From IMG/VR virus record IMGVR_UViG_3300009034_000015, positions 17,630 through 81,629 of that record: a stretch of DNA of 64,000 bases. One strand, given 5' to 3'. This DNA comes from a virus. How positions within the stretch are numbered: position 1 is the stretch's first letter; each line of letters begins with the position of its first letter. Made by a program: the position numbers and the translations under genes. A model generated the notes under the pieces. It had not been told where the DNA came from. It made no database searches and worked only from the letters and a program-made list of their open reading frames with translations. Positions 1 to 64,000 of this stretch are shown here, piece after piece.

Positions 1-236
1 ACTAAATCAGTTAAAAAACCTTCATCTAATATTAAATCAAAATTAAATTTTTTAGTTATCTCTAAAATAGTTTTATTAACTCCAAAATTAATTAAATCAA
101 AATTATCAAAATTACCTCCAAGTTCATCAAGTAAATCTGGCTGTTTAATATATTCTGAAATAGCTAAAGATTTACTTACTTCTTTACTTAAAGTAGTTTT
201 ACCAGAGCTTTTAATACCTTCAATTATTATTAACAT
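1..236 (-). CDS. deoxynucleotide kinase-like P-loop protein (C-terminus beyond window)
   Basis: Seventy-eight residues are visible from an ATG at 236; the frame is open to the window edge, so the C-terminus is missing. Residues 7-15 (GIKSSGKTT) form a Walker A loop of the kind in thymidylate and other deoxynucleoside (mono)phosphate kinases. DLILDEGFLTDL near residue 70 resembles the segment of those kinases that holds the catalytic or substrate-binding acidic residue. The expected role is to phosphorylate nucleosides or nucleotides for phage DNA synthesis. AGGAG lies 8 nt before the start. It sits downstream of a terminator (419-454), so it probably has its own promoter in the 237-415 leader. 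The exact substrate cannot be told from the fragment. Confidence 0.7.
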   Translation of the reverse strand, partial: MLIIIEGIKSSGKTTLSKEVSKSLAISEYIKQPDLLDELGGNFDNFDLINFGVNKTILEITKKFNFDLILDEGFLTDL

Positions 237-248
237 TTTTTTAACTCC

Positions 249-265
249 TTATTATAAATTATAAT
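249..265 (-). promoter_or_regulatory. AT-rich motif TTATAATTTATAATAA before the kinase start
   Basis: A 16-nt near-palindromic AT motif lies about 13 nt upstream of the start codon at 236. The identical 16 nt occurs at 43759-43774, also about 15 nt before a start codon (43744). It contains TATAAT-like -10 boxes and could be a promoter -10 region or an operator. The match is seen directly; the function is inferred. Confidence 0.35.
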
Positions 266-325
266 CCATAACTAAATAAAATTAATTAGTAGAATTTAGC
301 CTTATAAATAATTTTATAATACCTT

Positions 326-357
326 ATCAGGCTTCTCAGATTAGCCCAGGTTAAGAC
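326..357 (-). promoter_or_regulatory. leader stem-loop resembling the one at 47346-47374
   Basis: On the minus strand GGCTAATCTGAGAAGCC forms a GGCT/AGCC hairpin inside a leader (237-415) that also contains ATTAG/CTAAT and AGGCT/AGCCT pairings. A very similar 17-mer (14/17 identical) forms the leader hairpin at 47346-47374. Nothing else supportable lies between 237 and 415. Its role is unknown. Confidence 0.3.
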
Positions 358-414
358 TTAACTAATAAAGCCTTAGCTTACCCCTAATTTAGAACTAAAA
401 CCCCTTAAAAGGCA

Positions 415-454
415 TAAAAAAAGGGATAAGCTAAATTAATAACTTATCCCTTTT
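415..454 (-). terminator. Rho-independent terminator
   Basis: Perfect 12-bp stem (419-430 with 443-454, AAAAGGGATAAG on the minus strand) with a 12-nt loop, followed on the minus strand by seven T. It ends the transcription unit finishing with the gene at 483-734. The A-rich 5' side makes it partly bidirectional. Confidence 0.85.
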
Positions 455-482
455 AGGTTAGGAAAAAAGAAGTTTGAGAGGA

Positions 483-734
483 TTAATCATCATCCTCGTC
501 CTCGTCTTGATCCTCATCCTCATCTTCTTCTTCATCCTTTGTCTTTTTGGACTTCTCCTTTTTCTTCTTGCCCTTGTCGCCCTTCTTCTCCTTCTTTTTC
601 TTTTCCTTCTTCTCCTTCTTTTCTGCCTTTTCTGCTGCCTTCTCGTCTTTGTCCTTGGCCACAACTACAAGTTTCCTACCCAGATCCTTTGCCTGGTCAG
701 GAGTCAATCCAGTTACAGTAATAGTAATTTCCAT
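483..734 (-). CDS. Lys-rich protein with acidic tail, function unknown
   Basis: The protein has 83 residues. The ATG at 734 is chosen over an in-frame GTG at 743 because GGAGG lies 8 nt before it. Residues 1-28 look like a small folded domain (EITITVTGLTPDQAKDLGRK). A stretch of alternating Lys/Glu runs follows, and the last roughly 20 residues are almost all Asp/Glu. The composition is low-complexity and polyampholytic, as in disordered DNA- or protein-binding tails. It is the last gene before a strong terminator, downstream of the VWA protein. No family is recognised. Confidence 0.75.
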   Translation of the reverse strand: MEITITVTGLTPDQAKDLGRKLVVVAKDKDEKAAEKAEKKEKKEKKKKEKKGDKGKKKKEKSKKTKDEEEDEDEDQDEDEDDD

Positions 735-827
735 TAAGCTCACCTCCTTTCTTTTTTAAGATAATTAAGTAAAGGTATTTACTACCCACTACTTACTAAA
801 TTATATAAAAAGAAAATTAAAAATTAA

Positions 828-884
828 TTAATCCCTCAAAAAATAGCCTTAGCATTTAACTAAGGCTAAATTTTCAAAGATTAA
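828..884 (-). promoter_or_regulatory. intercistronic nested-hairpin RNA element E1
   Basis: Minus strand: outer 12-nt arms TTAATCTTTGAA and TTGAGGGATTAA pair with one central G x G mismatch. The inner stem is AGCCTTAG/CTAAGGCT. It starts one base after the stop codon of the VWA gene (886-888). It lies 94 nt before the next start, farther than in the other seven copies. Confidence 0.75.
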
Positions 885-885
885 T

Positions 886-2688
886 TTAAATTAATCTAAA
901 CTGCCTTATTAAAGCAAGCAAATCTCTTAATAACTGGTCTTGCTTATCAATACTAATCTTTAGCACCGGAAACTTAAACCAGTCAACAAAAGTATTTAGT
1001 TCAATCCTATTAGTTTGTTTATACCAAATATTATTACTATAAGCATCATCATAAGCATCTTCAGGCACAGCAAAAATAACTTGACAACGATTTCTACTTG
1101 CTTTAATAATTAAGTCCTTAAAAGACTTATTGGCATTAATAGCACAGTTCTCACCAAGATCAGTAAAGACAATCATAATAGATTTTAAATAGCCCTCTAC
1201 CTTTAATTGATTTAAAAGAAAATGAGTAGAATATAAAATTGGAGTAATACCGATATGAGGTATTTCATCCCCTCTTATTATATCTACTGAACAGCGTGAA
1301 CCAATAACATGCTTACCAGTAGTAAACCACACTTGGTCAAAATCAATTAAGCCCTTAAAGGTCTCAGAAAGGATAGCATAAATTCTTTTTTCTAAATCAA
1401 AATAACTAGTCATAGAACCAGAAATATCTCCAGAAAAAATAACTTTAGCTCCCTTTTCTAATTGAGGCAATTTAAAAACCCTTACAGAAAATTCGTGCTT
1501 AGATTTAATATACTGTTGAATATCTATTAAATTTCCAGTAATATCTAAGTTAGTTTTTAATTTCTGTCTTAAAACAAGGGCTTTTCTAAGTTTCTTTGCC
1601 AGTTCCTTATCTTCAACACTTTCGCATTTAGGAACAGTTTTTTTACCTTTTTCAGTAATAGAAACTTCTTTTTTATTTAAACCTTGTTTAAGATCAGATT
1701 CAACTTTTTCCTTAGCAGAAAATTTCTGCATTAAATCCTTAGCACCTTGAACCAATGATGATAGTTCAGCTACCTCATCCTGCTCTTCAAAGTCCATTCC
1801 ATCTGTTATGCTTTCCTCTAAGTCAGTTTGCATTAGGTTAGAAAAAGAATCCTCATTATCATAAGAATCAAACTCTTTGCTTTCATTCTCAGAATCTGAA
1901 TCTTCCTTTTCTTTAGGCTGCTCAGTAGCATCCTGTTCTTGCTCTTTTTCTTTATGCTGATCAGAATTATTTTGTCCTTGCTCATCCTCTTGATCTTCAG
2001 AACCTGAACCTTCTTGCTGACTATTATCATAAGGCTCATCTAAATCCTCATCAACATCCTGGCTTTGCTCATCCTTACTTTCTTGGCTTTCTCCTTGTTG
2101 TTTATTTTGGTTTTCTTCTTCTTGCTGCCTTTTTTGTTTAGCTTCATTTATTTCCTCATTATAGAGTTTATAAACTTGCTCACCAAGTTCTACCACTCTT
2201 TTATTTGAAATAAACTTACTTTCAAACTCAGTTCTTATTTCTCCTAACTTTTCATTTAGTTTAGGAAAAGAACTTTGACCAATAAAAGCATCAAGAACCC
2301 AGTCAGGATAAAAAGAAATAATAGGTTTATAATACCTATTTGTTTTTCTTTTTTTCCTTTTACCAATTAAATCCAAATAAAACCAAGGAACAATTCGCCC
2401 TGCCATAGTATAACTTCTAAGGTCAAATAAACCATTAGTAATAGCTCGTTGATAATGCTCAACAATCTGATTATTAATTATAGATTCTTTAACTTTATCT
2501 AAGCCAAAAGTTTTTGACCAATAATCAGCTTCTGCTATTAAATAGTTATGATAACCTGAAGCTTTATTACTAACAGGCTTGCTACCTAACCTTGCTCCTC
2601 TTAGAGCTAATGCTATCGCATTCCAGATTTCATTTGACTTATTAAGACTATCTGCCGTCCACCGATCTTTCTTCTTAGTCTTCTTCAT
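886..2688 (-). CDS. VWA (CobT-like) MIDAS protein, partner of the AAA+ ATPase
   Basis: The protein has 600 residues. ATG 2688 is preferred to ATG 2700 because GGAGG lies just before 2688 and overlaps the first codons of the longer form. The N-terminal half is followed by a Glu/Gln/Asp-rich low-complexity linker (about residues 180-330). A C-terminal von Willebrand A domain carries the MIDAS motif DISGSM (421-426), a Thr near 482 and FTD near 510. This architecture (acidic linker plus C-terminal VWA) is that of CobT-type partners of MoxR/CobS AAA+ proteins. These pairs act as metal-chelatase or remodelling machines. The AAA+ gene lies 400 bp upstream in the same unit (3089-3889). The substrate is unknown; cobalt chelation is not implied, since no cobalamin genes are present. 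Confidence 0.8.
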   Translation of the reverse strand: MKKTKKKDRWTADSLNKSNEIWNAIALALRGARLGSKPVSNKASGYHNYLIAEADYWSKTFGLDKVKESIINNQIVEHYQRAITNGLFDLRSYTMAGRIVPWFYLDLIGKRKKRKTNRYYKPIISFYPDWVLDAFIGQSSFPKLNEKLGEIRTEFESKFISNKRVVELGEQVYKLYNEEINEAKQKRQQEEENQNKQQGESQESKDEQSQDVDEDLDEPYDNSQQEGSGSEDQEDEQGQNNSDQHKEKEQEQDATEQPKEKEDSDSENESKEFDSYDNEDSFSNLMQTDLEESITDGMDFEEQDEVAELSSLVQGAKDLMQKFSAKEKVESDLKQGLNKKEVSITEKGKKTVPKCESVEDKELAKKLRKALVLRQKLKTNLDITGNLIDIQQYIKSKHEFSVRVFKLPQLEKGAKVIFSGDISGSMTSYFDLEKRIYAILSETFKGLIDFDQVWFTTGKHVIGSRCSVDIIRGDEIPHIGITPILYSTHFLLNQLKVEGYLKSIMIVFTDLGENCAINANKSFKDLIIKASRNRCQVIFAVPEDAYDDAYSNNIWYKQTNRIELNTFVDWFKFPVLKISIDKQDQLLRDLLALIRQFRLI

Positions 2689-2708
2689 AACTACCTCCAT
2701 TATAATAG

Positions 2709-2760
2709 TTAATCCCTCAAAGAATCCCTTTATTTCTAAAGGGAAACTTTCAAGAATTAA
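2709..2760 (-). promoter_or_regulatory. intercistronic nested-hairpin RNA element E2
   Basis: Minus strand: arms TTAATTCTTGAA and TTGAGGGATTAA around inner stem TCCCTTTA/TAAAGGGA. It contains the stop codon of the upstream gene (2757-2759) and ends 21 nt before the ATG at 2688. Confidence 0.8.
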
Positions 2761-2876
2761 GTTAGATTCTTCTTTATCTTTCTTTCTATGCCTTCCTTAA
2801 TTATTGAATAAGCTAACCACATGCCTATTAATAATCCACTAAGAAAAGCAACTATATGAGATAAATAAAAAGCCAT
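2757..2876 (-). CDS. small single-pass membrane protein
   Basis: The protein has 39 residues: MAFYLSHIVAFLSGLLIG, then a hydrophobic segment to about residue 25 and a basic C-terminus (IERKIKKNLT). GGGAGGT lies 4 nt before the ATG. It fits one transmembrane helix with a cytoplasmic Lys/Arg tail. The stop codon lies inside RNA element E2. The function is unknown; the strong ribosome site and tight spacing support a real gene. Confidence 0.6.
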   Translation of the reverse strand: MAFYLSHIVAFLSGLLIGMWLAYSIIKEGIERKIKKNLT

Positions 2877-2903
2877 TAATACCTCCCTTTCTAAATATCA
2901 ATT

Positions 2904-3071
2904 TTAATTGCTTTCATACCAATCAAGAAGAGTCTCTATCTCGGTTACAATTAAATTTAAATTAGCCAGTTCATCTTCTTGCCAATTTTCAATTTGACGA
3001 TAACGCAAATTTTCAGGCTTGAGTTTTTGCATTGCCTTTCTTAATTTAGAAAATTGATTTTGATTTGCCAT
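2904..3071 (-). CDS. small hypothetical protein
   Basis: The protein has 55 residues. It is predicted helical and charged, beginning MANQNQFSKLRKAMQKLK, with GGGAGG about 9 nt before the ATG at 3071. It lies between the AAA+ ATPase and the small membrane protein in one transcription unit. No family is recognised; it could be an adaptor of the AAA+/VWA pair, but only position supports that. Confidence 0.6.
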   Translation of the reverse strand: MANQNQFSKLRKAMQKLKPENLRYRQIENWQEDELANLNLIVTEIETLLDWYESN

Positions 3072-3088
3072 CTAAATTACCTCCCTTT

Positions 3089-3889
3089 TTAAATATCAAT
3101 ACCAAAAGTTCCTCTTACTCTTTCAGCATAGGTTTGATAATCCTCATTCTCAAACTTACCAGCAGTTAATTTGAGAACCTCTTCGATAGTAAAACCATTT
3201 AAGGTTGCCTTACCCATTTCAACTAAATCCCTTGTTGATAGAGCATAACTAAAACCAGTAGTCCTTGTCTGAACTGCAAGGTTAACAAGGGCAGAAACTA
3301 AATTCTGATCCTCTAAACCAATTTTCTGGAGTATCTTAATCTCTTTTTTAGCAGAAGGATAGTCCATATTAATAATCCAGAACCTTGATTTAAGGTCTTC
3401 ATTTAGTTCAAATGCTCCACCATAAACACTTGGATTCTGAGTTCCTACTACTATCATCGGATCTTGGTATTCATAGCGCTTACCTATTTCCTTTACTGTG
3501 ATTCCTTGTTTAAGGTCGAGTAAAGAGTTAAGCATCTTTTGACTACCTGGAGGTAAAGCATTTAATTCCTCTAAAAGAAGAATAAACTTTTCACCCCTAT
3601 TCTGATACTTAATAGCAGTAGGTAAAATCCCAAGTGAGAAATAGCCTTCAGAACCATCAAGTCCATAATGACCAATTAGCTGAGCATATCTAGTTTCCTC
3701 TGAGCATTCAGCAATTAATAGTTTATACTTATTCTTTCTTGCATAAGAATAAACCATTAGGGTTTTACCAATTCCTTTTGGGCCATTTAAGATAACATGG
3801 CTTAACTTGGCAAAATCAAGTTTTTTGCCAACATAAGGAATTGAACCTCTTAATTTAGGTTTTACCAGTTTCTCATAAACCTTTTTCAT
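3089..3889 (-). CDS. MoxR/CobS-type AAA+ ATPase
   Basis: The protein has 266 residues. Walker A is GPKGIGKT (36-43), Walker B is FILLLEE (about 102-108), sensor 1 is GTQNPS near 155, and an arginine-finger-like LKSRF follows. Length and motif order fit the MoxR/CobS/CbbQ group of AAA+ ATPases, which act as hexamers with a VWA partner to remodel or metallate a target. The VWA partner is encoded downstream (886-2688). GGAGGTGATTT precedes the ATG. RNA element E3 sits 28 nt upstream. Phages of many types carry such CobS/CobT-like pairs, but the target is not known here. Confidence 0.85.
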   Translation of the reverse strand: MKKVYEKLVKPKLRGSIPYVGKKLDFAKLSHVILNGPKGIGKTLMVYSYARKNKYKLLIAECSEETRYAQLIGHYGLDGSEGYFSLGILPTAIKYQNRGEKFILLLEELNALPPGSQKMLNSLLDLKQGITVKEIGKRYEYQDPMIVVGTQNPSVYGGAFELNEDLKSRFWIINMDYPSAKKEIKILQKIGLEDQNLVSALVNLAVQTRTTGFSYALSTRDLVEMGKATLNGFTIEEVLKLTAGKFENEDYQTYAERVRGTFGIDI

Positions 3890-3916
3890 AAATCACCTCC
3901 ATATTAAAAAAGTTTT

Positions 3917-3969
3917 TTAATCCCTCAAGGAATACCTGGAATTAATCCAGGTAAACCCTCAAGGATTAA
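3917..3969 (-). promoter_or_regulatory. intercistronic nested-hairpin RNA element E3
   Basis: Minus strand: arms TTAATCCTTGAG and TTGAGGGATTAA; inner stem TACCTGGA/TCCAGGTA, unrelated in sequence to the other inner stems yet perfectly paired. It contains the stop codon of the gene at 3966-4208 and ends 28 nt before the AAA+ start. Confidence 0.8.
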
Positions 3970-4208
3970 TGCCCTAAAAGCTTATTAACCCTCTCAACCG
4001 TTCGGATAAGTTTCCGAATAGCCTTTCGATGCTGAGTAGATTTTACATACTTAGCACCCTTAATAGCAATCTTAGCAATAGCCAAGGACTCAGTAAGAGT
4101 TAAAGGCTTTTTAATTCCTTTAACTTTTCTTTCTGTCCTTTTTAACTGCTTTTTCTGCTTTTTTGGCCTTCCCGGTTTTCTTTTCTTTTCCTTTGCTTTC
4201 TTTTTCAT
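3966..4208 (-). CDS. basic AT-hook-like protein
   Basis: The protein has 80 residues. The Lys/Arg-rich N-terminus contains KRKPGRPKK (about residues 9-17), which matches the AT-hook core (PGRP flanked by basic residues), used to bind the minor groove of AT-rich DNA. The rest is helical and basic. AGGAG precedes the ATG at 4208. The first 89 nt overlap the end of the gene at 4120-4437 in another frame, far longer than the usual 1-14 nt overlaps here. A nucleoid-like or regulatory DNA-binding role is inferred. Confidence 0.6.
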   Translation of the reverse strand: MKKKAKEKKRKPGRPKKQKKQLKRTERKVKGIKKPLTLTESLAIAKIAIKGAKYVKSTQHRKAIRKLIRTVERVNKLLGH

Positions 4209-4437
4209 CTACACTCTCCTTTCTTTTAGCGAGTTTTTCTGCTAGCTCTCTTAAATGGTTCTTCTTCTTTTCATCTTGCTCTTTTTCCCTTTTAGCCTTA
4301 ATCCATTTTAAAAGAGCTTCTTTAGACCAGATGACTAGCCTATTATCCTTTATTCTCTGGACAACAACTTCTTCTGAAGTTTGATAGACTATTTCAGCTG
4401 GTCCACTTCGAAAGTAAACTTTCCAGCCAATTACCAT
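4120..4437 (-). CDS. hypothetical protein with Lys-rich tail
   Basis: The protein has 105 residues. An N-terminal roughly 40-residue beta-rich region (VIGWKVYFRSGPAEIVYQ) could be a small SH3/KOW-like fold. A long helical, Lys/Glu-rich C-terminus follows. TAAATG joins it to the upstream gene, whose last codons include GGAGGTGTAA as its ribosome site. Its C-terminus overlaps the AT-hook gene by 89 nt. No family is recognised. Confidence 0.65.
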   Translation of the reverse strand: MVIGWKVYFRSGPAEIVYQTSEEVVVQRIKDNRLVIWSKEALLKWIKAKREKEQDEKKKNHLRELAEKLAKRKESVDEKESKGKEKKTGKAKKAEKAVKKDRKKS

Positions 4438-4764
4438 TTACACCTCCTTTCTTCCTTCTTTAAGGCCAATCGAAACTTCACTACCATCTACAGCAGTTCC
4501 ACAGACCATTAAAGGTTTCTTTGGTTTAAGAATCTTTCCATTTTTCAGAACAAGATAACTAAATTTTGGGGATCTCTTTTTCATTAATTCCTTACCCTTT
4601 GGAGTATTACCTATAATAACACACCTTAAAGAAGAATTAATTCTAAGAGATTCTAACTTTTCTTTTGCTTGCTTGATAGTTTCAGTATTAAAACAAAAGA
4701 ACATTTTAGGATCATCCCCTTTAGGTATCTGCGTCTGAAACCTATCCTTTTTCTTAAAACCCAT
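4438..4764 (-). CDS. hypothetical protein
   Basis: The protein has 108 residues, mixed alpha/beta, with segments such as SLRCVIIGNTPKGKEL and PLMVCGTAVDGSEV. The start has GGAGGTGTAA directly upstream, within the end of the preceding gene. The stop abuts the next ATG. I recognise no family; it sits between a DNA repair glycosylase and an AT-hook protein. Confidence 0.65.
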   Translation of the reverse strand: MGFKKKDRFQTQIPKGDDPKMFFCFNTETIKQAKEKLESLRINSSLRCVIIGNTPKGKELMKKRSPKFSYLVLKNGKILKPKKPLMVCGTAVDGSEVSIGLKEGRKEV

Positions 4765-5106
4765 TTACACCTCCTTTCTTTTTCTACACTTCTTGCATCG
4801 TTTATAAAGATCACTAAAGGATTTTTTTAAATCAACTTTAGTATTCTTTTCGGTATTATCTAAATTTAATAAAATATCTCTACTATATTTTATATAAGCA
4901 TTATGATTCAGATTACGCTTCTTCATTTCCTTAGCTAACAAATCATGACGATCCCAAATAGCTAAGGGTTCTACAAATTGCTGTAAGGCAAGTTTGCCTA
5001 ATTTTCTTCCTTTTGCAATATGACCAGCAAGTTTATGCAATTCATAATGTTCACCTAATAAATGCTGATTACATAATAAGGAAGGTTTTAGCATCCACAT
5101 CCTCAT
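4765..5106 (-). CDS. pyrimidine-dimer DNA glycosylase (endonuclease V family)
   Basis: The protein has 113 residues. The N-terminus MRMWMLKPSLLCNQHLLGEH, followed by ELHKLAGHIAKG, EPLAIWDRHDLLAKEM and KKRNLNHNAY, is the signature of the Pyr_excise family. T4 DenV is its classic member and shares QHL..E..EL and RH..L..EM..RG. In that family the enzyme excises UV-induced cyclobutane pyrimidine dimers by glycosylase/AP-lyase chemistry. The C-terminal basic tail with KKCRKRK is unusual. The ribosome site is GAGAGG. It is shorter than T4 DenV (138 aa) but covers the core. Confidence 0.8.
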   Translation of the reverse strand: MRMWMLKPSLLCNQHLLGEHYELHKLAGHIAKGRKLGKLALQQFVEPLAIWDRHDLLAKEMKKRNLNHNAYIKYSRDILLNLDNTEKNTKVDLKKSFSDLYKRCKKCRKRKEV

Positions 5107-5135
5107 TAGTTACCTCTCTTTTTAAATTAATAAAT

Positions 5136-5186
5136 TTAACTCCTCAATAAAGCCCTTTAAAATAAAGGGCTAAGTTCAAAAGTTAA
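5136..5186 (-). promoter_or_regulatory. intercistronic nested-hairpin RNA element E4
   Basis: Minus strand: arms TTAACTTTTGAA and TTGAGGAGTTAA. Relative to the other copies, positions 5-6 and their partners change together (T-A to C-G, C-G to T-A), which is compensatory. Inner stem AGCCCTTTA/TAAAGGGCT. It begins 3 nt after the upstream stop codon and ends 30 nt before ATG 5106. Confidence 0.8.
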
Positions 5187-5189
5187 ATT

Positions 5190-5405
5190 TTATTCATGCT
5201 GCTCATCATCTTCTTTTTCTTCTAATTCTAATTCATGGCATTTACTAAAAGTTTCAATTTGAGCTTGAATAGAATAAAATAACTTTTCAACTTCTCTTAT
5301 TGTTAAATTTACACCATGAATTGAACGCCCAATCATTCTTCCCTCAAATCCAGTAACTTTGCTAATCTCAATGTTAAAAACCCCTCTTTCTTTTTCATCT
5401 ATCAT
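5190..5405 (-). CDS. hypothetical protein
   Basis: The protein has 71 residues: an N-terminal beta-like stretch (VFNIEISKVTGFEGRMIG), then a helix and an acidic end (EEKEDDEQHE). GGGAGGTTAAG precedes the ATG and element E5 lies 29 nt upstream. No family is recognised. Confidence 0.65.
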   Translation of the reverse strand: MIDEKERGVFNIEISKVTGFEGRMIGRSIHGVNLTIREVEKLFYSIQAQIETFSKCHELELEEKEDDEQHE

Positions 5406-5433
5406 CTTAACCTCCCTATTTAAAGTTAATAAA

Positions 5434-5486
5434 TTAATCCCTCAATAATCCCCTTAAATAAATTAAGGGGAAAGTTCAAGGATTAA
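5434..5486 (-). promoter_or_regulatory. intercistronic nested-hairpin RNA element E5
   Basis: Minus strand: arms TTAATCCTTGAA and TTGAGGGATTAA; inner stem CCCCTTAA/TTAAGGGG. It contains the stop codon of the 5483-5656 gene and ends 29 nt before ATG 5405. It is nearly identical to E8. Confidence 0.85.
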
Positions 5487-5656
5487 TAAGCTAAAAGATC
5501 TAATCTCTTTTTTATTTCCGCCTTTTCCTCTTTGCAAACTTCACGAAGATCACAATACTTACAAAATTTATGCTTAATTTTCTTTGGATTTTTATTCCTT
5601 AAATGAGAAATTAAGCAACCAAAAGCATTTTCTTGTTTAGAAGTTCTTAAAGCCAT
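5483..5656 (-). CDS. small Cys-cluster protein (Cas4/RecB tail-like motif)
   Basis: The protein has 57 residues. A single Cys at 14 is followed by FCKYCDLREVCKEE (32-45), giving C-x2-C-x6-C. This resembles the C-terminal iron-sulfur Cys cluster of Cas4/AddB-type PD-(D/E)XK nucleases, but no nuclease domain is present. AGGAGT precedes the ATG at 5656. It may be a standalone metal-binding protein. The nuclease-tail likeness is only motif-level. Confidence 0.6.
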   Translation of the reverse strand: MALRTSKQENAFGCLISHLRNKNPKKIKHKFCKYCDLREVCKEEKAEIKKRLDLLAY

Positions 5657-5684
5657 TTTACTCCTCCTTTTCTAAATTAATAAA

Positions 5685-5741
5685 TTAATACCTCAAGGAA
5701 TTACCCTAATTAAAAATTAGGATAAAACCTTCAAACATTAA
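5685..5741 (-). promoter_or_regulatory. intercistronic nested-hairpin RNA element E6
   Basis: Minus strand: arms TTAATGTTTGAA and TTGAGGTATTAA; position 6 pairs G-U instead of C-G, preserving the helix. Inner stem CCTAATT/AATTAGG. It contains the stop codon of the small gene at 5738-5833 and ends 29 nt before ATG 5656. Confidence 0.75.
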
Positions 5742-5833
5742 TTCCTTTTAGCTACCTTAGCTAGAGTTAATTCTAACTTATTAACTCTGCATTTTAAAAG
5801 CCAGATAGCTCTTTGAATTTTTATTAAAGTCAT
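5738..5833 (-). CDS. short peptide gene
   Basis: The protein has 31 residues, begins MTLIKIQRAIWLLKCRVNK and is amphipathic and basic. AGGAG lies 7 nt before the ATG and the stop codon is embedded in element E6, the same arrangement as the longer genes around it. No homology can be judged at this length. Confidence 0.45.
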   Translation of the reverse strand: MTLIKIQRAIWLLKCRVNKLELTLAKVAKRN

Positions 5834-5846
5834 AGCCAGTCTCCTT

Positions 5847-5945
5847 TTACTTCTTAATTAGCTTTATAGTTTCTAAGTTAAAAACTAAAGCAATCTTCTG
5901 AAGAGTTGACTTCCTTCGCCTTCTAACTTTAATAATCCTTTTCAT
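5847..5945 (-). CDS. short basic peptide gene
   Basis: The protein has 32 residues, beginning MKRIIKVRRRRKSTLQKIAL, highly basic. GGGAGGTTTAAA precedes the ATG and element E7 lies 22 nt upstream, which supports translation. It could bind nucleic acid; no family is recognised. Confidence 0.5.
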   Translation of the reverse strand: MKRIIKVRRRRKSTLQKIALVFNLETIKLIKK

Positions 5946-5966
5946 TTTAAACCTCCCTTCAATTAG

Positions 5967-6018
5967 TTAATCCCTCAATAAAGCTCTCCAATTAAGGAGA
6001 GCTAAGTTCAAGGATTAA
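5967..6018 (-). promoter_or_regulatory. intercistronic nested-hairpin RNA element E7
   Basis: Minus strand: arms TTAATCCTTGAA and TTGAGGGATTAA; inner stem AGCTCTCC/GGAGAGCT with a 6-nt loop. It contains the stop codon of the 6015-6362 gene and ends 22 nt before ATG 5945. Confidence 0.85.
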
Positions 6019-6362
6019 ATCTTTTTCATCCTTTCTTGCAATGCTGCCAGTTGTTTTTCCCTAAATTCATTATAAGCTTGCTCAGTTACAATTCGGGTTC
6101 CACCATGACCTTTATCAATAGTCGAGATCATAATTGGAAAAATAATATAAGGTTTTCTTTCTGCCTCGGCATCTGGAGTTATTTCAACCTGGTCTGCAAA
6201 TCCTTCAGTTTTAATAATCTTTGTTACTACGCCCCAATGCTCTGGATTTGCCATATCCCCTCGGTTATAAACTCTAAGACCAATTTCAATCTCTTCTGTT
6301 TTCATCCCTGCTTTTCTACTTATCGCCTTGGATTCTTCAAAGCATATTTCTTTTAGCCTCAT
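6015..6362 (-). CDS. hypothetical protein
   Basis: The protein has 115 residues. A charged N-terminal helix is followed by IGLRVYNRGDMANPEHWG and VVTKIIKTEGFADQVEIT, a beta-rich core that may be an SH3/KOW-like barrel, and a C-terminal helix (QLAALQERMKKI). GGAGGTTTAAA precedes the ATG. The stop codon is in element E7 and E8 lies upstream. Function unknown. Confidence 0.7.
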   Translation of the reverse strand: MRLKEICFEESKAISRKAGMKTEEIEIGLRVYNRGDMANPEHWGVVTKIIKTEGFADQVEITPDAEAERKPYIIFPIMISTIDKGHGGTRIVTEQAYNEFREKQLAALQERMKKI

Positions 6363-6392
6363 TTTAAACCTCCATAGTTTAAAGTTAATAAA

Positions 6393-6445
6393 TTAATCCC
6401 TCAATAATCCCCTTAAATAAATTAAGGGGAAAGTTCAGAAATTAA
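6393..6445 (-). promoter_or_regulatory. intercistronic nested-hairpin RNA element E8
   Basis: Minus strand: arms TTAATTTCTGAA and TTGAGGGATTAA, with G-U pairs and a C-G at position 8 keeping the helix. The inner stem CCCCTTAA/TTAAGGGG is the same as in E5. It contains the stop codon of the 6442-6615 gene and ends 31 nt before ATG 6362. Confidence 0.8.
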
Positions 6446-6615
6446 TAACAGCCACTTAAAGTTCTCATATTATTATGATTAGCCTTAACTATTTTAGCAT
6501 GCCTAATACAAAGATCTTCATAAATTTTATGATTTGGAAAGACTTTTACACTTCTCACATTTTTTCTTAGCTTACCACAAATATCACATTTTTTCATTTT
6601 TACTTTAGTCTTCAT
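6442..6615 (-). CDS. small zinc-finger-like protein
   Basis: The protein has 57 residues. CDICGK (10-15) and LCIRHAK (35-41) give a C-x2-C ... C-x2-H metal-binding pattern with basic residues between. AGGAG lies 6 nt before the ATG. It is the first gene downstream of the structured RNA at 6733-7129, so it could be translated from the same transcript. A nucleic-acid-binding role is plausible but unproven. Confidence 0.6.
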   Translation of the reverse strand: MKTKVKMKKCDICGKLRKNVRSVKVFPNHKIYEDLCIRHAKIVKANHNNMRTLSGCY

Positions 6616-6641
6616 TTTATTCTCCTTTTAAATAGTTATTA

Positions 6642-6694
6642 AAAACTCAGTTAAGCCCACTTTAAATAAATAAAATGGACTTAATGAGGTTTTA
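6642..6694 (-). promoter_or_regulatory. imperfect hairpin between structured RNA and first small gene
   Basis: Minus strand AAAACCTCATTAAGTCCATT pairs imperfectly with the run ending CTTAACTGAGTTTT, about 18 bp with bulges. It lies upstream of the ribosome site of the 6442-6615 gene. Arm sequences and mismatch pattern differ from elements E1-E8, so I do not count it as a member. It may be a processing site or attenuator at the 3' side of the structured RNA. Confidence 0.5.
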
Positions 6695-6732
6695 AAAGAA
6701 TAAACTCAGATTTACTCTTTTGGAGGTAATGG

Positions 6733-7129
6733 AGGTTATATTGTTCTTTACTTTAAATTATAGCCCACTTATCTTTTTGGTTTCACTCTATCCACCCTCA
6801 AAGCTTTTATGGTAACTCCCGGTTAAAAACCTATGTTTACCACTAATAACTTCCCAGCTCCCGAATCCAACCTCAGTTAATTCCTTGCTCTTTATTTCTT
6901 TTTAATTACCATCGCTAGAATAGCTAAGAAATAAAGCCAAGATAAGTTTCTTAAAATCTATTTTAAGAACCCTAGAGTGATTAAGCTTTTATAGCCCTTT
7001 AACTTACCGCCAGCTTTAATGTTGCCGAGGTAGCAATAACCTCAGAATTAAAGCTCTCCTTCAGGCTATAATGATAACCTACTCCGTTATGTAAAAGAAC
7101 TAATAGAAGTATTATAAAAAAGCTCTTAA
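6733..7129 (-). ncRNA. large structured non-coding RNA candidate with pseudoknots
   Basis: No gene fits this stretch, but it folds heavily. Paired blocks (plus coordinates) are 7119-7129/6981-6990, 7064-7070/6990-6996, 7047-7055/7012-7020 (9 bp), 7027-7031/7039-7043, 7074-7078/7086-7090, 6948-6956/6961-6969, 6890-6900/6926-6936 (11 bp), 6767-6775/6939-6947 (9 bp) and 6810-6815/6837-6842. A loop pseudoknot pairs 7032-7036 with 7022-7026. A long-range one pairs 6973-6979 with 6784-6790 across the 6767/6939 stem. The segment 6758-6765 can also pair with 7064-7071, an alternative closing stem. G-U pairs and neighbouring genes favour the minus strand. Phages encode large ornate RNAs such as GOLLD and ROOL; whether this belongs to one is not decidable here. 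Confidence 0.65.
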
Positions 7130-7281
7130 TTTCTTTTTTAATTTCCCTCATCATACTTTAATATATAAGCTAAAACTGTGCCAAAATTAGGATAAATAGG
7201 CAAAAACTCGTTTTAAGGCTATTTTATAAGGGATAATAGGGTTTTACTATAAGTTATTTTTATAATATCTGATTACAAAAA

Positions 7282-7298
7282 TAGGTAATATTTACCTA
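7282..7298. promoter_or_regulatory. palindromic operator candidate O1
   Basis: TAGGTAATATTTACCTA is a perfect inverted repeat TAGGTAA-N3-TTACCTA. An identical pair of half-sites with a different 3-nt centre occurs 84 bp away at 7366-7382, about eight helical turns. Two copies on one DNA face are typical of a dimeric repressor operator. The binding protein is not identified. Confidence 0.65.
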
Positions 7299-7365
7299 AT
7301 TTAAGCCTAAATTGTCAGTAGTTCTATAAACCCTTTATTTCATTAGGTTTTTTATGATTTTAAAT

Positions 7366-7382
7366 TAGGTAAAAATTACCTA
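7366..7382. promoter_or_regulatory. palindromic operator candidate O2
   Basis: TAGGTAAAAATTACCTA is the second perfect TAGGTAA-N3-TTACCTA palindrome, upstream of the structured RNA in the sense of transcription. As RNA it could form a short hairpin, but the conserved half-sites with a changed spacer fit a protein-binding DNA site better. Confidence 0.65.
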
Positions 7383-7504
7383 TAAATTACAAAAAGTAAT
7401 AGCCTTTTTCCTTAAAACACAGTTTATTAACTTTTAAGCCCCTTAAAATAATCAAAAATAATTAAAAAAACTTTAATCTACCTTATCACAATTATATAAT
7501 TATA

Positions 7505-7550
7505 CTTAATTATATTATAATTATATTTAATTAAATATAATAAGCTCCAT
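7505..7550 (-). repeat. AT-rich motif copy A (inverted partner at 57100-57145)
   Basis: Minus strand reads ATGGAGCTTATTATAT, one base change, TAATTAAATATAA, then TAATATA-type sequence. The plus strand at 57100-57145 carries the same string with only a few changes. The first 16 nt and the next 13-nt block are identical. Both copies lie in intergenic DNA, in opposite orientation and about 49.6 kb apart. A promoter, replication-origin or protein-binding function is possible. Confidence 0.55.
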
Positions 7551-7648
7551 AGATAGCTTATAAGGGCTTTTAGGCTATTAAGCCTTAACTTAACCTTTAA
7601 TTTTAAAACTTAGCTATATCCCTACCTATCCTGGTTAGTAATTAGATA

Positions 7649-7687
7649 ATAAAAAAGCCCTAATATAAACTAATTATTAGGGCTTTT
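7649..7687 (-). terminator. Rho-independent terminator (end of replication unit)
   Basis: A 13-bp perfect stem (7653-7665/7675-7687, AAAAGCCCTAATA and complement) with a 9-nt loop, followed on the minus strand by six T. It closes the transcript ending with the gene at 7710-8315. The A-rich 5' side makes it potentially bidirectional. Confidence 0.85.
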
Positions 7688-7709
7688 AAAAAGTAGGTTT
7701 AAGGTTTAT

Positions 7710-8315
7710 TTATTCTATTTTCTTTTTCCTTGCTGCTTTAACTAACTTTTGGATTATATCCTTATCTTTACCTTTATAAACTGCTTCATAACTTTTAGGG
7801 TTTTTAATCTTCTTTACCCCTGGTAGTTTTATATAATGCCTAAACTTTATTTTACCATCTGGTTTAAGGCAAATAATATTCTTAGTTTCCTTTTTGTTTT
7901 TAAAAACTATATTATCATTTTCTTTTACTGTGTATTTTCTACCTTTCAATAATCTTTTTATAAAACTTAAAAAAGGAAACTTTTGTTCTAATTCTGCTTC
8001 TACTTTTAACTGCTCTTCGGTTAAATCTTGCAAACCCTTTTCTATCTCTTCAACAGTTTTGTCAGTTAGCTCTTTTTCCTCTGCGAATATAGCTCCACAA
8101 TAAGGGCAATAATCTAAGTCTGGTATATCAAACTTGCAATTAGCACATCTAAAATAAAAAGAACCATATTTTTTAATAAGTTCTTTTTCTACTCTTTCAA
8201 TACCATCTTCTAAGCCATGCCCTTTTAACTGGATTTTTATATAAGAAACTCCAGTTAATTTAGAAAGTCCTACCTTTAACGATTCTACTGTAAGCTTGCC
8301 CCTATCTGGCTCCAT
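7710..8315 (-). CDS. zinc-ribbon protein, function unknown
   Basis: The protein has 201 residues. Residues 57-75 hold CANCKFDIPDLDYCPYCG, a four-Cys zinc ribbon. A Glu-rich helical linker follows, then a basic C-terminal beta-rich segment (GRKYTVKENDNIVFKNKK) and a Lys-rich end. AAAGGAG precedes the ATG at 8315. It overlaps the upstream gene by 31 nt. It is the last gene of the replication-side operon, before a strong terminator. Zinc ribbons of this kind often bind nucleic acid or polymerase; no family is named. Confidence 0.75.
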   Translation of the reverse strand: MEPDRGKLTVESLKVGLSKLTGVSYIKIQLKGHGLEDGIERVEKELIKKYGSFYFRCANCKFDIPDLDYCPYCGAIFAEEKELTDKTVEEIEKGLQDLTEEQLKVEAELEQKFPFLSFIKRLLKGRKYTVKENDNIVFKNKKETKNIICLKPDGKIKFRHYIKLPGVKKIKNPKSYEAVYKGKDKDIIQKLVKAARKKKIE

Positions 8316-8647
8316 TTCTTTTCTCCTTTCCTTTTTATTGGTTTAATTAACTTTTCGACTTCAATATAATTTTTAAGAAAATCAGGAAAATTATTTATAT
8401 TTACTTCTCTTGGCTTAATTAAAAATTGACATCTTAAATTTTTTAAATTAGTTCCAAAAGATTTAGGGCAATAAAGACATTTCTCAGGTAATTTTTCTGC
8501 CTTTCTACAAATAGAAATAATTAAATCAATTAAGAAAAATAATCTTTGTTTCTTAATTCTTAATCCAGAAATCATACCAATCGATCCATCCCTTGGAACT
8601 ATAAAAGGTTCTTTTCTTTTAGATTCTATAAATTCAAGTATATCCAT
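8285..8647 (-). CDS. hypothetical protein with Cys pair
   Basis: The protein has 120 residues. CLYCPKS near residue 58, with a further Cys about 14 residues later (NLRCQF), suggests metal binding. An N-terminal helix is followed by a hydrophobic segment (RLFFLIDLIISI). AGGAGT lies before the ATG. It overlaps the next gene by 31 nt in another frame. No family is recognised. Confidence 0.7.
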   Translation of the reverse strand: MDILEFIESKRKEPFIVPRDGSIGMISGLRIKKQRLFFLIDLIISICRKAEKLPEKCLYCPKSFGTNLKNLRCQFLIKPREVNINNFPDFLKNYIEVEKLIKPIKRKGEKKWSQIGASLQ

Positions 8648-8661
8648 TAGTTACTCCTTTC

Positions 8662-8871
8662 TTAAAATTGATTTATAAATTCTCTAAATTCATCTATTGT
8701 ATCTAAAACTTTTATTTCTTTCTTTAAAAGCATTACAATACAATATTTATCTACTCCACAAGCTTCGCTTATTTTTATTTCACAAAATCCTATTTTTTTC
8801 TTTAAAAGCCAAAGATTATTAAAAGCTTGTTTAACTTGATCATAAGTCATATATTTTTCATTATCACTCAT
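8662..8871 (-). CDS. hypothetical protein
   Basis: The protein has 69 residues with an acidic N-terminus. The pattern YDQVKQAFNNLWLLKKKIGF, then SEACGVDKYCIVMLL, could form a small winged-helix or HTH-like fold. It is one nucleotide from its upstream neighbour. Function unknown. Confidence 0.6.
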   Translation of the reverse strand: MSDNEKYMTYDQVKQAFNNLWLLKKKIGFCEIKISEACGVDKYCIVMLLKKEIKVLDTIDEFREFINQF

Positions 8872-8872
8872 T

Positions 8873-9112
8873 TTAAACTTCTTTCTTTTTAGAATTAAAT
8901 ATCATTACTAAAAAATTATTAAGCGATTTAGCTTCGCGAACATTTAAAAATGCTACTTGATAATATTCATCCATTCTATAATTACCACCTTTATCATCTT
9001 CAAAAACATCTACACTTCTTTCTTCATCTCTTTTAAGAATTTCAACTTCATTCTCATCAGAAACAAACATATAGTTTTTTATAACAATAGTTTTCTTTTT
9101 TATTTTACTCAT
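8873..9112 (-). CDS. hypothetical protein
   Basis: The protein has 79 residues with a basic N-terminus (MSKIKKKTIVIKNYMF), an acidic middle (EDDKGGNYRMDEYYQV) and a C-terminal helix. It lies in the string of small genes between the replication genes and the 7.65 kb terminator. No family is recognised. Confidence 0.6.
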   Translation of the reverse strand: MSKIKKKTIVIKNYMFVSDENEVEILKRDEERSVDVFEDDKGGNYRMDEYYQVAFLNVREAKSLNNFLVMIFNSKKKEV

Positions 9113-9115
9113 TAG

Positions 9116-9457
9116 TTACTCCTTCCTTTTTTTATTAAAATTTAGATACTTTTTAAAAAAATTATAAATAACATCATTATATTCACCATATAATAAATAA
9201 ACTGATTCACAGCAGAAGAACATAAGTAAATATAATAAAATCCCTCCAATAACTAATCTAAAAAGACCATGCAGGCTTAAAAACAATTCTTTAAGTAAAT
9301 TAATTTGACCAAAGAAACCAAAGATTAATAATGTAAATAACATTAATCCAGTTATACAAGATAGTAAACTTGAAATTATTCCTTCGCCAAATATTTGCAT
9401 AAATATATTTGGTTTTGGTGGAGGATTAAATTTAATTTTATTTTTCTCTTTTCTCAT
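9116..9457 (-). CDS. small membrane protein, two predicted helices
   Basis: The protein has 113 residues. A basic, Pro-rich N-terminus (FNPPPKPN) is followed by hydrophobic segments at about 27-52 (SLLSCITGLMLFTLLIFGFF) and 62-90 (LFRLVIGGILLYLLMFFCC), then a basic tail. It is probably an inner-membrane protein with both ends inside. Function unknown; membrane attachment of replication or superinfection control are possibilities only. Confidence 0.65.
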   Translation of the reverse strand: MRKEKNKIKFNPPPKPNIFMQIFGEGIISSLLSCITGLMLFTLLIFGFFGQINLLKELFLSLHGLFRLVIGGILLYLLMFFCCESVYLLYGEYNDVIYNFFKKYLNFNKKRKE

Positions 9458-9458
9458 T

Positions 9459-9848
9459 TTAAACTCCTTTTAATTTAACTTCACAAGTTCCATTTTCAAA
9501 ACACCTTACCCTTACTACATTATCTAAATTAAATTTATGTTTATTTGATTTATTATCAAGAATAAAATTCCACATAGCCCACCATCGTTCTTTTTTCCAA
9601 CCTAATTCCTTTCTCATCTCTTCTATAAAATCTAAGGTAATATCTCGTCCGTTCCGTCTCTTTTCTATTTCTTCAACAACATTATAAAATTGATGCCTTG
9701 TAAAACTTGTTATTTCTCTTCCTTGTTGTTTCTTAGGAACTTTATTTAAAATTTTTTTCATTAATAATGATTTTAAAGTTCTTTCTTGCTGTTCTTGAAA
9801 TATAACACCAAGAGTAGCCAAACTAACTAAAGTCTTTTCAGCATCCAT
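9459..9848 (-). CDS. hypothetical protein
   Basis: The protein has 129 residues, mostly helical, with a Trp-rich patch (LGWKKERWWAMWNFIL) and a short beta C-terminus (VRVRCFENGTCEVKLKG). The stop codon abuts the neighbouring gene's ribosome site. It may be a small DNA-associated protein because of its position. No family is recognised. Confidence 0.65.
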   Translation of the reverse strand: MDAEKTLVSLATLGVIFQEQQERTLKSLLMKKILNKVPKKQQGREITSFTRHQFYNVVEEIEKRRNGRDITLDFIEEMRKELGWKKERWWAMWNFILDNKSNKHKFNLDNVVRVRCFENGTCEVKLKGV

Positions 9849-10415
9849 TTAAACTCCTTTCTTTTCTTTATTAAAATCATTTTCCCAATCAATTGGGATT
9901 TTAAAAGTTTTTAACTCTTTACTGTGTTTTTTCTCTATTGCCCTAATTAAATGATTAAGATACCTAACATTAAAGAAAGTTCCAAACTTTTTAACATTCT
10001 TTAGAAATACTAATGAATGGTCATCATCCCATCCTGTTAGCGAACCAATAGTATTTCTTAATGTAATAAAACTAATCTGATCTCCATTCCCCTTAGAAGC
10101 TCCGGGATAAATTATTTTATTAATTACCCTTAGTTCAAATATACCAATAAAGTCTCTTCTTTCATCAACTTCTATTAAACACCTTTTAAATCTTAATCCT
10201 TGCCATTTTGTAATACTTTTAACCCCTGGAGTTTCTTTAAGCTTTTCTTTTAAACTTTTAAAATTCCCTTTATATCTACAATAATAATAACTGAACGGTG
10301 GTATAAACTTTTTCTTTTTAAACCTAACTTTCTTTTCTGTAATGTTATGTTTCTTAACTTTCTTCTTTTCTTCCTCTTGGAGTAACTTACTGAGTTCCCC
10401 TTGTAATGTTCTCAT
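9849..10415 (-). CDS. hypothetical basic protein
   Basis: The protein has 188 residues. The N-terminus is Lys/Glu-rich, followed by a mixed alpha/beta region (SYYYCRYKGNFKSLKEKLKE and KRCLIEVDERRDFIGIFELR). It starts within the end of the sigma-like gene (ATGA-type overlap), so the two are translationally coupled. No family is recognised. Confidence 0.65.
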   Translation of the reverse strand: MRTLQGELSKLLQEEEKKKVKKHNITEKKVRFKKKKFIPPFSYYYCRYKGNFKSLKEKLKETPGVKSITKWQGLRFKRCLIEVDERRDFIGIFELRVINKIIYPGASKGNGDQISFITLRNTIGSLTGWDDDHSLVFLKNVKKFGTFFNVRYLNHLIRAIEKKHSKELKTFKIPIDWENDFNKEKKGV

Positions 10416-11077
10416 AATAACTCCCCTGCTCTATGTTTTGATTTTAGTTCTTTAAGTTCACGATTCACAATTACGATAGCTGAATCTAAACTTTTTAAAC
10501 CTTCTTTCTTTTTAATCGTTTTAGCTACCTCTTTTTGAAGTTTACCCTTAGCCATACCCTTAACTATAATTCTTTGCCTTTTAGTTAATTTAGGTATTAT
10601 CTTTTCAATTAAATCATTTATTACTACCTTATCAATCTTTTCATCATTATCTATTAATAATTCCTCATCAGTGTCAGAAAATTCAGTTAATCTACTATTT
10701 ATTCTTTTTTCTTTCTTTAAATAGACTTGAAGATAACTTCCAATATAATAACAGACAAATTTATCAACAGGCACAGCGGGAAGGGAATTATTATTATCAG
10801 GATGGAACTTTATTAGGTGAGATTGGAAAGCCCTTTCGTTTAAAGCTATTTTAGAACAGTAAGGGCAATAAAACAAAAAAGCTTTTATAGCATCTAATAA
10901 AAGTAATCTTGCTATATTTAAAACTTCTTCAAAATCAATAAAAAAATAAAATTTTTTAAAATGATTTACAGTAGCAATTAATATAGATTCTGCTTCTTTA
11001 ATCACAGCATTTTGTAAATCAAGATTATTAGGGCTTAATTTATAATCTAATAGTAAAACCTTTAATTCCTTTTTCAT
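10412..11077 (-). CDS. divergent sigma-70-like factor with C2H2 finger insertion
   Basis: The protein has 221 residues. The segment FIDFEEVLNIARLLLLDAIK (about 47-66) resembles sigma region 2. The C-terminal LTKRQRIIVKGMAKGKLQKEVAKTI block (about 165-190) resembles the region 4 helix-turn-helix, where a leucine/threonine-rich turn precedes the recognition helix. Between them CPYC (71-74) and H87/H92 form a C2H2 zinc finger not usual in sigma factors. Phage sigma-like proteins redirect host RNA polymerase to phage promoters; this is a candidate regulator of the repeated promoter-like motifs. No clear ribosome site precedes the start, and a promoter-like motif lies at 11111-11144. Assignment is by motif only. 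Confidence 0.6.
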   Translation of the reverse strand: MKKELKVLLLDYKLSPNNLDLQNAVIKEAESILIATVNHFKKFYFFIDFEEVLNIARLLLLDAIKAFLFYCPYCSKIALNERAFQSHLIKFHPDNNNSLPAVPVDKFVCYYIGSYLQVYLKKEKRINSRLTEFSDTDEELLIDNDEKIDKVVINDLIEKIIPKLTKRQRIIVKGMAKGKLQKEVAKTIKKKEGLKSLDSAIVIVNRELKELKSKHRAGELL

Positions 11078-11110
11078 TTTTTATAATTACTGATTAAGTT
11101 TTTTTATTAT

Positions 11111-11144
11111 ACTACTACCTATATAATAAAAAGTAAAACTTAAT
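11111..11144 (-). promoter_or_regulatory. promoter-like motif before the sigma-like gene
   Basis: Minus strand ATTAAGTTTTAC, 8 nt, then TTATATAGGTAGTAGTATAAT. It shares TTAAGTTTTAC and TATATAGGTAGT with the motif cluster at 45.4-45.8 kb. The rest of the 11078-11238 gap is AT-rich with the palindrome CTTAATTAAG and no gene. Confidence 0.45.
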
Positions 11145-11238
11145 TAAGCTTATATAACTCAGGTTATTTACTATTATATTTAATTAGATTTATTTAAAAA
11201 ATCTTTTCTTATAAGTTTAGCTATTTTCTTTTAATAGC

Positions 11239-12186
11239 TTACAATTGCTTTACTTTATAATTTACCCTAATCTTTTGTTCTCTAAGATTAAATATATTAT
11301 GTAGGTTTCTTTTAACTATCTGTTTTCTCAATTCATCCTGATTTAAACTGCCTGGGTCTTGTTTTAATCGTAAAAAATAAATATCACTAAATAAAGCATA
11401 TTTTTTAGCTTGTTTTAAAAATAACAAGCCACCTTCATCTGGATCAGGGCAATAAAAAATCTTTTTAAACTGCCTTAGAATCCTTGCTTGTTTTTTAGAA
11501 ACATAATTATTAAATAAACATAAGACATTTTTAAGCCCTATTCTTTCTAATGCTAGCATATCAAATAAACCTTCAACTAAAAATAAATAATTAACATTAA
11601 AATCAATAGAATCAAACGGAAATACTATATCTTTAATATTTGAATCTTTCGGATATAAATAGCGTTTCTTACCTTTATAAATACTTCTTGCAGCAAAAGA
11701 GACTACTTTCTGTCTAATCTCAATAGGAATGATTATTCTACCTCTATAAAAGCCAGTTCTACAATAACCTATTTTATATTTTAAAATCTGCTCATAAGTT
11801 AATTTTCTTTCTTTAACTAAATAATCTAAGAAAACATTAGGACTTGTTTGATTTAATGATCTAAAACTAACAGGTAAATCATTAATATTAAATATTTTAA
11901 TCTTTTCAAGCTGTTCTTTTTTAGTTGGTAAATAATAAGGTAAAGTAACAATAGTTTCATCCGAATCACAAAAATCATTTATTAAAGTTTGAATGTTACC
12001 AGCAGCATGGCATCCAAAACAAAAGAAAGTTCCAAAATTATCTTTCTTAATAGAAATAGAGAAACTTGGTTTCTCCTCTTGATGATAAGGGCAAACAGCC
12101 CATAAATCATTCCCTTTTTCAATTGGGTTAATTCCAATCTTAATTAAAAAATTTATTAATTCTTGTTTATTACTAATCCTCATCAT
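11239..12186 (-). CDS. dnaG: DnaG-type DNA primase
   Basis: The protein has 315 residues from the first of two adjacent ATGs (12186, 12183); a longer frame upstream would lie wholly inside the helicase gene. A CHC2 zinc finger (C32, H35, C56, C59; VCPYHQEEKPSF and FFCFGC) is followed by a Toprim domain with LVEGLFDMLALE and CPDPDEGG carrying the acidic residues that bind catalytic metal. It synthesises RNA primers on the lagging strand. It is shorter than bacterial DnaG (about 600) and lacks an evident helicase-binding C-terminus, as is common in phage primases. It overlaps the DnaB-like gene by 14 nt, so primase and helicase are coupled. Confidence 0.88.
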   Translation of the reverse strand: MMRISNKQELINFLIKIGINPIEKGNDLWAVCPYHQEEKPSFSISIKKDNFGTFFCFGCHAAGNIQTLINDFCDSDETIVTLPYYLPTKKEQLEKIKIFNINDLPVSFRSLNQTSPNVFLDYLVKERKLTYEQILKYKIGYCRTGFYRGRIIIPIEIRQKVVSFAARSIYKGKKRYLYPKDSNIKDIVFPFDSIDFNVNYLFLVEGLFDMLALERIGLKNVLCLFNNYVSKKQARILRQFKKIFYCPDPDEGGLLFLKQAKKYALFSDIYFLRLKQDPGSLNQDELRKQIVKRNLHNIFNLREQKIRVNYKVKQL

Positions 12187-13483
12187 CTTCACTTTTAGAT
12201 GTAATAAGATTACCAATCTTAACCTTTGAAGAATCAAAGTTAAATTTAACTATTTTATTTGCTGCCCCTCTTCTTTGTTTCATAATAATTAATTCTAAAA
12301 TATCATCTTCTATTTCAGGACAAAAATATTTTTCTCTATGCAAACCTATTATTAAATCTGCTTTTTCTTCATAAGCTCCAGAGTTTTTTAACATCTCAAG
12401 CGTAGGTCGTTTAATAGTTTCTTTTTCTAATCCTCTTCGTATTTGAGCAGTTATTAAAACATGAGTATTTGTATCCTTAGCAATCTGTTGTAATTCTTTT
12501 AATCTATTTGAAATTGATTCTGTTTTTGCTTCTACATCTTTTAGATTTTCAAAAGCATCTAATATACAAATATCATAATCCTCTTTACTTAATAATAAAT
12601 ATAAATCATCTAAGGTTAAAAACGCTTGATCACAAGGAAAAAAATTATTAGTATCAAATATCTTCTTAATAGTATTATTTATTAAAATCTTTTCTGATTT
12701 ATCTAATTCTTTAAAATTTTTAATTAAATCAAGTATTTCAATCTTAGTTAAATTAGAAACCATTAAATCTAAAAACAAAGTTACAGTATTTTCTAAGGGG
12801 CAAACTAAAACTTTATAATCATTAAAAATTAATGAGCAGACTAAATTAACAACAAAAGTAGTTTTACCCATTGAAGGTCTACCACAAACGACTGAAATTT
12901 CTTTTCTCGCTAATCCCTCTGTTAAAAAATTATCTAAGCCAGTTAAATAAGTAGGTTTAAAAGCAGGTCGTTTAATTCGTAGTTTTAATTCATTTATATA
13001 TATCTCTTTAAAATTTTGTTCTAAATCTTCCTCTGCGCTTTGTAAGGAAATATTTTTGACTCGCTCTGCTAATGTAGCTATTTTATTTAAATTAATCTGT
13101 GGACTTGAAATACCCTGATTAAGTTTCTTTAATTCATTTTGTATTAATCTAAATTTAACCTTATCCTCTTTTAAAACTTTTATATGAAATTCAAGGTTTA
13201 TATTCTTATCAAATAGTTCTTGAATTTCTCTTAGATATTTAATCCCACCATAATCTTCATTAAAAATTAATTGGTTTAAAGTATCTTCATTATAAGCCAT
13301 CTTTTTTTCAAATAATAACTTTAAACCTTTAAAAATAATTTTATGCCTATTAGCAATAAAATCAGTTTCTTTTAATTGCTTAATATAAAGTTTCCTTAAT
13401 TTACCTGATTTAATTAAACCAGCAAGGATAACCTGTTCATTCTCAGTATTTACTTCAATATCTCTTTTTTCTTTCTTAGCCAT
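12173..13483 (-). CDS. dnaB: DnaB-like replicative helicase
   Basis: The protein has 436 residues. The N-terminal domain (about 1-150) resembles DnaB-N (EQVILAGLIKSGKLRKLYI). The RecA-like C-terminal domain has Walker A GRPSMGKTT (201-209), Walker B DICILDAFE and a later VLITAQIRRGLE motif. It unwinds the fork ahead of the phage polymerase as a hexamer. Its neighbours are beta clamp (upstream) and primase (downstream), a compact replisome operon. The length is typical for the family. Confidence 0.88.
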   Translation of the reverse strand: MAKKEKRDIEVNTENEQVILAGLIKSGKLRKLYIKQLKETDFIANRHKIIFKGLKLLFEKKMAYNEDTLNQLIFNEDYGGIKYLREIQELFDKNINLEFHIKVLKEDKVKFRLIQNELKKLNQGISSPQINLNKIATLAERVKNISLQSAEEDLEQNFKEIYINELKLRIKRPAFKPTYLTGLDNFLTEGLARKEISVVCGRPSMGKTTFVVNLVCSLIFNDYKVLVCPLENTVTLFLDLMVSNLTKIEILDLIKNFKELDKSEKILINNTIKKIFDTNNFFPCDQAFLTLDDLYLLLSKEDYDICILDAFENLKDVEAKTESISNRLKELQQIAKDTNTHVLITAQIRRGLEKETIKRPTLEMLKNSGAYEEKADLIIGLHREKYFCPEIEDDILELIIMKQRRGAANKIVKFNFDSSKVKIGNLITSKSEDDED

Positions 13484-13484
13484 A

Positions 13485-14648
13485 TTAATTTGCTTTCTTT
13501 ATAAAAAATGGCATTAAATAATAAGTATATTTAAAATCTCTTAATTCAGATTCTTCTTCTTTAATTTTTTCCTTTATAACTACTACATCATTAAATTCAA
13601 TCATTTTAAATATAACTTTCTTTGTTTTAATTACTTTTAAAAAATCAAGTAAATACTGATTAGTAAAACTAATTTTAAACTTTTTACCAATATATTTAAT
13701 CGGCAATGATTCTAATGCGTGTTGACCCTTTTCTTCATTATGAGCACCTAAACTTAAATTATTTTTAGTTAATTCAAAATCAATTACATGGTAAAATTTA
13801 CCTAAACGCTGTAAAGCAGAAATTAATCCTTCACGATTTATTATCATTACTTTTTGATTCTCTTTATTCGTAGGAACAATCTGTTTATAATCTGGAAAAT
13901 TACCTTGAATTATTTTTACAATAAATCTTATTTTTCCTATTCTAAATAAAACAGATTCATATTTTTTAAGTAAACTAATTTTAACATTTTGTTCTTGATA
14001 TTTACTTAAAATCTTTTTTAAACTTAATAAATCATTAGTCGGTAATATTAAGCCCTCTTTATCATTAATTAATTTAGAAACTTTAATATCTTTAAAACGA
14101 ATTAAATTAACACGATAACCATCAGTAGCAACTAATTTTAAATTAAATTTCTTTTTATCCCAAGTAAAATAAACCCCTTGTAAATGATGCCTATTTTCAT
14201 CTTTTGAAGTAGCAAAAATTGTTTTATTAATTGCTTCTAACAATAAACTACTCTTAATTTCAAATAAATCTATTAAATCTTTTTTAATATTTATAAAAAC
14301 TGGATAATCATCAGCAGATATAGTAGATACAATATAGCTCTGATTATTAGAACTTAATTCTATATAATTATCGTCTTTTATTCTAAAATGAATTTCCTTT
14401 CCTTCAATCCCTTTAACTACATTAAATAAATCTTTATAACATAAAGTTATTTCCCCTTCTCTCATTCTTTTTTCTTTTAATACAGTTTTAAAATAAACTT
14501 CTAAATTTGTTGCATAAATTCTTAGTTTATCATTTTTAGCTTTAAATAAAATATTACCTAAAATTGGTATTGTTATATTTTTAGGTATTATTCCCTGAAT
14601 CAAACTTAAACTTTCTAATAGCTCTTCTTTATTTATTATAAATTCCAT
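13485..14648 (-). CDS. dnaN: DNA polymerase III beta sliding clamp
   Basis: The protein has 387 residues, the usual length of DnaN. The N-terminus MEFIINKEELLESLSLIQGI, the early IPILGNIL and the repeated three-domain pattern with VATDGYRVNLI near residue 170 identify the clamp. It tethers polymerase to DNA. GGAG precedes the ATG. A phage-encoded beta clamp implies a C-family polymerase, host or phage; none is visible in this window. Confidence 0.9.
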   Translation of the reverse strand: MEFIINKEELLESLSLIQGIIPKNITIPILGNILFKAKNDKLRIYATNLEVYFKTVLKEKRMREGEITLCYKDLFNVVKGIEGKEIHFRIKDDNYIELSSNNQSYIVSTISADDYPVFINIKKDLIDLFEIKSSLLLEAINKTIFATSKDENRHHLQGVYFTWDKKKFNLKLVATDGYRVNLIRFKDIKVSKLINDKEGLILPTNDLLSLKKILSKYQEQNVKISLLKKYESVLFRIGKIRFIVKIIQGNFPDYKQIVPTNKENQKVMIINREGLISALQRLGKFYHVIDFELTKNNLSLGAHNEEKGQHALESLPIKYIGKKFKISFTNQYLLDFLKVIKTKKVIFKMIEFNDVVVIKEKIKEEESELRDFKYTYYLMPFFIKKAN

Positions 14649-14664
14649 TTTAGTTCTCCTTTCA

Positions 14665-15300
14665 TTATTTTATTTTTACCCCACCATACATCTTTCTAAA
14701 AGATTTACCAGTAATTTTTATTAATACTAATTGGTCTTGAATTATATCAATTAAACCTTGCTCTAATAAATTTACTAATCTATTTAAAGGTAATTGACTT
14801 GAAAACCCAGTCCATAGATTTTTATGATACCTATTCCTTAAAATATAATCAAATTTTAAAATAGCATCTTTTCTAACATATCTCGTTAAATCATCTATTA
14901 TCAAAGCATCAAAATTTTGAAGGTTATCTTTTATTTCCTGCTCTGCCTTATTTAAATTAAAATAAGTTAATAACTCTATTAAATGTGAGGCAGTAATAAA
15001 AAATAACTTTTTATATTTTCTTTTTGCATTATCATGCCCAACCCTGCCTTTTAAATGGGTATTATAATCATCAAAGGTTTTTAAAATTCTTTTACCTAAA
15101 ACAGTTAATAACATTGTCTTGCCAATGCCTACTGGTCCAACTAACATTATATTATTACTTTCTCTTAAATGTATTTCTAAATCAATAAGGTATTTACGGA
15201 ACTTCTTAATTGATCTTTGATTATCTTCAAAATCTAAATCTTTTAATTTTACATTTTTAAATCTAATTGGTAGATTAGCATCATTAAAGTTCCAAATCAT
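14665..15300 (-). CDS. DnaC-like AAA+ helicase loader
   Basis: The protein has 211 residues. ATG 15300 is chosen over GTG 15309 because AGGTGG lies just upstream and the ATG overlaps the upstream stop codon (ATGA). Walker A is GPVGIGKT (55-62), Walker B is ALIIDDLTR, and a DnaC/IstB-like C-terminus with SSQLPLNRLV and a basic end follows. Such ATPases load DnaB onto single-stranded DNA. It sits directly upstream of the clamp, helicase and primase genes, supporting a loader role rather than a transposition role. Confidence 0.82.
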   Translation of the reverse strand: MIWNFNDANLPIRFKNVKLKDLDFEDNQRSIKKFRKYLIDLEIHLRESNNIMLVGPVGIGKTMLLTVLGKRILKTFDDYNTHLKGRVGHDNAKRKYKKLFFITASHLIELLTYFNLNKAEQEIKDNLQNFDALIIDDLTRYVRKDAILKFDYILRNRYHKNLWTGFSSQLPLNRLVNLLEQGLIDIIQDQLVLIKITGKSFRKMYGGVKIK

Positions 15301-15704
15301 TTCTTCCACCTTTTAAAATCTGACCATAACTTCGTTTGTTCATTAATTTGATTATTAATAAACTCTTGTAAAAAAGTATTAGGCACAGTTAAAATATCCT
15401 GTAAATTTATTTCCTTACCTTTGATCTTAGCAGTTTTAATAGACCATTTAATATATTCCCTTAATATATTTTTATTATATCGTTTAATAAACCTTTTAAT
15501 TTTACTATATAAAAAATACTTCTGTCTTTCATTTTTTAAAATATTTCTTATTTCAAAATCATCACAGCCAAAAACTAATTTAAATTTATCCTGATAAAAA
15601 AGAACAAAATTAAACGGTTTCCAATCTTTTATTTCTTGTAGTTTCCAAGAGCTTTCTTTAAAAGCTTGCTTAGTAGTAGTTTTAAAAAATTCATTTAACT
15701 TCAT
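15297..15704 (-). CDS. hypothetical replication-operon protein
   Basis: The protein has 135 residues, helical and basic, with aromatic-rich segments (KPFNFVLFYQDKFKLVFG, RQKYFLYSKIKRFIKRYNK). It overlaps the helicase upstream by 14 nt and the loader downstream by 4 nt. The position, sandwiched between SF2 helicase and loader, suggests a replication accessory such as a loader partner. No family is recognised. Confidence 0.65.
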   Translation of the reverse strand: MKLNEFFKTTTKQAFKESSWKLQEIKDWKPFNFVLFYQDKFKLVFGCDDFEIRNILKNERQKYFLYSKIKRFIKRYNKNILREYIKWSIKTAKIKGKEINLQDILTVPNTFLQEFINNQINEQTKLWSDFKRWKK

Positions 15705-17058
15705 TTATTTGACCTGAAAAAAGTTTTTTTAATTTATTTAAATGCTCAGGAAAAATTAAATGATCCCAAAAATAATAAACAATAGCATCTTTCTTACCTT
15801 CATAAATTCTTTTAATCCTACCAGTCTGCTGAACTATCTTTCTATCATTCATAGCAGAAGGGGTTAAAATAAATAATCTATTTAAATTTGGAATATCTAA
15901 ACCTTCATCTGCTAAATTAGTTCCTATTAAACATTGAAGCTTTTTATTTCTCATTTTATCTAATATTTCTTTTCTTTCTAATTTATCAATTTCTCCTATC
16001 ATCAATCCTACTTTAAATCCTTTAGAAGTTAAATAATTATAAAAGGCTTTACAATGAGCTACCCTGTCAGATAATATAAGGCAAGAATTACTATCTTTTA
16101 ATTCTTGTAATATATATTTTAATATTAATAAATTTCTATTTTTATCTTTAACTAAATTACTAATAAAATAAACATATTCAGCTTTGTCATAATTATATTC
16201 AAAATCAGTTTTAATTAAATTAATTTCAATATTATGGATTAAGTTATTTTCCAATAAATGCTCATCTTTAATTTCATAAAGGATTGGCCCAAAAGTATCA
16301 AACATCAAAAACTCTTTTTGATCTTTTCTTTTAGGAGTAGCGGTTAACCCTAAACGATACCTTGCAGGAAATTGATTAATAACTAAGTGAAATACCTCGG
16401 CAGGACTATGATGACATTCGTCTAAAATTACAAATCCAAATTTATCTTTTAATTTATCTACTCTCTTTTTAATTGTCTGTAACATTCCAATAGTTAAATT
16501 ACCTATCTCAAAATAACCTGCTCCATATTTACTTACATCTTTAATTAATAACCTTTTATTTATTCTATCAATCCATTGATACATTAAATCTTTTGTATGA
16601 ACTATTACTAAAGCTGGCTGTTTAATTTCAGAAATTAATTTTAAAGCTATCTCGGTCTTGCCACTTCCACAAACTCCTACTATCAAACCCTGCTTAGCTT
16701 CAATAAAAGGATTAAGAGCAGATTGTTGATAATCCCTTAAAACAATTTTATCCTTAATATTTATTTTATTTAAAGTTAAATCTTTATACTGTAATTCATG
16801 TTCAATTTTATTTTCTAATAAAAAATCTACTAATTTATCTAAACCGCCTCTTGTTATTAATAAATCTTGTTTATTAGTATAAAATGATTTTAAATTCCTT
16901 AATACACTTTTATTCCTAAAACCAAGTTTAAGGTTTTTATAATAGGTAGGATTACGATACAGAAATAATGACTTAATCTCACCAACTATTCTTGGATCTA
17001 ACTGAGAAACATCTAAATAGATAAAATCGCTAATTCTTATTTTTACTAAGTTACTCAT
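15691..17058 (-). CDS. superfamily 2 DEAD/DEAH-type helicase (UvsW/XPB-like)
   Basis: The protein has 455 residues. Motif I is GVCGSGKT (128-135), motif II DECHH, motif III LTATPKRK and motif VI QQTGRIKR. A short N-terminal domain precedes the two RecA-like lobes. This set fits phage UvsW-like and bacterial XPB/ComFA-type DNA translocases that remodel branched DNA or start recombination-dependent replication. It is the first gene of the replication unit after the terminator at 17.1 kb, with only a weak ribosome site. Confidence 0.85.
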   Translation of the reverse strand: MSNLVKIRISDFIYLDVSQLDPRIVGEIKSLFLYRNPTYYKNLKLGFRNKSVLRNLKSFYTNKQDLLITRGGLDKLVDFLLENKIEHELQYKDLTLNKINIKDKIVLRDYQQSALNPFIEAKQGLIVGVCGSGKTEIALKLISEIKQPALVIVHTKDLMYQWIDRINKRLLIKDVSKYGAGYFEIGNLTIGMLQTIKKRVDKLKDKFGFVILDECHHSPAEVFHLVINQFPARYRLGLTATPKRKDQKEFLMFDTFGPILYEIKDEHLLENNLIHNIEINLIKTDFEYNYDKAEYVYFISNLVKDKNRNLLILKYILQELKDSNSCLILSDRVAHCKAFYNYLTSKGFKVGLMIGEIDKLERKEILDKMRNKKLQCLIGTNLADEGLDIPNLNRLFILTPSAMNDRKIVQQTGRIKRIYEGKKDAIVYYFWDHLIFPEHLNKLKKLFSGQINEVK

Positions 17059-17109
17059 TATAACTACCCTAATTATAATTATAATAATAGATTAAAAAAA
17101 ATTAATCAA

Positions 17110-17141
17110 AATAAAAAAGGCCATTAAAAACAGCCTTTTTT
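17110..17141 (-). terminator. Rho-independent terminator (end of structural unit)
   Basis: A 9-bp stem AAAAAAGGC/GCCTTTTTT (17113-17121/17133-17141) with an 11-nt loop and a T-rich 3' end on the minus strand. It separates the structural block from the replication block. Possible promoter sequence for the helicase gene follows, in 17059-17109. Confidence 0.8.
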
Positions 17142-17163
17142 AAAATAATAATTTTAAATATAA

Positions 17164-17568
17164 TTATTGCTTATGTGGTTTACCTCCGATCAAATGAACA
17201 AAAACTTCATGAGCAATTATTACTGATGGCCCAGTCCATAAATAGAACAAAGCTTCACTCCAGTTATTTGTAGCTATAAATTTATTTAAAAAAGCTACAA
17301 CTAATCCTAACCCTAATGGAATTAAAATTCTAAATCGTTTAGGAGCTTGAGCAAATAGATTTATTCTCCATAAAGCTGGTATCTTTAATAAGGAAATAAA
17401 ACCAGTTAATAATAAAGTAACGCCTGCTAAATATAAACCATCTTCAATTGATTTAATCCCAGTTAGGATTTCATTAACTCCAGTATCTATATTCGTATTA
17501 GGAGAAGCAAATAAAGGAGTAACAAAAATAAATAGCATTAAGAATAAAGTAATTGCTTTTAATCTCAT
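17164..17568 (-). CDS. membrane protein with signal-like N-terminus, possible holin
   Basis: The protein has 134 residues. MRLKAITLFLMLFIFVTPLFA looks like a signal peptide or first transmembrane helix. Further hydrophobic segments lie at about 44-66 (LYLAGVTLLLTGFISLL) and 80-100 (ILIPLGLGLVVAFL). GGAGGTGATATAA precedes the ATG. It is the last gene of the tail block, a usual place for lysis genes, so holin is a reasonable guess, but no endolysin is adjacent and no family is recognised. Confidence 0.6.
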   Translation of the reverse strand: MRLKAITLFLMLFIFVTPLFASPNTNIDTGVNEILTGIKSIEDGLYLAGVTLLLTGFISLLKIPALWRINLFAQAPKRFRILIPLGLGLVVAFLNKFIATNNWSEALFYLWTGPSVIIAHEVFVHLIGGKPHKQ

Positions 17569-17693
17569 TTATATCACCTCCTCTCTAAGCCCTCTTAATT
17601 AGTTTCTAAGAGGTTTTAATTTTAAGTTAAGGGATAACCCTATTTTATATATAAAGTCTTAACTGAGCTTATCCTAGTAAGGATTTTAAGATA
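17569..17693 (-). promoter_or_regulatory. leader with hairpins and promoter-like TATATATAAAA
   Basis: The minus strand contains AGTTAAGACTTTATATATAA, close to the 45 kb promoter-like motif. A CCTCTTA/TAAGAGG hairpin sits directly before the ribosome site of the membrane protein gene, and ATCCT/AGGAT pairs near 17680. It may give the possible lysis gene its own expression. Confidence 0.4.
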
Positions 17694-20594
17694 TTATACT
17701 GAGCTTAAAGACCTGGCAGTTACTTCTATCTCACCACTATCAAAGTAAAGTCTAAAACCTATTACTTCAAATTTCTCTTCTGACCAATTTAATAAATCAT
17801 CTGTCATATCTATTACATCACCTATTTCTAAACTAATTGCATTTAACCAAGTAGTAAACTTTATAATCCAATATCTTTCTGTAAAATAATCTCTATAAGA
17901 TTCAGCAATAAAGGTTATAGTAGAGCTATCAAATATATAATCACAATCTAATTTAAAAACTCTTGACCTTCCATACTTATTTGCTGAAGCTAAACAAGTT
18001 GCGTCGTTTTCAGGATTAAACTCATAAACTTTTGTAAATCTTTCTGTAGCATAATTTTTATAATAATTAAACCTAAAAACATTTCTTATTTGTGACAAAG
18101 GAGTTAAAAATATTTTTAAAGTTTCATATTTATAATTATCTTTATCAAAGCTCATTAACGAACTTGCTGAAGCATTATATCTATTTACTTTTGTTCTACC
18201 TAAATAATCCTCAAATATTCTAAGAAAAGATTGTTTAGCTAATCTATCTAAAAATTTCCAAGAATATTCTAATTTATATAATTGTCCTGCAAGCTCATAT
18301 GCATCTGTTAATTCATCAATAGATTTATTTGCTATATCTTGATCTACTTGAAAAGTCAAACCAGTTTCTGGAGCACCAGAAAAAGTATCCTCAATTAAAA
18401 TAGTTCCAGATATTAATTGTTGATTAATAATATGTTCTACCTTTTGGCTATTCTCATCATGAACATATAAAATATTACCAGGCTTAATGTTATCAAAAGT
18501 AATAGCAGAAGATTTAAACTGTTTATAAAAATCAAAAGTTGTTCTTAAAATATTAGATAATCTTATTTCATCTAACCAGCCATCAATATTTGCAGTCCCT
18601 AATCTTGAAGAACCAATCTTAGCATAAGTTAAACTCTTATCAGTTCTCCAAGGATAACCTAAATTACCACTTGTCCCTTTTAATACATTATCAATAAAAA
18701 TCTCTAAATAATTTATTTGCCAATTAATTCTAAAATGATGCCAATCAGTTCCTAAACTTAAACCTGAAACATCAATAATTAAATTTTGTGTTCTGGTATC
18801 AACATCGCCAGATTCCCTCGTAAATCTTTGAAATCTTAATTCATTAGCTGTCGTGGTTTTATCCATTGATATATAAGAAAAAAATATTGTTGCAATTTCA
18901 ATTCCTAATGCAATAAATAAATATTGGTTTGTATCTCCCCAAAAATCTGATGCTGCTTTAAACCAAAACTCGTAACAACCTTCATCACCAATATTTGAAC
19001 TATTCCAAATATTATTTAAATCAGAACTTAAAATATCTATATAATCATTATTAACCCTAACAAATCTAAAAGCATTCTTTATAATACCAGTTTCTTCTCT
19101 CTCACATCCAACATTAGTTCCATGACATTGATTAGGAGTAGAATCAATAACATCTCCAGCACCAAAATCTAAATGCCAAAGAGCAATAGTGTTTATATCA
19201 TAATCAAATTCCCAGGGTAAAGTTTGCCCATCTGTTCCATAATATAAATCTACTAAAGATAATTGATTTCTTAAAACCCCTTCTATTACTTGTAATTGTT
19301 TTTCTATTAATAAATTAGCAGTTCCAGTTATTAGGCCATTAGCATCATCAGGCTGCCCTTGAACTTGAATATTAAAATCAATAGCAAATTTTGCCAAGTA
19401 TCCATTTATTACCACCCATACTTCATAAATTCTTGCAGTTTCTAATCCAACTGGCCCAAGAATATATCCACTAACATACCAGTCGTTCATATCTGCTGTT
19501 GCAGGAGTGCTTATAGATGTTGATTTTGTTATAAGGCCATCACCCTCAGAAAAAGCTAATGTTGCTCTAACATTATCATTAGAATCTGATAATACAATTA
19601 AGATTCCTATTGGAGCATTAGTGGCATGAGCCCTTGCATAAAAAAAAGCTGCATAAGGACCACTTTCAACTAAATCGCTCAAAAATGGAAGTTGAGAAAA
19701 ATCAACATCTAAAAGATTATTAGTAGTAGTTAATTGAGCATAACTATTAAAATCTTTATCAAAGCTATTTTCAGGATTCCCTGCTGTATTACTTCCTCCA
19801 ATCGCAGAAGGACGATGACCACAATGACCAATTAAACGATTTCCGAGTAACATGACATAAAAAGCACTTTCAGAAAATAATTCTGCCGTATATTCTTTTC
19901 TAATATAACTTACAAATTGAGGAATCCAATATAATCCATAATCAATAGATTTTATTTCGTGATCACAAATCTTAAAATAATTTTTTTGTTCAGTTAAATC
20001 AAATCCTCCCCACACAGCCTTTATCCCCAAAGTCCAATCATAACCATAAATAAAACCTTCTCTAAAATCCCCATAAACAGCAGTAGGGATTAAAGCGCTT
20101 AAATTATCTGTTGCTTTATCCCAAGTATCAATTGTATTCTCAGGTAAATCTTTATGCTTCTTAACAATAGCATCATCAATATAAAAAGTAAATTCTTTTC
20201 TATTTAAATTATAATCCCTTATAACTCCTCGGAAAACAATTATAGAATTTTCATATTTTAAATCTACTTTATCAAGCAATAATCTAACCTGCAAATATTT
20301 ATTTTTAAAATTTCTATTTTCAGGATCAATTAAATAATCAGAAAACTTTTCTAAATTATTTATAATAATAGTTATATCAGCCATTTCAGCATAACCACAA
20401 CCAAAACTTGCCTTTATTGATTGATCTAATGGAGCTATATCATCTATTAAATCTTCATAATAAGTTTGACCTATTATAATATTTCTTGCATTAGATAAAT
20501 AAATACTCTCTTCTGGTATTTCTACTAAAACAAAAGGCTCAAAAGTTTTAATATCTTCAGTTAAATCTTGTATTTTTTCTGGTAATAATTTCAT
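17694..20594 (-). CDS. tail hub/fibre protein with LamG-like domain
   Basis: The protein has 966 residues. The N-terminal region (EPFVLVEIPEESIYLSNARN; then a segment with DYLIDPENRNFKNKYLQV) and C-terminal region (EIGDVIDMTDDLLNW, FRLYFDSGEIEVTARS) resemble central tail-hub or minor tail proteins. A middle block (about 470-690) with IALWHLDFGAGDVIDSTPN and WHHFRINW looks like a LamG/concanavalin-type carbohydrate-binding domain. It probably sits at the tail tip and contacts host glycans. Its start overlaps the upstream stop (ATGA). Exact domain borders need structure prediction. Confidence 0.72.
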   Translation of the reverse strand: MKLLPEKIQDLTEDIKTFEPFVLVEIPEESIYLSNARNIIIGQTYYEDLIDDIAPLDQSIKASFGCGYAEMADITIIINNLEKFSDYLIDPENRNFKNKYLQVRLLLDKVDLKYENSIIVFRGVIRDYNLNRKEFTFYIDDAIVKKHKDLPENTIDTWDKATDNLSALIPTAVYGDFREGFIYGYDWTLGIKAVWGGFDLTEQKNYFKICDHEIKSIDYGLYWIPQFVSYIRKEYTAELFSESAFYVMLLGNRLIGHCGHRPSAIGGSNTAGNPENSFDKDFNSYAQLTTTNNLLDVDFSQLPFLSDLVESGPYAAFFYARAHATNAPIGILIVLSDSNDNVRATLAFSEGDGLITKSTSISTPATADMNDWYVSGYILGPVGLETARIYEVWVVINGYLAKFAIDFNIQVQGQPDDANGLITGTANLLIEKQLQVIEGVLRNQLSLVDLYYGTDGQTLPWEFDYDINTIALWHLDFGAGDVIDSTPNQCHGTNVGCEREETGIIKNAFRFVRVNNDYIDILSSDLNNIWNSSNIGDEGCYEFWFKAASDFWGDTNQYLFIALGIEIATIFFSYISMDKTTTANELRFQRFTRESGDVDTRTQNLIIDVSGLSLGTDWHHFRINWQINYLEIFIDNVLKGTSGNLGYPWRTDKSLTYAKIGSSRLGTANIDGWLDEIRLSNILRTTFDFYKQFKSSAITFDNIKPGNILYVHDENSQKVEHIINQQLISGTILIEDTFSGAPETGLTFQVDQDIANKSIDELTDAYELAGQLYKLEYSWKFLDRLAKQSFLRIFEDYLGRTKVNRYNASASSLMSFDKDNYKYETLKIFLTPLSQIRNVFRFNYYKNYATERFTKVYEFNPENDATCLASANKYGRSRVFKLDCDYIFDSSTITFIAESYRDYFTERYWIIKFTTWLNAISLEIGDVIDMTDDLLNWSEEKFEVIGFRLYFDSGEIEVTARSLSSV

Positions 20595-21235
20595 CTAATT
20601 TCTCTTAAAGTAATTGAATTTCCAAATACTTGTTCAAAATCATTTTCAATAGATAACTCTGCATTCATACATTTAACAAGTTTACTCAAACCTACTGGAT
20701 CTTGAAAATAAAAATTTTGATAACCTAATTCTACTACATTAGCAATAAAGGTTTTAAACTTTCTATGCTCAGCCCAAAGCATATTCTGGAACTCTATTGA
20801 ATTAATATTAACTGGCTGAGCTAATTTAACCGATCTAATTTTACCTGATTGTGATTCAGAAACAATCTGTCTTGCACTAACCGAAGGAGTATATGGCCAT
20901 TCAATAGAAGCATCAAGTTGAAACTGGCAACCATTTTTAATTTCAAAATTAAGAGCAGACTGGCTATCTTCTACTGGATTCCATAAAACAAATTCATTAT
21001 CATTTAATAGTTCTTTAACTTTATGATAACCAAATCCCCAAAAAGTTTCATCAGTTAAAGCGAGTATATCATCAGTAGTTACACCAGCAGCAATTAAACC
21101 TCCAGTAGCAGAATAAAAATAATCTTTAGATAACCCCACAATGCCACAACGCCCTACTACACCATCAGAACCATCTATTCTTAAAACTGGCTCAACTTCT
21201 GTTCTAATATCTATTTGATAATAAGTTACATCCAT
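20591..21235 (-). CDS. tail tip (distal-tail-like) protein
   Basis: The protein has 214 residues. It lies between tape measure and tail hub, the position of distal tail proteins. It is beta-rich with a C-terminal stretch MLWAEHRKFKTFIANVVELG and NFYFQDPVG. It begins at a TAATG overlap with the tape measure gene. The name comes from gene order; sequence similarity to a known Dit is not evident by eye. Confidence 0.6.
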   Translation of the reverse strand: MDVTYYQIDIRTEVEPVLRIDGSDGVVGRCGIVGLSKDYFYSATGGLIAAGVTTDDILALTDETFWGFGYHKVKELLNDNEFVLWNPVEDSQSALNFEIKNGCQFQLDASIEWPYTPSVSARQIVSESQSGKIRSVKLAQPVNINSIEFQNMLWAEHRKFKTFIANVVELGYQNFYFQDPVGLSKLVKCMNAELSIENDFEQVFGNSITLREIR

Positions 21236-24051
21236 TAATATCTACCTTTTGCTTCTTCTTCTTGCAAGATAGGTATGACATCATCTCTAATAACTTCTTT
21301 TACTCCTCTTGGATCAAGAGAATGAATAGTAAAATTAATTTGCCTTCCAGCCTTACCTATCCCTGAAACTCCCTTTCTAACCCCTTCTGCAATATCAGCA
21401 GGAACAACCATTTCTCCTTTATGAATACCAGCTAGCATATTTCTTGGAATTTCCCATGAGCCTTCCTGAAAAAAACCACCAAGTAAACCAGAAATAGCAT
21501 CTTTAATTCCACTTGCAATTCCTTTAACTAAAGCAATTATAATTTCATCTAAATTAGATAAAATCCCTTTTATTAAAGCCCAAACTATTTTAGGCATCCC
21601 AATAATAACAAATTTTACAACAGCAATAATTATAGAAGGAATAGATGCAATTACTTTTTGAATTATTAAAGGCAATAAATCAATAAACTTTTCTATAAGA
21701 AAAGCTATCATATCTGGCATTTCAATAAATATTAATTCTACAATAGCAGAAATTAATTCAGGCAATACCATTATAAAACCTTCTAATAAAATTGGAATAG
21801 CCTCTACTATTGCCCACATAATAGTTGGAAGTTGTTCTATTAATGCTAAAACTAAAATAGGAATCTGCTCAGCTAACACAACTGCTAATTCTGGAATAAA
21901 TTCTGCAAAAGCTTTAATTAAGATAGGTAAAGTTTCAACTACCTTTTCTACTAATACTGGAATCCATTCTATAATTTGAGCCATTATTTCTGGCATTCTA
22001 GCTATAAAATTATCAATAGCTTTCATCATACCTTGAACCATAGCTTCAACTCCAGTTGGCTCTCTTTCTATTACTCCTCCAGCACCAACTCTCATTGGAG
22101 CTTCACCTCCATCTTCCATGCCAGCTTCAAATAATTTTCTTACAAATCCCCAAGCACTCATAATACCTTTTTGTAATATTGGCCCAAGAGTTTCTCCAGC
22201 TTTACCAAATAATTTAATAACAGCTTGTCCATATTTTCCTAAAGAATCCCACACTTTTATCATTGCTCCTTTAAAGCCTTCCCAAATCTCTTTTAAATCT
22301 ATCCCTATTTCTACAAAAGCTTTTTTAGCACTTCCAACAAATTTTCTCCATAATGGTTCTGATTTTTCTAAAGATTCTAAAAACCTAAAAAGAGTTTCTT
22401 CGCTCATTGCTTTTATTTCTTTTCCAGTTTGTTTTAAACCACTTGGCAAATCTATATTAAATCTTTTAGCTAATACCTCTAATTGTTTAATTAATTTCTC
22501 AACTGACTCCTCTCCTTTTAAACCCCACTTAGCAGTTAATATACCTAACCCTTCCATGCTTTCTTCTAACTCTCCTAAACTATATGAGTATTCAGCTAAT
22601 TTATTAATCGTTCCTTCCATATCTTTTTCTGCACCTGGCATTATTCCAAAAAACTTTTTAACTGGATCTGGAATTTTATCTCCAACCTTACCTACTTTTT
22701 CAAGTCCTGTAAATAAAGCTCCAAAGAAATCTATAACAGCTTTACTAACTTTTATTATAGCCTGAGCAACAGCTATTAACATTGAAGGCAACTCAGCCAT
22801 AAATTCCCCAAATTTACCAATTACTGGAATTACTAAAAGCATCGCCTTTGTTAAATTATTTTTAATTATTTTAGAATTTCTACTAACAGCATCAGCTAAA
22901 TTATTAACAGAAGGTATTACTACACCTTCTAACATTTCTTTTATTATATTTCCAAAAAAGCTTTCTTTTATAGAAATAAATAAACCTTCTAATGAAGATT
23001 TTAAAATTGTAAATTGACCAGCTAAAGTATTTAATTCAATTTCAGCTATTCTTTTAGAAGTTCCACCAGCATTTTCCAACTGATTAGTAAATTCACTTAA
23101 ATGTTCAGAGCCACGATCTACAATAGTTATCATACCTGTTGCTGCTCTTCCAAAAAAGTCAGTCATTTGAGCAGCAGAAAAATTAGCTTTTTCAAAATCT
23201 TTTACTATTTCTACAAAAGGACGCATATTTCCATCTGCCTCAAGAACAGTAATACCAAGTTTCTTAACCATCCCTGTTACAGGATCGGCAGTCTCTAATA
23301 ATTTTCTTAAAGCAAATCTTAATTGCGTTCCTCCCATCGATCCTTCAATTCCAGCGTCACCAAGAGTTCCTATTATAGCAGCAGTTTCTTCAAGAGATAA
23401 ACCTGCTGCCTTTGCTATTGGGCCAACATATTTTAATGATTCTCCTAAATCAGTCATTGTTACTTTAGCTGATGTAAAGGTTTTAGATAAAATATCTGAT
23501 ACTTCTAAAGTCCTTGAAGCTTCAAGACCAAAACCTCTTAAAACACTTGCAACAATATTTGTTGCTGTCGCTAAATCAGTTTTACCTGCTGTTGCTGCTG
23601 CCAATAAACCAGGCATAGCATCCATAATTTCATTTACTTGAAAACCTGCCATAGCTAATCCAGTCATTGCTTCTGAAGCTTGTCTTGCCGACCATTCAGT
23701 ATCTCTTCCTAATTTTAAAGCTAAGTTTCTTAACTGATCAAAATCTTTTCCTACTGCTCCAGAAATAGCTCCAACTCTTGCCATAGCTTGTTCAAATTGT
23801 GCTCCCATTTTTACAGAAGCATATCCAACAGCAGCAACTCCAGCTACCCCAGCAATAGCAAATCGCTTACCCCAACGATTAACAAAATTACCTAATCCTT
23901 GGAATCTTCTTGATATTCGCTGAGTAGTAGTATCCACTCGTTGAGCAAAATACCTAATCTGTTTATCTGCTTGTGTTAAACCCTTATTAAGCTGATCTAT
24001 CTTTGCTTCGATATAAACAGCAAGAGTTCCTAATGAAGTGGTTTCAGCCAT
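21235..24051 (-). CDS. tape measure protein (TP901 family core)
   Basis: The protein has 938 residues. About 75-300 carries the TP901-type core (FEQAMARVGAISGA, FDQLRNLALKLGRDTEWSAR, EAMTGLAMAGFQ, KAAGLSLEETAAIIGTLGDA). The middle and C-terminus are long hydrophobic helices (repeated ALIEQLPTIMWAIVEAIPIL-like segments). Tape measure proteins set tail length and are injected with DNA; 938 residues fits a siphovirus tail of moderate length. It is preceded by the frameshifted tail chaperones, the standard arrangement. Confidence 0.92.
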   Translation of the reverse strand: MAETTSLGTLAVYIEAKIDQLNKGLTQADKQIRYFAQRVDTTTQRISRRFQGLGNFVNRWGKRFAIAGVAGVAAVGYASVKMGAQFEQAMARVGAISGAVGKDFDQLRNLALKLGRDTEWSARQASEAMTGLAMAGFQVNEIMDAMPGLLAAATAGKTDLATATNIVASVLRGFGLEASRTLEVSDILSKTFTSAKVTMTDLGESLKYVGPIAKAAGLSLEETAAIIGTLGDAGIEGSMGGTQLRFALRKLLETADPVTGMVKKLGITVLEADGNMRPFVEIVKDFEKANFSAAQMTDFFGRAATGMITIVDRGSEHLSEFTNQLENAGGTSKRIAEIELNTLAGQFTILKSSLEGLFISIKESFFGNIIKEMLEGVVIPSVNNLADAVSRNSKIIKNNLTKAMLLVIPVIGKFGEFMAELPSMLIAVAQAIIKVSKAVIDFFGALFTGLEKVGKVGDKIPDPVKKFFGIMPGAEKDMEGTINKLAEYSYSLGELEESMEGLGILTAKWGLKGEESVEKLIKQLEVLAKRFNIDLPSGLKQTGKEIKAMSEETLFRFLESLEKSEPLWRKFVGSAKKAFVEIGIDLKEIWEGFKGAMIKVWDSLGKYGQAVIKLFGKAGETLGPILQKGIMSAWGFVRKLFEAGMEDGGEAPMRVGAGGVIEREPTGVEAMVQGMMKAIDNFIARMPEIMAQIIEWIPVLVEKVVETLPILIKAFAEFIPELAVVLAEQIPILVLALIEQLPTIMWAIVEAIPILLEGFIMVLPELISAIVELIFIEMPDMIAFLIEKFIDLLPLIIQKVIASIPSIIIAVVKFVIIGMPKIVWALIKGILSNLDEIIIALVKGIASGIKDAISGLLGGFFQEGSWEIPRNMLAGIHKGEMVVPADIAEGVRKGVSGIGKAGRQINFTIHSLDPRGVKEVIRDDVIPILQEEEAKGRY

Positions 24052-24375
24052 TTACTCCTCGTAAAAAGGTAACTTAGATTTAGCTTGCTCTAAAGTTAAA
24101 CTTCGTTCTCTTCCTTTTTTCCCTGACATAAACTTTGCAACTATTCCTTTTTTTGGATTCTTTTCAGGAACAGATAATAAAGAAGATAAAAAACTAAAAT
24201 TTGCTTGCCCTATAAACATAAACTGATCTAAAGTTAAATCAAGTATTTCATCTATCTTCCAGCCAGTAATAAAAAGCATCCCAAATACTGCTGCCAGATC
24301 AAGCTTTAATCCACCTTCAACTTTATTATCTTGCTTAGTGAATCGCTCGTTCTCCTGACCTGGCTTAATAAAAAA
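24052..24375 (-). CDS. tail assembly chaperone T-part, made by -1 frameshift
   Basis: This frame has no start of its own near its beginning but is open from the slippery site T TTT TTA (24375-24369) in the upstream chaperone gene. After a -1 slip it continues IKPGQENERFTKQDNKVEG and then GMLFITGWKIDEIL to a stop just before the tape measure ATG. It matches the gpG/gpGT scheme of lambda-like tail assembly. An internal ATG at 24279 could start a 75-residue form, but no good ribosome site is seen. Confidence 0.8.
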   Translation of the reverse strand, partial: FFIKPGQENERFTKQDNKVEGGLKLDLAAVFGMLFITGWKIDEILDLTLDQFMFIGQANFSFLSSLLSVPEKNPKKGIVAKFMSGKKGRERSLTLEQAKSKLPFYEE

Positions 24376-24815
24376 GGGATTGCCAATTCTAAGAGCGAAG
24401 AAAATTCAAGATTATCTAAAATCCAATCTTGCTTTTCTTTTAAAATAGTTTTCTTATAATCTTCCTTTTTAAAATCCTCATCTTTCAAAAAGAAAAAAGC
24501 AATCAATTCCGCCATTCGCTCGCTTGCTATTCTTGGAATAACACTAATAAATATTTCAATTAATTGATTAATCGAAATACTTTTAAAATCAAGACCTTTA
24601 AATTCATTAACCTGAGAAACTAATCCAACGATCTCTTGAATCAAAGGTATTTGCTTGCGAAGCGAAGGTTTAGGAATGATTACTTTTTCACCCCTGATAG
24701 TAGTTACTTCTAACTCATCAGGCAAGATAATTTCAGTAATATCTTTTATCTCATTTAATTTCTTTTGAGTTTCAGTTAAACCCTTTTCTCGTGTGTTATC
24801 TTTCATAGGAGTCAA
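24306..24815 (-). CDS. tail assembly chaperone (gpG-like)
   Basis: The protein has 169 residues, helical, encoded between the major tail protein and tape measure genes. The segment EVTTIRGEKVIIPKPSLRKQ, then a helical bundle, is typical of tail chaperones. They hold the tape measure protein before tube polymerisation. The slippery heptamer T TTT TTA occurs 22 codons before its stop, giving a minority longer product with the downstream frame. Confidence 0.78.
   Translation of the reverse strand: MTPMKDNTREKGLTETQKKLNEIKDITEIILPDELEVTTIRGEKVIIPKPSLRKQIPLIQEIVGLVSQVNEFKGLDFKSISINQLIEIFISVIPRIASERMAELIAFFFLKDEDFKKEDYKKTILKEKQDWILDNLEFSSLLELAIPFLLSQVRRTSDSLSKIIKLKVD
24369..24375 (-). promoter_or_regulatory. 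-1 ribosomal frameshift slippery site
   Basis: T TTT TTA in the zero frame (after ATC CC). This is the same heptamer as the HIV-1 gag-pol site. The -1 frame is open through to 24052. Confidence 0.78.
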
Positions 24816-24847
24816 CTCCTCTCTTTAAACAAAAGATTAACAATTAA

Positions 24848-25393
24848 TTAAGCCTTTTTCCTTACTATCTTAAAAAGCTGTTGCTGAGAAGCTAAAGCAT
24901 CTCCGTTCCAATCTACCGTCTGCCTAACAGCATTAAAAGTATAAGGAAACTCATGTGGATCATCTCCGTGCTCAATAGCAACCTCACCTGAGCCCCTTGC
25001 TGCCCAAAAATAAGTTTCAACAGTATGCCCTACAGGTAATTCATGTCGAAACATAAGAGCAACATTAGAGACATCCATATCTCCACCAAAACCAAGCGTA
25101 GCCTCAGTAGCATCTTCAGCAGTTACTCCAGCACCTAAAGCCCAGGCAAGATCTCGTAAACTCCATTGCAAACCCCTAAAAGTAAGTGAAATCATTTCCT
25201 TTCTTGCAAAGCTCTTTATTAACGCTGCCGGAGTTCCTTGTTCTACATCTACAACTTCCCTTGTTATAGTTAAAGTAGAACCTGAACGAACTGCTCCTAC
25301 TTCCACAGCAGGAGTGCTACCTACTGGCCCAAGAAAAATAACACCTGGCCCAAGAGATATATCATCAGTATCATAAGTTGGCATATTAAACAT
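24848..25393 (-). CDS. major tail tube protein
   Basis: The protein has 181 residues. It is rich in Gly/Ala/Val beta strands (YDTDDISLGPGVIFLGPVGS, EMISLTFRGLQWSLRDL) and its codons are noticeably less AT-rich than those of neighbours, as expected for a very highly expressed structural gene. ATG 25393 follows GGAGGTGATACAAG. Position directly upstream of the chaperones and tape measure defines it as the tail tube subunit. Confidence 0.75.
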   Translation of the reverse strand: MFNMPTYDTDDISLGPGVIFLGPVGSTPAVEVGAVRSGSTLTITREVVDVEQGTPAALIKSFARKEMISLTFRGLQWSLRDLAWALGAGVTAEDATEATLGFGGDMDVSNVALMFRHELPVGHTVETYFWAARGSGEVAIEHGDDPHEFPYTFNAVRQTVDWNGDALASQQQLFKIVRKKA

Positions 25394-25667
25394 CTTGTAT
25401 CACCTCCTTTCCTTCTAAATATTTCTTATAATTAGAATCAATAAGTTCATTAATAGCACCGCATCTTCTGCATATATTACTTACTCTACCACCTTCAATC
25501 CAAAGATATAAATCTTTATACTTAATTCTTATTACATTTTTATTTGGATCTGAATAGCCAAGAACGAACCCACAAGTCTCACAAAGCCATTCCTTTACAT
25601 TCTCTTTAAAAAGAGCAGGTATATTACTTTCGTGATCTAAATTCTCTTTATCAGTTTTACTACCCAT
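25386..25667 (-). CDS. Com-like zinc-ribbon protein
   Basis: The protein has 93 residues. LCETCGFVLG (28-37) and ICRRCGAINEL near 65-75 give C-x2-C ... C-x2-C, with IRIKYKDLYLW between. This resembles the Mu Com zinc-finger family, where Com activates translation of the mom DNA-modification gene. In many phages related small zinc ribbons lie among tail genes with unknown roles. It overlaps both neighbours. Confidence 0.6.
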   Translation of the reverse strand: MGSKTDKENLDHESNIPALFKENVKEWLCETCGFVLGYSDPNKNVIRIKYKDLYLWIEGGRVSNICRRCGAINELIDSNYKKYLEGKEVIQDV

Positions 25668-26038
25668 TTTCCTGCCTGATAATAAACCTTATCAATATCA
25701 TCATATAATTGAACAGGTCTCATAGTTTCTTGCATAATGAACATTCTATCGGTATCTCGATAAAGCCACTTTTGTAAAAAATCAAATATTAAATCATAAA
25801 TCGCAGAAGCCTCATTAGCACTTGCCCTTGAATAAGAATTTATAGAACAGGGTAAAACTTGAAATTTAGGAATATCCTCATCTGCATAACCGCCAGTATC
25901 AAATTCTATATTAGCACAAGGATAAATAGGATTTTTAATAGAAACTAAATGACCAGGATAAAAATGATTGTAAATATAATTTGTAATAGCAGTCTCACCA
26001 ATTATACTTTTTCTAATATCTTCGATCAATTTGTTCAT
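25637..26038 (-). CDS. tail terminator/completion protein
   Basis: The protein has 133 residues: an N-terminal helix with EDIRKSIIGETAITNYIY, then beta strands and KWLYRDTDRMF. Size and position, between the neck protein (26035-26532) and the tail tube gene, fit a tail terminator that caps the tube. Assignment is mainly by order. Confidence 0.6.
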   Translation of the reverse strand: MNKLIEDIRKSIIGETAITNYIYNHFYPGHLVSIKNPIYPCANIEFDTGGYADEDIPKFQVLPCSINSYSRASANEASAIYDLIFDFLQKWLYRDTDRMFIMQETMRPVQLYDDIDKVYYQAGKWVVKLIKRI

Positions 26039-26532
26039 TTAAACATAATCCCCGCACGGGTTCTATGGCGACCCATAGTTTGAATTATTTCTTTTTTAAT
26101 TTCTTTTCTTTTATTTTCAAGCGAACCTTTTAGGAAATCTCTTTTAATCATTAAAGGAGTTCCTAATAAAACATAAATAGCCCATGCACAAATTCTTTCA
26201 TCTATCCAAGCTTTATGTTCACTTTTAGTTTCAAAATGAAAGTCTTCACTTCTTTGAGCACTTTTTAAAACTCCTGATTGAGAATGAACTGCCCAATAAG
26301 GAGAATGCAATGATTTACCTTTTGGCCCATGTCTTTTAGCGTAAGGATGATCTAATCTTCTTAAATCAGCAAGAGAATGATCAGTTAAAGAAATATTTTT
26401 AGTTACTTCTTTATCTAAAATTTTACCTGCCTTTTCAATCGCCACCTTTCTACCTTTATCAAATACTTTTTGTGTAGTATTAAGATTCCCCAATACTACA
26501 TTTAAACCTCTTACTCCTGTTTTAATTGCCAT
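26035..26532 (-). CDS. HK97 gp10-like neck protein
   Basis: The protein has 165 residues. The N-terminus VRGLNVVLGNLNTTQKVF and the AIEKAGKILDKEVTKNI helix resemble HK97 gp10-type head-tail joining proteins. A long basic middle (HPYAKRHGPKGKSLHSPY) and a C-terminal helix follow. It overlaps the tail completion gene by 4 nt. It lies in the usual place between connectors and tail tube. Confidence 0.68.
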   Translation of the reverse strand: MAIKTGVRGLNVVLGNLNTTQKVFDKGRKVAIEKAGKILDKEVTKNISLTDHSLADLRRLDHPYAKRHGPKGKSLHSPYWAVHSQSGVLKSAQRSEDFHFETKSEHKAWIDERICAWAIYVLLGTPLMIKRDFLKGSLENKRKEIKKEIIQTMGRHRTRAGIMFK

Positions 26533-26537
26533 TTTAT

Positions 26538-28865
26538 TTACTTAATTGAAGTATCTATTACTGTTCTTCCAAGATTCTTTTCTGACAGATAATTTAACAT
26601 CTCATCTAAGAAAGGAATAAAAGGATGTTCCTTTGGAATTAAACTTTTCATTTCCATTCCAAGTTTTAAAGCTTCTTCTAAATGAATAAAAAATAATTCT
26701 TTTCTTGGTTGCCAATAATTATTATCTTTCTGCATAGCAGTATGCAAATATTCAATCCCCTTTGGTCTATCGCCATCATTTAAATAATGCAAAGCTAAAT
26801 TAAAATAAGGTCTGCTATCTTCTGGATTATCTTTCATTTGCATTTGATTAAGTAAAAAATATTCATTTAATTTTCTACTAACAAATCTTTGATCTTTCAT
26901 AAATCCTTTATGGTAAGTTAAAAATGGAGCAATACCCATCTTAGGATTTTCTATTTGCTTTAAACTATTTTCTAATGACTCGTGCACTCTACCTTCATAA
27001 TAAATTTCAGATAAATTTCTAAATAATCTTACATGTTCAGATGGAACTTTCCTTCCATCTTTCTGTAAGTTTACAAACATAAATAACCAAGCAATAAAAT
27101 CAGTTTCAACCATCTGTAATAAAGGCGGGAAAGGAGGCATCTCTTCATCAGGATCAAGATGTAAAATCCATTCTTTAGTTGCTTTACTTTTAGCAAAGTT
27201 CCTAGCATCAGAATAATTTTTATTCCATTCATAATCATAAACTTCAGCTCCATACATTTTAGCAACTTGTTTAGAATTATCTTTAGAGCCAGTATCCACA
27301 TAAATTATTTCATCAACAAAACTCCAAACTATATCAAATAATTCATATAAAGCAAATTCTTCATCTTTACCTACTATACATAAAGATATTTGATTATTCT
27401 CATTCCATTCATTTAACTGCAATTTACTTTCATCAATCAAATGATTATAATCTTTTGCACCAATTAAATCTTCTCTTTTATCTTTATCTATGCCAGAATA
27501 GAAATCAAATTTATCTTTACATATTTTCGGATCTGAATATCCATAATGTTTAACCCTTACTCCAGAATACCTACTATTAAAAATAGGAAACATTGGAATA
27601 TTCCCACAATGCAAACCTTGATCATTACCAAGAGTTATTTCTTGATTAGGTAAATTTTTAAATAAACGAAAGCCACTCATGTTACCAAATATCCCATCTT
27701 TTCTATAAAACTTTTCTCCTCTCCAAAAAGTATAAAAGAATAATCTAAAACATTGAAATTCTGGATTAACCGGTTTAATTAATCTATGAGCATAATCATA
27801 ATCAAACTTATCTTCTAATACTTCATCACCATCAATAGAAATAATCCAATCAGGATGCCTATCCTTAGCCATTTCTAAAAGTTTATTTCTATCTCTACGC
27901 TCATTAAAATCTAAATCTTGACTTTCTAATTTAGCTACTTTAGGAAATTCTTTAACTATATTTACAGTATTATCTTTAGAACCATCATCAAGCACAACTA
28001 TTTCATCAGCAAATTCTGAGGTTCTAATTAAACTTCTTTTTATAAACTCTTCACAATTTTTAATTCTATACATAGCAACAAGTTTGCCAGTATAATCTTC
28101 AACATGATATTTTCTATAATATTTAGATTTATTGTTTACCCCTCTTTTATTATCAGGAAATTCACTATCTAAAGTTTTATGACCAAAATGATGTATAAAA
28201 ACATCACCTGCTAAAACAGCTTTATATCCTTCCATTCTACCTCTAAGAATTATATCATTATCATCATAACCACCAGGATCAAAATCAGTATCAAGTAATC
28301 CTATCTCATCTATTACTTCTTTTTTAATTAATAAACATAAGCCAGATAAAAATCCTACTTCTGCCCATCTTTCAAAATTCTCTTGAAAATATTGATCCCC
28401 TATTTGGTCTAAATTATTTAAATAATATTGAGGCATATCTGCTTTTTGCAAACCAGCTACTATATTTGAGGACGGGCCAACAAAGCCAATCTTTTTTATA
28501 TTTAATTTCTCAGGCGCCTCCTCATAACACTTAATTAATCTTGTTAACCAATTAGGAGTAACTATAACATCATTATTTAATAATAGATAAAAGCCTGTTA
28601 CTTTAGCCATTCCTAATCCCATATTTGTAGCTGATGCAAATCCTTTATTATCAGCAAAATGAAAAACTTTTATATTGTTTAATTTATTTTTTAAACCATT
28701 TAAATAATCAGTTGTTCCATCTGTAGAGCCATTATTAATTACTATTAATTCATAAGGAATCCCTTGAGTATTTTTAATTACTGAATTAATAGCTTGCACA
28801 GTATATTCTAATTGATTAAATACTGGCATTATGATTGACACTTCCGGTAAATTAGAGTTCTTCAA
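26538..28865 (-). CDS. multi-domain glycosyltransferase (three GT2-like units plus helical repeats)
   Basis: The protein has 775 residues. Unit 1 (about 1-250) has VSIIMPVFNQLEYTVQAINS and the DxD-like LLLNNDVIV. Unit 2 (about 255-430) has AMYRIKNCEEFIKRSL, IVVLDDGSKDNTV and SIDGDEVLED. Unit 3 (about 505-640) has LCIVGKDEEFALYELF, IIYVDTGSKDNSKQV and HLDPDEEMP. The C-terminus (DSRPYFNLALHYLNDGDRPK) looks TPR-like. GT2 enzymes transfer sugars from nucleotide donors. The gene is inserted between head-tail connector and neck genes with tight overlaps, which suggests it glycosylates virion proteins or makes a virion-linked glycan. It could have more than one acceptor specificity. Confidence 0.85.
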   Translation of the reverse strand: MKNSNLPEVSIIMPVFNQLEYTVQAINSVIKNTQGIPYELIVINNGSTDGTTDYLNGLKNKLNNIKVFHFADNKGFASATNMGLGMAKVTGFYLLLNNDVIVTPNWLTRLIKCYEEAPEKLNIKKIGFVGPSSNIVAGLQKADMPQYYLNNLDQIGDQYFQENFERWAEVGFLSGLCLLIKKEVIDEIGLLDTDFDPGGYDDNDIILRGRMEGYKAVLAGDVFIHHFGHKTLDSEFPDNKRGVNNKSKYYRKYHVEDYTGKLVAMYRIKNCEEFIKRSLIRTSEFADEIVVLDDGSKDNTVNIVKEFPKVAKLESQDLDFNERRDRNKLLEMAKDRHPDWIISIDGDEVLEDKFDYDYAHRLIKPVNPEFQCFRLFFYTFWRGEKFYRKDGIFGNMSGFRLFKNLPNQEITLGNDQGLHCGNIPMFPIFNSRYSGVRVKHYGYSDPKICKDKFDFYSGIDKDKREDLIGAKDYNHLIDESKLQLNEWNENNQISLCIVGKDEEFALYELFDIVWSFVDEIIYVDTGSKDNSKQVAKMYGAEVYDYEWNKNYSDARNFAKSKATKEWILHLDPDEEMPPFPPLLQMVETDFIAWLFMFVNLQKDGRKVPSEHVRLFRNLSEIYYEGRVHESLENSLKQIENPKMGIAPFLTYHKGFMKDQRFVSRKLNEYFLLNQMQMKDNPEDSRPYFNLALHYLNDGDRPKGIEYLHTAMQKDNNYWQPRKELFFIHLEEALKLGMEMKSLIPKEHPFIPFLDEMLNYLSEKNLGRTVIDTSIK

Positions 28866-29448
28866 TATTCACCTCCCAATGATGTTCTTTTGAATAACCA
28901 TTAACTAAATTTGGCGGATCAACTACTTTATAAGAAATAGAATTTATTTTAACAATATCTTCTCTTAAAAAAGAATAAGAAGAATCATACATAGCAATTA
29001 ATTTAAAAGGATTTTTTTCTGAACTACCAGGCATTAAAAGTATTCCATCTCCAATAGATTTTTTATATTTCCTTGCTTTAATCCCTGACTTAATTAATCT
29101 TTCAGTTTCATTAGGCTCACCAGTTCTTAAAGCATCTTTAATTCTAATGCTACCCACAACGCTTTCATCTATAAATCCAGAAGAAAGTATAGAACTAATA
29201 TTAGTAAAAGTTTTTTCTCCTTCTCTAAATCCATTTGCAGTAAAAGTAAAAACTTCAGAATCAGGAGAACCAGCAACGGTTCCATTAACAGTTATAGTTC
29301 CAGTGCCAGTAGAAGCTCCAGAAATTTCTATTATTAAAATCTCTCCAGTTGGTTGATAATCTACATACATTGTAGCAGTTATTATTTGATCAAGCAAAAT
29401 ATCTGTTTTACGATATAAATCAATTTCTGTATTCAATAAATGTTTCAT
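28852..29448 (-). CDS. head closure/connector protein
   Basis: The protein has 198 residues, beta-rich with a Gly/Thr-rich middle (ASTGTGTITVNGTVAGSP) and a C-terminal SYKVVDPPNLVNG. It lies between the gp6-like connector and the neck and tail genes, the head-closure position. The inserted Thr/Gly segment may be a surface loop. Assignment is by order. Confidence 0.55.
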   Translation of the reverse strand: MKHLLNTEIDLYRKTDILLDQIITATMYVDYQPTGEILIIEISGASTGTGTITVNGTVAGSPDSEVFTFTANGFREGEKTFTNISSILSSGFIDESVVGSIRIKDALRTGEPNETERLIKSGIKARKYKKSIGDGILLMPGSSEKNPFKLIAMYDSSYSFLREDIVKINSISYKVVDPPNLVNGYSKEHHWEVNIEEL

Positions 29449-30077
29449 TAAATTATTGCTCTTTGATATTTTTTTAAAATAGAAATAGTATCAGGCATAA
29501 ATCCTGCTCCTAAATCTTTTTGCTTATAAGAATAATCACCTATTTTTTCAGATAAAAACTTTTCGTGATCTACTTCATTTAATAAACGATTAGTTTCTCT
29601 TTTAACTACTAATTGAATATCATTAGGAATTACAGCATATCCAGCTTGATATGAAATTTCTATTGTAGCAATTCCTTGAGTAAAATATTGACCTGGCTCT
29701 AAAGTATAAGCTTCAACTCCTCTAAGATATTTTTTACCTGCTCCTTTTAAAGCTATCTTTCCATTTTCCCAAAAATGATAATCTAAACTTGAAACTGGAG
29801 TGTCATCACAAGTTAAAGCTATTACAGATTGTAAAGGCCATTGTTTAACCAAAAATATTTGTTCCCAAGCATAATCTACATCTAATACTTGATCATAATA
29901 AGTAATCCCTAATGACCTTCCAATAAAAGATTCAGTAGCAAGAGAAACTCCATCTAATATATCACCTATCTGAGTATCCCAAGTGCTCAAGGTTATACCA
30001 GCATAAGATTTAAAACTTGCTAATGTAACTAATCTGCCCCAAGGCTCTGCTGGTAATGCTGGAAGTTCTACTGGCAT
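29448..30077 (-). CDS. gp6-like head-tail connector
   Basis: The protein has 209 residues. LVTLASFKSYAGIT, DILDGVSLATESFIGRSLG and a C-terminal helix (VVKRETNRLLNEVDHEKF) match the helical connector proteins of the HK97 gp6/SPP1 gp15 type that bind the portal ring. It shares a 1-nt TAATG overlap with the downstream gene. Confidence 0.7.
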   Translation of the reverse strand: MPVELPALPAEPWGRLVTLASFKSYAGITLSTWDTQIGDILDGVSLATESFIGRSLGITYYDQVLDVDYAWEQIFLVKQWPLQSVIALTCDDTPVSSLDYHFWENGKIALKGAGKKYLRGVEAYTLEPGQYFTQGIATIEISYQAGYAVIPNDIQLVVKRETNRLLNEVDHEKFLSEKIGDYSYKQKDLGAGFMPDTISILKKYQRAII

Positions 30078-30086
30078 TTTAACTCC

Positions 30087-31271
30087 TTAACTAACAGTTA
30101 CCTCTTTTGTAGCTGTTTGACTTTCTCCTTGTATAAAAAATGTAAAAGTATAAGTATCAGCATCAAGGAACATTGGCCTTCTCCACCTACCATTTACATT
30201 TGTCATAGCCCATCCTTTTCTATAAGTAACCGATCTATTCCCGGCATCATAATCTGTTTTTAGATAAGCCCATATTTCAACATTATCTAATGGAACTCCG
30301 CTTCTAACTACTCGCATATTATCTGACCCACCAGTATTATGATCAACAGATATTCCACCACTTCCAGCAGATGGTAAAGCTTCAACTACATCTAAAGTTT
30401 GAGAACCTAGCATTAAAGATTCTAATGAAAATTCCCCTAACGGACTTGGATCTGGATTCTCAAAACCAGAACTAGGGAATGGCCTAACATCACCATAACC
30501 ATCCTTATCAGTATCAGGACTTCCACCTACTTCATCAGCAGCACACTCCGAAGCTCCCCAATGATGACCAGAAGAAGCCTCATCAAAATAAACATCACAA
30601 GCTTTCATAGATAATCTAGTAATTGTATGTTTTACAGCAGCAGCAGCAACATTAGCTATATAAACAGCAGTTTTGCATTTTAAAGCTTCACCATCAATAA
30701 CTTTATTTCTAACCGCTCCATCATCCCATAATTTAAACCCTATCGAGCCAGAATAATCACTTCCATCTGCTCCTACATTAAAAAATGAATTTCTACCACA
30801 AATAAAAGCTGTAGCTCCTTCATCAGTCTCCATAGCAAAACAAATTCCATTTACTACTGAATTAATCGCATATAATTCTTCAAAGATACAGTTAGTTGCA
30901 TTATACATTCTAAAACATCCTGTAGCTCCAGATGAATTTAAAATTTTTCCACCAGTAACATAAATTTCAGTATCAGTATAACCAGGAGTAGAATTATAAA
31001 TTTCTAAACCCCAACCACTTTGATTTTGAATAATAAAATTACCAACTAAAGCATAAAAACCTTTTCCAGTTAATTGCCAGTTTACATTCCCAAAATCACC
31101 AGTCGCAATAATTATATCACCTCTACCAGAAACAACTCTACTTAAAGCCTCAGCAAAAGTTAAAACTGGATAAGAATAATTACCTACATTATTATCATTT
31201 CCATTTGGATTTAAATGTATTCTATTACCAGTATATTTTAAAATTGAATAGGTTCTTAATAAACTAATCAT
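30087..31271 (-). CDS. beta-helix virion surface protein
   Basis: The protein has 394 residues. An N-terminal parallel beta-helix-like part (YPVLTFAEALSRVVSG, FYALVGNFIIQNQSGWG, CFRMYNATNCIFEE) resembles pectate-lyase-fold tailspikes. Then comes a linker with DTDKDGYGD (a calcium-type repeat) and a C-terminal beta-sandwich (VEIWAYLKTDYD). It lies among head genes, so it may be a capsid decoration or fibre that binds glycans. No catalytic residues can be assigned. Confidence 0.6.
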   Translation of the reverse strand: MISLLRTYSILKYTGNRIHLNPNGNDNNVGNYSYPVLTFAEALSRVVSGRGDIIIATGDFGNVNWQLTGKGFYALVGNFIIQNQSGWGLEIYNSTPGYTDTEIYVTGGKILNSSGATGCFRMYNATNCIFEELYAINSVVNGICFAMETDEGATAFICGRNSFFNVGADGSDYSGSIGFKLWDDGAVRNKVIDGEALKCKTAVYIANVAAAAVKHTITRLSMKACDVYFDEASSGHHWGASECAADEVGGSPDTDKDGYGDVRPFPSSGFENPDPSPLGEFSLESLMLGSQTLDVVEALPSAGSGGISVDHNTGGSDNMRVVRSGVPLDNVEIWAYLKTDYDAGNRSVTYRKGWAMTNVNGRWRRPMFLDADTYTFTFFIQGESQTATKEVTVS

Positions 31272-31742
31272 TTATTCTTCTTTCTCCTTAAACTTTATTT
31301 TAATTTTTTTATCTAATTTAACTTTTCCTTTTGCTTCATCTTCTAAAACAAAATCTTTTAATTTATTACTACCAAAATTAGCAATAGCATTTAAAGCTTT
31401 TTTATCTTTAATTATTCTTTCTCTTAATTGAATAACTGATTGCGTAGGTTTAAATAATTCTGGATCTTTTAATAATCTTTTTTGTAATTCTTTTGCATGA
31501 GTTAATAACCATATTAAAAAATTATGAATATCTTGGTCATTAAAATTAAGTAATTCATTTGTAATAAATACTAAAGAATCATCATCTAAATCTATCAATA
31601 AATTATCTAACTCTTCTAAATGCTTTTCCCATTTTCCATAACACCAATTATGAGAATTTACTTCCAAATAATCAGCAAGCCCAATAATCAACTCATTAGT
31701 AGAAGTTCTTAATTTTTGTAAAATTCTAAAAGCATTAAACAT
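31272..31742 (-). CDS. hypothetical head-region protein
   Basis: The protein has 156 residues, helical. Segments such as RTSTNELIIGLADYLEVN and LIDLDDDSLVFITNELL precede a Lys-rich C-terminus (KGKVKLDKKIKIKFKEKEE). It lies between surface proteins in the head module. No family is recognised. Confidence 0.6.
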   Translation of the reverse strand: MFNAFRILQKLRTSTNELIIGLADYLEVNSHNWCYGKWEKHLEELDNLLIDLDDDSLVFITNELLNFNDQDIHNFLIWLLTHAKELQKRLLKDPELFKPTQSVIQLRERIIKDKKALNAIANFGSNKLKDFVLEDEAKGKVKLDKKIKIKFKEKEE

Positions 31743-31746
31743 AATA

Positions 31747-32139
31747 TCACCCCTTCACCTTATTCAAATTATCTAAATAACCCCCGGAAGATTGCTGAGG
31801 AGAGTTTGCTGGATCAAAAGCCCACATATCTTGAGGATTATTCCTATATGAAAAATTATCAGAAAAATGCGTATCTCTCCCCAAAACCGTTGCTTCAATA
31901 TAAACCTCATATTGGCCTAAAGTTAAACCAGCTAAAGAAATCGGATAATAATAAAAACCAATAGTTTCAAATTGTTTTTGAGGTTCCGCTTCTAATATCT
32001 GATTTAAACTTCCATCTATTTGTGAAATCCAATATAAAATTAAATTAATATCAGTAGGATCAACAGCAGTTCCATCTGATCTTTTAATAGCTATTGAAAC
32101 AGGAAAATAAGCATCACCATAATTGGCTATACCAATCAT
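31747..32139 (-). CDS. beta-sandwich virion protein, hypothetical
   Basis: The protein has 130 residues. A beta-rich pattern (YFPVSIAIKRSDGTAVDPTD, AGLTLGQYEVYIEATVLG) suggests an Ig-like or jelly-roll structural module, with a flexible Ser/Asn-rich C-terminus. It sits between lectin-like and hypothetical head genes. Probably a virion decoration; unproven. Confidence 0.55.
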   Translation of the reverse strand: MIGIANYGDAYFPVSIAIKRSDGTAVDPTDINLILYWISQIDGSLNQILEAEPQKQFETIGFYYYPISLAGLTLGQYEVYIEATVLGRDTHFSDNFSYRNNPQDMWAFDPANSPQQSSGGYLDNLNKVKG

Positions 32140-32804
32140 CTTAAATCTCCTCTAAGCAATAAATCATCAACAATAGCACTACTTAATAAATCACAACAAT
32201 CACAATCAGGATCACAATCACTTATAATTAAATCAGCCATATATTTAGAACTCTGATTTGAACTTCCAGCCATATAAATATGTATTCTATTTATTAAATC
32301 AAAACTATCATGCCTAAATCCAAGATCAGAAAGTTTAGGAGTTTCCATATCATCTACATAAAAATCATACTTTTTATTTGGAATATCTAATTTAATTTTA
32401 CAAGCAACCCAATCATCATCAACACCAGCAAATCCAGTAGAAAGATAAGAACCCCCACCTTCTCCATTTCCATTAAAAGCTTGATAATATCCAGAATGAT
32501 AACCAACTAAACTTGCAATCAAACTATTCTTGAAAGAGTATATATAAGGGCAAGCTTCATTTTTATTAGAAGTCCGCCATTCCCATCTTAACCACTGAAT
32601 TAAATTTTCACCACCCGTTAAATCTTTATCTGCCCTACTATAAGTCTGGGATATAAAATGACCATCAATAGTTTTTCTTCCCTCAAACTGGACTGAATTC
32701 TGGATTAATGGAGAATCCCATCCATTCGCTGGTTCCCAATCTCGTTGCCCAATTAAATTACCTAAATCATACTCACTAAAAATGTCATAAAGAATGACTG
32801 CCAT
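32136..32804 (-). CDS. lectin-like (concanavalin-type) virion protein
   Basis: The protein has 222 residues. GLNLIQWLRWEWRT-like strands and WVACKIKLDIPNKKYDFYVDD fit a LamG/concanavalin sandwich, in which such a strand precedes a ligand loop. The C-terminus has a Cys/Asp-rich CDPDCDCCDLL. It may be a head decoration binding sugars. It overlaps both neighbours by 4-20 nt. Confidence 0.55.
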   Translation of the reverse strand: MAVILYDIFSEYDLGNLIGQRDWEPANGWDSPLIQNSVQFEGRKTIDGHFISQTYSRADKDLTGGENLIQWLRWEWRTSNKNEACPYIYSFKNSLIASLVGYHSGYYQAFNGNGEGGGSYLSTGFAGVDDDWVACKIKLDIPNKKYDFYVDDMETPKLSDLGFRHDSFDLINRIHIYMAGSSNQSSKYMADLIISDCDPDCDCCDLLSSAIVDDLLLRGDLR

Positions 32805-33099
32805 ATAATCTTTTCCTTAATAAATCAAAATTAAAATTAGGATAAATTATTTTAAAATCATTTTCTTTTGATTTTAAATTCTTATCAGTTATTTCTATAA
32901 TCTCTGAATTTTTCTTTAAATCAATTAACTCTTGTTGTTCTAAATTAATTGTAATTATAGCAGAAAAGAAATCCTTACTATAAAATACACCAAAATTCTT
33001 ATCAGAGATTTTAATAGGTTTAATAGAATTAAGATTACCTAACTCATCATCAGTTTTAATAACTTCAGATATAGTAGGTAAAATAAGATTAACTATCAT
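32785..33099 (-). CDS. hypothetical protein
   Basis: The protein has 104 residues, mixed beta/alpha (VNLILPTISEVIKTDDELGN; FFSAIITINLEQQELIDLKK). It starts at a 1-nt overlap with the upstream gene. It lies near the capsid gene; possible head-associated protein. No family is recognised. Confidence 0.6.
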   Translation of the reverse strand: MIVNLILPTISEVIKTDDELGNLNSIKPIKISDKNFGVFYSKDFFSAIITINLEQQELIDLKKNSEIIEITDKNLKSKENDFKIIYPNFNFDLLRKRLYGSHSL

Positions 33100-33428
33100 T
33101 ATTTCTCCAAAATCCCTGCAATAATTTTCTTTCTTGACATTCCAATTTTTACTTTCTTGCCTACTACTTTTTTATAAGTATCTTTTAGCTCTACAATCTT
33201 CATCTTCTCTAAGACTGCTAAAGATAACTTATCAGGAACTACACTATCAGGAACTCTTATTGGAGTTTTATCTTCAATAAGCTTATAACCAGATTTTAAA
33301 AGAAAATCCTTTGTTTCCTTTTTTCCACATTCACATCTTCCTTTTTTTACTACAACAGTTTCATAATAAGTATGCTCTTTAAACATTGGAACTTTTTCAT
33401 AATTTTTATTAAATAATACAAATCCCAT
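33099..33428 (-). CDS. hypothetical head protein with HeH/SAP-like end
   Basis: The protein has 109 residues. The N-terminus has GRCECGKKET, a Cys pair, and the C-terminus KMKIVELKDTYKKVVGKKVK then SRKKIIAGIL resembles the helix-extended-helix (HeH/SAP/LEM-like) motif found in small phage head proteins beside the capsid gene. AAAGGAG precedes the ATG. Confidence 0.6.
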   Translation of the reverse strand: MGFVLFNKNYEKVPMFKEHTYYETVVVKKGRCECGKKETKDFLLKSGYKLIEDKTPIRVPDSVVPDKLSLAVLEKMKIVELKDTYKKVVGKKVKIGMSRKKIIAGILEK

Positions 33429-33457
33429 CTTTTTTCTCCTTTCTTTTTTTAAATTAA

Positions 33458-33519
33458 ATTTTAGCTACCTACTAATCCCGCTATTGCTATGACCCCTTAT
33501 TATAGCACCTCGCTAAAAT
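33458..33519 (-). other. structured 3' region after the capsid gene
   Basis: ATTTTAGC (33512-33519) pairs with GCTAAAAT (33458-33465), with an inner GCTAT/ATAGC hairpin. It begins on the capsid stop codon and precedes the next ribosome site. It may stabilise the capsid mRNA or act as a partial terminator. Confidence 0.45.
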
Positions 33520-34484
33520 TATGAACCAGTAATACCAATCAATTTTGCACAGGTTAAATAATTGCGCATTACTAAAACCTCATCACAATAAATATCAAAA
33601 GCATCTGACTGCGAAGTGGTTTTAGCTAAAGGCAATATAGTAACCTTAGTCAATTCTGATATAAAGCAATGATCAGTATCAATTACATAAAGGGTAGAAG
33701 TTCCACCAGAAACTTCATCCGTTACAGCAGATCCATCCCACGCTTGAGTATCAGGAATCTCCGTGCTTCTTAAAATCGGTATCCCATTATAAGTCGGAAC
33801 CTTGAAGCCACCTTTAATCTCTATCTTATCTACAAACCTTTGCTGAGCTTGTAGCAAGGCATTAATCTGCCTGGAAGTCCGCTTACTACAAAGAATTAGA
33901 TCAGGTTCATGAATACAAGTATCAATAACCTCATCTAACTTTGCCAGAGTAATAGATTCACCAAGAGTAACAGTAGTCATACCTACTGCCTGAGAAGAAG
34001 GAATTAGAATATCAAGGCCATCAAATTCCAAAGCACTGCTTGAAACCGATCCCTTAAAAAGCCCATTCTCTTCTTTCTTACGAAACTCTAAAGTTGCAGC
34101 TTCAATTTCCTGAGCAGCAATATTAGCATAACTACGCCCCTGAGCTTGCAATCTACGACTAATAACTCCATTATAAGCAATAGTCTTATAAGGAAAATTA
34201 ACCTGAGCAAAGCTTCCGCCAGATTGATTAAGTGTCCCAAGATCACTAACAAATTCAGCTCCAGTTGTTCCCGGTGTTCTGCGGTTCTGATAAAAAGCAT
34301 CACCAGACCCAGGCTTTCTGGGAAGATTCATTCTCAAAGGATTTTTATACTCAACCATCTGAGCAATAACCTTATCAATTTCTGGCTGTCTTAAAATAGA
34401 ACCAGCAGCAGTAACTCCAAGAGCTTTAATTATTCTCTCAATCTTTCCACGAAACTCGGGAGTATCCATCATTTTAAGATCCAT
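33519..34484 (-). CDS. major capsid protein (HK97-fold)
   Basis: The protein has 321 residues. LRMNLPRKPGSGDAFYQNRR, NFPYKTIAYNGVISRRLQA, LDEVIDTCIHEPDLILCSKR and TDHCFISELTKVTILPLA are typical of HK97-fold capsids (N-arm, E-loop and A-domain). GGAGGTGAAACTAA precedes the ATG. Codons are less AT-rich than average, fitting high expression. The protease/scaffold gene lies directly upstream. Confidence 0.85.
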   Translation of the reverse strand: MDLKMMDTPEFRGKIERIIKALGVTAAGSILRQPEIDKVIAQMVEYKNPLRMNLPRKPGSGDAFYQNRRTPGTTGAEFVSDLGTLNQSGGSFAQVNFPYKTIAYNGVISRRLQAQGRSYANIAAQEIEAATLEFRKKEENGLFKGSVSSSALEFDGLDILIPSSQAVGMTTVTLGESITLAKLDEVIDTCIHEPDLILCSKRTSRQINALLQAQQRFVDKIEIKGGFKVPTYNGIPILRSTEIPDTQAWDGSAVTDEVSGGTSTLYVIDTDHCFISELTKVTILPLAKTTSQSDAFDIYCDEVLVMRNYLTCAKLIGITGS

Positions 34485-34523
34485 TTAGTTTCACCTCCTT
34501 TCATTTAAGATTATTATAAATTG

Positions 34524-35297
34524 CTATTCTGTTTCTTCTTGCCCTAAGAGCAATTCAACTTTAGCAATAGGATCAGCATTTTTATACTCCTCTGACTCAA
34601 GGAGTTTCTTAGTCGGTTCTACTTTGTCGTCAACTTCTAATGTTGAACGATCTTCATTATTTACAGTAGTTTTCCTTATAGGAATTTTATTTTCGATAGT
34701 GTCCTTTATTTCAGCTATCGTTTTTGATAAATCTGCGATCTTCTGCTCATTAGCAGTTTCCAGAGCTTGATCTAAAGATTTAATTACTCCAGATAATTGA
34801 GTTTCTACCTCACCCAATTTTTTTGATATTTTAGAAGTATCAACATCCAGCATTAATTTCTTTTCAGGCGAATAACCATACTGAGTAAAAATACCCATTA
34901 GCAAAGACATAGCCTTCTTGAGAACTGGAATATTTTTTGGAGCAAGTTTAGCAATTTCAACAACTGATATTTTCTGACTCTTCTTAGTTGGTAACTTAAA
35001 ATCCTCATAACCGGGGACTTTATGCTCAGTTAACAAACCAGCAAGAGTAGATAAACAATCATTTATTCCCTTAACAATTTTGCTTTCCTGCTTCAAAACT
35101 ACTTCCTTATCAACCTTATCCTTTTCTGAATCATCCATTGCATCTTGGTCATCTGAAGTATCATCATCAGTAGTTTCATCATTGCTCTTAACAGTTACCT
35201 CAAAATCATCAAGCTCTTCAGGATTATCAGGTAAAGAATCATCAAGATTCTTTTGAGCTTTTTGCTCATCAGTCAGTTCAATATCCTTATCATCCAT
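34524..35297 (-). CDS. scaffolding protein from an internal start
   Basis: In-frame ATG at 35297 is preceded by AAAGGAGGTGATAGC, one of the strongest ribosome sites in the window, deep inside the longer gene. The product would be 257 residues, acidic then coiled-coil (LGEVETQLSGVIKSLDQALE). Nested protease/scaffold genes are known from lambda (C and Nu3) and relatives. Confidence 0.75.
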   Translation of the reverse strand: MDDKDIELTDEQKAQKNLDDSLPDNPEELDDFEVTVKSNDETTDDDTSDDQDAMDDSEKDKVDKEVVLKQESKIVKGINDCLSTLAGLLTEHKVPGYEDFKLPTKKSQKISVVEIAKLAPKNIPVLKKAMSLLMGIFTQYGYSPEKKLMLDVDTSKISKKLGEVETQLSGVIKSLDQALETANEQKIADLSKTIAEIKDTIENKIPIRKTTVNNEDRSTLEVDDKVEPTKKLLESEEYKNADPIAKVELLLGQEETE

Positions 35298-35909
35298 GCT
35301 ATCACCTCCTTTCTTTTTCTCGACTATTTTATAATCCAGTATTCGCCCTACTGGATGATCAAACTTATGATTAAAAAATACCAAACCCTTTGGAGGTTTC
35401 TCCATATAAACTTTCATTGCTTCTTTAAAAGCAATTGGTTTAATAATTTCATTTAATAAATTTTTAGCATCAGTTGATACATAACCTTCAATTATTTTAT
35501 TCTTTTTATCAATAACAGTAATTACAGCTTCTTTATCTGCCGGAATAGTTACTATTGAAATATCTCTAAGGTCAACCTTATCTACTATTATTTTATGTTT
35601 TTCACTAACCTTATCCCCGATATAAATTATATCTTCACCTTCAGTTGGCCTACCACTCCAGGAAAAAGCAGTAATATAGCCTTTAACTATCTTTTTCCAA
35701 ATATCATTATCTTCAATTTTTACCTTTACCCAAAGCCCACCATTAAATTTAAGAACGCTATCTTTTCTTACAAAATGCATCATAACCTTTCCGCCTTTAC
35801 CATCATCACATTTAATAACTAAAAATTTCTTTTTATTAGCAGGTGAATCTACTAATGAAACTTCAAATGTAGTTAAATCAATTAATCTTCTAACTTTCTT
35901 TTTAGCCAT
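34524..35909 (-). CDS. prohead protease-like plus scaffold fusion
   Basis: The protein has 461 residues. Residues 1-140 hold RLIDLTTFEVSLVDSPANKK and YITAFSWSGRP, then DLRDISIVTIPADKEAVI, motifs of the C-terminal part of S78-type prohead proteases. Residues 141-200 hold GYVSTDAKNLLNEIIKPIAF and FFNHKFDHPVGRI, motifs usually in the N-terminal part, so the order looks permuted. Residues about 205-461 are acidic and helical, like a scaffold. An internal start (35297) can produce the scaffold alone. Catalytic residues cannot be assigned with confidence. Confidence 0.7.
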   Translation of the reverse strand: MAKKKVRRLIDLTTFEVSLVDSPANKKKFLVIKCDDGKGGKVMMHFVRKDSVLKFNGGLWVKVKIEDNDIWKKIVKGYITAFSWSGRPTEGEDIIYIGDKVSEKHKIIVDKVDLRDISIVTIPADKEAVITVIDKKNKIIEGYVSTDAKNLLNEIIKPIAFKEAMKVYMEKPPKGLVFFNHKFDHPVGRILDYKIVEKKKGGDSMDDKDIELTDEQKAQKNLDDSLPDNPEELDDFEVTVKSNDETTDDDTSDDQDAMDDSEKDKVDKEVVLKQESKIVKGINDCLSTLAGLLTEHKVPGYEDFKLPTKKSQKISVVEIAKLAPKNIPVLKKAMSLLMGIFTQYGYSPEKKLMLDVDTSKISKKLGEVETQLSGVIKSLDQALETANEQKIADLSKTIAEIKDTIENKIPIRKTTVNNEDRSTLEVDDKVEPTKKLLESEEYKNADPIAKVELLLGQEETE

Positions 35910-37509
35910 CTTCTACCTCCACTTCTTCTTCTTTAACTCTTGAAATTCCTTGAACTGAATAACCAGTTATTTCTCCAGATTTAATTGCTTTCCAAATTTC
36001 CTTATCCAATACCTTAGTAGTTATTAACCAAGAATTTTTTTTAATTTCATAACCATCTATTTTAAAATTAACAGGAGCGATATAATTTTCTAATATTTTT
36101 AATGAAGAGGGAAACATCGAATGCATTAAACCTAATGTTGCAAAATCCTGCATAAATTTAAAACAAGTCTTTCTTATCTCTTCAGCAGATATAATTTCAC
36201 CCTGACCATCAATAGTCTCAGGCTCAAGAACTACACCTGTCACTAACTGCTCATCTTCTTTAGCTTTATAAATAGGAACAAATCTATTAAAATGTTCTTT
36301 AGTATCATCTGGTAATTGTTTTTTTACTTCCTCTGGTAAATCTTTATAACCAATAGCTTTTAAAGCTTTTAAGGTATCAGGATTCCAAATTATATTTATC
36401 TTTTCTTTTTTAGCTTTCTCTTTTTCTTTCTGCTGATCATGAGTAGTTATATATGGCTCTTGAGTTTTAATAGGTTTATTTATTTTCCACCATTCATCAG
36501 GGACTTTTTCATAATCCTCTCCACTTATTAACGAAATATTATACCTACCATTTAAACCCTTATTCTTTTTAAAGAAGAGAAAATATTCGTGATAATCAGT
36601 TTTTTGAACCCCATAAATTGCTAATCCAGAATCTACATAATCAATTCTACCAGCAGTTTCTTCAGTAGCACCAGCCTGACCAACCTCTGCAAAATAAGTA
36701 GGTTTTTTAGAGCTTACTAAATGCAACCATTTTAAATTATGTAAAGGTCTTTTTTGTGCAGATATATTACTTTCATCATCAAAGAATTTATTTTTTAAAA
36801 TATCTTCAACCCTACCATCTTTTAAAAATTGAATAATAGCCCCTGGAGTATTTAAAGCCCAATCAATTAATAACTTTTTATCAGATAATAATATTCTTAA
36901 ATCTAAATGTGCATTACCTCTATTGATTAAAACATTCATTAAACCAGCTAATTCATTTTTCTTTGGAGGTTTTTTACTAATAAATTTACTTATTACTTCT
37001 GAAACTTTTCCACCAGTATCAGAAGCTTTTTGAGCACTTGCTTTTAATTTACCTAAATCATTTTTTAAAATAGCTATTTTATAATTACTCCAAAGTTTTC
37101 TTAAAGCTTTATTAGCCTCATCATCAGGCAATCGTTTAATCTTTTTTAAATTAGTTTTAATATCATTAATATCCTTTTCACTCCAAATCCCTCTACTGTG
37201 CTTTTGAATAACAAATTTATTAGTTTTAATTCCTTCTTGCTTAACCATATAAGGATTAGTATTTTTTTGTTTTATCTCTTCATCTTTAACTAAAAGCTCA
37301 TTTTTAACATTATCTTTATTATCTTTTTCTATACTTTCAATTATATCTAATTTCTTTTTTTCTGCATCAATCTTTTTAATAATAGGAAATAACCAACTAT
37401 AAGGAGTTTCACCAGCCTCAATTTCACGCTTTTTTATTTCCTCTAAAACAAAAACATAAGCGTTAATTAAATCTTCTTTATTAAATTTATTTAATTCTAT
37501 ATTAATCAT
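35902..37509 (-). CDS. XkdF-type protease domain fused to a LigD-PE-like domain
   Basis: The protein has 535 residues; ATG 37509 overlaps the upstream stop, while the longer frame has no good start. The C-terminus (about 415-535) has GVVLEPETIDGQGEIISAEE, FKFMQDFATLGLMHS and ITGYSVQGISRV, characteristic of the XkdF putative phage serine protease family. The middle has FVIQKHSRG then HLDLRILLSDKK and DWALNTPG, like the FVxQKH ... HYDLRL ... W pattern of LigD 3'-phosphoesterase domains. A Lys-rich helical N-terminus precedes it. It may process capsid precursors; the middle part's function is unknown. It overlaps the scaffold/protease gene by 8 nt. Confidence 0.65.
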   Translation of the reverse strand: MINIELNKFNKEDLINAYVFVLEEIKKREIEAGETPYSWLFPIIKKIDAEKKKLDIIESIEKDNKDNVKNELLVKDEEIKQKNTNPYMVKQEGIKTNKFVIQKHSRGIWSEKDINDIKTNLKKIKRLPDDEANKALRKLWSNYKIAILKNDLGKLKASAQKASDTGGKVSEVISKFISKKPPKKNELAGLMNVLINRGNAHLDLRILLSDKKLLIDWALNTPGAIIQFLKDGRVEDILKNKFFDDESNISAQKRPLHNLKWLHLVSSKKPTYFAEVGQAGATEETAGRIDYVDSGLAIYGVQKTDYHEYFLFFKKNKGLNGRYNISLISGEDYEKVPDEWWKINKPIKTQEPYITTHDQQKEKEKAKKEKINIIWNPDTLKALKAIGYKDLPEEVKKQLPDDTKEHFNRFVPIYKAKEDEQLVTGVVLEPETIDGQGEIISAEEIRKTCFKFMQDFATLGLMHSMFPSSLKILENYIAPVNFKIDGYEIKKNSWLITTKVLDKEIWKAIKSGEITGYSVQGISRVKEEEVEVEDG

Positions 37510-37927
37510 TTTTAGATACCGCCTCAAATAACTCTTTATTCCATTCTTTATAATCTTCTGGCTTAAAAACAAATTCCCTTTTAATCATTTCTTTATAAAT
37601 CTTTTTAGCTAATTTAACAACTTGTTCTTTAGTAAATTTAAACTCTTTCTTGTCTTCCTTTATAGTAAAATACCAATCATTAATAATTTTCCAATCATCT
37701 ACTAATTGCTCATCTATAATTTCTTTAGGTTCATATTCATCTATATCTTTTATTTTAATTTCAATTTCTCCTATTTCTGGTTTATTTAAAGCCCCACCTG
37801 CATTAGAAATTCCTAAAGCTTTCTGAACAGATTTATCATAAATTTCATGTAATAATCCATGAAGCTCTAATAAATCTTTATCAGAAATAGTTTTTAAATA
37901 ATCTGAATTTATTTCATTTAGTTTCAT
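37502..37927 (-). CDS. hypothetical protein upstream of the XkdF gene
   Basis: The protein has 141 residues. ATG 37927 is preferred to an in-frame TTG at 37939. It is helical and acidic, beginning MKLNEINSDYLKTISDKD, with a C-terminal EWNKELFEAV. Its N-terminal pattern (xLNxxxxxxLxxxxxxDLLxL) resembles the start of the next protein, so the two may share a small repeated module. Function unknown. Confidence 0.6.
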   Translation of the reverse strand: MKLNEINSDYLKTISDKDLLELHGLLHEIYDKSVQKALGISNAGGALNKPEIGEIEIKIKDIDEYEPKEIIDEQLVDDWKIINDWYFTIKEDKKEFKFTKEQVVKLAKKIYKEMIKREFVFKPEDYKEWNKELFEAVSKND

Positions 37928-38078
37928 CTTCTTCTTCAATTGAAATTACTTTACCAAAAGTAGAGGAAATAAATTTATTATCTTCTAAAACTGTTTCTTC
38001 ATAATAAACAGCTTTTTCTTTATCCACCGCATTATAATCTTTATCAAAAAAAGTAGTTATAGTTTCTTTCTTACTCAT
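37914..38078 (-). CDS. small hypothetical protein
   Basis: The protein has 54 residues, beginning MSKKETITTFFDKDYNAVDK, acidic. The start forms a TAATG overlap with the portal stop and the stop overlaps the next start by 14 nt, so it is part of the overlapping gene chain. No family is recognised. Confidence 0.55.
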   Translation of the reverse strand: MSKKETITTFFDKDYNAVDKEKAVYYEETVLEDNKFISSTFGKVISIEEEDETK

Positions 38079-40780
38079 TAAAATAATTCCTCAAAAAATT
38101 TAACCCGCTTTGGATGATTCTTAATAAACTTTTTATTACCTTCTAACCATAAACTAAAAGAATGTGAAAAATCTTCAAAATCAGATTTTAAATAACCTTC
38201 TGGTAAATCTAATGCAGTAAACTTTTCCTTACTAACAAGTGATTTAAAACTATTAGCAGTAGTAGGATTAGTAATTGCGTAAGCATGTCCAAATTCATGA
38301 TATAAAGTTAAAGCATCAGCGTCTTTATATAACTTTACATTTTTTCCTATATCACAAGTTCCAGTAATATTAGCTTTACCCCAAGGAGTTTTAGCTGTTT
38401 CTTTTTTGCCATAAATCTTAACCGAGTTAACAGCTTTCTGAACTTCTTTTGGCATTTCTCTAAAACTTTCTATTAACAAAGCTTCAGGGAAAACTTTTTC
38501 ACCACCTTCTAAAAATTGCATTCTTGGATATATAGAATTACTAATAAATTTTACTTCTGGATCAAACTCTACTACACAATAACAATATCCATTACATCTT
38601 GAAGTTCCATCACCAGGCCAGGCAGGTAAATCATGTCGGGTTTTATAAGGATTACCAGCTTCAAAATCTGCACAATCAGGGCAAGACTTTCCAGATGTAG
38701 TTCTCCAGAAACACACAGAAACATCCCACTCAGAAGCAGTTACTTGTTTTTTAACTGGTTTTAATCCAAGCCTTTCTCTTGCTTCTATTTCAGTATCAAT
38801 AGCTTTTCCTATTTCTTCTCCAAATACTGCATTAGCAACAGACCAAATAGCTGCACTGTATAAATTTACACGATAATCTAAACCTTTAACTGATTTAGTA
38901 ACCGCTTCTTTAGTTTTTTTAATATCTACATTTTCTTTATATAATAAATCTAAATCATCAGTTAATCGTTTATTAAGGTTTTTAAATAACTTCTTTCTTA
39001 AAAACTCCTCATTCCATTTTAATCGCTCTTTAATTATTTTTCTAATCTCTTGATTAGTCAAATAAGTTTCTCCAGTAATTTCAGATGCTGCTTTCTGAGC
39101 TACTCTTGCAGTATGATAAAAATATTTTTCTGCTAATTTAAGCCAGTTTGTTAAACATATATCAGTCTGCTTATTTATTTCCTTTATACCCTGGGTTTTA
39201 GCTCCTTCAAACTTTGTAAAGAATTTAATTACATTATCAGTCATTCTATCCCAATAACCAGATAATTTATTATTATAATTCTTTTTAACATTTAAAACTT
39301 TTTCAACAGGCAAAACCACTTTGCCTTTTAAATCATCTATTTCTTTTTGTGTAAGTTCTGCAACTTCTTCAAATTCTTCTGCTGAATCACCCTCTAATAA
39401 CTGTAAAACCTTTTCACTTTCACCACTTTCATCTACCTCTTCAGAATCTATTCCCTCTTCATCAACACCAATTACATCTTTTTCTGAAGCTAATATTTTA
39501 CCAAGTTTAATTACCTTATTGCCTACTATTAATAAATGTTGATCTCCTCCAGGAACTTCAGATAAACCACGCTTTTTCCTTACTTCATTTAATGTCTTAA
39601 CTCCAGAATGAAAATAAATTTTAGAAGTCTTAGCTTGAGTTTCATCTTCCTCAATCTCTTCTAATTCCCATTTAAAATAAACATCATTATATAATTCTGG
39701 TAAAATTTCAGTATTAATATAATAAGCAATTAATTTAGCAATAGGAATTATTAAACGGCTCTTACCTAAAAATCTTTGCTCCTTAGCTGTTGCCTTTGGA
39801 ACATCCTGGGTAGAACCCATCTCGACTGGCATTAAGCCAAAATTTCTCCAGATAATCCTTTCAATAACTAGCATCAACTCCTCTAATTGCATATCTCTAT
39901 TAGGTTGATGAAAAGGAATCCATTGAGCTTTACCATCAGTTCCATAAACTACTCTTATTTTAAATAGATTACCTTTATATTGTTTAAATTGTGCTTTCGC
40001 TCTTTCATAAGCATCTACACTTACTGGCCCAAGATCAAGAACCCCAGGTGGTATTTCATCTTCTGTAAAACTATCGCATATATGTTTAATAGATTGCATT
40101 AAAGCTGCAACCTCATCAATAATAGATTCTATAATAGGAAGGCCATAAAGATTATGAGTAACAGGATGTAAAATTATATCTACTATATCTTGTGATCTAA
40201 AATTAACATCATTCTCGGCCATATAATCGCCTTCTTGAACATAACCAAGAATAACCCCATGAATATCTGCCTTTGGTTTTATTGTAGCTACATCCCTCGC
40301 CCATAGCTCTACTAAATGACCTTTTAAATTTCTAACTTTTTCAATCTTACCAGTATCACAAACTAATAAATCATTTAACATCTTTGACATTAATTGTTGA
40401 AAATTCTCTTGATTAACATTAGGATTGTTTAATAACTCAGTAGCCTCAGTTACATGAGCATCATCTACATCTTTATTTTTCTTAACTATATTCCAATCTA
40501 AAGTAGAAACAGTTCTTACTATATTATCAACAGCAGGTCTAACGGCAGAAGATTGATGATATATATCTCTTAACCTTTCGTAACTAAGTAATTTACCTGT
40601 TCTTGAAATACTCTCATCTTCACTAAGTTTCATTAAACCAGTTTGTAAACCTTTAACTTCTCCTCTCAATCTTCTGTTCTGGCTATCAACAGCAGTAATC
40701 TGTTCAGATAATTTATCAATCTTACTTGATTGCTTTTTAACTAATTCTTTTGTTTCGTCTCTAAAAAATGGTATTTTCAT
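38078..40780 (-). CDS. portal-MuF-zincin fusion protein
   Basis: The protein has 900 residues; ATG 40780 directly follows the terminase stop, so the longer upstream frame is not used. Residues 1-430 are a portal protein (YERLRDIYHQSSAVRPAVDN, YGLPIIESIIDEVAALMQS, FGLMPVEMGST). About 560-740 is a MuF-type head morphogenesis domain with CFWRTTSGKSCPDCADFEAG and RCNGYCYCVVEF. The C-terminus (about 780-900) has YHEFGHAYA (HEFGH at 828-832) and a later acidic DFEDFSHSF, the zincin metallopeptidase pattern. MuF proteins carry C-terminal toxin or effector domains in many phages. Fusion to the portal would put it at the DNA entry vertex, ready for injection. Confidence 0.8.
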   Translation of the reverse strand: MKIPFFRDETKELVKKQSSKIDKLSEQITAVDSQNRRLRGEVKGLQTGLMKLSEDESISRTGKLLSYERLRDIYHQSSAVRPAVDNIVRTVSTLDWNIVKKNKDVDDAHVTEATELLNNPNVNQENFQQLMSKMLNDLLVCDTGKIEKVRNLKGHLVELWARDVATIKPKADIHGVILGYVQEGDYMAENDVNFRSQDIVDIILHPVTHNLYGLPIIESIIDEVAALMQSIKHICDSFTEDEIPPGVLDLGPVSVDAYERAKAQFKQYKGNLFKIRVVYGTDGKAQWIPFHQPNRDMQLEELMLVIERIIWRNFGLMPVEMGSTQDVPKATAKEQRFLGKSRLIIPIAKLIAYYINTEILPELYNDVYFKWELEEIEEDETQAKTSKIYFHSGVKTLNEVRKKRGLSEVPGGDQHLLIVGNKVIKLGKILASEKDVIGVDEEGIDSEEVDESGESEKVLQLLEGDSAEEFEEVAELTQKEIDDLKGKVVLPVEKVLNVKKNYNNKLSGYWDRMTDNVIKFFTKFEGAKTQGIKEINKQTDICLTNWLKLAEKYFYHTARVAQKAASEITGETYLTNQEIRKIIKERLKWNEEFLRKKLFKNLNKRLTDDLDLLYKENVDIKKTKEAVTKSVKGLDYRVNLYSAAIWSVANAVFGEEIGKAIDTEIEARERLGLKPVKKQVTASEWDVSVCFWRTTSGKSCPDCADFEAGNPYKTRHDLPAWPGDGTSRCNGYCYCVVEFDPEVKFISNSIYPRMQFLEGGEKVFPEALLIESFREMPKEVQKAVNSVKIYGKKETAKTPWGKANITGTCDIGKNVKLYKDADALTLYHEFGHAYAITNPTTANSFKSLVSKEKFTALDLPEGYLKSDFEDFSHSFSLWLEGNKKFIKNHPKRVKFFEELF

Positions 40781-40781
40781 T

Positions 40782-42254
40782 TTAGTCCCAATCATCTATC
40801 CCAGAAAAATTTAAATTATCAGAAGAAACTTCATCAGCTAACAAAATAGAATCAATAACATCATTATACTGACCTGGAAAAGAAGTAAATTCTTCAACCA
40901 CATAATTCATAGATGATCTAATAAAAAACTTTTTATTCTCTATTGTAGGTTGTAATTTCATTGCTCTTGATTCTGGATCAAGATTATGAAATATAGATTT
41001 TACTGGAATATCTGTCCTATCAATAAAAAAATTAGCTAATACTTTTTGATAAGCATTACCTTCAATACCAACAATAGTTGGTTTAAACCTATCATTTTTT
41101 TCTTTTATTAATTTTATTTGCCTATCTAAACCTATAAATCCACGATAATAATCTAAGAGATACCTATTGCCATCCATATCCTTACCAATAGTAGAATGAG
41201 CAAAAGCACTCCCATCAGTTGATTCAGTAGCAGGATCAACTCCTTGGAATACTCTAAGAGATTCTTGAAATCTTATTTTCCTTCCATCCGGTAATGTTAC
41301 TATCTTATCCATATCTTCATCGTTATAAAATCTAAACCATTTTTCCTTAAACATCTTTTCTTTAAGTGCAGCAACATCATTTAAATACTGTAAGTTAAAT
41401 TTAATACTACCTTTTTCACGCTTTAAAGCTTTTAAAAATTGTAATGGAAACTTAGAAGGGAATAATGCTCTTTCTTTTTTACCTTCTTTTATAATTGCTT
41501 TTTCAACTACTATCTGATAATCTTTAAACCTACTTTTATTATGTTTAATTATATATCCATATAAATCAAATAAATGCCAACGAGTTCCTATTATTATTAA
41601 TTGACCACCAGGCTCAAGAATATCAGGCAATGATAAAAAGAAATCAATTACCTTTTGCCTTTCTGTCGGTGTCCTACTATTACCAAAGCTAACAGGATCA
41701 TCAAGAATAATTAAATCAGCATGCTCAGAAACAATTTCTTGTCCTATTCCAACAGCTTCAATAGTAGGTTCTTTTAACTCCGCCCTTCTCCTTGATATAA
41801 TAATTGTATTCTCTGTCCATTTATCTGCTAACTCATCTAAGTTACCATAGCAAGCTCTAAATAAAAGATTACCTTTTATATGACCTTTTATTGCTCTTAA
41901 ATAATTTTTTGCATTCTTTCCAATAGCATGAATTAATAAAACCCTCAAATCTCGATTCTTAATTATTCTCTGTAAAACATATCCAATAGTAATAAGTGTA
42001 GTTTTTAAATGACCTCTTGGGGCTAAAAATAAAATTCTTCTTTGATTAGGAACAATTTGCTTTGACCATTCCTTATGAGGCTGAACTGCTATCTGGTTAT
42101 AACCAAGTATAAATTTTGTAAAGTAATATAAATCATTAAGCCCTCGCTTTGCAATATAAACAAACTTAGCAAGGGCTTGAAGTTTAATAATATATAAATA
42201 TTCATTAGAATCAATGAATAGTTTCTTTACTCTTTTGTAAATCTTCTTCTGCAA
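40782..42254 (-). CDS. terL: terminase large subunit
   Basis: The protein has 490 residues, starting at a TTG with AGGGAG upstream, overlapping the small subunit by 44 nt; no ATG occurs in the N-terminal region. Walker A-like APRGHLKTT and Walker B ADLIILDDPV form the ATPase. GVDPATESTDGSAF, GIEGNAYQK and QYNDVIDSILLA provide the acidic residues of the RNase H-like nuclease. It packages DNA into the prohead through the portal encoded next. Confidence 0.9.
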   Translation of the reverse strand: MQKKIYKRVKKLFIDSNEYLYIIKLQALAKFVYIAKRGLNDLYYFTKFILGYNQIAVQPHKEWSKQIVPNQRRILFLAPRGHLKTTLITIGYVLQRIIKNRDLRVLLIHAIGKNAKNYLRAIKGHIKGNLLFRACYGNLDELADKWTENTIIISRRRAELKEPTIEAVGIGQEIVSEHADLIILDDPVSFGNSRTPTERQKVIDFFLSLPDILEPGGQLIIIGTRWHLFDLYGYIIKHNKSRFKDYQIVVEKAIIKEGKKERALFPSKFPLQFLKALKREKGSIKFNLQYLNDVAALKEKMFKEKWFRFYNDEDMDKIVTLPDGRKIRFQESLRVFQGVDPATESTDGSAFAHSTIGKDMDGNRYLLDYYRGFIGLDRQIKLIKEKNDRFKPTIVGIEGNAYQKVLANFFIDRTDIPVKSIFHNLDPESRAMKLQPTIENKKFFIRSSMNYVVEEFTSFPGQYNDVIDSILLADEVSSDNLNFSGIDDWD

Positions 42255-42735
42255 TTTCTCCCTCTAATCTTATTTTCTTGCCTCCAGGTATATTACCAGT
42301 TTTAATAAATTGTTTTAAAGCAGTTGGAGACATATTCTCAATCATTTGCATATAGGGCGGAATATCCTCTTTTCCTTCTATCTCACCAGAAGGAACGGTT
42401 GGAGTAAAAATCCCCTGTATCTTTGCTATTGAATCTTCTGCTTGTAAACAAATTTTTAAATCCTCTAATTCCCAGGCTTTATTAAATATCTTTAAACGCC
42501 TTTTAACCGCCCTTTCTTTTGCCTTATCTATATCATCATTTCCCTCAAGTGCTTGGCGTTGATATAAAATCTTTTTTGCATCTTTAATATAGTTTCTAAT
42601 CTGCCTCGGTAATAACCGATAACGCTTACCAAAATAAACCTCTATCTCTTTAGCCCGCATCCCTTCTTGGATACAATCAGCAATTTCTTCAACTCTTAAT
42701 TGATACTCAGTAGAATGTTTTTGTTTTTTACTCAT
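42211..42735 (-). CDS. terS: terminase small subunit
   Basis: The protein has 174 residues. The N-terminal helix-turn-helix is EIADCIQEGMRAKEIEVYFG, followed by RQIRNYIKDAKKI and a C-terminal linker (IRLEGEIAEEDLQKSKETI). Small terminases recognise packaging sites. It is directly upstream of TerL and shares a long overlap with it. Confidence 0.82.
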   Translation of the reverse strand: MSKKQKHSTEYQLRVEEIADCIQEGMRAKEIEVYFGKRYRLLPRQIRNYIKDAKKILYQRQALEGNDDIDKAKERAVKRRLKIFNKAWELEDLKICLQAEDSIAKIQGIFTPTVPSGEIEGKEDIPPYMQMIENMSPTALKQFIKTGNIPGGKKIRLEGEIAEEDLQKSKETIH

Positions 42736-43189
42736 CTATAACTTTTTCTGGCATTAGCTCATAACCACCAATACTAAATAAAAGAAACTGCCTCGCATTC
42801 AAATCCCCAGAACCAGATAATCTAACTCCGTATCCTATATTTACTAAGCAAGTTTTACCTTTCTGTAAAAACCCTAAATTAAGTGAAACTGATAAATCAA
42901 CCCTATCTGCATTCACTCCTTCCAGATAAGAATAAACCCCTATATCAAAATCTAGAAGATTGGGCTTTTCTTTAGAGATATAATAAATGGTTCCCTTGAC
43001 TCCAATACCTAAACCTGAATTTAAGACTATATCAAGCTCACCATCATTAATATCCTCATCCATCTTTAGGTTTCCTACCTTAATCAAACCAGCAGATAAG
43101 GCGCTATCAACACTAACATCCTTTGCTTCTCCCTTGCCAACGAATCCTAATAAAAGGATTACTACCAGCATTCCAATTAGTTTCTTCAT
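42728..43189 (-). CDS. secreted protein with signal peptide
   Basis: The protein has 153 residues. MKKLIGMLVVILLLGFVGKG then EAKD is a signal peptide with an Ala-Lys cleavage zone. The mature part is beta-rich (GLGIGVKGTIYYISKEK, VSLNLGFLQKGKTCLVNIGY) and could be an outer-surface beta-barrel or a Gram-negative envelope protein. It is followed closely by TerS and preceded by two small membrane-associated genes. A role in superinfection or lysis is possible; the export signal suggests envelope localisation. Confidence 0.65.
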   Translation of the reverse strand: MKKLIGMLVVILLLGFVGKGEAKDVSVDSALSAGLIKVGNLKMDEDINDGELDIVLNSGLGIGVKGTIYYISKEKPNLLDFDIGVYSYLEGVNADRVDLSVSLNLGFLQKGKTCLVNIGYGVRLSGSGDLNARQFLLFSIGGYELMPEKVIDE

Positions 43190-43192
43190 TTT

Positions 43193-43384
43193 TTAACTCC
43201 TTTCTGTTAAATAATTAAAATTAAACTCTACCCAGAAAATTTTCTGAAGTAATTTAAAAATAGGTTTTATTATAAATCTCAAAATTGTTAATCTAAAAAT
43301 AAATAATTTTAATCCCTTTATTTTTACTTCTACAGGAATAACGATATTTTTCTTAACTTTCTTTAAATCAATTTCTGCTTTCAT
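43193..43384 (-). CDS. small membrane-associated protein
   Basis: The protein has 63 residues. A basic N-terminus is followed by a hydrophobic helix (GLKLFIFRLTILRFIIKPIF) and a basic end. It lies between the coiled-coil protein and the secreted protein. It may be a lysis-accessory membrane protein; no family is recognised. Confidence 0.5.
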   Translation of the reverse strand: MKAEIDLKKVKKNIVIPVEVKIKGLKLFIFRLTILRFIIKPIFKLLQKIFWVEFNFNYLTERS

Positions 43385-43744
43385 TTATTCTCCTATTCCA
43401 AATACTGTTTTTATAAAAGACATTATCAATCCTCCGCCTCCTCCAAGACTCCCTGCCGTTAACCTATCTTTCAATTTATTATTTTTTAATTTTTCTAACT
43501 CTTTTTCTGCATTCTCTAATCTAACTTCTTGTTCTATATTATTCATCTGAATTTCTTGTAGTGTATCTTTCATCCCTTCTGTATCTGATTTAATATCAGC
43601 AAATTTACCATGCCCTTGTTTTAAATTAGTAATTACTTCTGCCTTAAACGAAGCCTGTTCTAATTTAACATCATTTAAACCAGTATTAACTTCTTTAATA
43701 TCAGTTTTCAGTTCACCGAATGCCTCTTTATATTCTTTGTCCAT
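43385..43744 (-). CDS. coiled-coil protein with C-terminal membrane-like segment (XhlA-like)
   Basis: The protein has 119 residues. A long coiled coil (ELKTDIKEVNTGLNDVKLEQ, NIEQEVRLENAEKELEKL) ends in SLGGGGGLIMSFIKTVFGIG. This layout (coiled coil, then one hydrophobic anchor) resembles XhlA-type lysis accessory proteins. It would belong to the lysis module with the two small membrane genes following. The repeated AT motif lies just before its start. Confidence 0.55.
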   Translation of the reverse strand: MDKEYKEAFGELKTDIKEVNTGLNDVKLEQASFKAEVITNLKQGHGKFADIKSDTEGMKDTLQEIQMNNIEQEVRLENAEKELEKLKNNKLKDRLTAGSLGGGGGLIMSFIKTVFGIGE

Positions 43745-43758
43745 TAGTTAACCCTTAT

Positions 43759-43774
43759 TTATTATAAATTATAA
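43759..43774 (-). promoter_or_regulatory. AT-rich motif TTATAATTTATAATAA before the XhlA-like start
   Basis: Exact 16-nt copy of the motif at 249-264, in the same position relative to the start codon. Candidate -10 region or operator. The rest of 43745-43878 is AT-rich, with no gene. Confidence 0.35.
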
Positions 43775-43878
43775 CTATACTTATATTCTAAATTAATTAC
43801 AGTTTATTATAAGTTTTTATTATTTATAATCATATAATTAAAAAAATAGTAGTAGTAGGCAGTAAAATAAATAACTTG

Positions 43879-44205
43879 CTATTGAGTTCTAATTACTTCT
43901 ATTGTCTTCCCTGCATCATTGCAGATATAGGCAACAGTATTAAAAAATACTGCAAACTCTTCACCGTTCTTATCTCTAAAAGTTAACCTAACAAACTCAA
44001 AAGGCTTTTTAGAGTAATCCCATTTACTTGGCAAAGCTTCTTCTCCTTCTACAGCTTCAGTGCTAAAAATATAGAAATCAGATTTTGAGCTTGCTTCATA
44101 CTCTTCTTTTGAGCCCCACTCCTCATAGGTATAATGAATCCTTAACCCAACTTCAAATATCCACCATCCTTGTTTATCTTCAGTAGTCTGCACTTTAATA
44201 AACAT
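43879..44205 (-). CDS. hypothetical protein
   Basis: The protein has 108 residues, mixed alpha/beta and acidic with aromatic segments (KQGWWIFEVGLRIHYTYEEW; SKKPFEFVRLTFRDKNGEEF). It is the last gene before the packaging block. No family is recognised. Confidence 0.65.
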   Translation of the reverse strand: MFIKVQTTEDKQGWWIFEVGLRIHYTYEEWGSKEEYEASSKSDFYIFSTEAVEGEEALPSKWDYSKKPFEFVRLTFRDKNGEEFAVFFNTVAYICNDAGKTIEVIRTQ

Positions 44206-44246
44206 CTGTCTTTCTCCTTTCTATCTACTACCTACTACTATTTTCT

Positions 44247-44510
44247 TTAACAAAGCCCAACAGGTTTTGGTCCATATCTAATTAAATCTTCTATTTGTTT
44301 TCTTTCTCCTAATAAATTAAAAATTCTCATTAGAATATAATTTTCTCCTGCACATAGTTTGGAGAGATTAGAAGTATTTGCTTTTAAAATACAAATAGTT
44401 TTTTCTAAATCATCAGACTCAAGATTATTATACTTGAAATTACAAATATAACCTTCTTCTTTTTCTTTTACCTTAATAGGTAAACCTGTTTCCATTTTCT
44501 TTAATTTCAT
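44247..44510 (-). CDS. hypothetical protein
   Basis: The protein has 87 residues. A basic/acidic N-terminus is followed by a helix-rich middle (DDLEKTICILKANTSNLSKL) and RIFNLLGERKQIEDLIRYG. It overlaps the neighbouring gene by 4 nt. No family is recognised. Confidence 0.6.
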   Translation of the reverse strand: MKLKKMETGLPIKVKEKEEGYICNFKYNNLESDDLEKTICILKANTSNLSKLCAGENYILMRIFNLLGERKQIEDLIRYGPKPVGLC

Positions 44511-44704
44511 TTTTTACTCCTTTCTGTTAAATAACTTCTTTCTATGCTTCTCCAAATATTAGTAGCATCATAAAACTTTCTTTGGGTTTTATCACATCTA
44601 AGACAATACCTAAAATCAGTGCAGAAAAAAGCAGGAGCAGGAATATAAATATATTTGAATTTATGAAGGTTAAATAAACAAAGTAACCATTTTATAAAAT
44701 TCAT
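44507..44704 (-). CDS. small Cys-containing hypothetical protein
   Basis: The protein has 65 residues. ATG 44704 has GGAGTAAAG directly before it; the longer TTG start is unnecessary. Cys residues at 9, 28, 34 and 37 (FFCTDFRYCLRCDKT) suggest metal binding. Its C-terminal YLTERS, like that of the 43193-43384 gene, comes from a shared stretch that also serves as the next ribosome site. Confidence 0.6.
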   Translation of the reverse strand: MNFIKWLLCLFNLHKFKYIYIPAPAFFCTDFRYCLRCDKTQRKFYDATNIWRSIERSYLTERSKK

Positions 44705-44761
44705 CTTTACTCCTTTCAAAATGAGGAAATAAGATATTATATATGGTAATTAAAAGTTAAT

Positions 44762-44871
44762 ATAAAGGTAACTAAAATTAAAACTGAGGTTATTAGAGTA
44801 TATATTTACTAGAAGTAAAACAAAGGTAATCTAAGTTATAATTGAGGTTAATAGACCATTTATATACTACC
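44762..44871 (-). repeat. pair of roughly 50-bp direct repeats with promoter-like core
   Basis: 44762-44811 and 44820-44871 are about 80 percent identical. On the minus strand each contains TAACCTCARTTWTAA then TTACCTTT, with TATATA-like sequence. They fill the 44705-44904 gap, which has no gene, and could be tandem promoters or regulator sites for the genes at 44.2-44.7 kb. Confidence 0.5.
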
Positions 44872-44904
44872 TACTACCTAAAAAAAATTTGTTTTAGTAT
44901 TTCA

Positions 44905-45243
44905 TTATTTAATCTTAATATCTATAACTTGATTAGTATCTAAAATTACCTTTCTACTTTTACCTTTTATATTCTCATCTATTAGTAAATATCTATTTCC
45001 AATCTGTATTATCTTTCCTGCTACGAAATCACTAATTGTCATAAATACTAACTTTGTTTTATATACATTCTCTTTACTACCAGTTAATCTAATAAGAAAC
45101 AATTCAAGTTCATTATAATTTACTTTATCTTCTTCCCATTCTTTTTGTAGCTCTAAATGCTCTTTATTCATTTTCTTACTTAGTTCTTTCATTTCCCATC
45201 CTTGTTCCACCTTTATTGATTCTCTTTTTTCATTTCTATTCAT
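44905..45243 (-). CDS. hypothetical protein
   Basis: The protein has 112 residues with a charged N-terminal coil (MNKEHLELQKEWEEDKVNYN) and a C-terminal beta region (KSRKVILDTNQVIDIKIK). It overlaps the small Cys gene upstream by 4 nt (ATGA). No family is recognised. Confidence 0.6.
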   Translation of the reverse strand: MNRNEKRESIKVEQGWEMKELSKKMNKEHLELQKEWEEDKVNYNELELFLIRLTGSKENVYKTKLVFMTISDFVAGKIIQIGNRYLLIDENIKGKSRKVILDTNQVIDIKIK

Positions 45244-45386
45244 TTACTTCTCCTTATCAATTCACATTCAGTTCTTTTAAACCTGTTTCTTATTAAAACA
45301 CATTTCTGATTAAACCTTTTAAATAACTTTGGCTTTATTTTACAGTTATTATATTTATCTAAGTAGATACAATCTATTTTATTCAT
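45240..45386 (-). CDS. small four-Cys protein
   Basis: The protein has 48 residues. Cys at 6, 15, 29 and 41 (DCIYLDKYNNC, CVLIRNRFKRTEC) form a spacing seen in small metal-binding or disulfide-free Cys-cluster proteins of viruses and microbes. An in-frame ATG at 45386 has no strong ribosome site, but the stop overlaps the next start. Confidence 0.5.
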   Translation of the reverse strand: MNKIDCIYLDKYNNCKIKPKLFKRFNQKCVLIRNRFKRTECELIRRSK

Positions 45387-45413
45387 AATGAATTAAGGTA
45401 TATGATAAGTATG

Positions 45414-45443
45414 CTTTATATATACTGTTACCTAAAACTTAAC
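45414..45443 (-). promoter_or_regulatory. promoter-like motif copy 1
   Basis: Minus strand GTTAAGTTTTAGGTAACAG, then TATATATAAAG. One of four similar copies in 45.41-45.78 kb that share GTTWARTTTTA and an AG-TATATA end, and another at 11111-11144. Confidence 0.45.
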
Positions 45444-45466
45444 TTTTATAAGGTTTACTCTATTAC

Positions 45467-45634
45467 CTATTTTAAAAATCTATTATCTCCTAAAATTAAA
45501 GCTACTCTTGCCTCTTTAGTTTTTAAACTTAATAATTCTTTTTCTATTTTCAATAACTCTTCTTTAAGCATTCTTTTCTTTTTACGCTTCAAATCCATTT
45601 TAAATCTTATCCAATATAATTTAAGCTCTAACAT
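45467..45634 (-). CDS. small helical hypothetical protein
   Basis: The protein has 55 residues, basic and coiled-coil-like (WIRFKMDLKRKKKRMLKEEL, IEKELLSLKTKE). AGAGAGG lies 5 nt before the ATG at 45634, immediately downstream of promoter-like copy 2. No family is recognised. Confidence 0.5.
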   Translation of the reverse strand: MLELKLYWIRFKMDLKRKKKRMLKEELLKIEKELLSLKTKEARVALILGDNRFLK

Positions 45635-45645
45635 CTTTATCCTCT

Positions 45646-45679
45646 CTTTTATATATACTCTGTTACCCTAAACTAAACA
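45646..45679 (-). promoter_or_regulatory. promoter-like motif copy 2
   Basis: Minus strand GTTTAGTTTAGGGTAACAG, AG, TATATATAAAAG. It lies directly upstream of the 45467-45634 gene. Confidence 0.45.
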
Positions 45680-45708
45680 TCTATCATATTTAACTAATTA
45701 CCAATAAT

Positions 45709-45731
45709 TCTCTGTATAGTAAAACTTAACA
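45709..45731 (-). promoter_or_regulatory. promoter-like motif copy 3
   Basis: Minus strand GTTAAGTTTTACTATACAG, AG, then AATT; the TATATA part is changed. It is 52 nt from copy 4. Confidence 0.35.
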
Positions 45732-45750
45732 TTTGGGCTTATCTATTAAC

Positions 45751-45784
45751 TACCTATATACTGTAGGATAAAACTAAACTTTTA
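45751..45784 (-). promoter_or_regulatory. promoter-like motif copy 4
   Basis: Minus strand GTTTAGTTTTATCCTACAG, TATATAGGTAGTTAA. It overlaps the end of the 45782-45991 gene. Confidence 0.45.
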
Positions 45785-45991
45785 AACCTTTCTAATAATT
45801 ACTTTTTGCTTTAAACAATCTAATACTCTATCTTTATTTAAATGCTTTTTAATAACCTCATTTAAATCTTTTCTTAAAACTTCTATTTCAATCCCTCGTT
45901 CTTCTAACTCTTTTTCTAAAAATGAAAAGCTATTTCCTCCATAAATAAAAAGCTCTAATAATTTCTTAATAGAAAAAGTTTTATAATCCAT
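45782..45991 (-). CDS. hypothetical protein
   Basis: The protein has 69 residues, alpha-helical (KLLELFIYGGNSFSFLEKEL, VLRKDLNEVIKKHLNKD), possibly an HTH or adaptor. Its last codons overlap promoter-like copy 4. No family is recognised. Confidence 0.55.
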   Translation of the reverse strand: MDYKTFSIKKLLELFIYGGNSFSFLEKELEERGIEIEVLRKDLNEVIKKHLNKDRVLDCLKQKVIIRKV

Positions 45992-45996
45992 AATAA

Positions 45997-46197
45997 TTAC
46001 TCCTTAGAATTAATCCCATTTCTAAAACCATCTCTTTTTCCTACTTCATATCCCTCTTTAAAACCTGACTGCCTTATTCTTTCTAAACATTTTTCACAGG
46101 GCTTAACCTCAATTAAATTCTCTCTTCTGATACTAATACTTGAGTTTAACTCTGTATTACAAGTATAACAAACTAATTCTATTTTAACCTCTGGCAT
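45997..46197 (-). CDS. zinc-ribbon protein
   Basis: The protein has 66 residues. CYTCNTELNSS (10-20) and PCEKCLERIR (33-42) give a C-x2-C ... C-x2-C ribbon, and a basic helical C-terminus follows. The start is a TAATG overlap with the gene upstream. DNA/RNA binding is plausible; function unknown. Confidence 0.6.
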   Translation of the reverse strand: MPEVKIELVCYTCNTELNSSISIRRENLIEVKPCEKCLERIRQSGFKEGYEVGKRDGFRNGINSKE

Positions 46198-46367
46198 TAT
46201 TCAAAACCTCTTTTAATATTTCCATTTTCTTTATAACTTTTCATTTTAACATTTCTTCTTTTAAATGTAACTTTAATATTAACATGAATTAAAAGTCTTA
46301 AAAAATTATAAAACCATCTTCCCTTTATCCTTTCAATTGGCCATCCAAGTTTATCTCTAAATAACAT
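46197..46367 (-). CDS. small basic protein
   Basis: The protein has 56 residues, basic and aromatic, beginning MLFRDKLGWPIERIKGRWFY. It is linked by a TAATG overlap to the zinc ribbon downstream. No ribosome site is evident. No family is recognised. Confidence 0.45.
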   Translation of the reverse strand: MLFRDKLGWPIERIKGRWFYNFLRLLIHVNIKVTFKRRNVKMKSYKENGNIKRGFE

Positions 46368-46369
46368 AA

Positions 46370-46657
46370 TTAAAAATCTCTTTTCTTTAAAAGCTTTTTA
46401 TAAATATCTTCTAATCCTTCATTCTCTTCATTTCTTAAACCACCTATTTGTTCCATTATATAATTAGAATAAGAAATACAATCACATGGTATATATAAAC
46501 CACTCTCTGAATCTATTCCTTTATATCCTTTGCCTTTACAAGTCTCACATTTAGGATTTGGCCTACATCTAACCTTAATCCATTTACCTGTCTTAATTGC
46601 TTCTTGTAATTCTTCTTCTGTTGCAAATTCTCTTATCTCACCTGTTTCAAGATTCAT
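46370..46657 (-). CDS. DnaJ-type zinc-finger-like protein
   Basis: The protein has 95 residues. RCRPNPKCETCKGKGYKGI then IPCDCISY resembles the CxxCxGxGyxG half-repeat of DnaJ zinc fingers, with a following CDC. An N-terminal helix precedes it. It is a single zinc module, not a DnaJ protein. Function unknown. Confidence 0.55.
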   Translation of the reverse strand: MNLETGEIREFATEEELQEAIKTGKWIKVRCRPNPKCETCKGKGYKGIDSESGLYIPCDCISYSNYIMEQIGGLRNEENEGLEDIYKKLLKKRDF

Positions 46658-46662
46658 AATAA

Positions 46663-47016
46663 TTACTCCTTATCTAATAATTCTTTTAACAATTTAATAC
46701 TTTCATTTAAAACTCTTCTTGCTGAAATACTTAAAGGATCTTTATATAATCCTTCCAACTTGTTTAATCTTTCTTTTATTTTAGATTCCAAAGACCGCTC
46801 TTTTAAAGTATCAGTTCCATATACTAAAACATTTAAAGCCTTACCTAAATCAATAGTTTCATATAAAGAACTTTCTTCAATTTTAATGTTTCCATCTCCT
46901 ATTCTACAATTACTTATCATAAATCTTTTATTTTCTTTATAATAACTTAATATTCTATTCATACTAGTATTAAAGATCTGTATTTTGTTTTCCTTTAAAG
47001 CATCATTTAAATTCAT
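46663..47016 (-). CDS. hypothetical protein
   Basis: The protein has 117 residues, alpha/beta with charged helices (NKIQIFNTSMNRILSYYKEN; LKERSLESKIKERLNKLEGL). It lies among small accessory genes. No family is recognised. Confidence 0.6.
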   Translation of the reverse strand: MNLNDALKENKIQIFNTSMNRILSYYKENKRFMISNCRIGDGNIKIEESSLYETIDLGKALNVLVYGTDTLKERSLESKIKERLNKLEGLYKDPLSISARRVLNESIKLLKELLDKE

Positions 47017-47019
47017 AAT

Positions 47020-47328
47020 TCACTCCTTTCTGTTTTTATTTATTAAATCAAATATATTTAAAACATCATCAACTTCTTTTATTTTCTTTTGTAAGAATTT
47101 TATCCCTACAACATCTATATCATCATCTATTTCATTTCCTTCATTATATAATACATCCAAAGACTTTTGATAATCATTTTTCATCTTAATAAAAGTTTCT
47201 TTAACTGCTATATATTCCTTCGTAGTTTTAATAGCAGTTTCAATTGCTTCCTTATCAAACGAAGTTTTAAAACCTTCTACACACTGTAAACTACTTTCTA
47301 AACTTTTAATTGCTAATTCTCTATTCAT
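47020..47328 (-). CDS. hypothetical coiled-coil-like protein
   Basis: The protein has 102 residues. The N-terminal helix (MNRELAIKSLESSLQCVEGF) has an aligned coil pattern, followed by an acidic EGNEIDDDIDVVGIKF. No family is recognised. A leader hairpin (47346-47374) lies just upstream. Confidence 0.6.
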   Translation of the reverse strand: MNRELAIKSLESSLQCVEGFKTSFDKEAIETAIKTTKEYIAVKETFIKMKNDYQKSLDVLYNEGNEIDDDIDVVGIKFLQKKIKEVDDVLNIFDLINKNRKE

Positions 47329-47345
47329 ATCCCCTCTTATTTACC

Positions 47346-47374
47346 CTCTCAGGCTTCCCAGGATAGCCTCAGAG
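47346..47374 (-). promoter_or_regulatory. leader stem-loop resembling 326-357
   Basis: Minus strand CTCTGAGGCTATCCTGGG, then AAGCCTGAGAG; CTC and GGCT arms pair around a CTGGG-containing loop. It sits between a TATATATAA promoter-like block (near 47400) and the start of 47020-47328. The 17-mer core resembles that at 326-357. Confidence 0.4.
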
Positions 47375-47468
47375 CATATTAAATAATATAATTATAGGTT
47401 TCATTACCCCTTATATATAAGTAACTTTGATTTTTATTTTTAAACATTACAAAAACTTAAAAAATAAA

Positions 47469-47600
47469 TTAAAAGAAATAACTTGTAATCTTAAAAGCAA
47501 TCAATATTGAAATAATTATACAAATAATCACAATTATTAATAATAAAACTGCATAAAATACATCTATTAAGTAATTTTTAATTTTCTTTTTTAATTTCAT
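47469..47600 (-). CDS. small transmembrane protein
   Basis: The protein has 43 residues. A basic start (MKLKKKIKNYLIDVFYA) is followed by one strongly hydrophobic helix (VLLLIIVIICIIISILIAF). The ribosome site is weak. The only gene-like signal in 47329-47627 besides the leader hairpin. Function unknown. Confidence 0.45.
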   Translation of the reverse strand: MKLKKKIKNYLIDVFYAVLLLIIVIICIIISILIAFKITSYFF

Positions 47601-47627
47601 AATAATCTTTGGGCAATGGCTGGTAAT

Positions 47628-48071
47628 TTAAAACCATCCTATTCTTTTAAAAGCATAATTTATATTTCTAAAATTCCAACTCTCTGGACAGCATCTTGCC
47701 AAATTATTACAAAAAGAATGATATTTGCATATCTTACAACTTGATAAACCATATTTATTCATAGCACATCTTTTATTTGAACGAACTGCTTTAATTTCTT
47801 TAAATAAACTTAATAACCATTTTACTTGATACTTAGTATAGTTAAGTTTAATTAAATTATTTTTTATTGTTCTTAAATCCCAATTATAAGGACAAGTAGT
47901 CCCTAATCGTATTAAAATGCTTTCCTCATTTTGCCTTCTTAAAATATTTTTAAGTTCTCCGCTTGCTCTTAATCTATAATCACTCCTCAAATTATCAAAT
48001 TTTCTTACAGCTTTTTGTAAATCTTTTAAAAACTCTAAAGTAACTTTTTTCTTTTCTGGATTAATAATCAT
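47628..48071 (-). CDS. Cys-rich protein, possibly PriL-like iron-sulfur fold
   Basis: The protein has 147 residues. It contains TTCPYNWDLRTIKNNL, YTKYQVKWLL, KRCAMNKYGLSSCKIC, FCNN and CCPESWNFRNI. The order (Cys, then a YQV helix, then C-x-M-x3-GL-x2-C and a last Cys) resembles the C-terminal 4Fe-4S domain of archaeal/eukaryotic primase large subunit PriL. This is a pattern match only and not proof; length and context (next to a YkgJ-type Cys protein) are also compatible with an unrelated metal-binding protein. Confidence 0.55.
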   Translation of the reverse strand: MIINPEKKKVTLEFLKDLQKAVRKFDNLRSDYRLRASGELKNILRRQNEESILIRLGTTCPYNWDLRTIKNNLIKLNYTKYQVKWLLSLFKEIKAVRSNKRCAMNKYGLSSCKICKYHSFCNNLARCCPESWNFRNINYAFKRIGWF

Positions 48072-48436
48072 TTCTTTCTCCTTTCTTGGTTAAAACCACA
48101 TTCAATTATATCCAAATTTACTCTTCTCATTCCTTTTGTTTTATATGGATAATCCTTGCACATTTTAGGTTTAATAAAATGAATATCACAAATATATCTT
48201 CTATTAAATTTAGTTAAATGAATACATCTATATAGATAACTCCCTCTTTTTGTTTTAAATCCAATAAATCTTAACATTGGATATAATAGCCATATATCCT
48301 CTAAATGTATTATTTTTCCCTCTTTATTTTTTCTTTGCAACCTCCAATCTAAATAAAACTTCTTTAATTGATTAGGACTATAACCAAGTAGAATACTATT
48401 ACAACATCTACCACATTTTAAACAATTATTAATCAT
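48068..48436 (-). CDS. YkgJ-family Cys-cluster protein
   Basis: The protein has 122 residues. CLKCGRCCNS (5-14), YRCIHLT, CDIHFIKPKMCKDYPY and ECGF follow the family pattern CxxCxxCC ... C.iH..KP..C..YP. Members bind metal or a cluster, with unknown function. It overlaps the PriL-like gene by 4 nt and the downstream gene by 1 nt, so it may share its role. Confidence 0.75.
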   Translation of the reverse strand: MINNCLKCGRCCNSILLGYSPNQLKKFYLDWRLQRKNKEGKIIHLEDIWLLYPMLRFIGFKTKRGSYLYRCIHLTKFNRRYICDIHFIKPKMCKDYPYKTKGMRRVNLDIIECGFNQERRKK

Positions 48437-48735
48437 TAAACATCCTCTATATTAAATTCTTTTCTTGGGATTTCTACCTTAGTATTTTCTTTTAGATCAA
48501 ATAACTCAATAAGGTCATCTATTAAAACTATATTTTTGCTTAAAATAGTTTCCTTAATTTTTAATATAAGTTTTAATGTATTTAAAATAATTTCAAAAGC
48601 TTTTTCATCTACTGAATTTAGATTATCAATTAATTTATATTCAGCAAGATAATGTTTTAAATATTCAGTAGCCTCTTCTAAGCCCATATTATCTATATAA
48701 TCTTGTTCACTATCCATTAAATTACCTTTACACAT
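48436..48735 (-). CDS. hypothetical acidic protein
   Basis: The protein has 99 residues with ATG 48735 after AAGGAG; a second ATG at 48717 with AAAGG is possible. Mostly helical (ATEYLKHYLAEYKLIDNLNS), with an acidic C-terminus. No family is recognised. Confidence 0.6.
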   Translation of the reverse strand: MCKGNLMDSEQDYIDNMGLEEATEYLKHYLAEYKLIDNLNSVDEKAFEIILNTLKLILKIKETILSKNIVLIDDLIELFDLKENTKVEIPRKEFNIEDV

Positions 48736-48934
48736 TAAATAACTCCTTTAAATCTTTTATAAAATCTTTTACTATAAAACATTTAGCAATAAAAATTAAA
48801 TCAAATGGATCAGCATAGACTATTCTATTTATTAAATGATTTTTATTTATATATGTTAAAGCTTGATCATAAGTTAAGCTCATTTCTTCTTCATATGCTC
48901 TAAACCCAGGAGTGTTCCTTAAATAAATAAACAT
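48728..48934 (-). CDS. hypothetical protein
   Basis: The protein has 68 residues, alpha-helical (EEEMSLTYDQALTYINKNHL; FIAKCFIVKDFIKDL). It starts 1 nt after the upstream stop. No family is recognised. Confidence 0.55.
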   Translation of the reverse strand: MFIYLRNTPGFRAYEEEMSLTYDQALTYINKNHLINRIVYADPFDLIFIAKCFIVKDFIKDLKELFNV

Positions 48935-49231
48935 TTATAAATCTTGTGGTTTTATCATCATATCTAAATATTCAAATAAACTTATTTTTAATTCCTTAGT
49001 TTCTTTTGTTACCGTTTCACAACTAATAATTATATTAGGTTTATTAATATCTTGTTCTTTTAGAGGATGAATTGTATAATATTGAAAATCACCAGTAATT
49101 AAGTTTAAAAACCAATTAGGCTTAATATACTTTAATTTAACTTCACCTACTTTAATATAATTAAGAGCAAAGTTTATAGTAAACTCTCCAGTATTAACTT
49201 CTTTAGATTCAAAATTTACTTCAAAACTCAT
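48935..49231 (-). CDS. hypothetical beta-rich protein
   Basis: The protein has 98 residues with strands such as TGEFTINFALNYIKVGEVKL and NPNIIISCET-like sequence. It overlaps the gene upstream by 11 nt. No family is recognised. Confidence 0.55.
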   Translation of the reverse strand: MSFEVNFESKEVNTGEFTINFALNYIKVGEVKLKYIKPNWFLNLITGDFQYYTIHPLKEQDINKPNIIISCETVTKETKELKISLFEYLDMMIKPQDL

Positions 49232-49448
49232 TAGCAGTCATTCCTTTCACTTTTAACCTTGCTAAACTAATATCTTTTATTATATTTGCTCTTCTTTCTC
49301 TTTGAACATCAAGAATTGGTTTTCTTAAAAAGAGTTGAACTTGCCTTTCTCTTATATCCTCAAAGTAATGCTTAATACAAAAACCCTTTTTAAGACTTCT
49401 ATGAAAGATTATCTCTTTACAATTTTTAATTTTACAAGTTTTTAACAT
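49221..49448 (-). CDS. small Cys/His protein
   Basis: The protein has 75 residues. CKIKNCKEIIFH and KKGFCIKHYFED form a C-x4-C ... C-x2-H zinc-knuckle-like pattern, followed by an Arg-rich helix (DVQRERRANIIKD). Probably binds nucleic acid; no family is recognised. Confidence 0.55.
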   Translation of the reverse strand: MLKTCKIKNCKEIIFHRSLKKGFCIKHYFEDIRERQVQLFLRKPILDVQRERRANIIKDISLARLKVKGMTANEF

Positions 49449-49637
49449 TTAAACATCCTTTTCTAAGCTATTTAAAAATTCTTGGATTTGATTTTTAAAA
49501 ATAAAAAAATTAGAACTAATATCTATTCCCCATTCTTTATTTTCAAGTTTTACAATAGATATACCATTAAAATCTTTAATCTTTCTCTTTTGTTTCCAAA
49601 TTTTTCTTGCTTCTTTCCAAACTTCTTTTCTTTTCAT
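49449..49637 (-). CDS. small hypothetical protein
   Basis: The protein has 62 residues, basic at the start (MKRKEVWKEARKIWKQKRK) with aromatic clusters, and helical at the end (IQEFLNSLEKD). No family is recognised. Confidence 0.5.
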   Translation of the reverse strand: MKRKEVWKEARKIWKQKRKIKDFNGISIVKLENKEWGIDISSNFFIFKNQIQEFLNSLEKDV

Positions 49638-49645
49638 TTAATTTA

Positions 49646-50485
49646 TTAAACTACCTGAAATAAGCTTTCACATTTATTAATTAAAGTTTTTAATCTCTTA
49701 TTCTTTCTATCTATAACAGTTTTTTCTATTATTATATTATTCATATCTGATCCAGCATTAGAAAATAATTCATAGTTTCTTTTTATTAATCTTTTATTAT
49801 CATATAACTTTTGTAATAATTTAGGTTGACCAGTTAATTTTTCCTTAGTTAGTTTCATTAAGAAGTTTTTTTTATTTAATTTTATTATCTCAGTAGCTCT
49901 TTTATTACCTATCCCCTCAACGCCAGGTATAAACGATCCTCCCTTACCTACTAATGATTGCAATAAAGCATAATTCTTTGGTTCTATATCAAAATCCCTT
50001 TTAAACTTTCTTTTAGTTATTAATTTTTTTCTTTTATAAATAGCATTACCATTAGTTAAACAAGAATAAAAATCATTATCAGTAGATACTATTAAATTGC
50101 TTCCTTCCTTAACTAAATTAAATATAATTTCATCTGCTTCTAAACCTTCTTTTTTAAGATAAGAAACTCCAATATATTTTAATAAACTAATAATAACTAA
50201 TTTTTGATTTATAAATCTATTATAATCTTCTTTTTCCCTTTTCTTTCTACTTGATTTATAATCAGGGAATAAATTATATTTTAAATTGCTTCTACTATCA
50301 TCAACAGCTATCCAGGTTTTAATACTTTTAAATTTTCTCTTTAAGTTTAAAATTTGTTTAAGAAAATTTAAAGTAGTTCCTATATATACAACTTTTCCAT
50401 TAACAAATATAATTCTATGATATGTAACACTATGAATAGTTATAATAATATTGTTTAAATCTAAATAGCCTTTTTCAAAATTCAT
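49646..50485 (-). CDS. 5'-3' exonuclease (FEN/PIN-like)
   Basis: The protein has 279 residues; ATG 50485 overlaps the upstream stop (ATGA), so the longer TTG start is not used. WIAVDDSRSNLKYNLFPDYK, YKSSRKKREKEDYN, GLEADEIIFNLVKEG, IVSTDNDFYSCL and VEGIGNKRATEII are the acidic motifs and helix-hairpin-helix of the T5-D15 type flap endonuclease/exonuclease. It would remove RNA primers and flaps in phage replication. A lone FEN among accessory genes is common in phages. Confidence 0.85.
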   Translation of the reverse strand: MNFEKGYLDLNNIIITIHSVTYHRIIFVNGKVVYIGTTLNFLKQILNLKRKFKSIKTWIAVDDSRSNLKYNLFPDYKSSRKKREKEDYNRFINQKLVIISLLKYIGVSYLKKEGLEADEIIFNLVKEGSNLIVSTDNDFYSCLTNGNAIYKRKKLITKRKFKRDFDIEPKNYALLQSLVGKGGSFIPGVEGIGNKRATEIIKLNKKNFLMKLTKEKLTGQPKLLQKLYDNKRLIKRNYELFSNAGSDMNNIIIEKTVIDRKNKRLKTLINKCESLFQVV

Positions 50486-50943
50486 TGCCAAAAAATAGAA
50501 AAAGCAGAATTTTTAAAACGATTTATTCTTTCTGGTTTAAAGCCTGAACAGCAAAGAGTTCCAATTGGAGGAAAAGTATAAAATTCTGGACAATTTAATA
50601 ATATTTTAGGATTTTTTTCACTATAGATAATTTTAGCTAATTTATAATAATAAAATTCTGCACGAGCAATTACATTAGGTTCTTTTTCAAAATAAGAAAC
50701 TCCCTCAAGAATAAAAATCTTTGATCTGGTTAAAAATGAGTTTCCAAATCTAATAGCGTTTTCTAAATTATCAAAAATAAAAATTCCCATAGTTCCTATT
50801 GTTGACCATGTAATTTTTTCTATTTCATAATTTAAACAAAAATCATTATCAGCACCTAAATTAACAGATTTAAAAAATTTTACTTCTTCTGTGTCTACTA
50901 TATGATTTTCAGTAACTACTTTATATCTCTTATTATTATTCAT
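50482..50943 (-). CDS. hypothetical protein
   Basis: The protein has 153 residues, mixed alpha/beta (VVTENHIVDTEEVKFFKSVN; YYYKLAKIIYSEKNPKILLN). It is translationally coupled to the exonuclease by a 4-nt overlap. No family is recognised. Confidence 0.6.
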   Translation of the reverse strand: MNNNKRYKVVTENHIVDTEEVKFFKSVNLGADNDFCLNYEIEKITWSTIGTMGIFIFDNLENAIRFGNSFLTRSKIFILEGVSYFEKEPNVIARAEFYYYKLAKIIYSEKNPKILLNCPEFYTFPPIGTLCCSGFKPERINRFKNSAFSIFWQ

Positions 50944-50982
50944 TTTAACCTCGCAAACTTTTCTATAATAGAACTTGCCTTA

Positions 50983-51255
50983 TTACCTATAAAAAAAATT
51001 ATAAAAAGCTTTCAAATTACTATTATTAAAAATATTTGAATCAGGAGGAATTTTTATTTCCTCTATTAATTCAGAAATATATTCTGAAAATTCTAAAATA
51101 GTTTTACTTAATTCATTAAATACTTCTAAAACACTATTTTGCCTATCAATAAGTAATCTTAAATTTTCATTAATATCATTTAAAGTTAAATTTATTGAAT
51201 TAGTATTTGCTCTAATAGCTGACAAAATCTGTAAACTATTTATATCAAATCCCAT
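50983..51255 (-). CDS. coiled-coil protein
   Basis: The protein has 90 residues. A long heptad-like helix (LQILSAIRANTNSINLTLND, LLIDRQNSVLEVFNELSKT) precedes a short C-terminus. A small oligomerisation protein is suggested; no family is recognised. Confidence 0.55.
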   Translation of the reverse strand: MGFDINSLQILSAIRANTNSINLTLNDINENLRLLIDRQNSVLEVFNELSKTILEFSEYISELIEEIKIPPDSNIFNNSNLKAFYNFFYR

Positions 51256-51265
51256 AATCTACTCC

Positions 51266-51616
51266 TTATATCATTGTCTTAATTATTAAATTATAATAAT
51301 TTCCTATTCTGTATCGCTTTCCTTCCTCTAATACTACTTTGGCAAAATCACGACAAATTCCAAATTCTAGTTTATGGCTTCTAGTTCTAAAATTAAAATG
51401 ACATTTACCAGTATTTAATCCACAATATTGGTAAGCACCATTTTTATCTGGTTTTACAATGACTGAAACTATTCCATTTTTAGGAAACTTATAATATAAA
51501 GGATGCTTAGAAAGAAAATCCCCTTTTATTCTTTCTCCTTTATAAAATGTATAAAAATATTTAGTAGTAGATTCGTGTTTTCTTTTACTTTCTATAGTTT
51601 CGATTATAATTAACAT
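51266..51616 (-). CDS. hypothetical beta-rich protein
   Basis: The protein has 116 residues. Strands (YFYTFYKGERIKGDFLSKHP, IVSVIVKPDKNGAYQYCGLN) and a CHFNF...C pattern are present. A small OB- or SH3-like fold is possible. No family is recognised. Confidence 0.55.
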   Translation of the reverse strand: MLIIIETIESKRKHESTTKYFYTFYKGERIKGDFLSKHPLYYKFPKNGIVSVIVKPDKNGAYQYCGLNTGKCHFNFRTRSHKLEFGICRDFAKVVLEEGKRYRIGNYYNLIIKTMI

Positions 51617-51618
51617 TT

Positions 51619-52131
51619 CTACTCCCTATCTATAATAAATAAACGATTATCTGTTTTAAAATACCTATCTAATACAAGTTTAACCACTTTCCATCTAAGC
51701 CTTCCATTCCCACATCCAGGTTTTGGCAATATTACCTTTTTAAGTTCATATTTATCCATTATAACTTTTAACTCTTTACAACTTTTATCTATTAATTCTA
51801 AATCTGCATCTTCCCACCAGTTATGCTTAACAGGAAAAGAAATTAAAAGCTTTATTCCTTCTCTTAACTTTTTAAACTCACCTATGGTTATTCTAAAATG
51901 ATGATCAAAATTGCCATTATCTTTATCTACAGAAGTTATTAATTGAACTTTATTTCCATTATGAATAACTAATTGTCCTAATGTATAAGAAATTAAAGGC
52001 CAAATCTGTTTTGCTTGTTTAGCTACACCTGCTCCCATAACAAGGGTTCTATCCTTTTTAATATAACCATTAGTAGTTATGCAAAGAGCATCACAATCTA
52101 CTTTAAATATATTTCCTTTTATAAGTTTCAT
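51619..52131 (-). CDS. macro-domain (ADP-ribose-binding) protein
   Basis: The protein has 170 residues. DALCITTNGYIKKDRTLVMG, AGVAKQAKQIWP, PKPGCGNGRLRWKVVK are macro-domain motifs (N-terminal acid and Asn, GAGVA glycine loop, and G-x-G-x-L distal loop). Macro domains bind or hydrolyse ADP-ribose. In phage settings they can reverse ADP-ribosylation (DarG-type antitoxin) or remove signalling ligands, so an anti-defence role is possible. It overlaps the downstream gene by 4 nt. Confidence 0.75.
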   Translation of the reverse strand: MKLIKGNIFKVDCDALCITTNGYIKKDRTLVMGAGVAKQAKQIWPLISYTLGQLVIHNGNKVQLITSVDKDNGNFDHHFRITIGEFKKLREGIKLLISFPVKHNWWEDADLELIDKSCKELKVIMDKYELKKVILPKPGCGNGRLRWKVVKLVLDRYFKTDNRLFIIDRE

Positions 52132-52586
52132 TCTAATTTTCCTTTATGCTTTAATTCCCTTAAACCCTGATTAATTTCTTTCTTTACTTTATTTTTAATT
52201 TTCTCTTTATAACCATTTAAATTTCCCTCCATTAAAGAAATCCTTTTTTCAAGTATTTCCATTCCTTCTTTTAAACTATTTAATGCTTCTGAAATTTTAC
52301 TTCTAATACCAGCAATAGTCATATTAAATGAAGTTGATTGTGAACTAAGGTTAAAATCTATTTTTTTAAACTCTTCTCTTAAATTTATTACTTCTGCTCC
52401 CAATTCATCAACATCCATATCTAAGTGCATTTCATCACTTGAAGTTCCACAAAATTTATTATCAAATAAATTCTCTATTTCTTTTTTATAGTTTTTAAAA
52501 GCAATTAAAAATCTAATAACAAAAATAAAAAGAATAATACCAATAAAATTAAAAATAATAGTTAAATAAAATAGTAATTCAATCAT
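52128..52586 (-). CDS. membrane-anchored coiled-coil protein
   Basis: The protein has 152 residues. One N-terminal transmembrane helix (LFYLTIIFNFIGIILFIFVI) is followed by a long coiled coil (NLREEFKKIDFNLSS, GMEILEKRISLMEGN). GGAGATAG precedes the start. Possible structural or inhibitory role at the membrane; no family is recognised. Confidence 0.6.
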   Translation of the reverse strand: MIELLFYLTIIFNFIGIILFIFVIRFLIAFKNYKKEIENLFDNKFCGTSSDEMHLDMDVDELGAEVINLREEFKKIDFNLSSQSTSFNMTIAGIRSKISEALNSLKEGMEILEKRISLMEGNLNGYKEKIKNKVKKEINQGLRELKHKGKLE

Positions 52587-52589
52587 AAT

Positions 52590-52694
52590 CTATCTCCTTT
52601 TCTTAGCTCTCTGAATCCTCTTACCTATTGTTGAATATCTCAATCCCTGCTTTTTCATCTGCCTGACCTTTGTCCGCATCTTACCCCGTTTCAT
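52590..52694 (-). CDS. short basic peptide gene
   Basis: The protein has 34 residues, beginning MKRGKMRTKVRQMKKQGLRY, very basic, with a short HTH-like part (STIGKRIQRAKK). It is linked by a TAATG overlap to the upstream gene and ends beside the next gene's ribosome site. Could bind nucleic acid; small size keeps confidence low. Confidence 0.45.
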   Translation of the reverse strand: MKRGKMRTKVRQMKKQGLRYSTIGKRIQRAKKRR

Positions 52695-53113
52695 TATTCA
52701 CCTTCAATCTTCTTGATGAAGGCTTTGAGTTGGTCGTCTGATAAATATTCCAAAACTCTTAAAAAACAATTCCCTATACCACTGGTGGGTGTATCCCCAT
52801 CAAACCATAATTTACAGGTTTTGCATAAACCAGATTCTAAATGATTTTTGCAGATATTAATCACCTTCACATAATGCTCGAAGGTGATTTGCTTTCTCCA
52901 TTTATCCCAATTAACTGCTGCTGCCATTCCCATTATCCCATCCCTCCTTTCTTCCTCAATCTCCTTTAATACCGACGCATCTTTATCAATATCCTTTCTA
53001 ATCTTAATCAATCCTTCCACCGCTTCAACTATAATATTAAGAGCTTCATTTTTCTTGCCAAAAGGGTGACGAAACTTCCATTTAACATCTCTAATTGCCT
53101 CTTCCAGCTCCAT
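52694..53113 (-). CDS. hypothetical Cys-containing protein
   Basis: The protein has 139 residues; ATG 53113 after GGAGG. It is predicted helical (REALNIIVEAVEGLIKIRKD-like) with GLCKTCKLWFDGD and a distant Cys (NCFLRV). The codons are less AT-rich than surrounding genes (52.6-53.3 kb), hinting at recent transfer. No family is recognised. Confidence 0.6.
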   Translation of the reverse strand: MELEEAIRDVKWKFRHPFGKKNEALNIIVEAVEGLIKIRKDIDKDASVLKEIEEERRDGIMGMAAAVNWDKWRKQITFEHYVKVINICKNHLESGLCKTCKLWFDGDTPTSGIGNCFLRVLEYLSDDQLKAFIKKIEGE

Positions 53114-53162
53114 CACTCCTCCCCTTTAGTTTATATTAGCGCTGAATAACCCATTTCTACGC

Positions 53163-53312
53163 TCACAAAGTATCCTCCATATACCCAACATCTATCTTCC
53201 TCTGACACTCATCGCATATCTTGTTCTCGTAGTTCCCTTTCTCACCACAGGTAATGCTATCGAGAACCTTCCCGCAATACTTACAATGCCTTTGTCGATA
53301 TCCTCTCTTCAT
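53163..53312 (-). CDS. small zinc-ribbon protein
   Basis: The protein has 49 residues. HCKYCGKVLDS and KICDECQRKI give a C-x2-C ... C-x2-C ribbon. It lies in the GC-richer patch with its upstream and downstream neighbours, preceded by a weak AAGGGG ribosome site. Likely a small nucleic-acid-binding protein. Confidence 0.55.
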   Translation of the reverse strand: MKRGYRQRHCKYCGKVLDSITCGEKGNYENKICDECQRKIDVGYMEDTL

Positions 53313-53384
53313 CGCCCCTTCTTAATTGAAGTCATTATTGCTTTTCATTTTTCTTCTCTTCTATCTTATCTATTTGTTCTTTAG

Positions 53385-53615
53385 TTAAACCAAGATAATG
53401 ATCATAATTTTATTTTGATTAGATAAATGTTGTATCAATCTATTTTGAGCATCTATTAATTTCCAAGCAGCATCAATAGCTTCATCTTTTTCTATTATAA
53501 TGCAATTATCAATTTTATTTTCATAATTTAATGATAATAAAAAATGAATTAAAACTATAATACAAAAAATTAAAATAATAAAATCTTTTATTACAGTTAC
53601 TTTTTTCCAATTCAT
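53385..53615 (-). CDS. small membrane protein, possible frameshift
   Basis: The protein has 76 residues. A hydrophobic N-terminal helix (VIKDFIILIFCIIVLIHFLL) and a helical periplasm-facing part follow. Its last codons give a stop, but the -1 frame continues with DHYLGLTKEQIDKIEEKKNE, so an indel or frameshift may have cut a longer spanin- or Rz-like protein. Function unknown. Confidence 0.5.
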   Translation of the reverse strand: MNWKKVTVIKDFIILIFCIIVLIHFLLSLNYENKIDNCIIIEKDEAIDAAWKLIDAQNRLIQHLSNQNKIMIIILV

Positions 53616-54406
53616 CTTAATCCTTCCGGTATTAAATCTAAATTATCTCTTATTACTTTTGGTAAATTCTCTAATTTAACTTTTTCTGTTTTATTAAAAC
53701 AACTTGGAATTACTGGATGCAAATGCTTATCCCCGGGTTTCCAGTAAATCCATTTATCATTATACCAGCTATGATATATCTGGCCACTATCCTTTAAACT
53801 ACCTATTTTCTTTAATACTTGTTGATCATTTAATACATAACTAAAATGATGCATCATAGGGATTCCTGGGAATAATAAAACTGGATTATATTCTACTTTT
53901 CTAATATCAATAAAAAATGTATCTTTAGTTGGTTTAAATAAAATAGTAGGAGTATATGGCTCTAATGGTTTTATTCTATAAAATATCTTTTTCCAGTAGG
54001 TATAAATATTAATCATAAAAGCAAAGTTATCATTATTATAATGCCTTTCTTTAAAATCTATTATTTTTTTAATAGCTCCATCTTCATAGACTTCATCTGA
54101 ATCTATATATAAATACCAATAATCTTTATATTCTTTTAAAAATAAATCAAGTATTAACTGCATCTGGGTTCGCCAATCTAATACTTCTCTATTTATTTTA
54201 ACTGATACTTTACTTCCTAATTCTCTATTCTCATTTAAAAACTTAAAAGAAAACATATCAAGTAATTCATTTGCTTTATGTTTGCCATTCCAAGAGTATT
54301 CATTCTGCCATATAAAAACTTTATCAACCTGGTTAATAATAGATTTTAAAGAAATCTCAAGCCAGGGCTTATAATCAAGGACTTTATATACTGCACATAT
54401 TTTCAT
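53612..54406 (-). CDS. glycosyltransferase, GT2-like
   Basis: The protein has 264 residues. YLYIDSDEVYED (about 96-107) is the DxD motif and VDKVFIWQNEYSW and KVLDYKPWLEISLKSIINQ fit GT2-like N-termini. Similar short GT segments occur in the 775-residue protein (26538-28865). The gene lies beside the cyclase-like and methyltransferase genes and overlaps the small membrane gene by 4 nt. Confidence 0.7.
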   Translation of the reverse strand: MKICAVYKVLDYKPWLEISLKSIINQVDKVFIWQNEYSWNGKHKANELLDMFSFKFLNENRELGSKVSVKINREVLDWRTQMQLILDLFLKEYKDYWYLYIDSDEVYEDGAIKKIIDFKERHYNNDNFAFMINIYTYWKKIFYRIKPLEPYTPTILFKPTKDTFFIDIRKVEYNPVLLFPGIPMMHHFSYVLNDQQVLKKIGSLKDSGQIYHSWYNDKWIYWKPGDKHLHPVIPSCFNKTEKVKLENLPKVIRDNLDLIPEGLR

Positions 54407-54422
54407 AATTTAATGCCACTTT

Positions 54423-54995
54423 TTATTTTATTATTTCTAAAACTTCATAAATAGAATTAATACCTGGAAAGTCAGGAATCACTCCTTTCCTTTCAAATTC
54501 TTTAACTTTAATTAAATCTCCAACATATTTATAAGTAGTTTCTGAAATTAAAATATTACTATAAAATATTTTATTTAATTTACAGAGTTTTGAAGCAAAC
54601 CTTGGAACATTCCCTGCAATTATTATTCCTAAACTATTATCCATTAATCCATAAATTACTTTACCAGTAGCAATTCCAATTCTTAAATTTAATTCTTTAC
54701 TAAGTTTAGAAACACTTTTTATCATCTCTATTGAGGAACGGATAGCATCAAAAGAATGAGTATAGGTTAGTGACGGAGCACCAAATACTATTAAAGCTCC
54801 ATCTCCAATAAAATTAGTTACTATTCCTAAATTGTTATTTGCTATTTTTTTAGTTTCTAAATAAAAATCATTTAATAATCTAATAATACTTTTTGGAGAA
54901 GAATCCTCTGTTATCTTCGTAAAATCTTTAATATCAGAAATTAAGACTGTAGCCTCAATAGATTTACTATTATATATATTATTTTTTTCATTCAT
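54423..54995 (-). CDS. class III nucleotidyl cyclase-like protein
   Basis: The protein has 190 residues, the size of one cyclase homology domain. VLISDIKDFTKITEDSSP (metal Asp D21), NFIGDGALIVFGAP (second metal Asp D65) and LRIGIATGKVIYG match class III adenylate/guanylate cyclases. The usual Lys before IGD is N61; the YT that selects the base is I124/I125; the Asn and Arg that stabilise the transition state are R132 and K136. So metal binding is kept and the base-recognition/catalytic residues are altered, suggesting another substrate, a dimer partner or a ligand sponge. It overlaps the methyltransferase gene by 4 nt. The family call is strong; activity is uncertain. Confidence 0.8.
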   Translation of the reverse strand: MNEKNNIYNSKSIEATVLISDIKDFTKITEDSSPKSIIRLLNDFYLETKKIANNNLGIVTNFIGDGALIVFGAPSLTYTHSFDAIRSSIEMIKSVSKLSKELNLRIGIATGKVIYGLMDNSLGIIIAGNVPRFASKLCKLNKIFYSNILISETTYKYVGDLIKVKEFERKGVIPDFPGINSIYEVLEIIK

Positions 54996-55537
54996 AATTT
55001 AATATCACTTTCTATTTCATTTCCCCAAGCAGACCATCCTTTTACTTTCTTTCTTGCAAATAATTCTATCCTTGGTAAATCTCCAAACAATTTTACTATT
55101 CTTTTGTGAACAGCAATAGGTTTAACAGAATGACCTCTTAATTTATTAAATAAAACTTGCTTAACTGATTTATCCTGTCTTTCTAATTTCCCTTTTATTC
55201 CTAATAAACAAAGCTCAGCTCCCGTTCTTGTATAGTGACCCATCCCTGTTACTGGCTTTTTATTTTTCTTATTTAGTTTAATCCAAATAAAAGCAATAGT
55301 TTTATAATTAAATCCCCAAGATTTAATTAATTCTAAGCCATTTAAAATCATTGGAGATTGAACCCAAAGAAATAAAGCACAATCTTTTTTAGTTATTTTA
55401 TTAATTTTTAATTCTTTTAAATCTTTAAAATTCATCATATCATAATGACTTATAGCAGTTCGTTTCTCCTTCATTTCTCTTTTCCAAACTTTATATTTCC
55501 AAGGTGGATCTGCTAAAATTATATTATATTTTTTCAT
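54992..55537 (-). CDS. MT-A70-type adenine methyltransferase
   Basis: The protein has 181 residues. ILADPPWKYKVWKREM (DPPW at 10-13), LFLWVQSPMILNGLELIKSWG and KTIAFIWIKLNKKNK are the MT-A70 family pattern of N6-adenine methyltransferases. Phage copies often modify DNA to evade restriction. It is translationally coupled to the cyclase-like gene. Confidence 0.8.
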   Translation of the reverse strand: MKKYNIILADPPWKYKVWKREMKEKRTAISHYDMMNFKDLKELKINKITKKDCALFLWVQSPMILNGLELIKSWGFNYKTIAFIWIKLNKKNKKPVTGMGHYTRTGAELCLLGIKGKLERQDKSVKQVLFNKLRGHSVKPIAVHKRIVKLFGDLPRIELFARKKVKGWSAWGNEIESDIKL

Positions 55538-55848
55538 TATTTAAATTCCTTTAATAATAAACTACCTTTAAATTTATAATCAAAAATACCATCTTGTAAT
55601 AACAAACTACTAAATTTATAATTAAAAATATTATCTTGCTCAGGCCAGAATTTAAAACCTTTAATCTCAAAATAGAAACCAGTAATAATTCCAAATCCTT
55701 TACCAATCATTTCTAAGAAATCATTAAGATCAGCAGCAGTAAAATTTTCTGGAAGATTAAATGGAAAATAATTATTCGTATTCATTTCTTTTAATTCTTT
55801 TTTAGTATTTTTAGAACAAACAATAATTCTTTCTTTCACTTCAATCAT
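55537..55848 (-). CDS. hypothetical protein with internal repeat
   Basis: The protein has 103 residues. A C-terminal tandem NIFNYKFSSLLLQ then GIFDYKFKGSLLL is a clear internal duplication. The N-terminus is charged. The ribosome site is weak and a long hairpin (55861-55955) lies directly upstream. No family is recognised. Confidence 0.6.
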   Translation of the reverse strand: MIEVKERIIVCSKNTKKELKEMNTNNYFPFNLPENFTAADLNDFLEMIGKGFGIITGFYFEIKGFKFWPEQDNIFNYKFSSLLLQDGIFDYKFKGSLLLKEFK

Positions 55849-55860
55849 TTCTTTAAATTT

Positions 55861-55955
55861 AAAGGGTAATAAGAATCAAGCCTTTGAAGGAAGGTTTTTA
55901 CATACTAATATGCGCTACCAAAATTAATTAATAAAAATGATCCTTATTACCCTTT
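55861..55955 (-). promoter_or_regulatory. long leader hairpin
   Basis: A 13-bp perfect stem (AAAGGGTAATAAG/CTTATTACCCTTT, 55861-55873/55943-55955) extended by 3 bp, with a 65-nt loop that contains smaller hairpins. It starts after the stop of the 55966-56238 gene and ends 12 nt before the next start; it may attenuate or regulate translation of 55537-55848. It lacks a convincing U-tract. Confidence 0.5.
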
Positions 55956-55965
55956 TTATTAATTA

Positions 55966-56238
55966 CTACATAACTGGAGCAATATCACTTGGCCCACCTG
56001 GAGGTTCTGGTTGAGACTTCTTATTTATTTTTATACCAGTTCCTAAAACTTTAATCTGTCCCTTATCAACCCAACGACCTTCAGCTTTTCCATCCTTATT
56101 TAGTTTTGGCTCAATATAAAACTGAATACATCCATTTAAATATTTAGTCTTTCCAGTAGTAATACCAGTCAATCCAGTTACTACATCTTGAACCTTCATC
56201 CCCAATTCAATTAGTTTAACCTTTTTCGTTTTAGCCAT
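55966..56238 (-). CDS. small conserved-looking beta-barrel protein (KOW/SH3-like)
   Basis: The protein has 90 residues. The pattern IELGMKVQDVVTGLTGITTG, LNGCIQFYIEP and GRWVDKGQIKVLGTG resembles the small phage proteins with GxxVxDxxTGxxGxxT ... WxDxxxL. A Pro-rich C-terminus follows. AAAGGAG precedes the ATG. Often found in phage genomes with no known function. Confidence 0.6.
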   Translation of the reverse strand: MAKTKKVKLIELGMKVQDVVTGLTGITTGKTKYLNGCIQFYIEPKLNKDGKAEGRWVDKGQIKVLGTGIKINKKSQPEPPGGPSDIAPVM

Positions 56239-56265
56239 TTCTTTTCTCCTTTCTTAAAAAATTTA

Positions 56266-56601
56266 TTATCCTTTTGTTATACCAACGAATCCTTTTATAT
56301 CTTCTATTTTAGTAAAAAGCAAATTTAAAATTGTTATAAATGTATTTCTACTACTTTTATAAACCCCTTCACCTAACCAATAATCTTTTCCAGATCCATC
56401 TAAAAATCTTGCCGTAGGATATTCTTTTATTTCAATTTTAAATGTTGTTTTTGTATCACTATCTTCTCCATCAGATTTAGTAATACAAAACTCTTCAATA
56501 GTTTCTTCATCTTTAAAATCTATTCTTGAAAACATAATCCTTTCAATATCATCATCACTTAAATCTATTTCTCTATATTTTATCTGCTTTAAAGAAAGCA
56601 T
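56266..56601 (-). CDS. hypothetical protein
   Basis: The protein has 111 residues, acidic (DLSDDDIERIMFSRIDFKDE, FCITKSDGEDSDTKTTFKIE) with C-terminal hydrophobic segments. No family is recognised. It overlaps a possible 35-residue upstream gene by 29 nt. Confidence 0.6.
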   Translation of the reverse strand: MLSLKQIKYREIDLSDDDIERIMFSRIDFKDEETIEEFCITKSDGEDSDTKTTFKIEIKEYPTARFLDGSGKDYWLGEGVYKSSRNTFITILNLLFTKIEDIKGFVGITKG

Positions 56602-56680
56602 TTATTAAACTGGTATAAAAAGATCCAGCCCTACTTTTAAAATAACTTCTTAATAATTCTATTGCTTCTTGTCTTTCCAT
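56573..56680 (-). CDS. short peptide gene, tentative
   Basis: The protein has 35 residues, beginning MERQEAIELLRSYFKSRAGS, with a predicted amphipathic helix. It has no good ribosome site and overlaps the next gene by 29 nt, so it may be spurious. Listed because its codon pattern is gene-like. Confidence 0.3.
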   Translation of the reverse strand: MERQEAIELLRSYFKSRAGSFYTSLINAFFKADKI

Positions 56681-56682
56681 AA

Positions 56683-56976
56683 TTAATTTTTAACTAACCT
56701 TATAAAAATTTTCTTCTTTCTTAAAAAACCACCACTTTCTTTATGCTCTGCCACATCATATCCTTGACTTACTAAATCATGTTTTAATTTTCCTATTTGT
56801 TTATCTAATTGCTTTTCATAAAATTTATTATCAAGTTTATTTTGATTATAAGCTTGCTCAAAAGTAACAGTTTCTTTCTTTGATCTATACTTTAATAAAT
56901 CTTTTATAGCCTCTTTTAGAATACCTAAAAAGAAACCAATTATAATACTCCCTATACCTACTAAATAAAATTCCAT
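56683..56976 (-). CDS. small membrane protein
   Basis: The protein has 97 residues. An N-terminal hydrophobic helix (FYLVGIGSIIIGFFLGIL) precedes a Lys-rich helical cytoplasmic part. Function unknown. Confidence 0.55.
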   Translation of the reverse strand: MEFYLVGIGSIIIGFFLGILKEAIKDLLKYRSKKETVTFEQAYNQNKLDNKFYEKQLDKQIGKLKHDLVSQGYDVAEHKESGGFLRKKKIFIRLVKN

Positions 56977-56984
56977 AATACCAC

Positions 56985-57188
56985 CTATCTTATGCTTTAT
57001 TATACCTTAAATTATTTACCAGAGTAAGTCCAGTTAATATATAGCCTTAATATCTTTAGGTTACTATTAATTAAAAATTAAAACCTCTTAGAGCCTATTT
57101 ATGGAGCTTATTATATATAATTAAATATAAATGTAATATAACTTATAATATAATAAAATTTAACTAAATAACAGAGATATTAAATTAA
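56985..57188. other. AT-rich intergenic region without genes
   Basis: It holds the inverted copy of the 7505-7550 motif (57100-57145) and no open reading frame that can be supported. It separates the accessory block from the glycan cluster and may contain a promoter or replication-related site. Confidence 0.4.
57100..57145 (+). repeat. AT-rich motif copy B (inverted partner of 7505-7550)
   Basis: Plus strand ATGGAGCTTATTATAT, one changed base, TAATTAAATATAA, then TAATATAA, matching the minus strand at 7505-7550. Orientation is opposite to all genes here, so if it is a promoter it fires antisense; a two-ended function such as an origin or protein site is more likely. Confidence 0.5.
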
Positions 57189-58103
57189 TTAACTTAATAC
57201 CTTTAAAATTTCACTAATACGATTTATATAAGTATGGTTAGCTTGAGCATATCTAAAACCTTGTTCTCTTATTTTATTTGCTTCTATTCTATTTTTATTA
57301 TAATATTCTATTTTTCCTTTTACTTCTTCTGGTTCATGGAAATAAATCACATGCTGCCTATTCATAAATATTTCCGCACATCCTCTAAAATATTCTACTA
57401 TCGCCAAGCCATTCATATTTAATATACAATATAATCTATTAGAAGAATAATAAGGCCAATCATTTACAGCAGAAACAGATAAAACATAATCAGAAGAATT
57501 ATACATAGTCGGCATAGCATTATATATTCTTCTTTTCTTTTCCCATACTCCACCGTCAATAATCTTTACTTGATTATATTCATTTATTTTTCTTAAAACT
57601 TCATTTCTTCTTTTATTTAAAGAATTACCAATAAATAATAATCTATGTGATAAACCGGAATCAAATTTTAAATCTTCTTTTTTATATTTAACACAAGCCT
57701 GTTGAATAAAAAACATATTTTCTTTTTTTATTTTATACCTATCTTCATATAAATCAAATCGTTTATGAGATAAAAAGAAGTAATCTAATATACCAGTCAA
57801 ATCCTTTTCTGGCATAAGTTTAAGATCAACATACCAAAAAGCTACCTTAGAATCTTTACCAATATAATCCCTTATCCTACTTGCTAATGGCTTATCAAAG
57901 CAATCAAGTAAACAAAATATAGTTAAGTCTGGATTAAAAGTTCTAATATTATCTAAAATAACTTGAGCCCCTTGAGTTCTAATATCACAGTATAAAGCAG
58001 GAATATCTAAAACATAACAAGCTTGCTCTATTCCTTGCCAGTGAGGGCATTCTTTTTCTAAATTAAAGGCACCAATCCAAGCTATTTTTGGTTTTCTATT
58101 CAT
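57189..58103 (-). CDS. CgeB-like glycosyltransferase
   Basis: The protein has 304 residues; ATG 58103 just after the upstream stop is preferred to a TTG further up. AWIGAFNLEKECPHWQGIEQ at the start, FIQQACVKYKKEDLKF in the middle and YYSSNRLYCILNMNGLAIVE then FYRHEPEEVKGKI-like C-terminus fit the CgeB/DUF3880 type glycosyltransferase-like family. It is a paralogue of 62454-63362 (same CPHW.GI..A and PQACY-like blocks). Confidence 0.72.
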   Translation of the reverse strand: MNRKPKIAWIGAFNLEKECPHWQGIEQACYVLDIPALYCDIRTQGAQVILDNIRTFNPDLTIFCLLDCFDKPLASRIRDYIGKDSKVAFWYVDLKLMPEKDLTGILDYFFLSHKRFDLYEDRYKIKKENMFFIQQACVKYKKEDLKFDSGLSHRLLFIGNSLNKRRNEVLRKINEYNQVKIIDGGVWEKKRRIYNAMPTMYNSSDYVLSVSAVNDWPYYSSNRLYCILNMNGLAIVEYFRGCAEIFMNRQHVIYFHEPEEVKGKIEYYNKNRIEANKIREQGFRYAQANHTYINRISEILKVLS

Positions 58104-58107
58104 TTTA

Positions 58108-58779
58108 TTATAAAAAATATAAAGCAAACGGAATATCCATTACCTCTTTAGTATATCCACCCCATTCATGATGATAAAAATGTTCTCCGTCTTCATAAAA
58201 AGCTTCACCATGATCTGAAGTAATAATAACTTGAGAATCTAATTTAACTTCTTGTAATAATTTCCAGCACTGATTAAGAGTTTCATCTACTCGTCTATTA
58301 TAAATTTGAAAAGCTTTTTCATTTTTTTCTTTCCAGCCTTTCTTTGGAATCCAATCTGTTGCATTATTTCTAAAACCTATTTCTTCCCACCAATTATGAA
58401 TATAATAATCATGTATTAATACAAAAAAGTTTTGTTTAAGAGATTTATTATTTGATAATACTTTAGTAATTTCTGGTGAAAATAAAGGAAATATATGCTT
58501 ATCATTAAAATAATCTAAACGAGGCCATTTAACCATCGAAGCATAACCTCCACCAGTAATCACAGACTTATAAGCAAAATCAGATTTCTCTATTAAATCC
58601 GCCCAAACTTCTAAGCAAGGTAAAGTATAATTACCAGCAGCGGTATATTTTAATAATATATCAGGAGTTCTAGTATTATGTTTTACAAAAACATCATACC
58701 TTAAGGCATCTAATAGAAAAATAATTAATCTATTAGTTTTTAAATTAATCTCTAAATCTTTAAACTTTAAATCAATCAT
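58108..58779 (-). CDS. alkaline-phosphatase/sulfatase-superfamily hydrolase
   Basis: The protein has 223 residues. LIIFLLDALRYDVF (metal Asp), NYTLPCLEVWADL (Thr as possible nucleophile) and IITSDHGEAFYEDGEHFYHH (metal DHG-E and His) follow the alkaline phosphatase superfamily, including sulfatases and phosphoethanolamine or phosphoglycerol transferases. In a glycan cluster it may remove or add sulfate or phosphate groups on surface sugars. It starts 4 nt within the upstream methyltransferase end. Confidence 0.72.
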   Translation of the reverse strand: MIDLKFKDLEINLKTNRLIIFLLDALRYDVFVKHNTRTPDILLKYTAAGNYTLPCLEVWADLIEKSDFAYKSVITGGGYASMVKWPRLDYFNDKHIFPLFSPEITKVLSNNKSLKQNFFVLIHDYYIHNWWEEIGFRNNATDWIPKKGWKEKNEKAFQIYNRRVDETLNQCWKLLQEVKLDSQVIITSDHGEAFYEDGEHFYHHEWGGYTKEVMDIPFALYFL

Positions 58780-59267
58780 TCTTTTATTACTCTTAATTCT
58801 ACATAAATAGTTTCAGGAGTTATATTTTTAATTCCTAATAATTTAAAAGGTAAAGATCTATAAATATTATAATAGAACGGAAATTCAGGATCAAAATACT
58901 CAAAAGTTTTTCTATTAAAACTACAACAATGAGTAGGATCTTGAACAAAAGCATCAGTCCCACCTAAAGGAACTGATATTTTAACAATAGCTTTATCCTT
59001 ACATACTCTATGTATTTCATTAAAAATATCTATAATTCTTTTAGGGCAAATATGTTCTAATATATGAGAAGCCTTTAATTCAATAACACAATTATCAGGT
59101 AAAGGCCAAGGAATGTCTTCAAGGTTACGTTTAACAAAATTAGGAAATTTAGAAGAACCATAAAATCCTTTATCTATTCCATACCAACCTTCTTGTAGTT
59201 TGTCACCACAACCAATATCTAATTTAATCCCTTTATTTATTTTCTCTTCTGTTAAAAAGAAACCCAT
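58776..59267 (-). CDS. SAM-dependent methyltransferase
   Basis: The protein has 163 residues. LDIGCGDKLQEGWYGIDKG (motif I) and LKASHILEHICPKRIIDIFN are class I SAM methyltransferase signatures. The short length suggests a minimal fold with modified C-terminus. In this cluster it probably methylates a sugar. Confidence 0.75.
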   Translation of the reverse strand: MGFFLTEEKINKGIKLDIGCGDKLQEGWYGIDKGFYGSSKFPNFVKRNLEDIPWPLPDNCVIELKASHILEHICPKRIIDIFNEIHRVCKDKAIVKISVPLGGTDAFVQDPTHCCSFNRKTFEYFDPEFPFYYNIYRSLPFKLLGIKNITPETIYVELRVIKE

Positions 59268-59268
59268 T

Positions 59269-59994
59269 TTAATAAAACCTCCTATTCAACTCACAAGTTT
59301 CCCATTTAAAAGGTTCTTCTAAACTTAATCTTTTAGTCCATTTAAAATTAAATCTTTTTGAATCCTCTTGCATGTGTTTACTAGTAATTGGTTTTCTAAG
59401 TTCTATATTATGCTGTTCATGAACTATATTAACATCACTAGCTACAAGAACTCTTAACCCTGCTTCCCTAACTTTAAGAGCGTAATCCTTTTCACTTATG
59501 CCATAAAAATAATCTGCACTCCAGTAACCACATTTATTAATAGTTTCTCTAGGTAATAGAAAACAAGAACCATGAACTATTTCTAATTCTGTTCTATTAT
59601 TCCAAACTGTGCTTTTCCAATTCTTAACCCCACTTGAATTTGCCACAACAACTCCTACCCCTGATATTAAATAAGATTTCATTTTATCTATCCAGTTATC
59701 AGGAACAAAAACATCAGGGTCACATTTAAAAACATATTTACCACTAGTTAATCTCATTGCTAAATTAACTCCTGCTCCTTCTCCTATATTTTTATTTAAT
59801 AGAACTAATTCAATCCCTCCTAATTCCTTTTTATGTTTTAATAAAATTTCTCTTGTTTTATCTTCTGAATTATTATCAACTATTATTATTTCATAAGCCC
59901 AGCCGGCTACTATTATATCATTTAAAGTTCTTTTAATAGTCTTTTCATTATTCCAAGTGCAAATACAGATACTATTTTCTATTTCTTTATTCAT
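59269..59994 (-). CDS. family 2 glycosyltransferase
   Basis: The protein has 241 residues. ICICTWNNEKTIKRTLNDII, EIIIVDNNSEDKTREILL and KYVFKCDPDVFVPDNW (DPD) are GT2 motifs with the metal-binding aspartates. Cytoplasmic sugar transfer from a nucleotide donor is expected. Confidence 0.82.
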   Translation of the reverse strand: MNKEIENSICICTWNNEKTIKRTLNDIIVAGWAYEIIIVDNNSEDKTREILLKHKKELGGIELVLLNKNIGEGAGVNLAMRLTSGKYVFKCDPDVFVPDNWIDKMKSYLISGVGVVVANSSGVKNWKSTVWNNRTELEIVHGSCFLLPRETINKCGYWSADYFYGISEKDYALKVREAGLRVLVASDVNIVHEQHNIELRKPITSKHMQEDSKRFNFKWTKRLSLEEPFKWETCELNRRFY

Positions 59995-60658
59995 TTTTAC
60001 ACACAGCCAAGATAGGAGTTTCTTTATTTGTTTTTAATTCACTAAAATCATAATTAAATAATTCTACTTTATTAAAAAAAACTTTTAAGATTTCTTCAAA
60101 TTCTTCTAAAGTCCATTCCCTAACATGAGAAATATTGTTTGGAGTTTCTTTTCCAAGCTCAGAATTGTTTCTATTAGGAGAAGAAATATATAAAACCCCA
60201 CCTTTATTTAAACGATTTTGAAGATTTAATAGAGCTTGATTATAATATTTTATATGTTCAATTACTTCAACACAAACTATCATTTCAAATTTAACATAAA
60301 AAGTATTTGGATCAAAATAAGCTATATCTTTTTGTATAAATTCAACACTTTCAATTGGGAAAATCTTTTTGGCAAATTCTATATTACTTTTTGATTTATC
60401 AAAACCCGTTACAAAACCTGCTTTTCTATATAATATTATAGACCCAACCCCGACACCACAACCAGCATCTAAAACAAATTTGTTATATGCTTTTTCCGCA
60501 CATATCTTTTTTGCTATTAAACTATACATAGTTTCTTGCTTAGGTTCTAAAAGATAACCATATTTTCTCCATCTATAAAATAAACCCATAACCATATCAT
60601 CTTCTTTTTCTGAGTTCTCTTTATATAAACCTTGTTTTAAAACTTCTTCGTAAAGCAT
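59987..60658 (-). CDS. SAM-dependent methyltransferase
   Basis: The protein has 223 residues. LDAGCGVGVGSIILYRKAG, GFDKSKSNIEFAKK and VCVEVIEHIKYYNQAL are motifs I-IV of class I methyltransferases, and LLNLQNRLNKGGVLYISSPN is the post-IV strand. Probably sugar- or lipid-modifying given its neighbours. Confidence 0.8.
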   Translation of the reverse strand: MLYEEVLKQGLYKENSEKEDDMVMGLFYRWRKYGYLLEPKQETMYSLIAKKICAEKAYNKFVLDAGCGVGVGSIILYRKAGFVTGFDKSKSNIEFAKKIFPIESVEFIQKDIAYFDPNTFYVKFEMIVCVEVIEHIKYYNQALLNLQNRLNKGGVLYISSPNRNNSELGKETPNNISHVREWTLEEFEEILKVFFNKVELFNYDFSELKTNKETPILAVCKNE

Positions 60659-60819
60659 TTTATTTTCCTATCTAAAAATTTAATAATTGGAATACAGATT
60701 GGTTCAAAAAGTTTTAAAACTTCATCTATTAATTCATTTAAAGCCTTTGATAATTCTTCCCAAGCATAATAATAAGTTCTTTTATATTCTTTTGTATTTC
60801 TAAATTCTTCTTTAGTCAT
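60637..60819 (-). CDS. small hypothetical protein
   Basis: The protein has 60 residues, helical (YAWEELSKALNELIDEVLKL) with a basic C-terminus. It overlaps both neighbours (22 nt and 1 nt), so it is part of the chained cluster. No family is recognised. Confidence 0.5.
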   Translation of the reverse strand: MTKEEFRNTKEYKRTYYYAWEELSKALNELIDEVLKLFEPICIPIIKFLDRKIKCFTKKF

Positions 60820-61511
60820 TATCTATTCTCTGCCACTCCAGTTTTAACTATTTTATTTTCTATTTTAATTCCTTCTTTAGAAAGAAACTCAATAGCCTCA
60901 TCAGTCCATACTCCTCTTTTGATAGCAGAAGTAAAGCAAGGAATTATATCTTCATAAACACCACGAAATAATTCACCTTTTCTATTATATGATAATTTAG
61001 TTCCTTTAACTTCAAAGTCCCAAATATCTTTTGTATTCTCCATATAATATTTTAAAGTTTCTCTTTTCCAAATAGCAGGTAAACAACAAACTCTATAAGG
61101 AGCATTAATAGATATTATTCCAATACGCATGCCATCTATAATCCCTTTTATTTCATAATCAGGCAATCTTCCAGTATGCAATCTTAAACAATCTAATTTA
61201 TTATTTTTAAAAATTTCTAAAAGAGTTTTAATTTTATCTTGTTTTATATAATTATTTAAAATATAATCTTCTTGCATAAAAAGGATTTCATCGTTACCAT
61301 CTATTATATTTAATGCAGTTGAAATTCTTTTTGTCTGAGTTAATCCATTAAGTGTAATTGAACGAATAATAATTTCTTCATTTCTATAATATTTTTTTTC
61401 TGAAATTAAATAAATAGGATAAGGGCAATCAGGCCAGAACTTTTCAAAGCATTTAAAAAATGGTTCCCAAGTTACACTATAATCATCACAACTTGCAACT
61501 AATATCTTCAT
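60819..61511 (-). CDS. glycosyltransferase-like protein
   Basis: The protein has 230 residues; ATG 61511 with AGGAG 9 nt upstream is preferred to a TTG at 61517. KILVASCDDYSVTWEPFFKC, DEILFMQEDYILNNYIKQDK and YRVCCLPAIWKRETLKYYM suggest a nucleotide-sugar-dependent transferase with an acidic EDY motif. Name assigned from motif and context. Confidence 0.6.
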   Translation of the reverse strand: MKILVASCDDYSVTWEPFFKCFEKFWPDCPYPIYLISEKKYYRNEEIIIRSITLNGLTQTKRISTALNIIDGNDEILFMQEDYILNNYIKQDKIKTLLEIFKNNKLDCLRLHTGRLPDYEIKGIIDGMRIGIISINAPYRVCCLPAIWKRETLKYYMENTKDIWDFEVKGTKLSYNRKGELFRGVYEDIIPCFTSAIKRGVWTDEAIEFLSKEGIKIENKIVKTGVAENR

Positions 61512-62454
61512 TATCAATAACTCCTTTCATCCATTTTATTGTTCTTTTGATTCCCTCTTCTAGATTAACTTTAGGATTATGCTTTAAATCCCTAATAGCT
61601 TTATTACAAATAGGATATTTTTTATCAACAGAAGTATTATCAAATTTATCTATAAAAATTATATTTTCTTTATTAGTAGGAATTTGATAATAATAATTAA
61701 TTTTTTCTCTAATTATTATAAAAACTTCTTCCATCGAATGACTTTCTAAACCAGATAAATTATAAACTTCTCCAGGTTTAAAATTATCAATTATATTTAT
61801 AAGAGTATCAATACAATCATCTATATAAAGCGATTGTCTAATTTGATTTTTATGAACATAAATATTTTTCTCCTTTAAAGCTAAAAAAATAAATCTACAA
61901 ATAGCACTCCTATAAAAATTAAAATATTCTCCTGGGCCATAAACATTAAAAAATCTAACCCTAATAGTTTTAGTTTGATATTGTTTAGCAGAATTTATTA
62001 TTTGTAATTCATTAACCCATTTACTAATAGCATAATCATTTAATTGTTTTATAGGTTGGTCATCTAATAATTCCTCATATAATTTAAAATCCTCAGAATC
62101 AGAATAATTACCATATACTTCACTACTACTTGCAAATATCATTTTAAAATTAAGTCTTTCTTGTAATTTAATTATATTCTTAGTTCCTATTACATTAGTT
62201 TTCCAAAGAGTATCATAATAATCCTCTCCATTATGCCTTCCAAACTCTGCTGCTAAGTGGTAAACTAAATCAATACCATCTCTTTCATTAAATAAATCAT
62301 ATAATTGTTTAAAGGAACTTATATTACATCGTCTATAATAAGGATCATTATGATGTTTTAAATCACAGAAATAAACTATATGATTTAATTCTCTTAACCT
62401 TTTAACTAAATGTTTTCCAATAAATCCTAAACCACCTGTAACTAAAATTTTCAT
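61486..62454 (-). CDS. NAD-dependent epimerase/dehydratase
   Basis: The protein has 322 residues. MKILVTGGLGFIGKHLVKRL is the NAD-binding GxxGxxG loop and YAISKWVNELQI the catalytic YxxxK; FASSSEVYG supplies Ser. These are extended SDR sugar-nucleotide epimerases/dehydratases (GalE/RmlB type). It would make a nucleotide sugar for the neighbouring transferases. Confidence 0.85.
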   Translation of the reverse strand: MKILVTGGLGFIGKHLVKRLRELNHIVYFCDLKHHNDPYYRRCNISSFKQLYDLFNERDGIDLVYHLAAEFGRHNGEDYYDTLWKTNVIGTKNIIKLQERLNFKMIFASSSEVYGNYSDSEDFKLYEELLDDQPIKQLNDYAISKWVNELQIINSAKQYQTKTIRVRFFNVYGPGEYFNFYRSAICRFIFLALKEKNIYVHKNQIRQSLYIDDCIDTLINIIDNFKPGEVYNLSGLESHSMEEVFIIIREKINYYYQIPTNKENIIFIDKFDNTSVDKKYPICNKAIRDLKHNPKVNLEEGIKRTIKWMKGVIDNEDISCKL

Positions 62455-63362
62455 TATAAACCTCTTACGATACTAAACATTTCAAAAAGTCGATTTAGAT
62501 AAGTGTGATTTCTTATAGCATATTGCCAACTATAATTTTTCAATCTTTCTTTAAGTTCTGGTATAAATTTTTCTTTATTAAATATCTGATTAAATTCATT
62601 TTCATCTTCAAATCTAACACAAGTTCCTAATGGAAATAATTCATTTATTCCAGGAAAATCTTGAATCAATAAAACTCCACCCATTCCTAATATATTAAAA
62701 GGTCTATTAGAGCAGTAACCTTCTAAAGTATTATTATGATTTAATGATAAACTAAAATTAGAAGAGGTATAAATACTTGGCATTCTTTCATATATTTTTA
62801 TTCTCTCTTCTAAAGTATCACTGTTAATTACAGTTATAGATTTTATTTCATTTAACTTATCTAATAGCTCAGTTCTTTCTTTATGAAAATCTCTGTCTAT
62901 CCTACCTATAAAAACTATATCTTGCTGCTCTTCTTTTTTAAATTTACTAAAAGGATTAAAATCATAATAGCAAGCTTGAGGTAAAAAATAACTGTGCTCT
63001 ATTTTATATTCATCTTGATATTCTGTTAACTGTGTTTTATTAGATAAAAAGAATGCAGTTAAATACTGGCCAAAAGAATAGTTAAGTTTTATCTTAATAG
63101 AATCACAATACCAAAAAATAACTTTAGAATGTTTAGAACAAAACTCAGCAAGACTTTGATTTTCTACACAGTCAGATAAGCAAAATACTATATAATCAAA
63201 CTTACCTATTATAACCTTATCCATTATTTCCTGAATAGTATCACTTCTTATATCTAAGAAAGAAACTTTTTTACCAAACAAAGATTTTCCTGCTTGCATT
63301 ATCCCTTTCCAATGAGGACAATATGGCTCAACAAAAAAAGCACCCAAAAATAAAACTTTCAT
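62454..63362 (-). CDS. CgeB-like glycosyltransferase (paralogue)
   Basis: The protein has 302 residues; ATG 63362 overlaps the upstream stop (ATGA), so the longer frame is not used. VLFLGAFFVEPYCPHWKGIM, LPQACYYDF, IVFIGRIDRDFHKERTELLD and LNHNNTLEGYCSNRPFNILG follow the CgeB-type family of the 57189-58103 gene. Possibly transfers a sugar to a surface polymer. Confidence 0.7.
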   Translation of the reverse strand: MKVLFLGAFFVEPYCPHWKGIMQAGKSLFGKKVSFLDIRSDTIQEIMDKVIIGKFDYIVFCLSDCVENQSLAEFCSKHSKVIFWYCDSIKIKLNYSFGQYLTAFFLSNKTQLTEYQDEYKIEHSYFLPQACYYDFNPFSKFKKEEQQDIVFIGRIDRDFHKERTELLDKLNEIKSITVINSDTLEERIKIYERMPSIYTSSNFSLSLNHNNTLEGYCSNRPFNILGMGGVLLIQDFPGINELFPLGTCVRFEDENEFNQIFNKEKFIPELKERLKNYSWQYAIRNHTYLNRLFEMFSIVRGL

Positions 63363-63820
63363 GTTCTTATCCTCATATATGAAGTAGTTTGTTTCCAAAT
63401 CCAAAATCTTAAACTATTCATTTTTTGCTCTTGTTCTTGAGTTAAAGTATCTAATTTAATTTCTTTTAAAAAATTTTTATTTTTCTTCTTTAATTTATTA
63501 GACATTACTTTAGTCATTAGATAGCGATATATTTGAACATAATCATAAGAAATAGGATTAGCTAAGCTTGCAGTTGATAAATAAAGCATAACTTCTATAT
63601 CTGTTGCTGTTGTTTTATTCTGCATCAAACTAATTAATCTATCTAAAGGCAAACGATCTCTAATCCAATCAGGAACCATACCAGATTGATCCCATCCTTT
63701 AAATAAAACTATCGGGCCAGTTAAAGCATGAACCATTAAATTAACTATCTTATCTGCCTTGGTTTTTCTTTTAACTTTTTCATTTATAAAGAAATTTAAA
63801 TATAATTGTTTACTTTCCAT
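63359..63820 (-). CDS. hypothetical protein
   Basis: The protein has 153 residues, mostly helical and basic (KADKIVNLMVHALTGPIVLF, DRLISLMQNKTTATDIEVML; TTSYMRIRT end). It contains a segment of MVPDWIRDRLPLDRL. It may be a virion-associated or membrane-associated helper of the cluster; no family is recognised. Confidence 0.6.
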   Translation of the reverse strand: MESKQLYLNFFINEKVKRKTKADKIVNLMVHALTGPIVLFKGWDQSGMVPDWIRDRLPLDRLISLMQNKTTATDIEVMLYLSTASLANPISYDYVQIYRYLMTKVMSNKLKKKNKNFLKEIKLDTLTQEQEQKMNSLRFWIWKQTTSYMRIRT

Positions 63821-64000
63821 TTAAACTTCCTATCTTAGCTAATCCTTCACAAAGGTCATTTACTATATTTTCTTCTTGAATATTTTGTATTAAAAAATTC
63901 TCTGTTGCCATTTTAATTTTTAAAAAATCAGTAACTATATTGCAAACCTTAGTTTCTTGAACTAATTTAGCTTTCTTATTTAATATACAAGTTTTACAAA
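63810..64000 (-). CDS. hypothetical protein (N-terminus beyond window)
   Basis: Only the C-terminal 63 codons are visible, beginning with CKTCILNKKAKLVQETKVC, then a helical stretch and a stop at 63810-63812 that overlaps the next start by 11 nt. A C-x2-C pair suggests metal binding. No identity can be given from the fragment. Confidence 0.6.
   Translation of the reverse strand, partial: CKTCILNKKAKLVQETKVCNIVTDFLKIKMATENFLIQNIQEENIVNDLCEGLAKIGSLNGK

Follow-up and report, generated by a model that had tools for sequence, protein, structure and literature searches.

Operon and Hairpin Elements

The window, a 64,000-nt stretch of viral DNA (IMG/VR record IMGVR_UViG_3300009034_000015, positions 17,630 to 81,629), carries a minus-strand operon with eight hairpins, E1 to E8, lying on the same strand between its genes (Table 1). 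A structural scan of the window returned exactly these eight as family members, each where the initial annotation had placed it, and found no member in the first 18.6 kb of the record outside the window. All of the strong hairpins found close to ribosome-binding sites in the record lie inside or just before this operon. The arms of the eight read 5' UUAAUYYUUGA(A) / 3' UUGAGGGAUUAA and form a 9-bp base followed by a single GxG mismatch, always at position 10, and then by 2-4 further pairs. The inner stems above this shared base, 8-11 bp long as folded and with a UU/UU or CUU/UUA internal loop, are unrelated in sequence and yet remain paired, as had been proposed, and the compensated changes named in the annotation are present in E4 and E6 (Table 1) and as C8-G in E8.

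Table 1. Features of the operon region (window coordinates; bits are scores with model R1)
Feature	Position	Strand	R1 (bits)	Remarks
Operon carrying the elements	483..6615	-		About a dozen genes, mostly small, read from 6615 to 483
Terminator-like hairpin	414..462	-		After the operon's last gene; seen in the sequence and also in the fold listed at 457
E1	828..884	-	61.4	After 604-aa gene; next start 93 nt downstream
E2	2709..2760	-	62.9	Before 604-aa gene; upstream stop at positions 2-4
MoxR/AAA_5 ATPase gene	3089..3889	-		Preceded by E3
E3	3917..3969	-	60.4	Before MoxR-like AAA ATPase gene; upstream stop at positions 2-4
E4	5136..5186	-	62.2	Before pyrimidine-dimer-glycosylase-like gene; compensated C5-G and U6-A
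E5	5434..5486	-	66.8	Upstream stop at positions 2-4
E6	5685..5741	-	60.4	Upstream stop at positions 2-4; G-U at pair 6
E7	5967..6018	-	62.0	Upstream stop at positions 2-4
E8	6393..6445	-	62.8	Upstream stop at positions 2-4; near-identical to E5
Probable divergent ninth element (tentative)	6639..6697	-		Fold, -22.8 kcal/mol

The elements keep a fixed relation to the reading frames around them, much as the annotation had it. The upstream stop codon falls at positions 2-4 in six of the eight and just upstream of E1 and E4, and the next start follows 20 to 30 nt past the element in every case except E1 (for E2 the distance is 8 or 20 nt, depending on the ATG chosen). Across carriers, an upstream ORF of at least 50 codons ends exactly at positions 2-4 of the element in 15 of 22 cases, and a Shine-Dalgarno sequence and a start lie downstream of nearly all elements, with the start about 20-30 nt beyond the hairpin and the ribosome site outside it and unsequestered. 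At one locus, L191, the GAGG is supplied by the 3' arm itself and the start codon follows immediately.

A further, more divergent copy, overlooked in the annotation, probably lies at the head of the operon. Its predicted fold comprises a 6-bp base, a CxU mismatch, CUCA/UGAG, a bulged C, and a 14-bp upper stem, and it stops about 23 nt short of the operon's first gene; we treat it as tentative because the covariance model did not report it.

Covariation and Helix Length

In the eight elements alone, 92.6% of cells are paired, compared with 77.0% in shuffled alignments, and changes on both sides occur at 11 pairs versus 5.4 in shuffles; neither value was reached in any of 500 shuffles. When the alignment holds 21 sequences, both-sided change is seen at 19 of 23 pairs, again reached by none of 500 shuffles. 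Of the 279 base-arm cells in 31 aligned elements, 277 are paired; G-U occurs in 62 cells and A-C in one, and the structured molecule is therefore the RNA of the coding strand. The analysis bears out the proposal of an RNA, rather than DNA, module that is dispersed between cistrons and maintained by covariation.

The asymmetry between G-U and A-C argues against DNA operators, and we regard these, as well as intrinsic terminators or attenuators, as highly improbable identities for the family. T-rich stretches do follow the inner stem in E1 and E2; however, only these two of the eight were flagged in the terminator analysis, and such signals were not clearly more frequent in the region than in shuffles. 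The hairpin after the operon's last gene was not flagged in that analysis. A promoter in the 3' arm, with TTGAGG as the -35 element, was dismissed on inspection since the spacing and the -10 element are inconsistent with it.

The total helix measures 24.8 ± 2.1 levels over 32 elements despite the unrelated upper stems. Its length is constrained to about 24-25 levels, or roughly two turns of irregular helix, and this length, the paired base of about 9 bp, and the 3'-strand UGAG are the near-constant features of the family. The AU-rich base ends and the UGAG are strongly conserved, including in copies that were not selected by pattern, with the caveat that sequence-pattern searches contribute part of the apparent conservation.

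Occurrence in Other Phages

The covariance-model search that the annotation had called for was carried out with a model trained solely on the eight window elements, and it recovered this element in phages and mobile elements that are for the most part unrelated (about 11 lineages and more than 30 copies, with a local G+C of 27-55%). An all-against-all comparison of the carriers' genes found none common to all. In phage G001, five copies have U-G at the mismatch position followed by a pyrimidine mismatch, and C-G occupies this position in one copy of phage G009 and in the probable ninth window copy; the GxG mismatch thus does not define the family, and a role for it as the key recognition feature is not supported. 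In each of G000, G001, and G009, the elements are grouped within a single region. Two of the G001 copies, G001b and G001c, are near-identical duplicates, and G009 holds half-elements and chimeric copies.

Duplicates such as G001b/c and E5/E8, together with the partial and chimeric copies of G009, would suit a mobile or recombination-boundary DNA repeat between gene cassettes, in the manner of lambdoid boundary sequences or MITE/REP elements. We consider this origin improbable, given that unrelated upper stems are still paired, that G-U outnumbers A-C by 62 to 1 in the base arms, and that the copies sit on the coding strand ahead of ribosome sites.

Most DNA-pattern matches are due to chance, and they were separated by the z score of the unselected inner segment. 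Where this score is below -3, a Shine-Dalgarno sequence and start lie downstream in 15 of 17 loci, as against 3 of 31 of the remainder. L122 and L132, which fold but do not have the gene context, were excluded, as were L093/L103, whose folds are weak despite 29 bits. Model R2 gives 20-29 bits even to chance loci selected by pattern, so that its scores alone cannot separate those; in 675 kb of loci chosen by the 3' arm only, it gave no match at E ≤ 1.

Two cellular bins, one of Tenericutes and one of Desulfobacterales, also carry elements. Among bacterial genomes near the former (288 of the order and 392 of the phylum) and the latter (243), there were no further convincing copies, and these searches gave two weak matches (E 0.005-0.007). 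Deposited phages searched with a G001 element and its flanks gave no match. A query with the MoxR protein found no close relatives of the window phage, and a query with its terminase found a distant relative and a 28-kb fragment with an identical terminase, a stretch on which there is no element.

Proposed Function

We favor, at what we judge to be an even chance, the reading that the elements are intercistronic mRNA processing or 3'-end hairpins that are cleaved by RNase III of the host or by a comparable endonuclease specific for double strands. Once the operon has been transcribed, each element folds into an irregular helix of about 24-25 levels, in which the 9-bp base is followed by the mismatch at level 10, by 2-4 pairs, in most cases by a bulged base or small internal loop, and by the variable stem. 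In the mechanism that we infer, the endonuclease, most likely host RNase III, would cleave about halfway along the helix; the cut would probably fall on the 3' strand, immediately ahead of the conserved UGAGGGAUUAA. It would free each downstream gene together with its ribosome site and a short leader, and the upstream gene would keep a 3'-terminal hairpin that may slow its decay. RNase III genes are present in both cellular bins that carry elements and none was found in the ten phage records searched, which is consistent with a host enzyme. The covariation, the constrained helix length, the position of the elements, and the like build of the T7 early hairpins compared below also speak for this reading. 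The stop codon that is built into the stem base means that a terminating ribosome would cover the 5' arm, and folding and cutting would therefore follow completion of the upstream gene.

RNase III has weak sequence specificity, and it counts against this reading that UGAG and UUAA are so well conserved in phages that are not related, which suggests a sequence-reading partner. The failure of T7 and SPO1 to match the model, and the elements whose 13th base from the 3' end is paired, count against it as well. We tentatively entertain, as possible but clearly less probable than the RNase III reading, an undescribed phage RNA family in unrelated phages with hosts of different bacterial phyla. A specialized protein or nuclease, of host or phage origin, would recognize its conserved UGAGGGAUUAA 3' strand and irregular center and would cut or gate polycistronic phage messages in time with the termination of translation. 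Somewhat more doubtful is a regulatory RNA in which a phage or host protein reads the 3'-strand UGAGGG and the irregular center and coordinates translation or decay of the operon without cutting. In favor of such a protein, UGAG and the AU-rich base ends are strongly conserved, even among copies that were not pattern-selected, and the copies of G000, G001, and G009 form a single cluster per phage; against it, the carriers share no universal gene, the ribosome site is outside the hairpin in nearly all copies, and the mismatch type varies (GxG, U-G, C-G).

The fixed place of the stop codon in the stem base and the arrangement at L191 could also reflect translational coupling or cistron insulation, in which the hairpin blocks sliding post-termination ribosomes and prevents masking of the next ribosome site, and a ribosome ending at positions 2-4 melts it. 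We think this unlikely: nearly all other copies have a separate, unsequestered Shine-Dalgarno sequence downstream, simple insulation needs neither a conserved sequence nor a near-constant helix length, and the probable ninth copy precedes the operon's first gene.

To our knowledge, detailed accounts of mRNA processing signals exist for only a few phages (T7, SP82). A family that a covariance model can recognize in unrelated phages offers a handle on how per-gene levels are set in long phage operons, and the stop codon set into the stem hints that completion of a gene is directly tied to processing of its message. The family is also a searchable marker for metagenomes, and short in vitro substrates make the question testable.

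Comparison with Known Systems

In line with the annotation, which knew of no named family, Rfam 15 gave no matches at the gathering score, and an Rfam search of four element-bearing loci gave none at E ≤ 1; the element belongs to no catalogued RNA family that we found. No earlier description or close parallel was found in the literature, within a partial coverage of journals. A kink-turn reading of UGA/UGA was rejected on inspection, as its register fails to close and tandem GA pairs are missing from the U-G and C-G variants.

The SAS/ESAS repeats of cluster K mycobacteriophages (Pope et al. 2011, PMC3203893) are alike in being imperfect inverted repeats with a variable spacer, present in several copies directly upstream of the starts of a subset of genes in one phage, and their function is unknown (PMC3203893). 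Departures within the ESAS repeats do not support RNA pairing, and the authors favor DNA-binding sites (PMC3203893); unlike those 17-bp repeats, the arms described here covary, with compensatory change preserving pairing. The 13-bp SAS, 5'-GGGATAGGAGCCC (consensus from PMC3203893), was not seen at window starts by inspection. The stretch of TM4 that was tested gave no covariance-model match. The PeSL (early-promoter/stem-loop) cassettes of T4-type phages are also dispersed intergenic stem-loops in phage genomes. PeSL cassettes carry an early promoter; unlike them, the element region shows no excess of promoters.

RNase III signals have a like anatomy. The elements share with these an irregular helix of about two turns and an intercistronic place, within an operon whose genes are small and ahead of the ribosome site that follows; a sequence relation to T7 or SPO1 sites was not found. 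The covariance model had no match in the T7 and SPO1 records, and a filters-off search of stretches of both gave no credible match. The early intercistronic hairpins of T7, whose RNase III sites are R0.5, R1, R1.1, and R1.3, are similarly built, with 45-53 nt, 20-25 levels, and a central internal loop, and separate small early genes. Of the four, two touch or overlap the upstream stop (that of gene 0.4/0.5 is at hairpin position 4), and three have the next start 16-23 nt beyond their end (+16, +17, +23). Bacillus phage SP82 reportedly has RNase III processing signals as well, said to have been described by Panganiban and Whiteley in 1983. T7 R1.1 RNA, which originates between genes 1.0 and 1.1, is a hairpin of 60 nt whose internal loop has 4/5 nt (PMC6121014); a single cut at 13 nt from the 3' end yields pieces of 47 and 13 nt (PMC4858673). 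In many elements, the 13th base counted from the 3' end is bulged or mismatched, and no base is unpaired there in E1, E2, E3, E6, G004, and G006. Unlike the T7 and SP82 signals, the family described here, for which cleavage is a prediction, keeps one base-arm sequence across unrelated phages.

Elements within the phage operon

The 81,630-nt record, of which the window covers positions 17,630-81,629, belongs to a tailed phage with genes for terminase, portal, major head protein, tape measure, and DnaB helicase. The initial annotation reported eight intercistronic hairpins, E1-E8, on the minus strand; they lie in one operon (6615 to 483). A structural scan requiring two additional pairs besides a 9-bp stem and a GxG mismatch recovered all eight as strong folds, with one hairpin per element and folding energies of -20 to -31 kcal/mol, and found no further family member in the window or in the record's first 17.6 kb, which precede the window. 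Hairpins of the window that are both strong and close to ribosome sites all lie in this operon or just before it. Other features of the window and its relatives are collected in the table. The product of the 604-aa gene has no Pfam or PHROG match, and its pairing with the ATPase is reminiscent of MoxR/VWA systems. The AT-rich inverted repeats (72 nt at 82%, 35 nt at 86%, and others) are possibly control regions common to different transcription units.

Coordinates and carriers of elements and associated features
Feature	Location	Carrier	Details
Probable ninth element, divergent	6639-6697	window	ahead of operon's first gene
Pyrimidine dimer DNA glycosylase-like gene	4765-5106	window	PF03013; within element-bearing operon
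604-aa gene	886-2700	window	middle long, acidic, glutamine-rich; operon also has MoxR-like ATPase
AT-rich non-coding stretches	7484-7572, 57067-57179, 11172-11219, 17596-17630	window	mutual inverted repeats
Elements		G001 (83 kb)	eight copies: three GxG, five U-G then pyrimidine mismatch
Two adjacent subtypes	L165 (G001:56000-74000)	G001
Further copy (match 19)	L165:7970-8026	G001
Probable copy (match 20)	L163:2400-2448	G009
Elements		G009 (114 kb)	about six full copies, plus half and chimeric copies
Chimeric long element	L163 7213-7302, coding strand	G009
3'-half-only remnant GGCAGATATGAGAGGGTTAACC	L163 about 7890-7960, coding strand	G009
Leaders	L163 (G009:30000-42000), coding strand 5966-8220	G009
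Elements		G008	two copies
Elements		G002, G003, G005
Elements		G004/G007 and G006	related prophage-type records
Element		G010/G011	identical region
Element	L191
Element		G012 (Tenericutes bin)	one contig carries G006 element
Elements		G013 (Desulfobacterales bin)	two copies, one ahead of serine recombinase

Pairing and conserved features

The compensated changes described initially are evident in E1-E8 alone, where standard pairs fill 92.6% of pair cells (shuffles, 77.0%) and 11 pairs are changed on both sides (shuffles, 5.4); none of 500 shuffles reached either value. Over 21 sequences, double changes occur in 19 of 23 pairs (0/500 shuffles as high), and the covariation signal weakens sharply when the register is slid, with the caveat that these controls leave within-phage relatedness in, although the sequences represent about 11 lineages. 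In an alignment of 31 elements, 277 of the 279 cells for the nine base-arm pairs are paired, with G-U in 62 cells and A-C in one. Because the 62 G-U cells would be mismatches on the opposite strand, the folded molecule is the coding-strand transcript, an RNA module and not a DNA one.

The 3' strand UGAG is present in all 31 rows, and the AU-rich paired ends are the other conserved part. The GxG mismatch at position 10, noted initially in all eight window copies, is the rule (28/31 rows) without being invariant: three rows have U-G, and one further G009 copy and the probable ninth window copy have C-G. Two to four pairs follow, then a variable center holding a UU/UU loop, a CUU/UUA loop, a mismatch (C-A or C-C), or a one-base bulge on the 3' strand; in G004 and G006 the stem continues with no irregularity after these pairs. 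The upper stem varies freely in sequence but is constrained in length, the whole helix measuring 24.8 +/- 2.1 levels.

In the 22 cases with an upstream ORF of at least 50 codons, the stop codon falls exactly at element positions 2-4 in 15 and never deeper. The next start lies mostly 20-30 nt past the hairpin, with a Shine-Dalgarno sequence between. A stop codon within the stem fits a rival reading, translational coupling, as does the L191 copy, whose own arm provides the ribosome site.

Occurrence in other genomes

When R2, a covariance model built from E1-E8 only, was searched against 405 kb of other records, the top 18 matches were all elements in other phages or mobile elements; the two that follow are tabulated. 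No match at E<=1 was obtained in 675 kb of control loci chosen for containing the 3' arm sequence. Loci chosen for both arms reach 20-29 bits by construction and were therefore judged by context and by the inner segment, on which the pattern places no constraint. A ribosome site and start lie downstream in 15 of the 17 cases with an inner-segment folding z below -3, and in only 3 of the 31 remaining loci.

Local G+C of the stretches read spans 0.27 to 0.55. In an all-against-all protein comparison, covering several records in part, the homologues between unrelated records were only scattered and distant, and no gene was shared by all carriers. Cellular genomes rarely carry the element. The related records G004, G006, and G007 keep the element ahead of a homologous gene (48.9% amino-acid identity, G004 vs G006), with an upper stem that differs through paired substitutions. 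L191, found with the outer arms left free, still pairs its arms in another sequence (UAAGGCUU/AGGCCUUA). The GxG subtype of G001 has a bulged A, and its U-G subtype a pyrimidine mismatch and a 2x2 loop.

The half and chimeric copies of G009 would suit an evolutionary history in which elements spread through recombination at gene borders, which is compatible with an RNA function; the chimera and the 3'-half remnant suggest recombination inside elements. Many G009 genes, element present or absent, also carry a leader, TTAACC..TTTAA..GGAAGGAGAAA, ahead of the start, possibly a start-associated sequence comparable to SAS.

Possible processing and relation to known systems

Sequence conservation across the unrelated phages exceeds what RNase III is known to need, which makes recognition by a sequence-reading partner possible. 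The T7-like anatomy of the elements and the 13th base from the 3' end, bulged or mismatched in many of them, lead us to commit to RNase III-type processing, at roughly even chances: host RNase III or a similar endonuclease would cut within the hairpin, and mRNA stability may be affected. Both cellular bins tested have an RNase III gene; none of 10 phage records searched encodes one.

As initially supposed, the elements belong to no named family in Rfam: the window gave no match at gathering score, and four element-bearing loci gave none at E<=1. Searches of the openly accessible literature gave no earlier description. The SAS/ESAS repeats of cluster K mycobacteriophages appear similar on a map; their authors found no support for RNA pairing (PMC3203893), and the stretch of TM4 tested gave no match to the model.

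The nearest functional parallel is the RNase III signals of T7 early mRNA. R1.1 RNA has an internal loop of 4/5 nt (PMC6121014), and a single cut yields 47 + 13 nt (PMC4858673). Hairpins obtained by folding the T7 intercistronic regions span 45-53 nt and 20-25 levels, and the stop codon of gene 0.4 falls at position 4 of one of them. Genes 0.5, 1, and 1.3 start at +16, +23, and +17 after the hairpin, whereas the hairpin ahead of gene 1.1 lies farther from its start.
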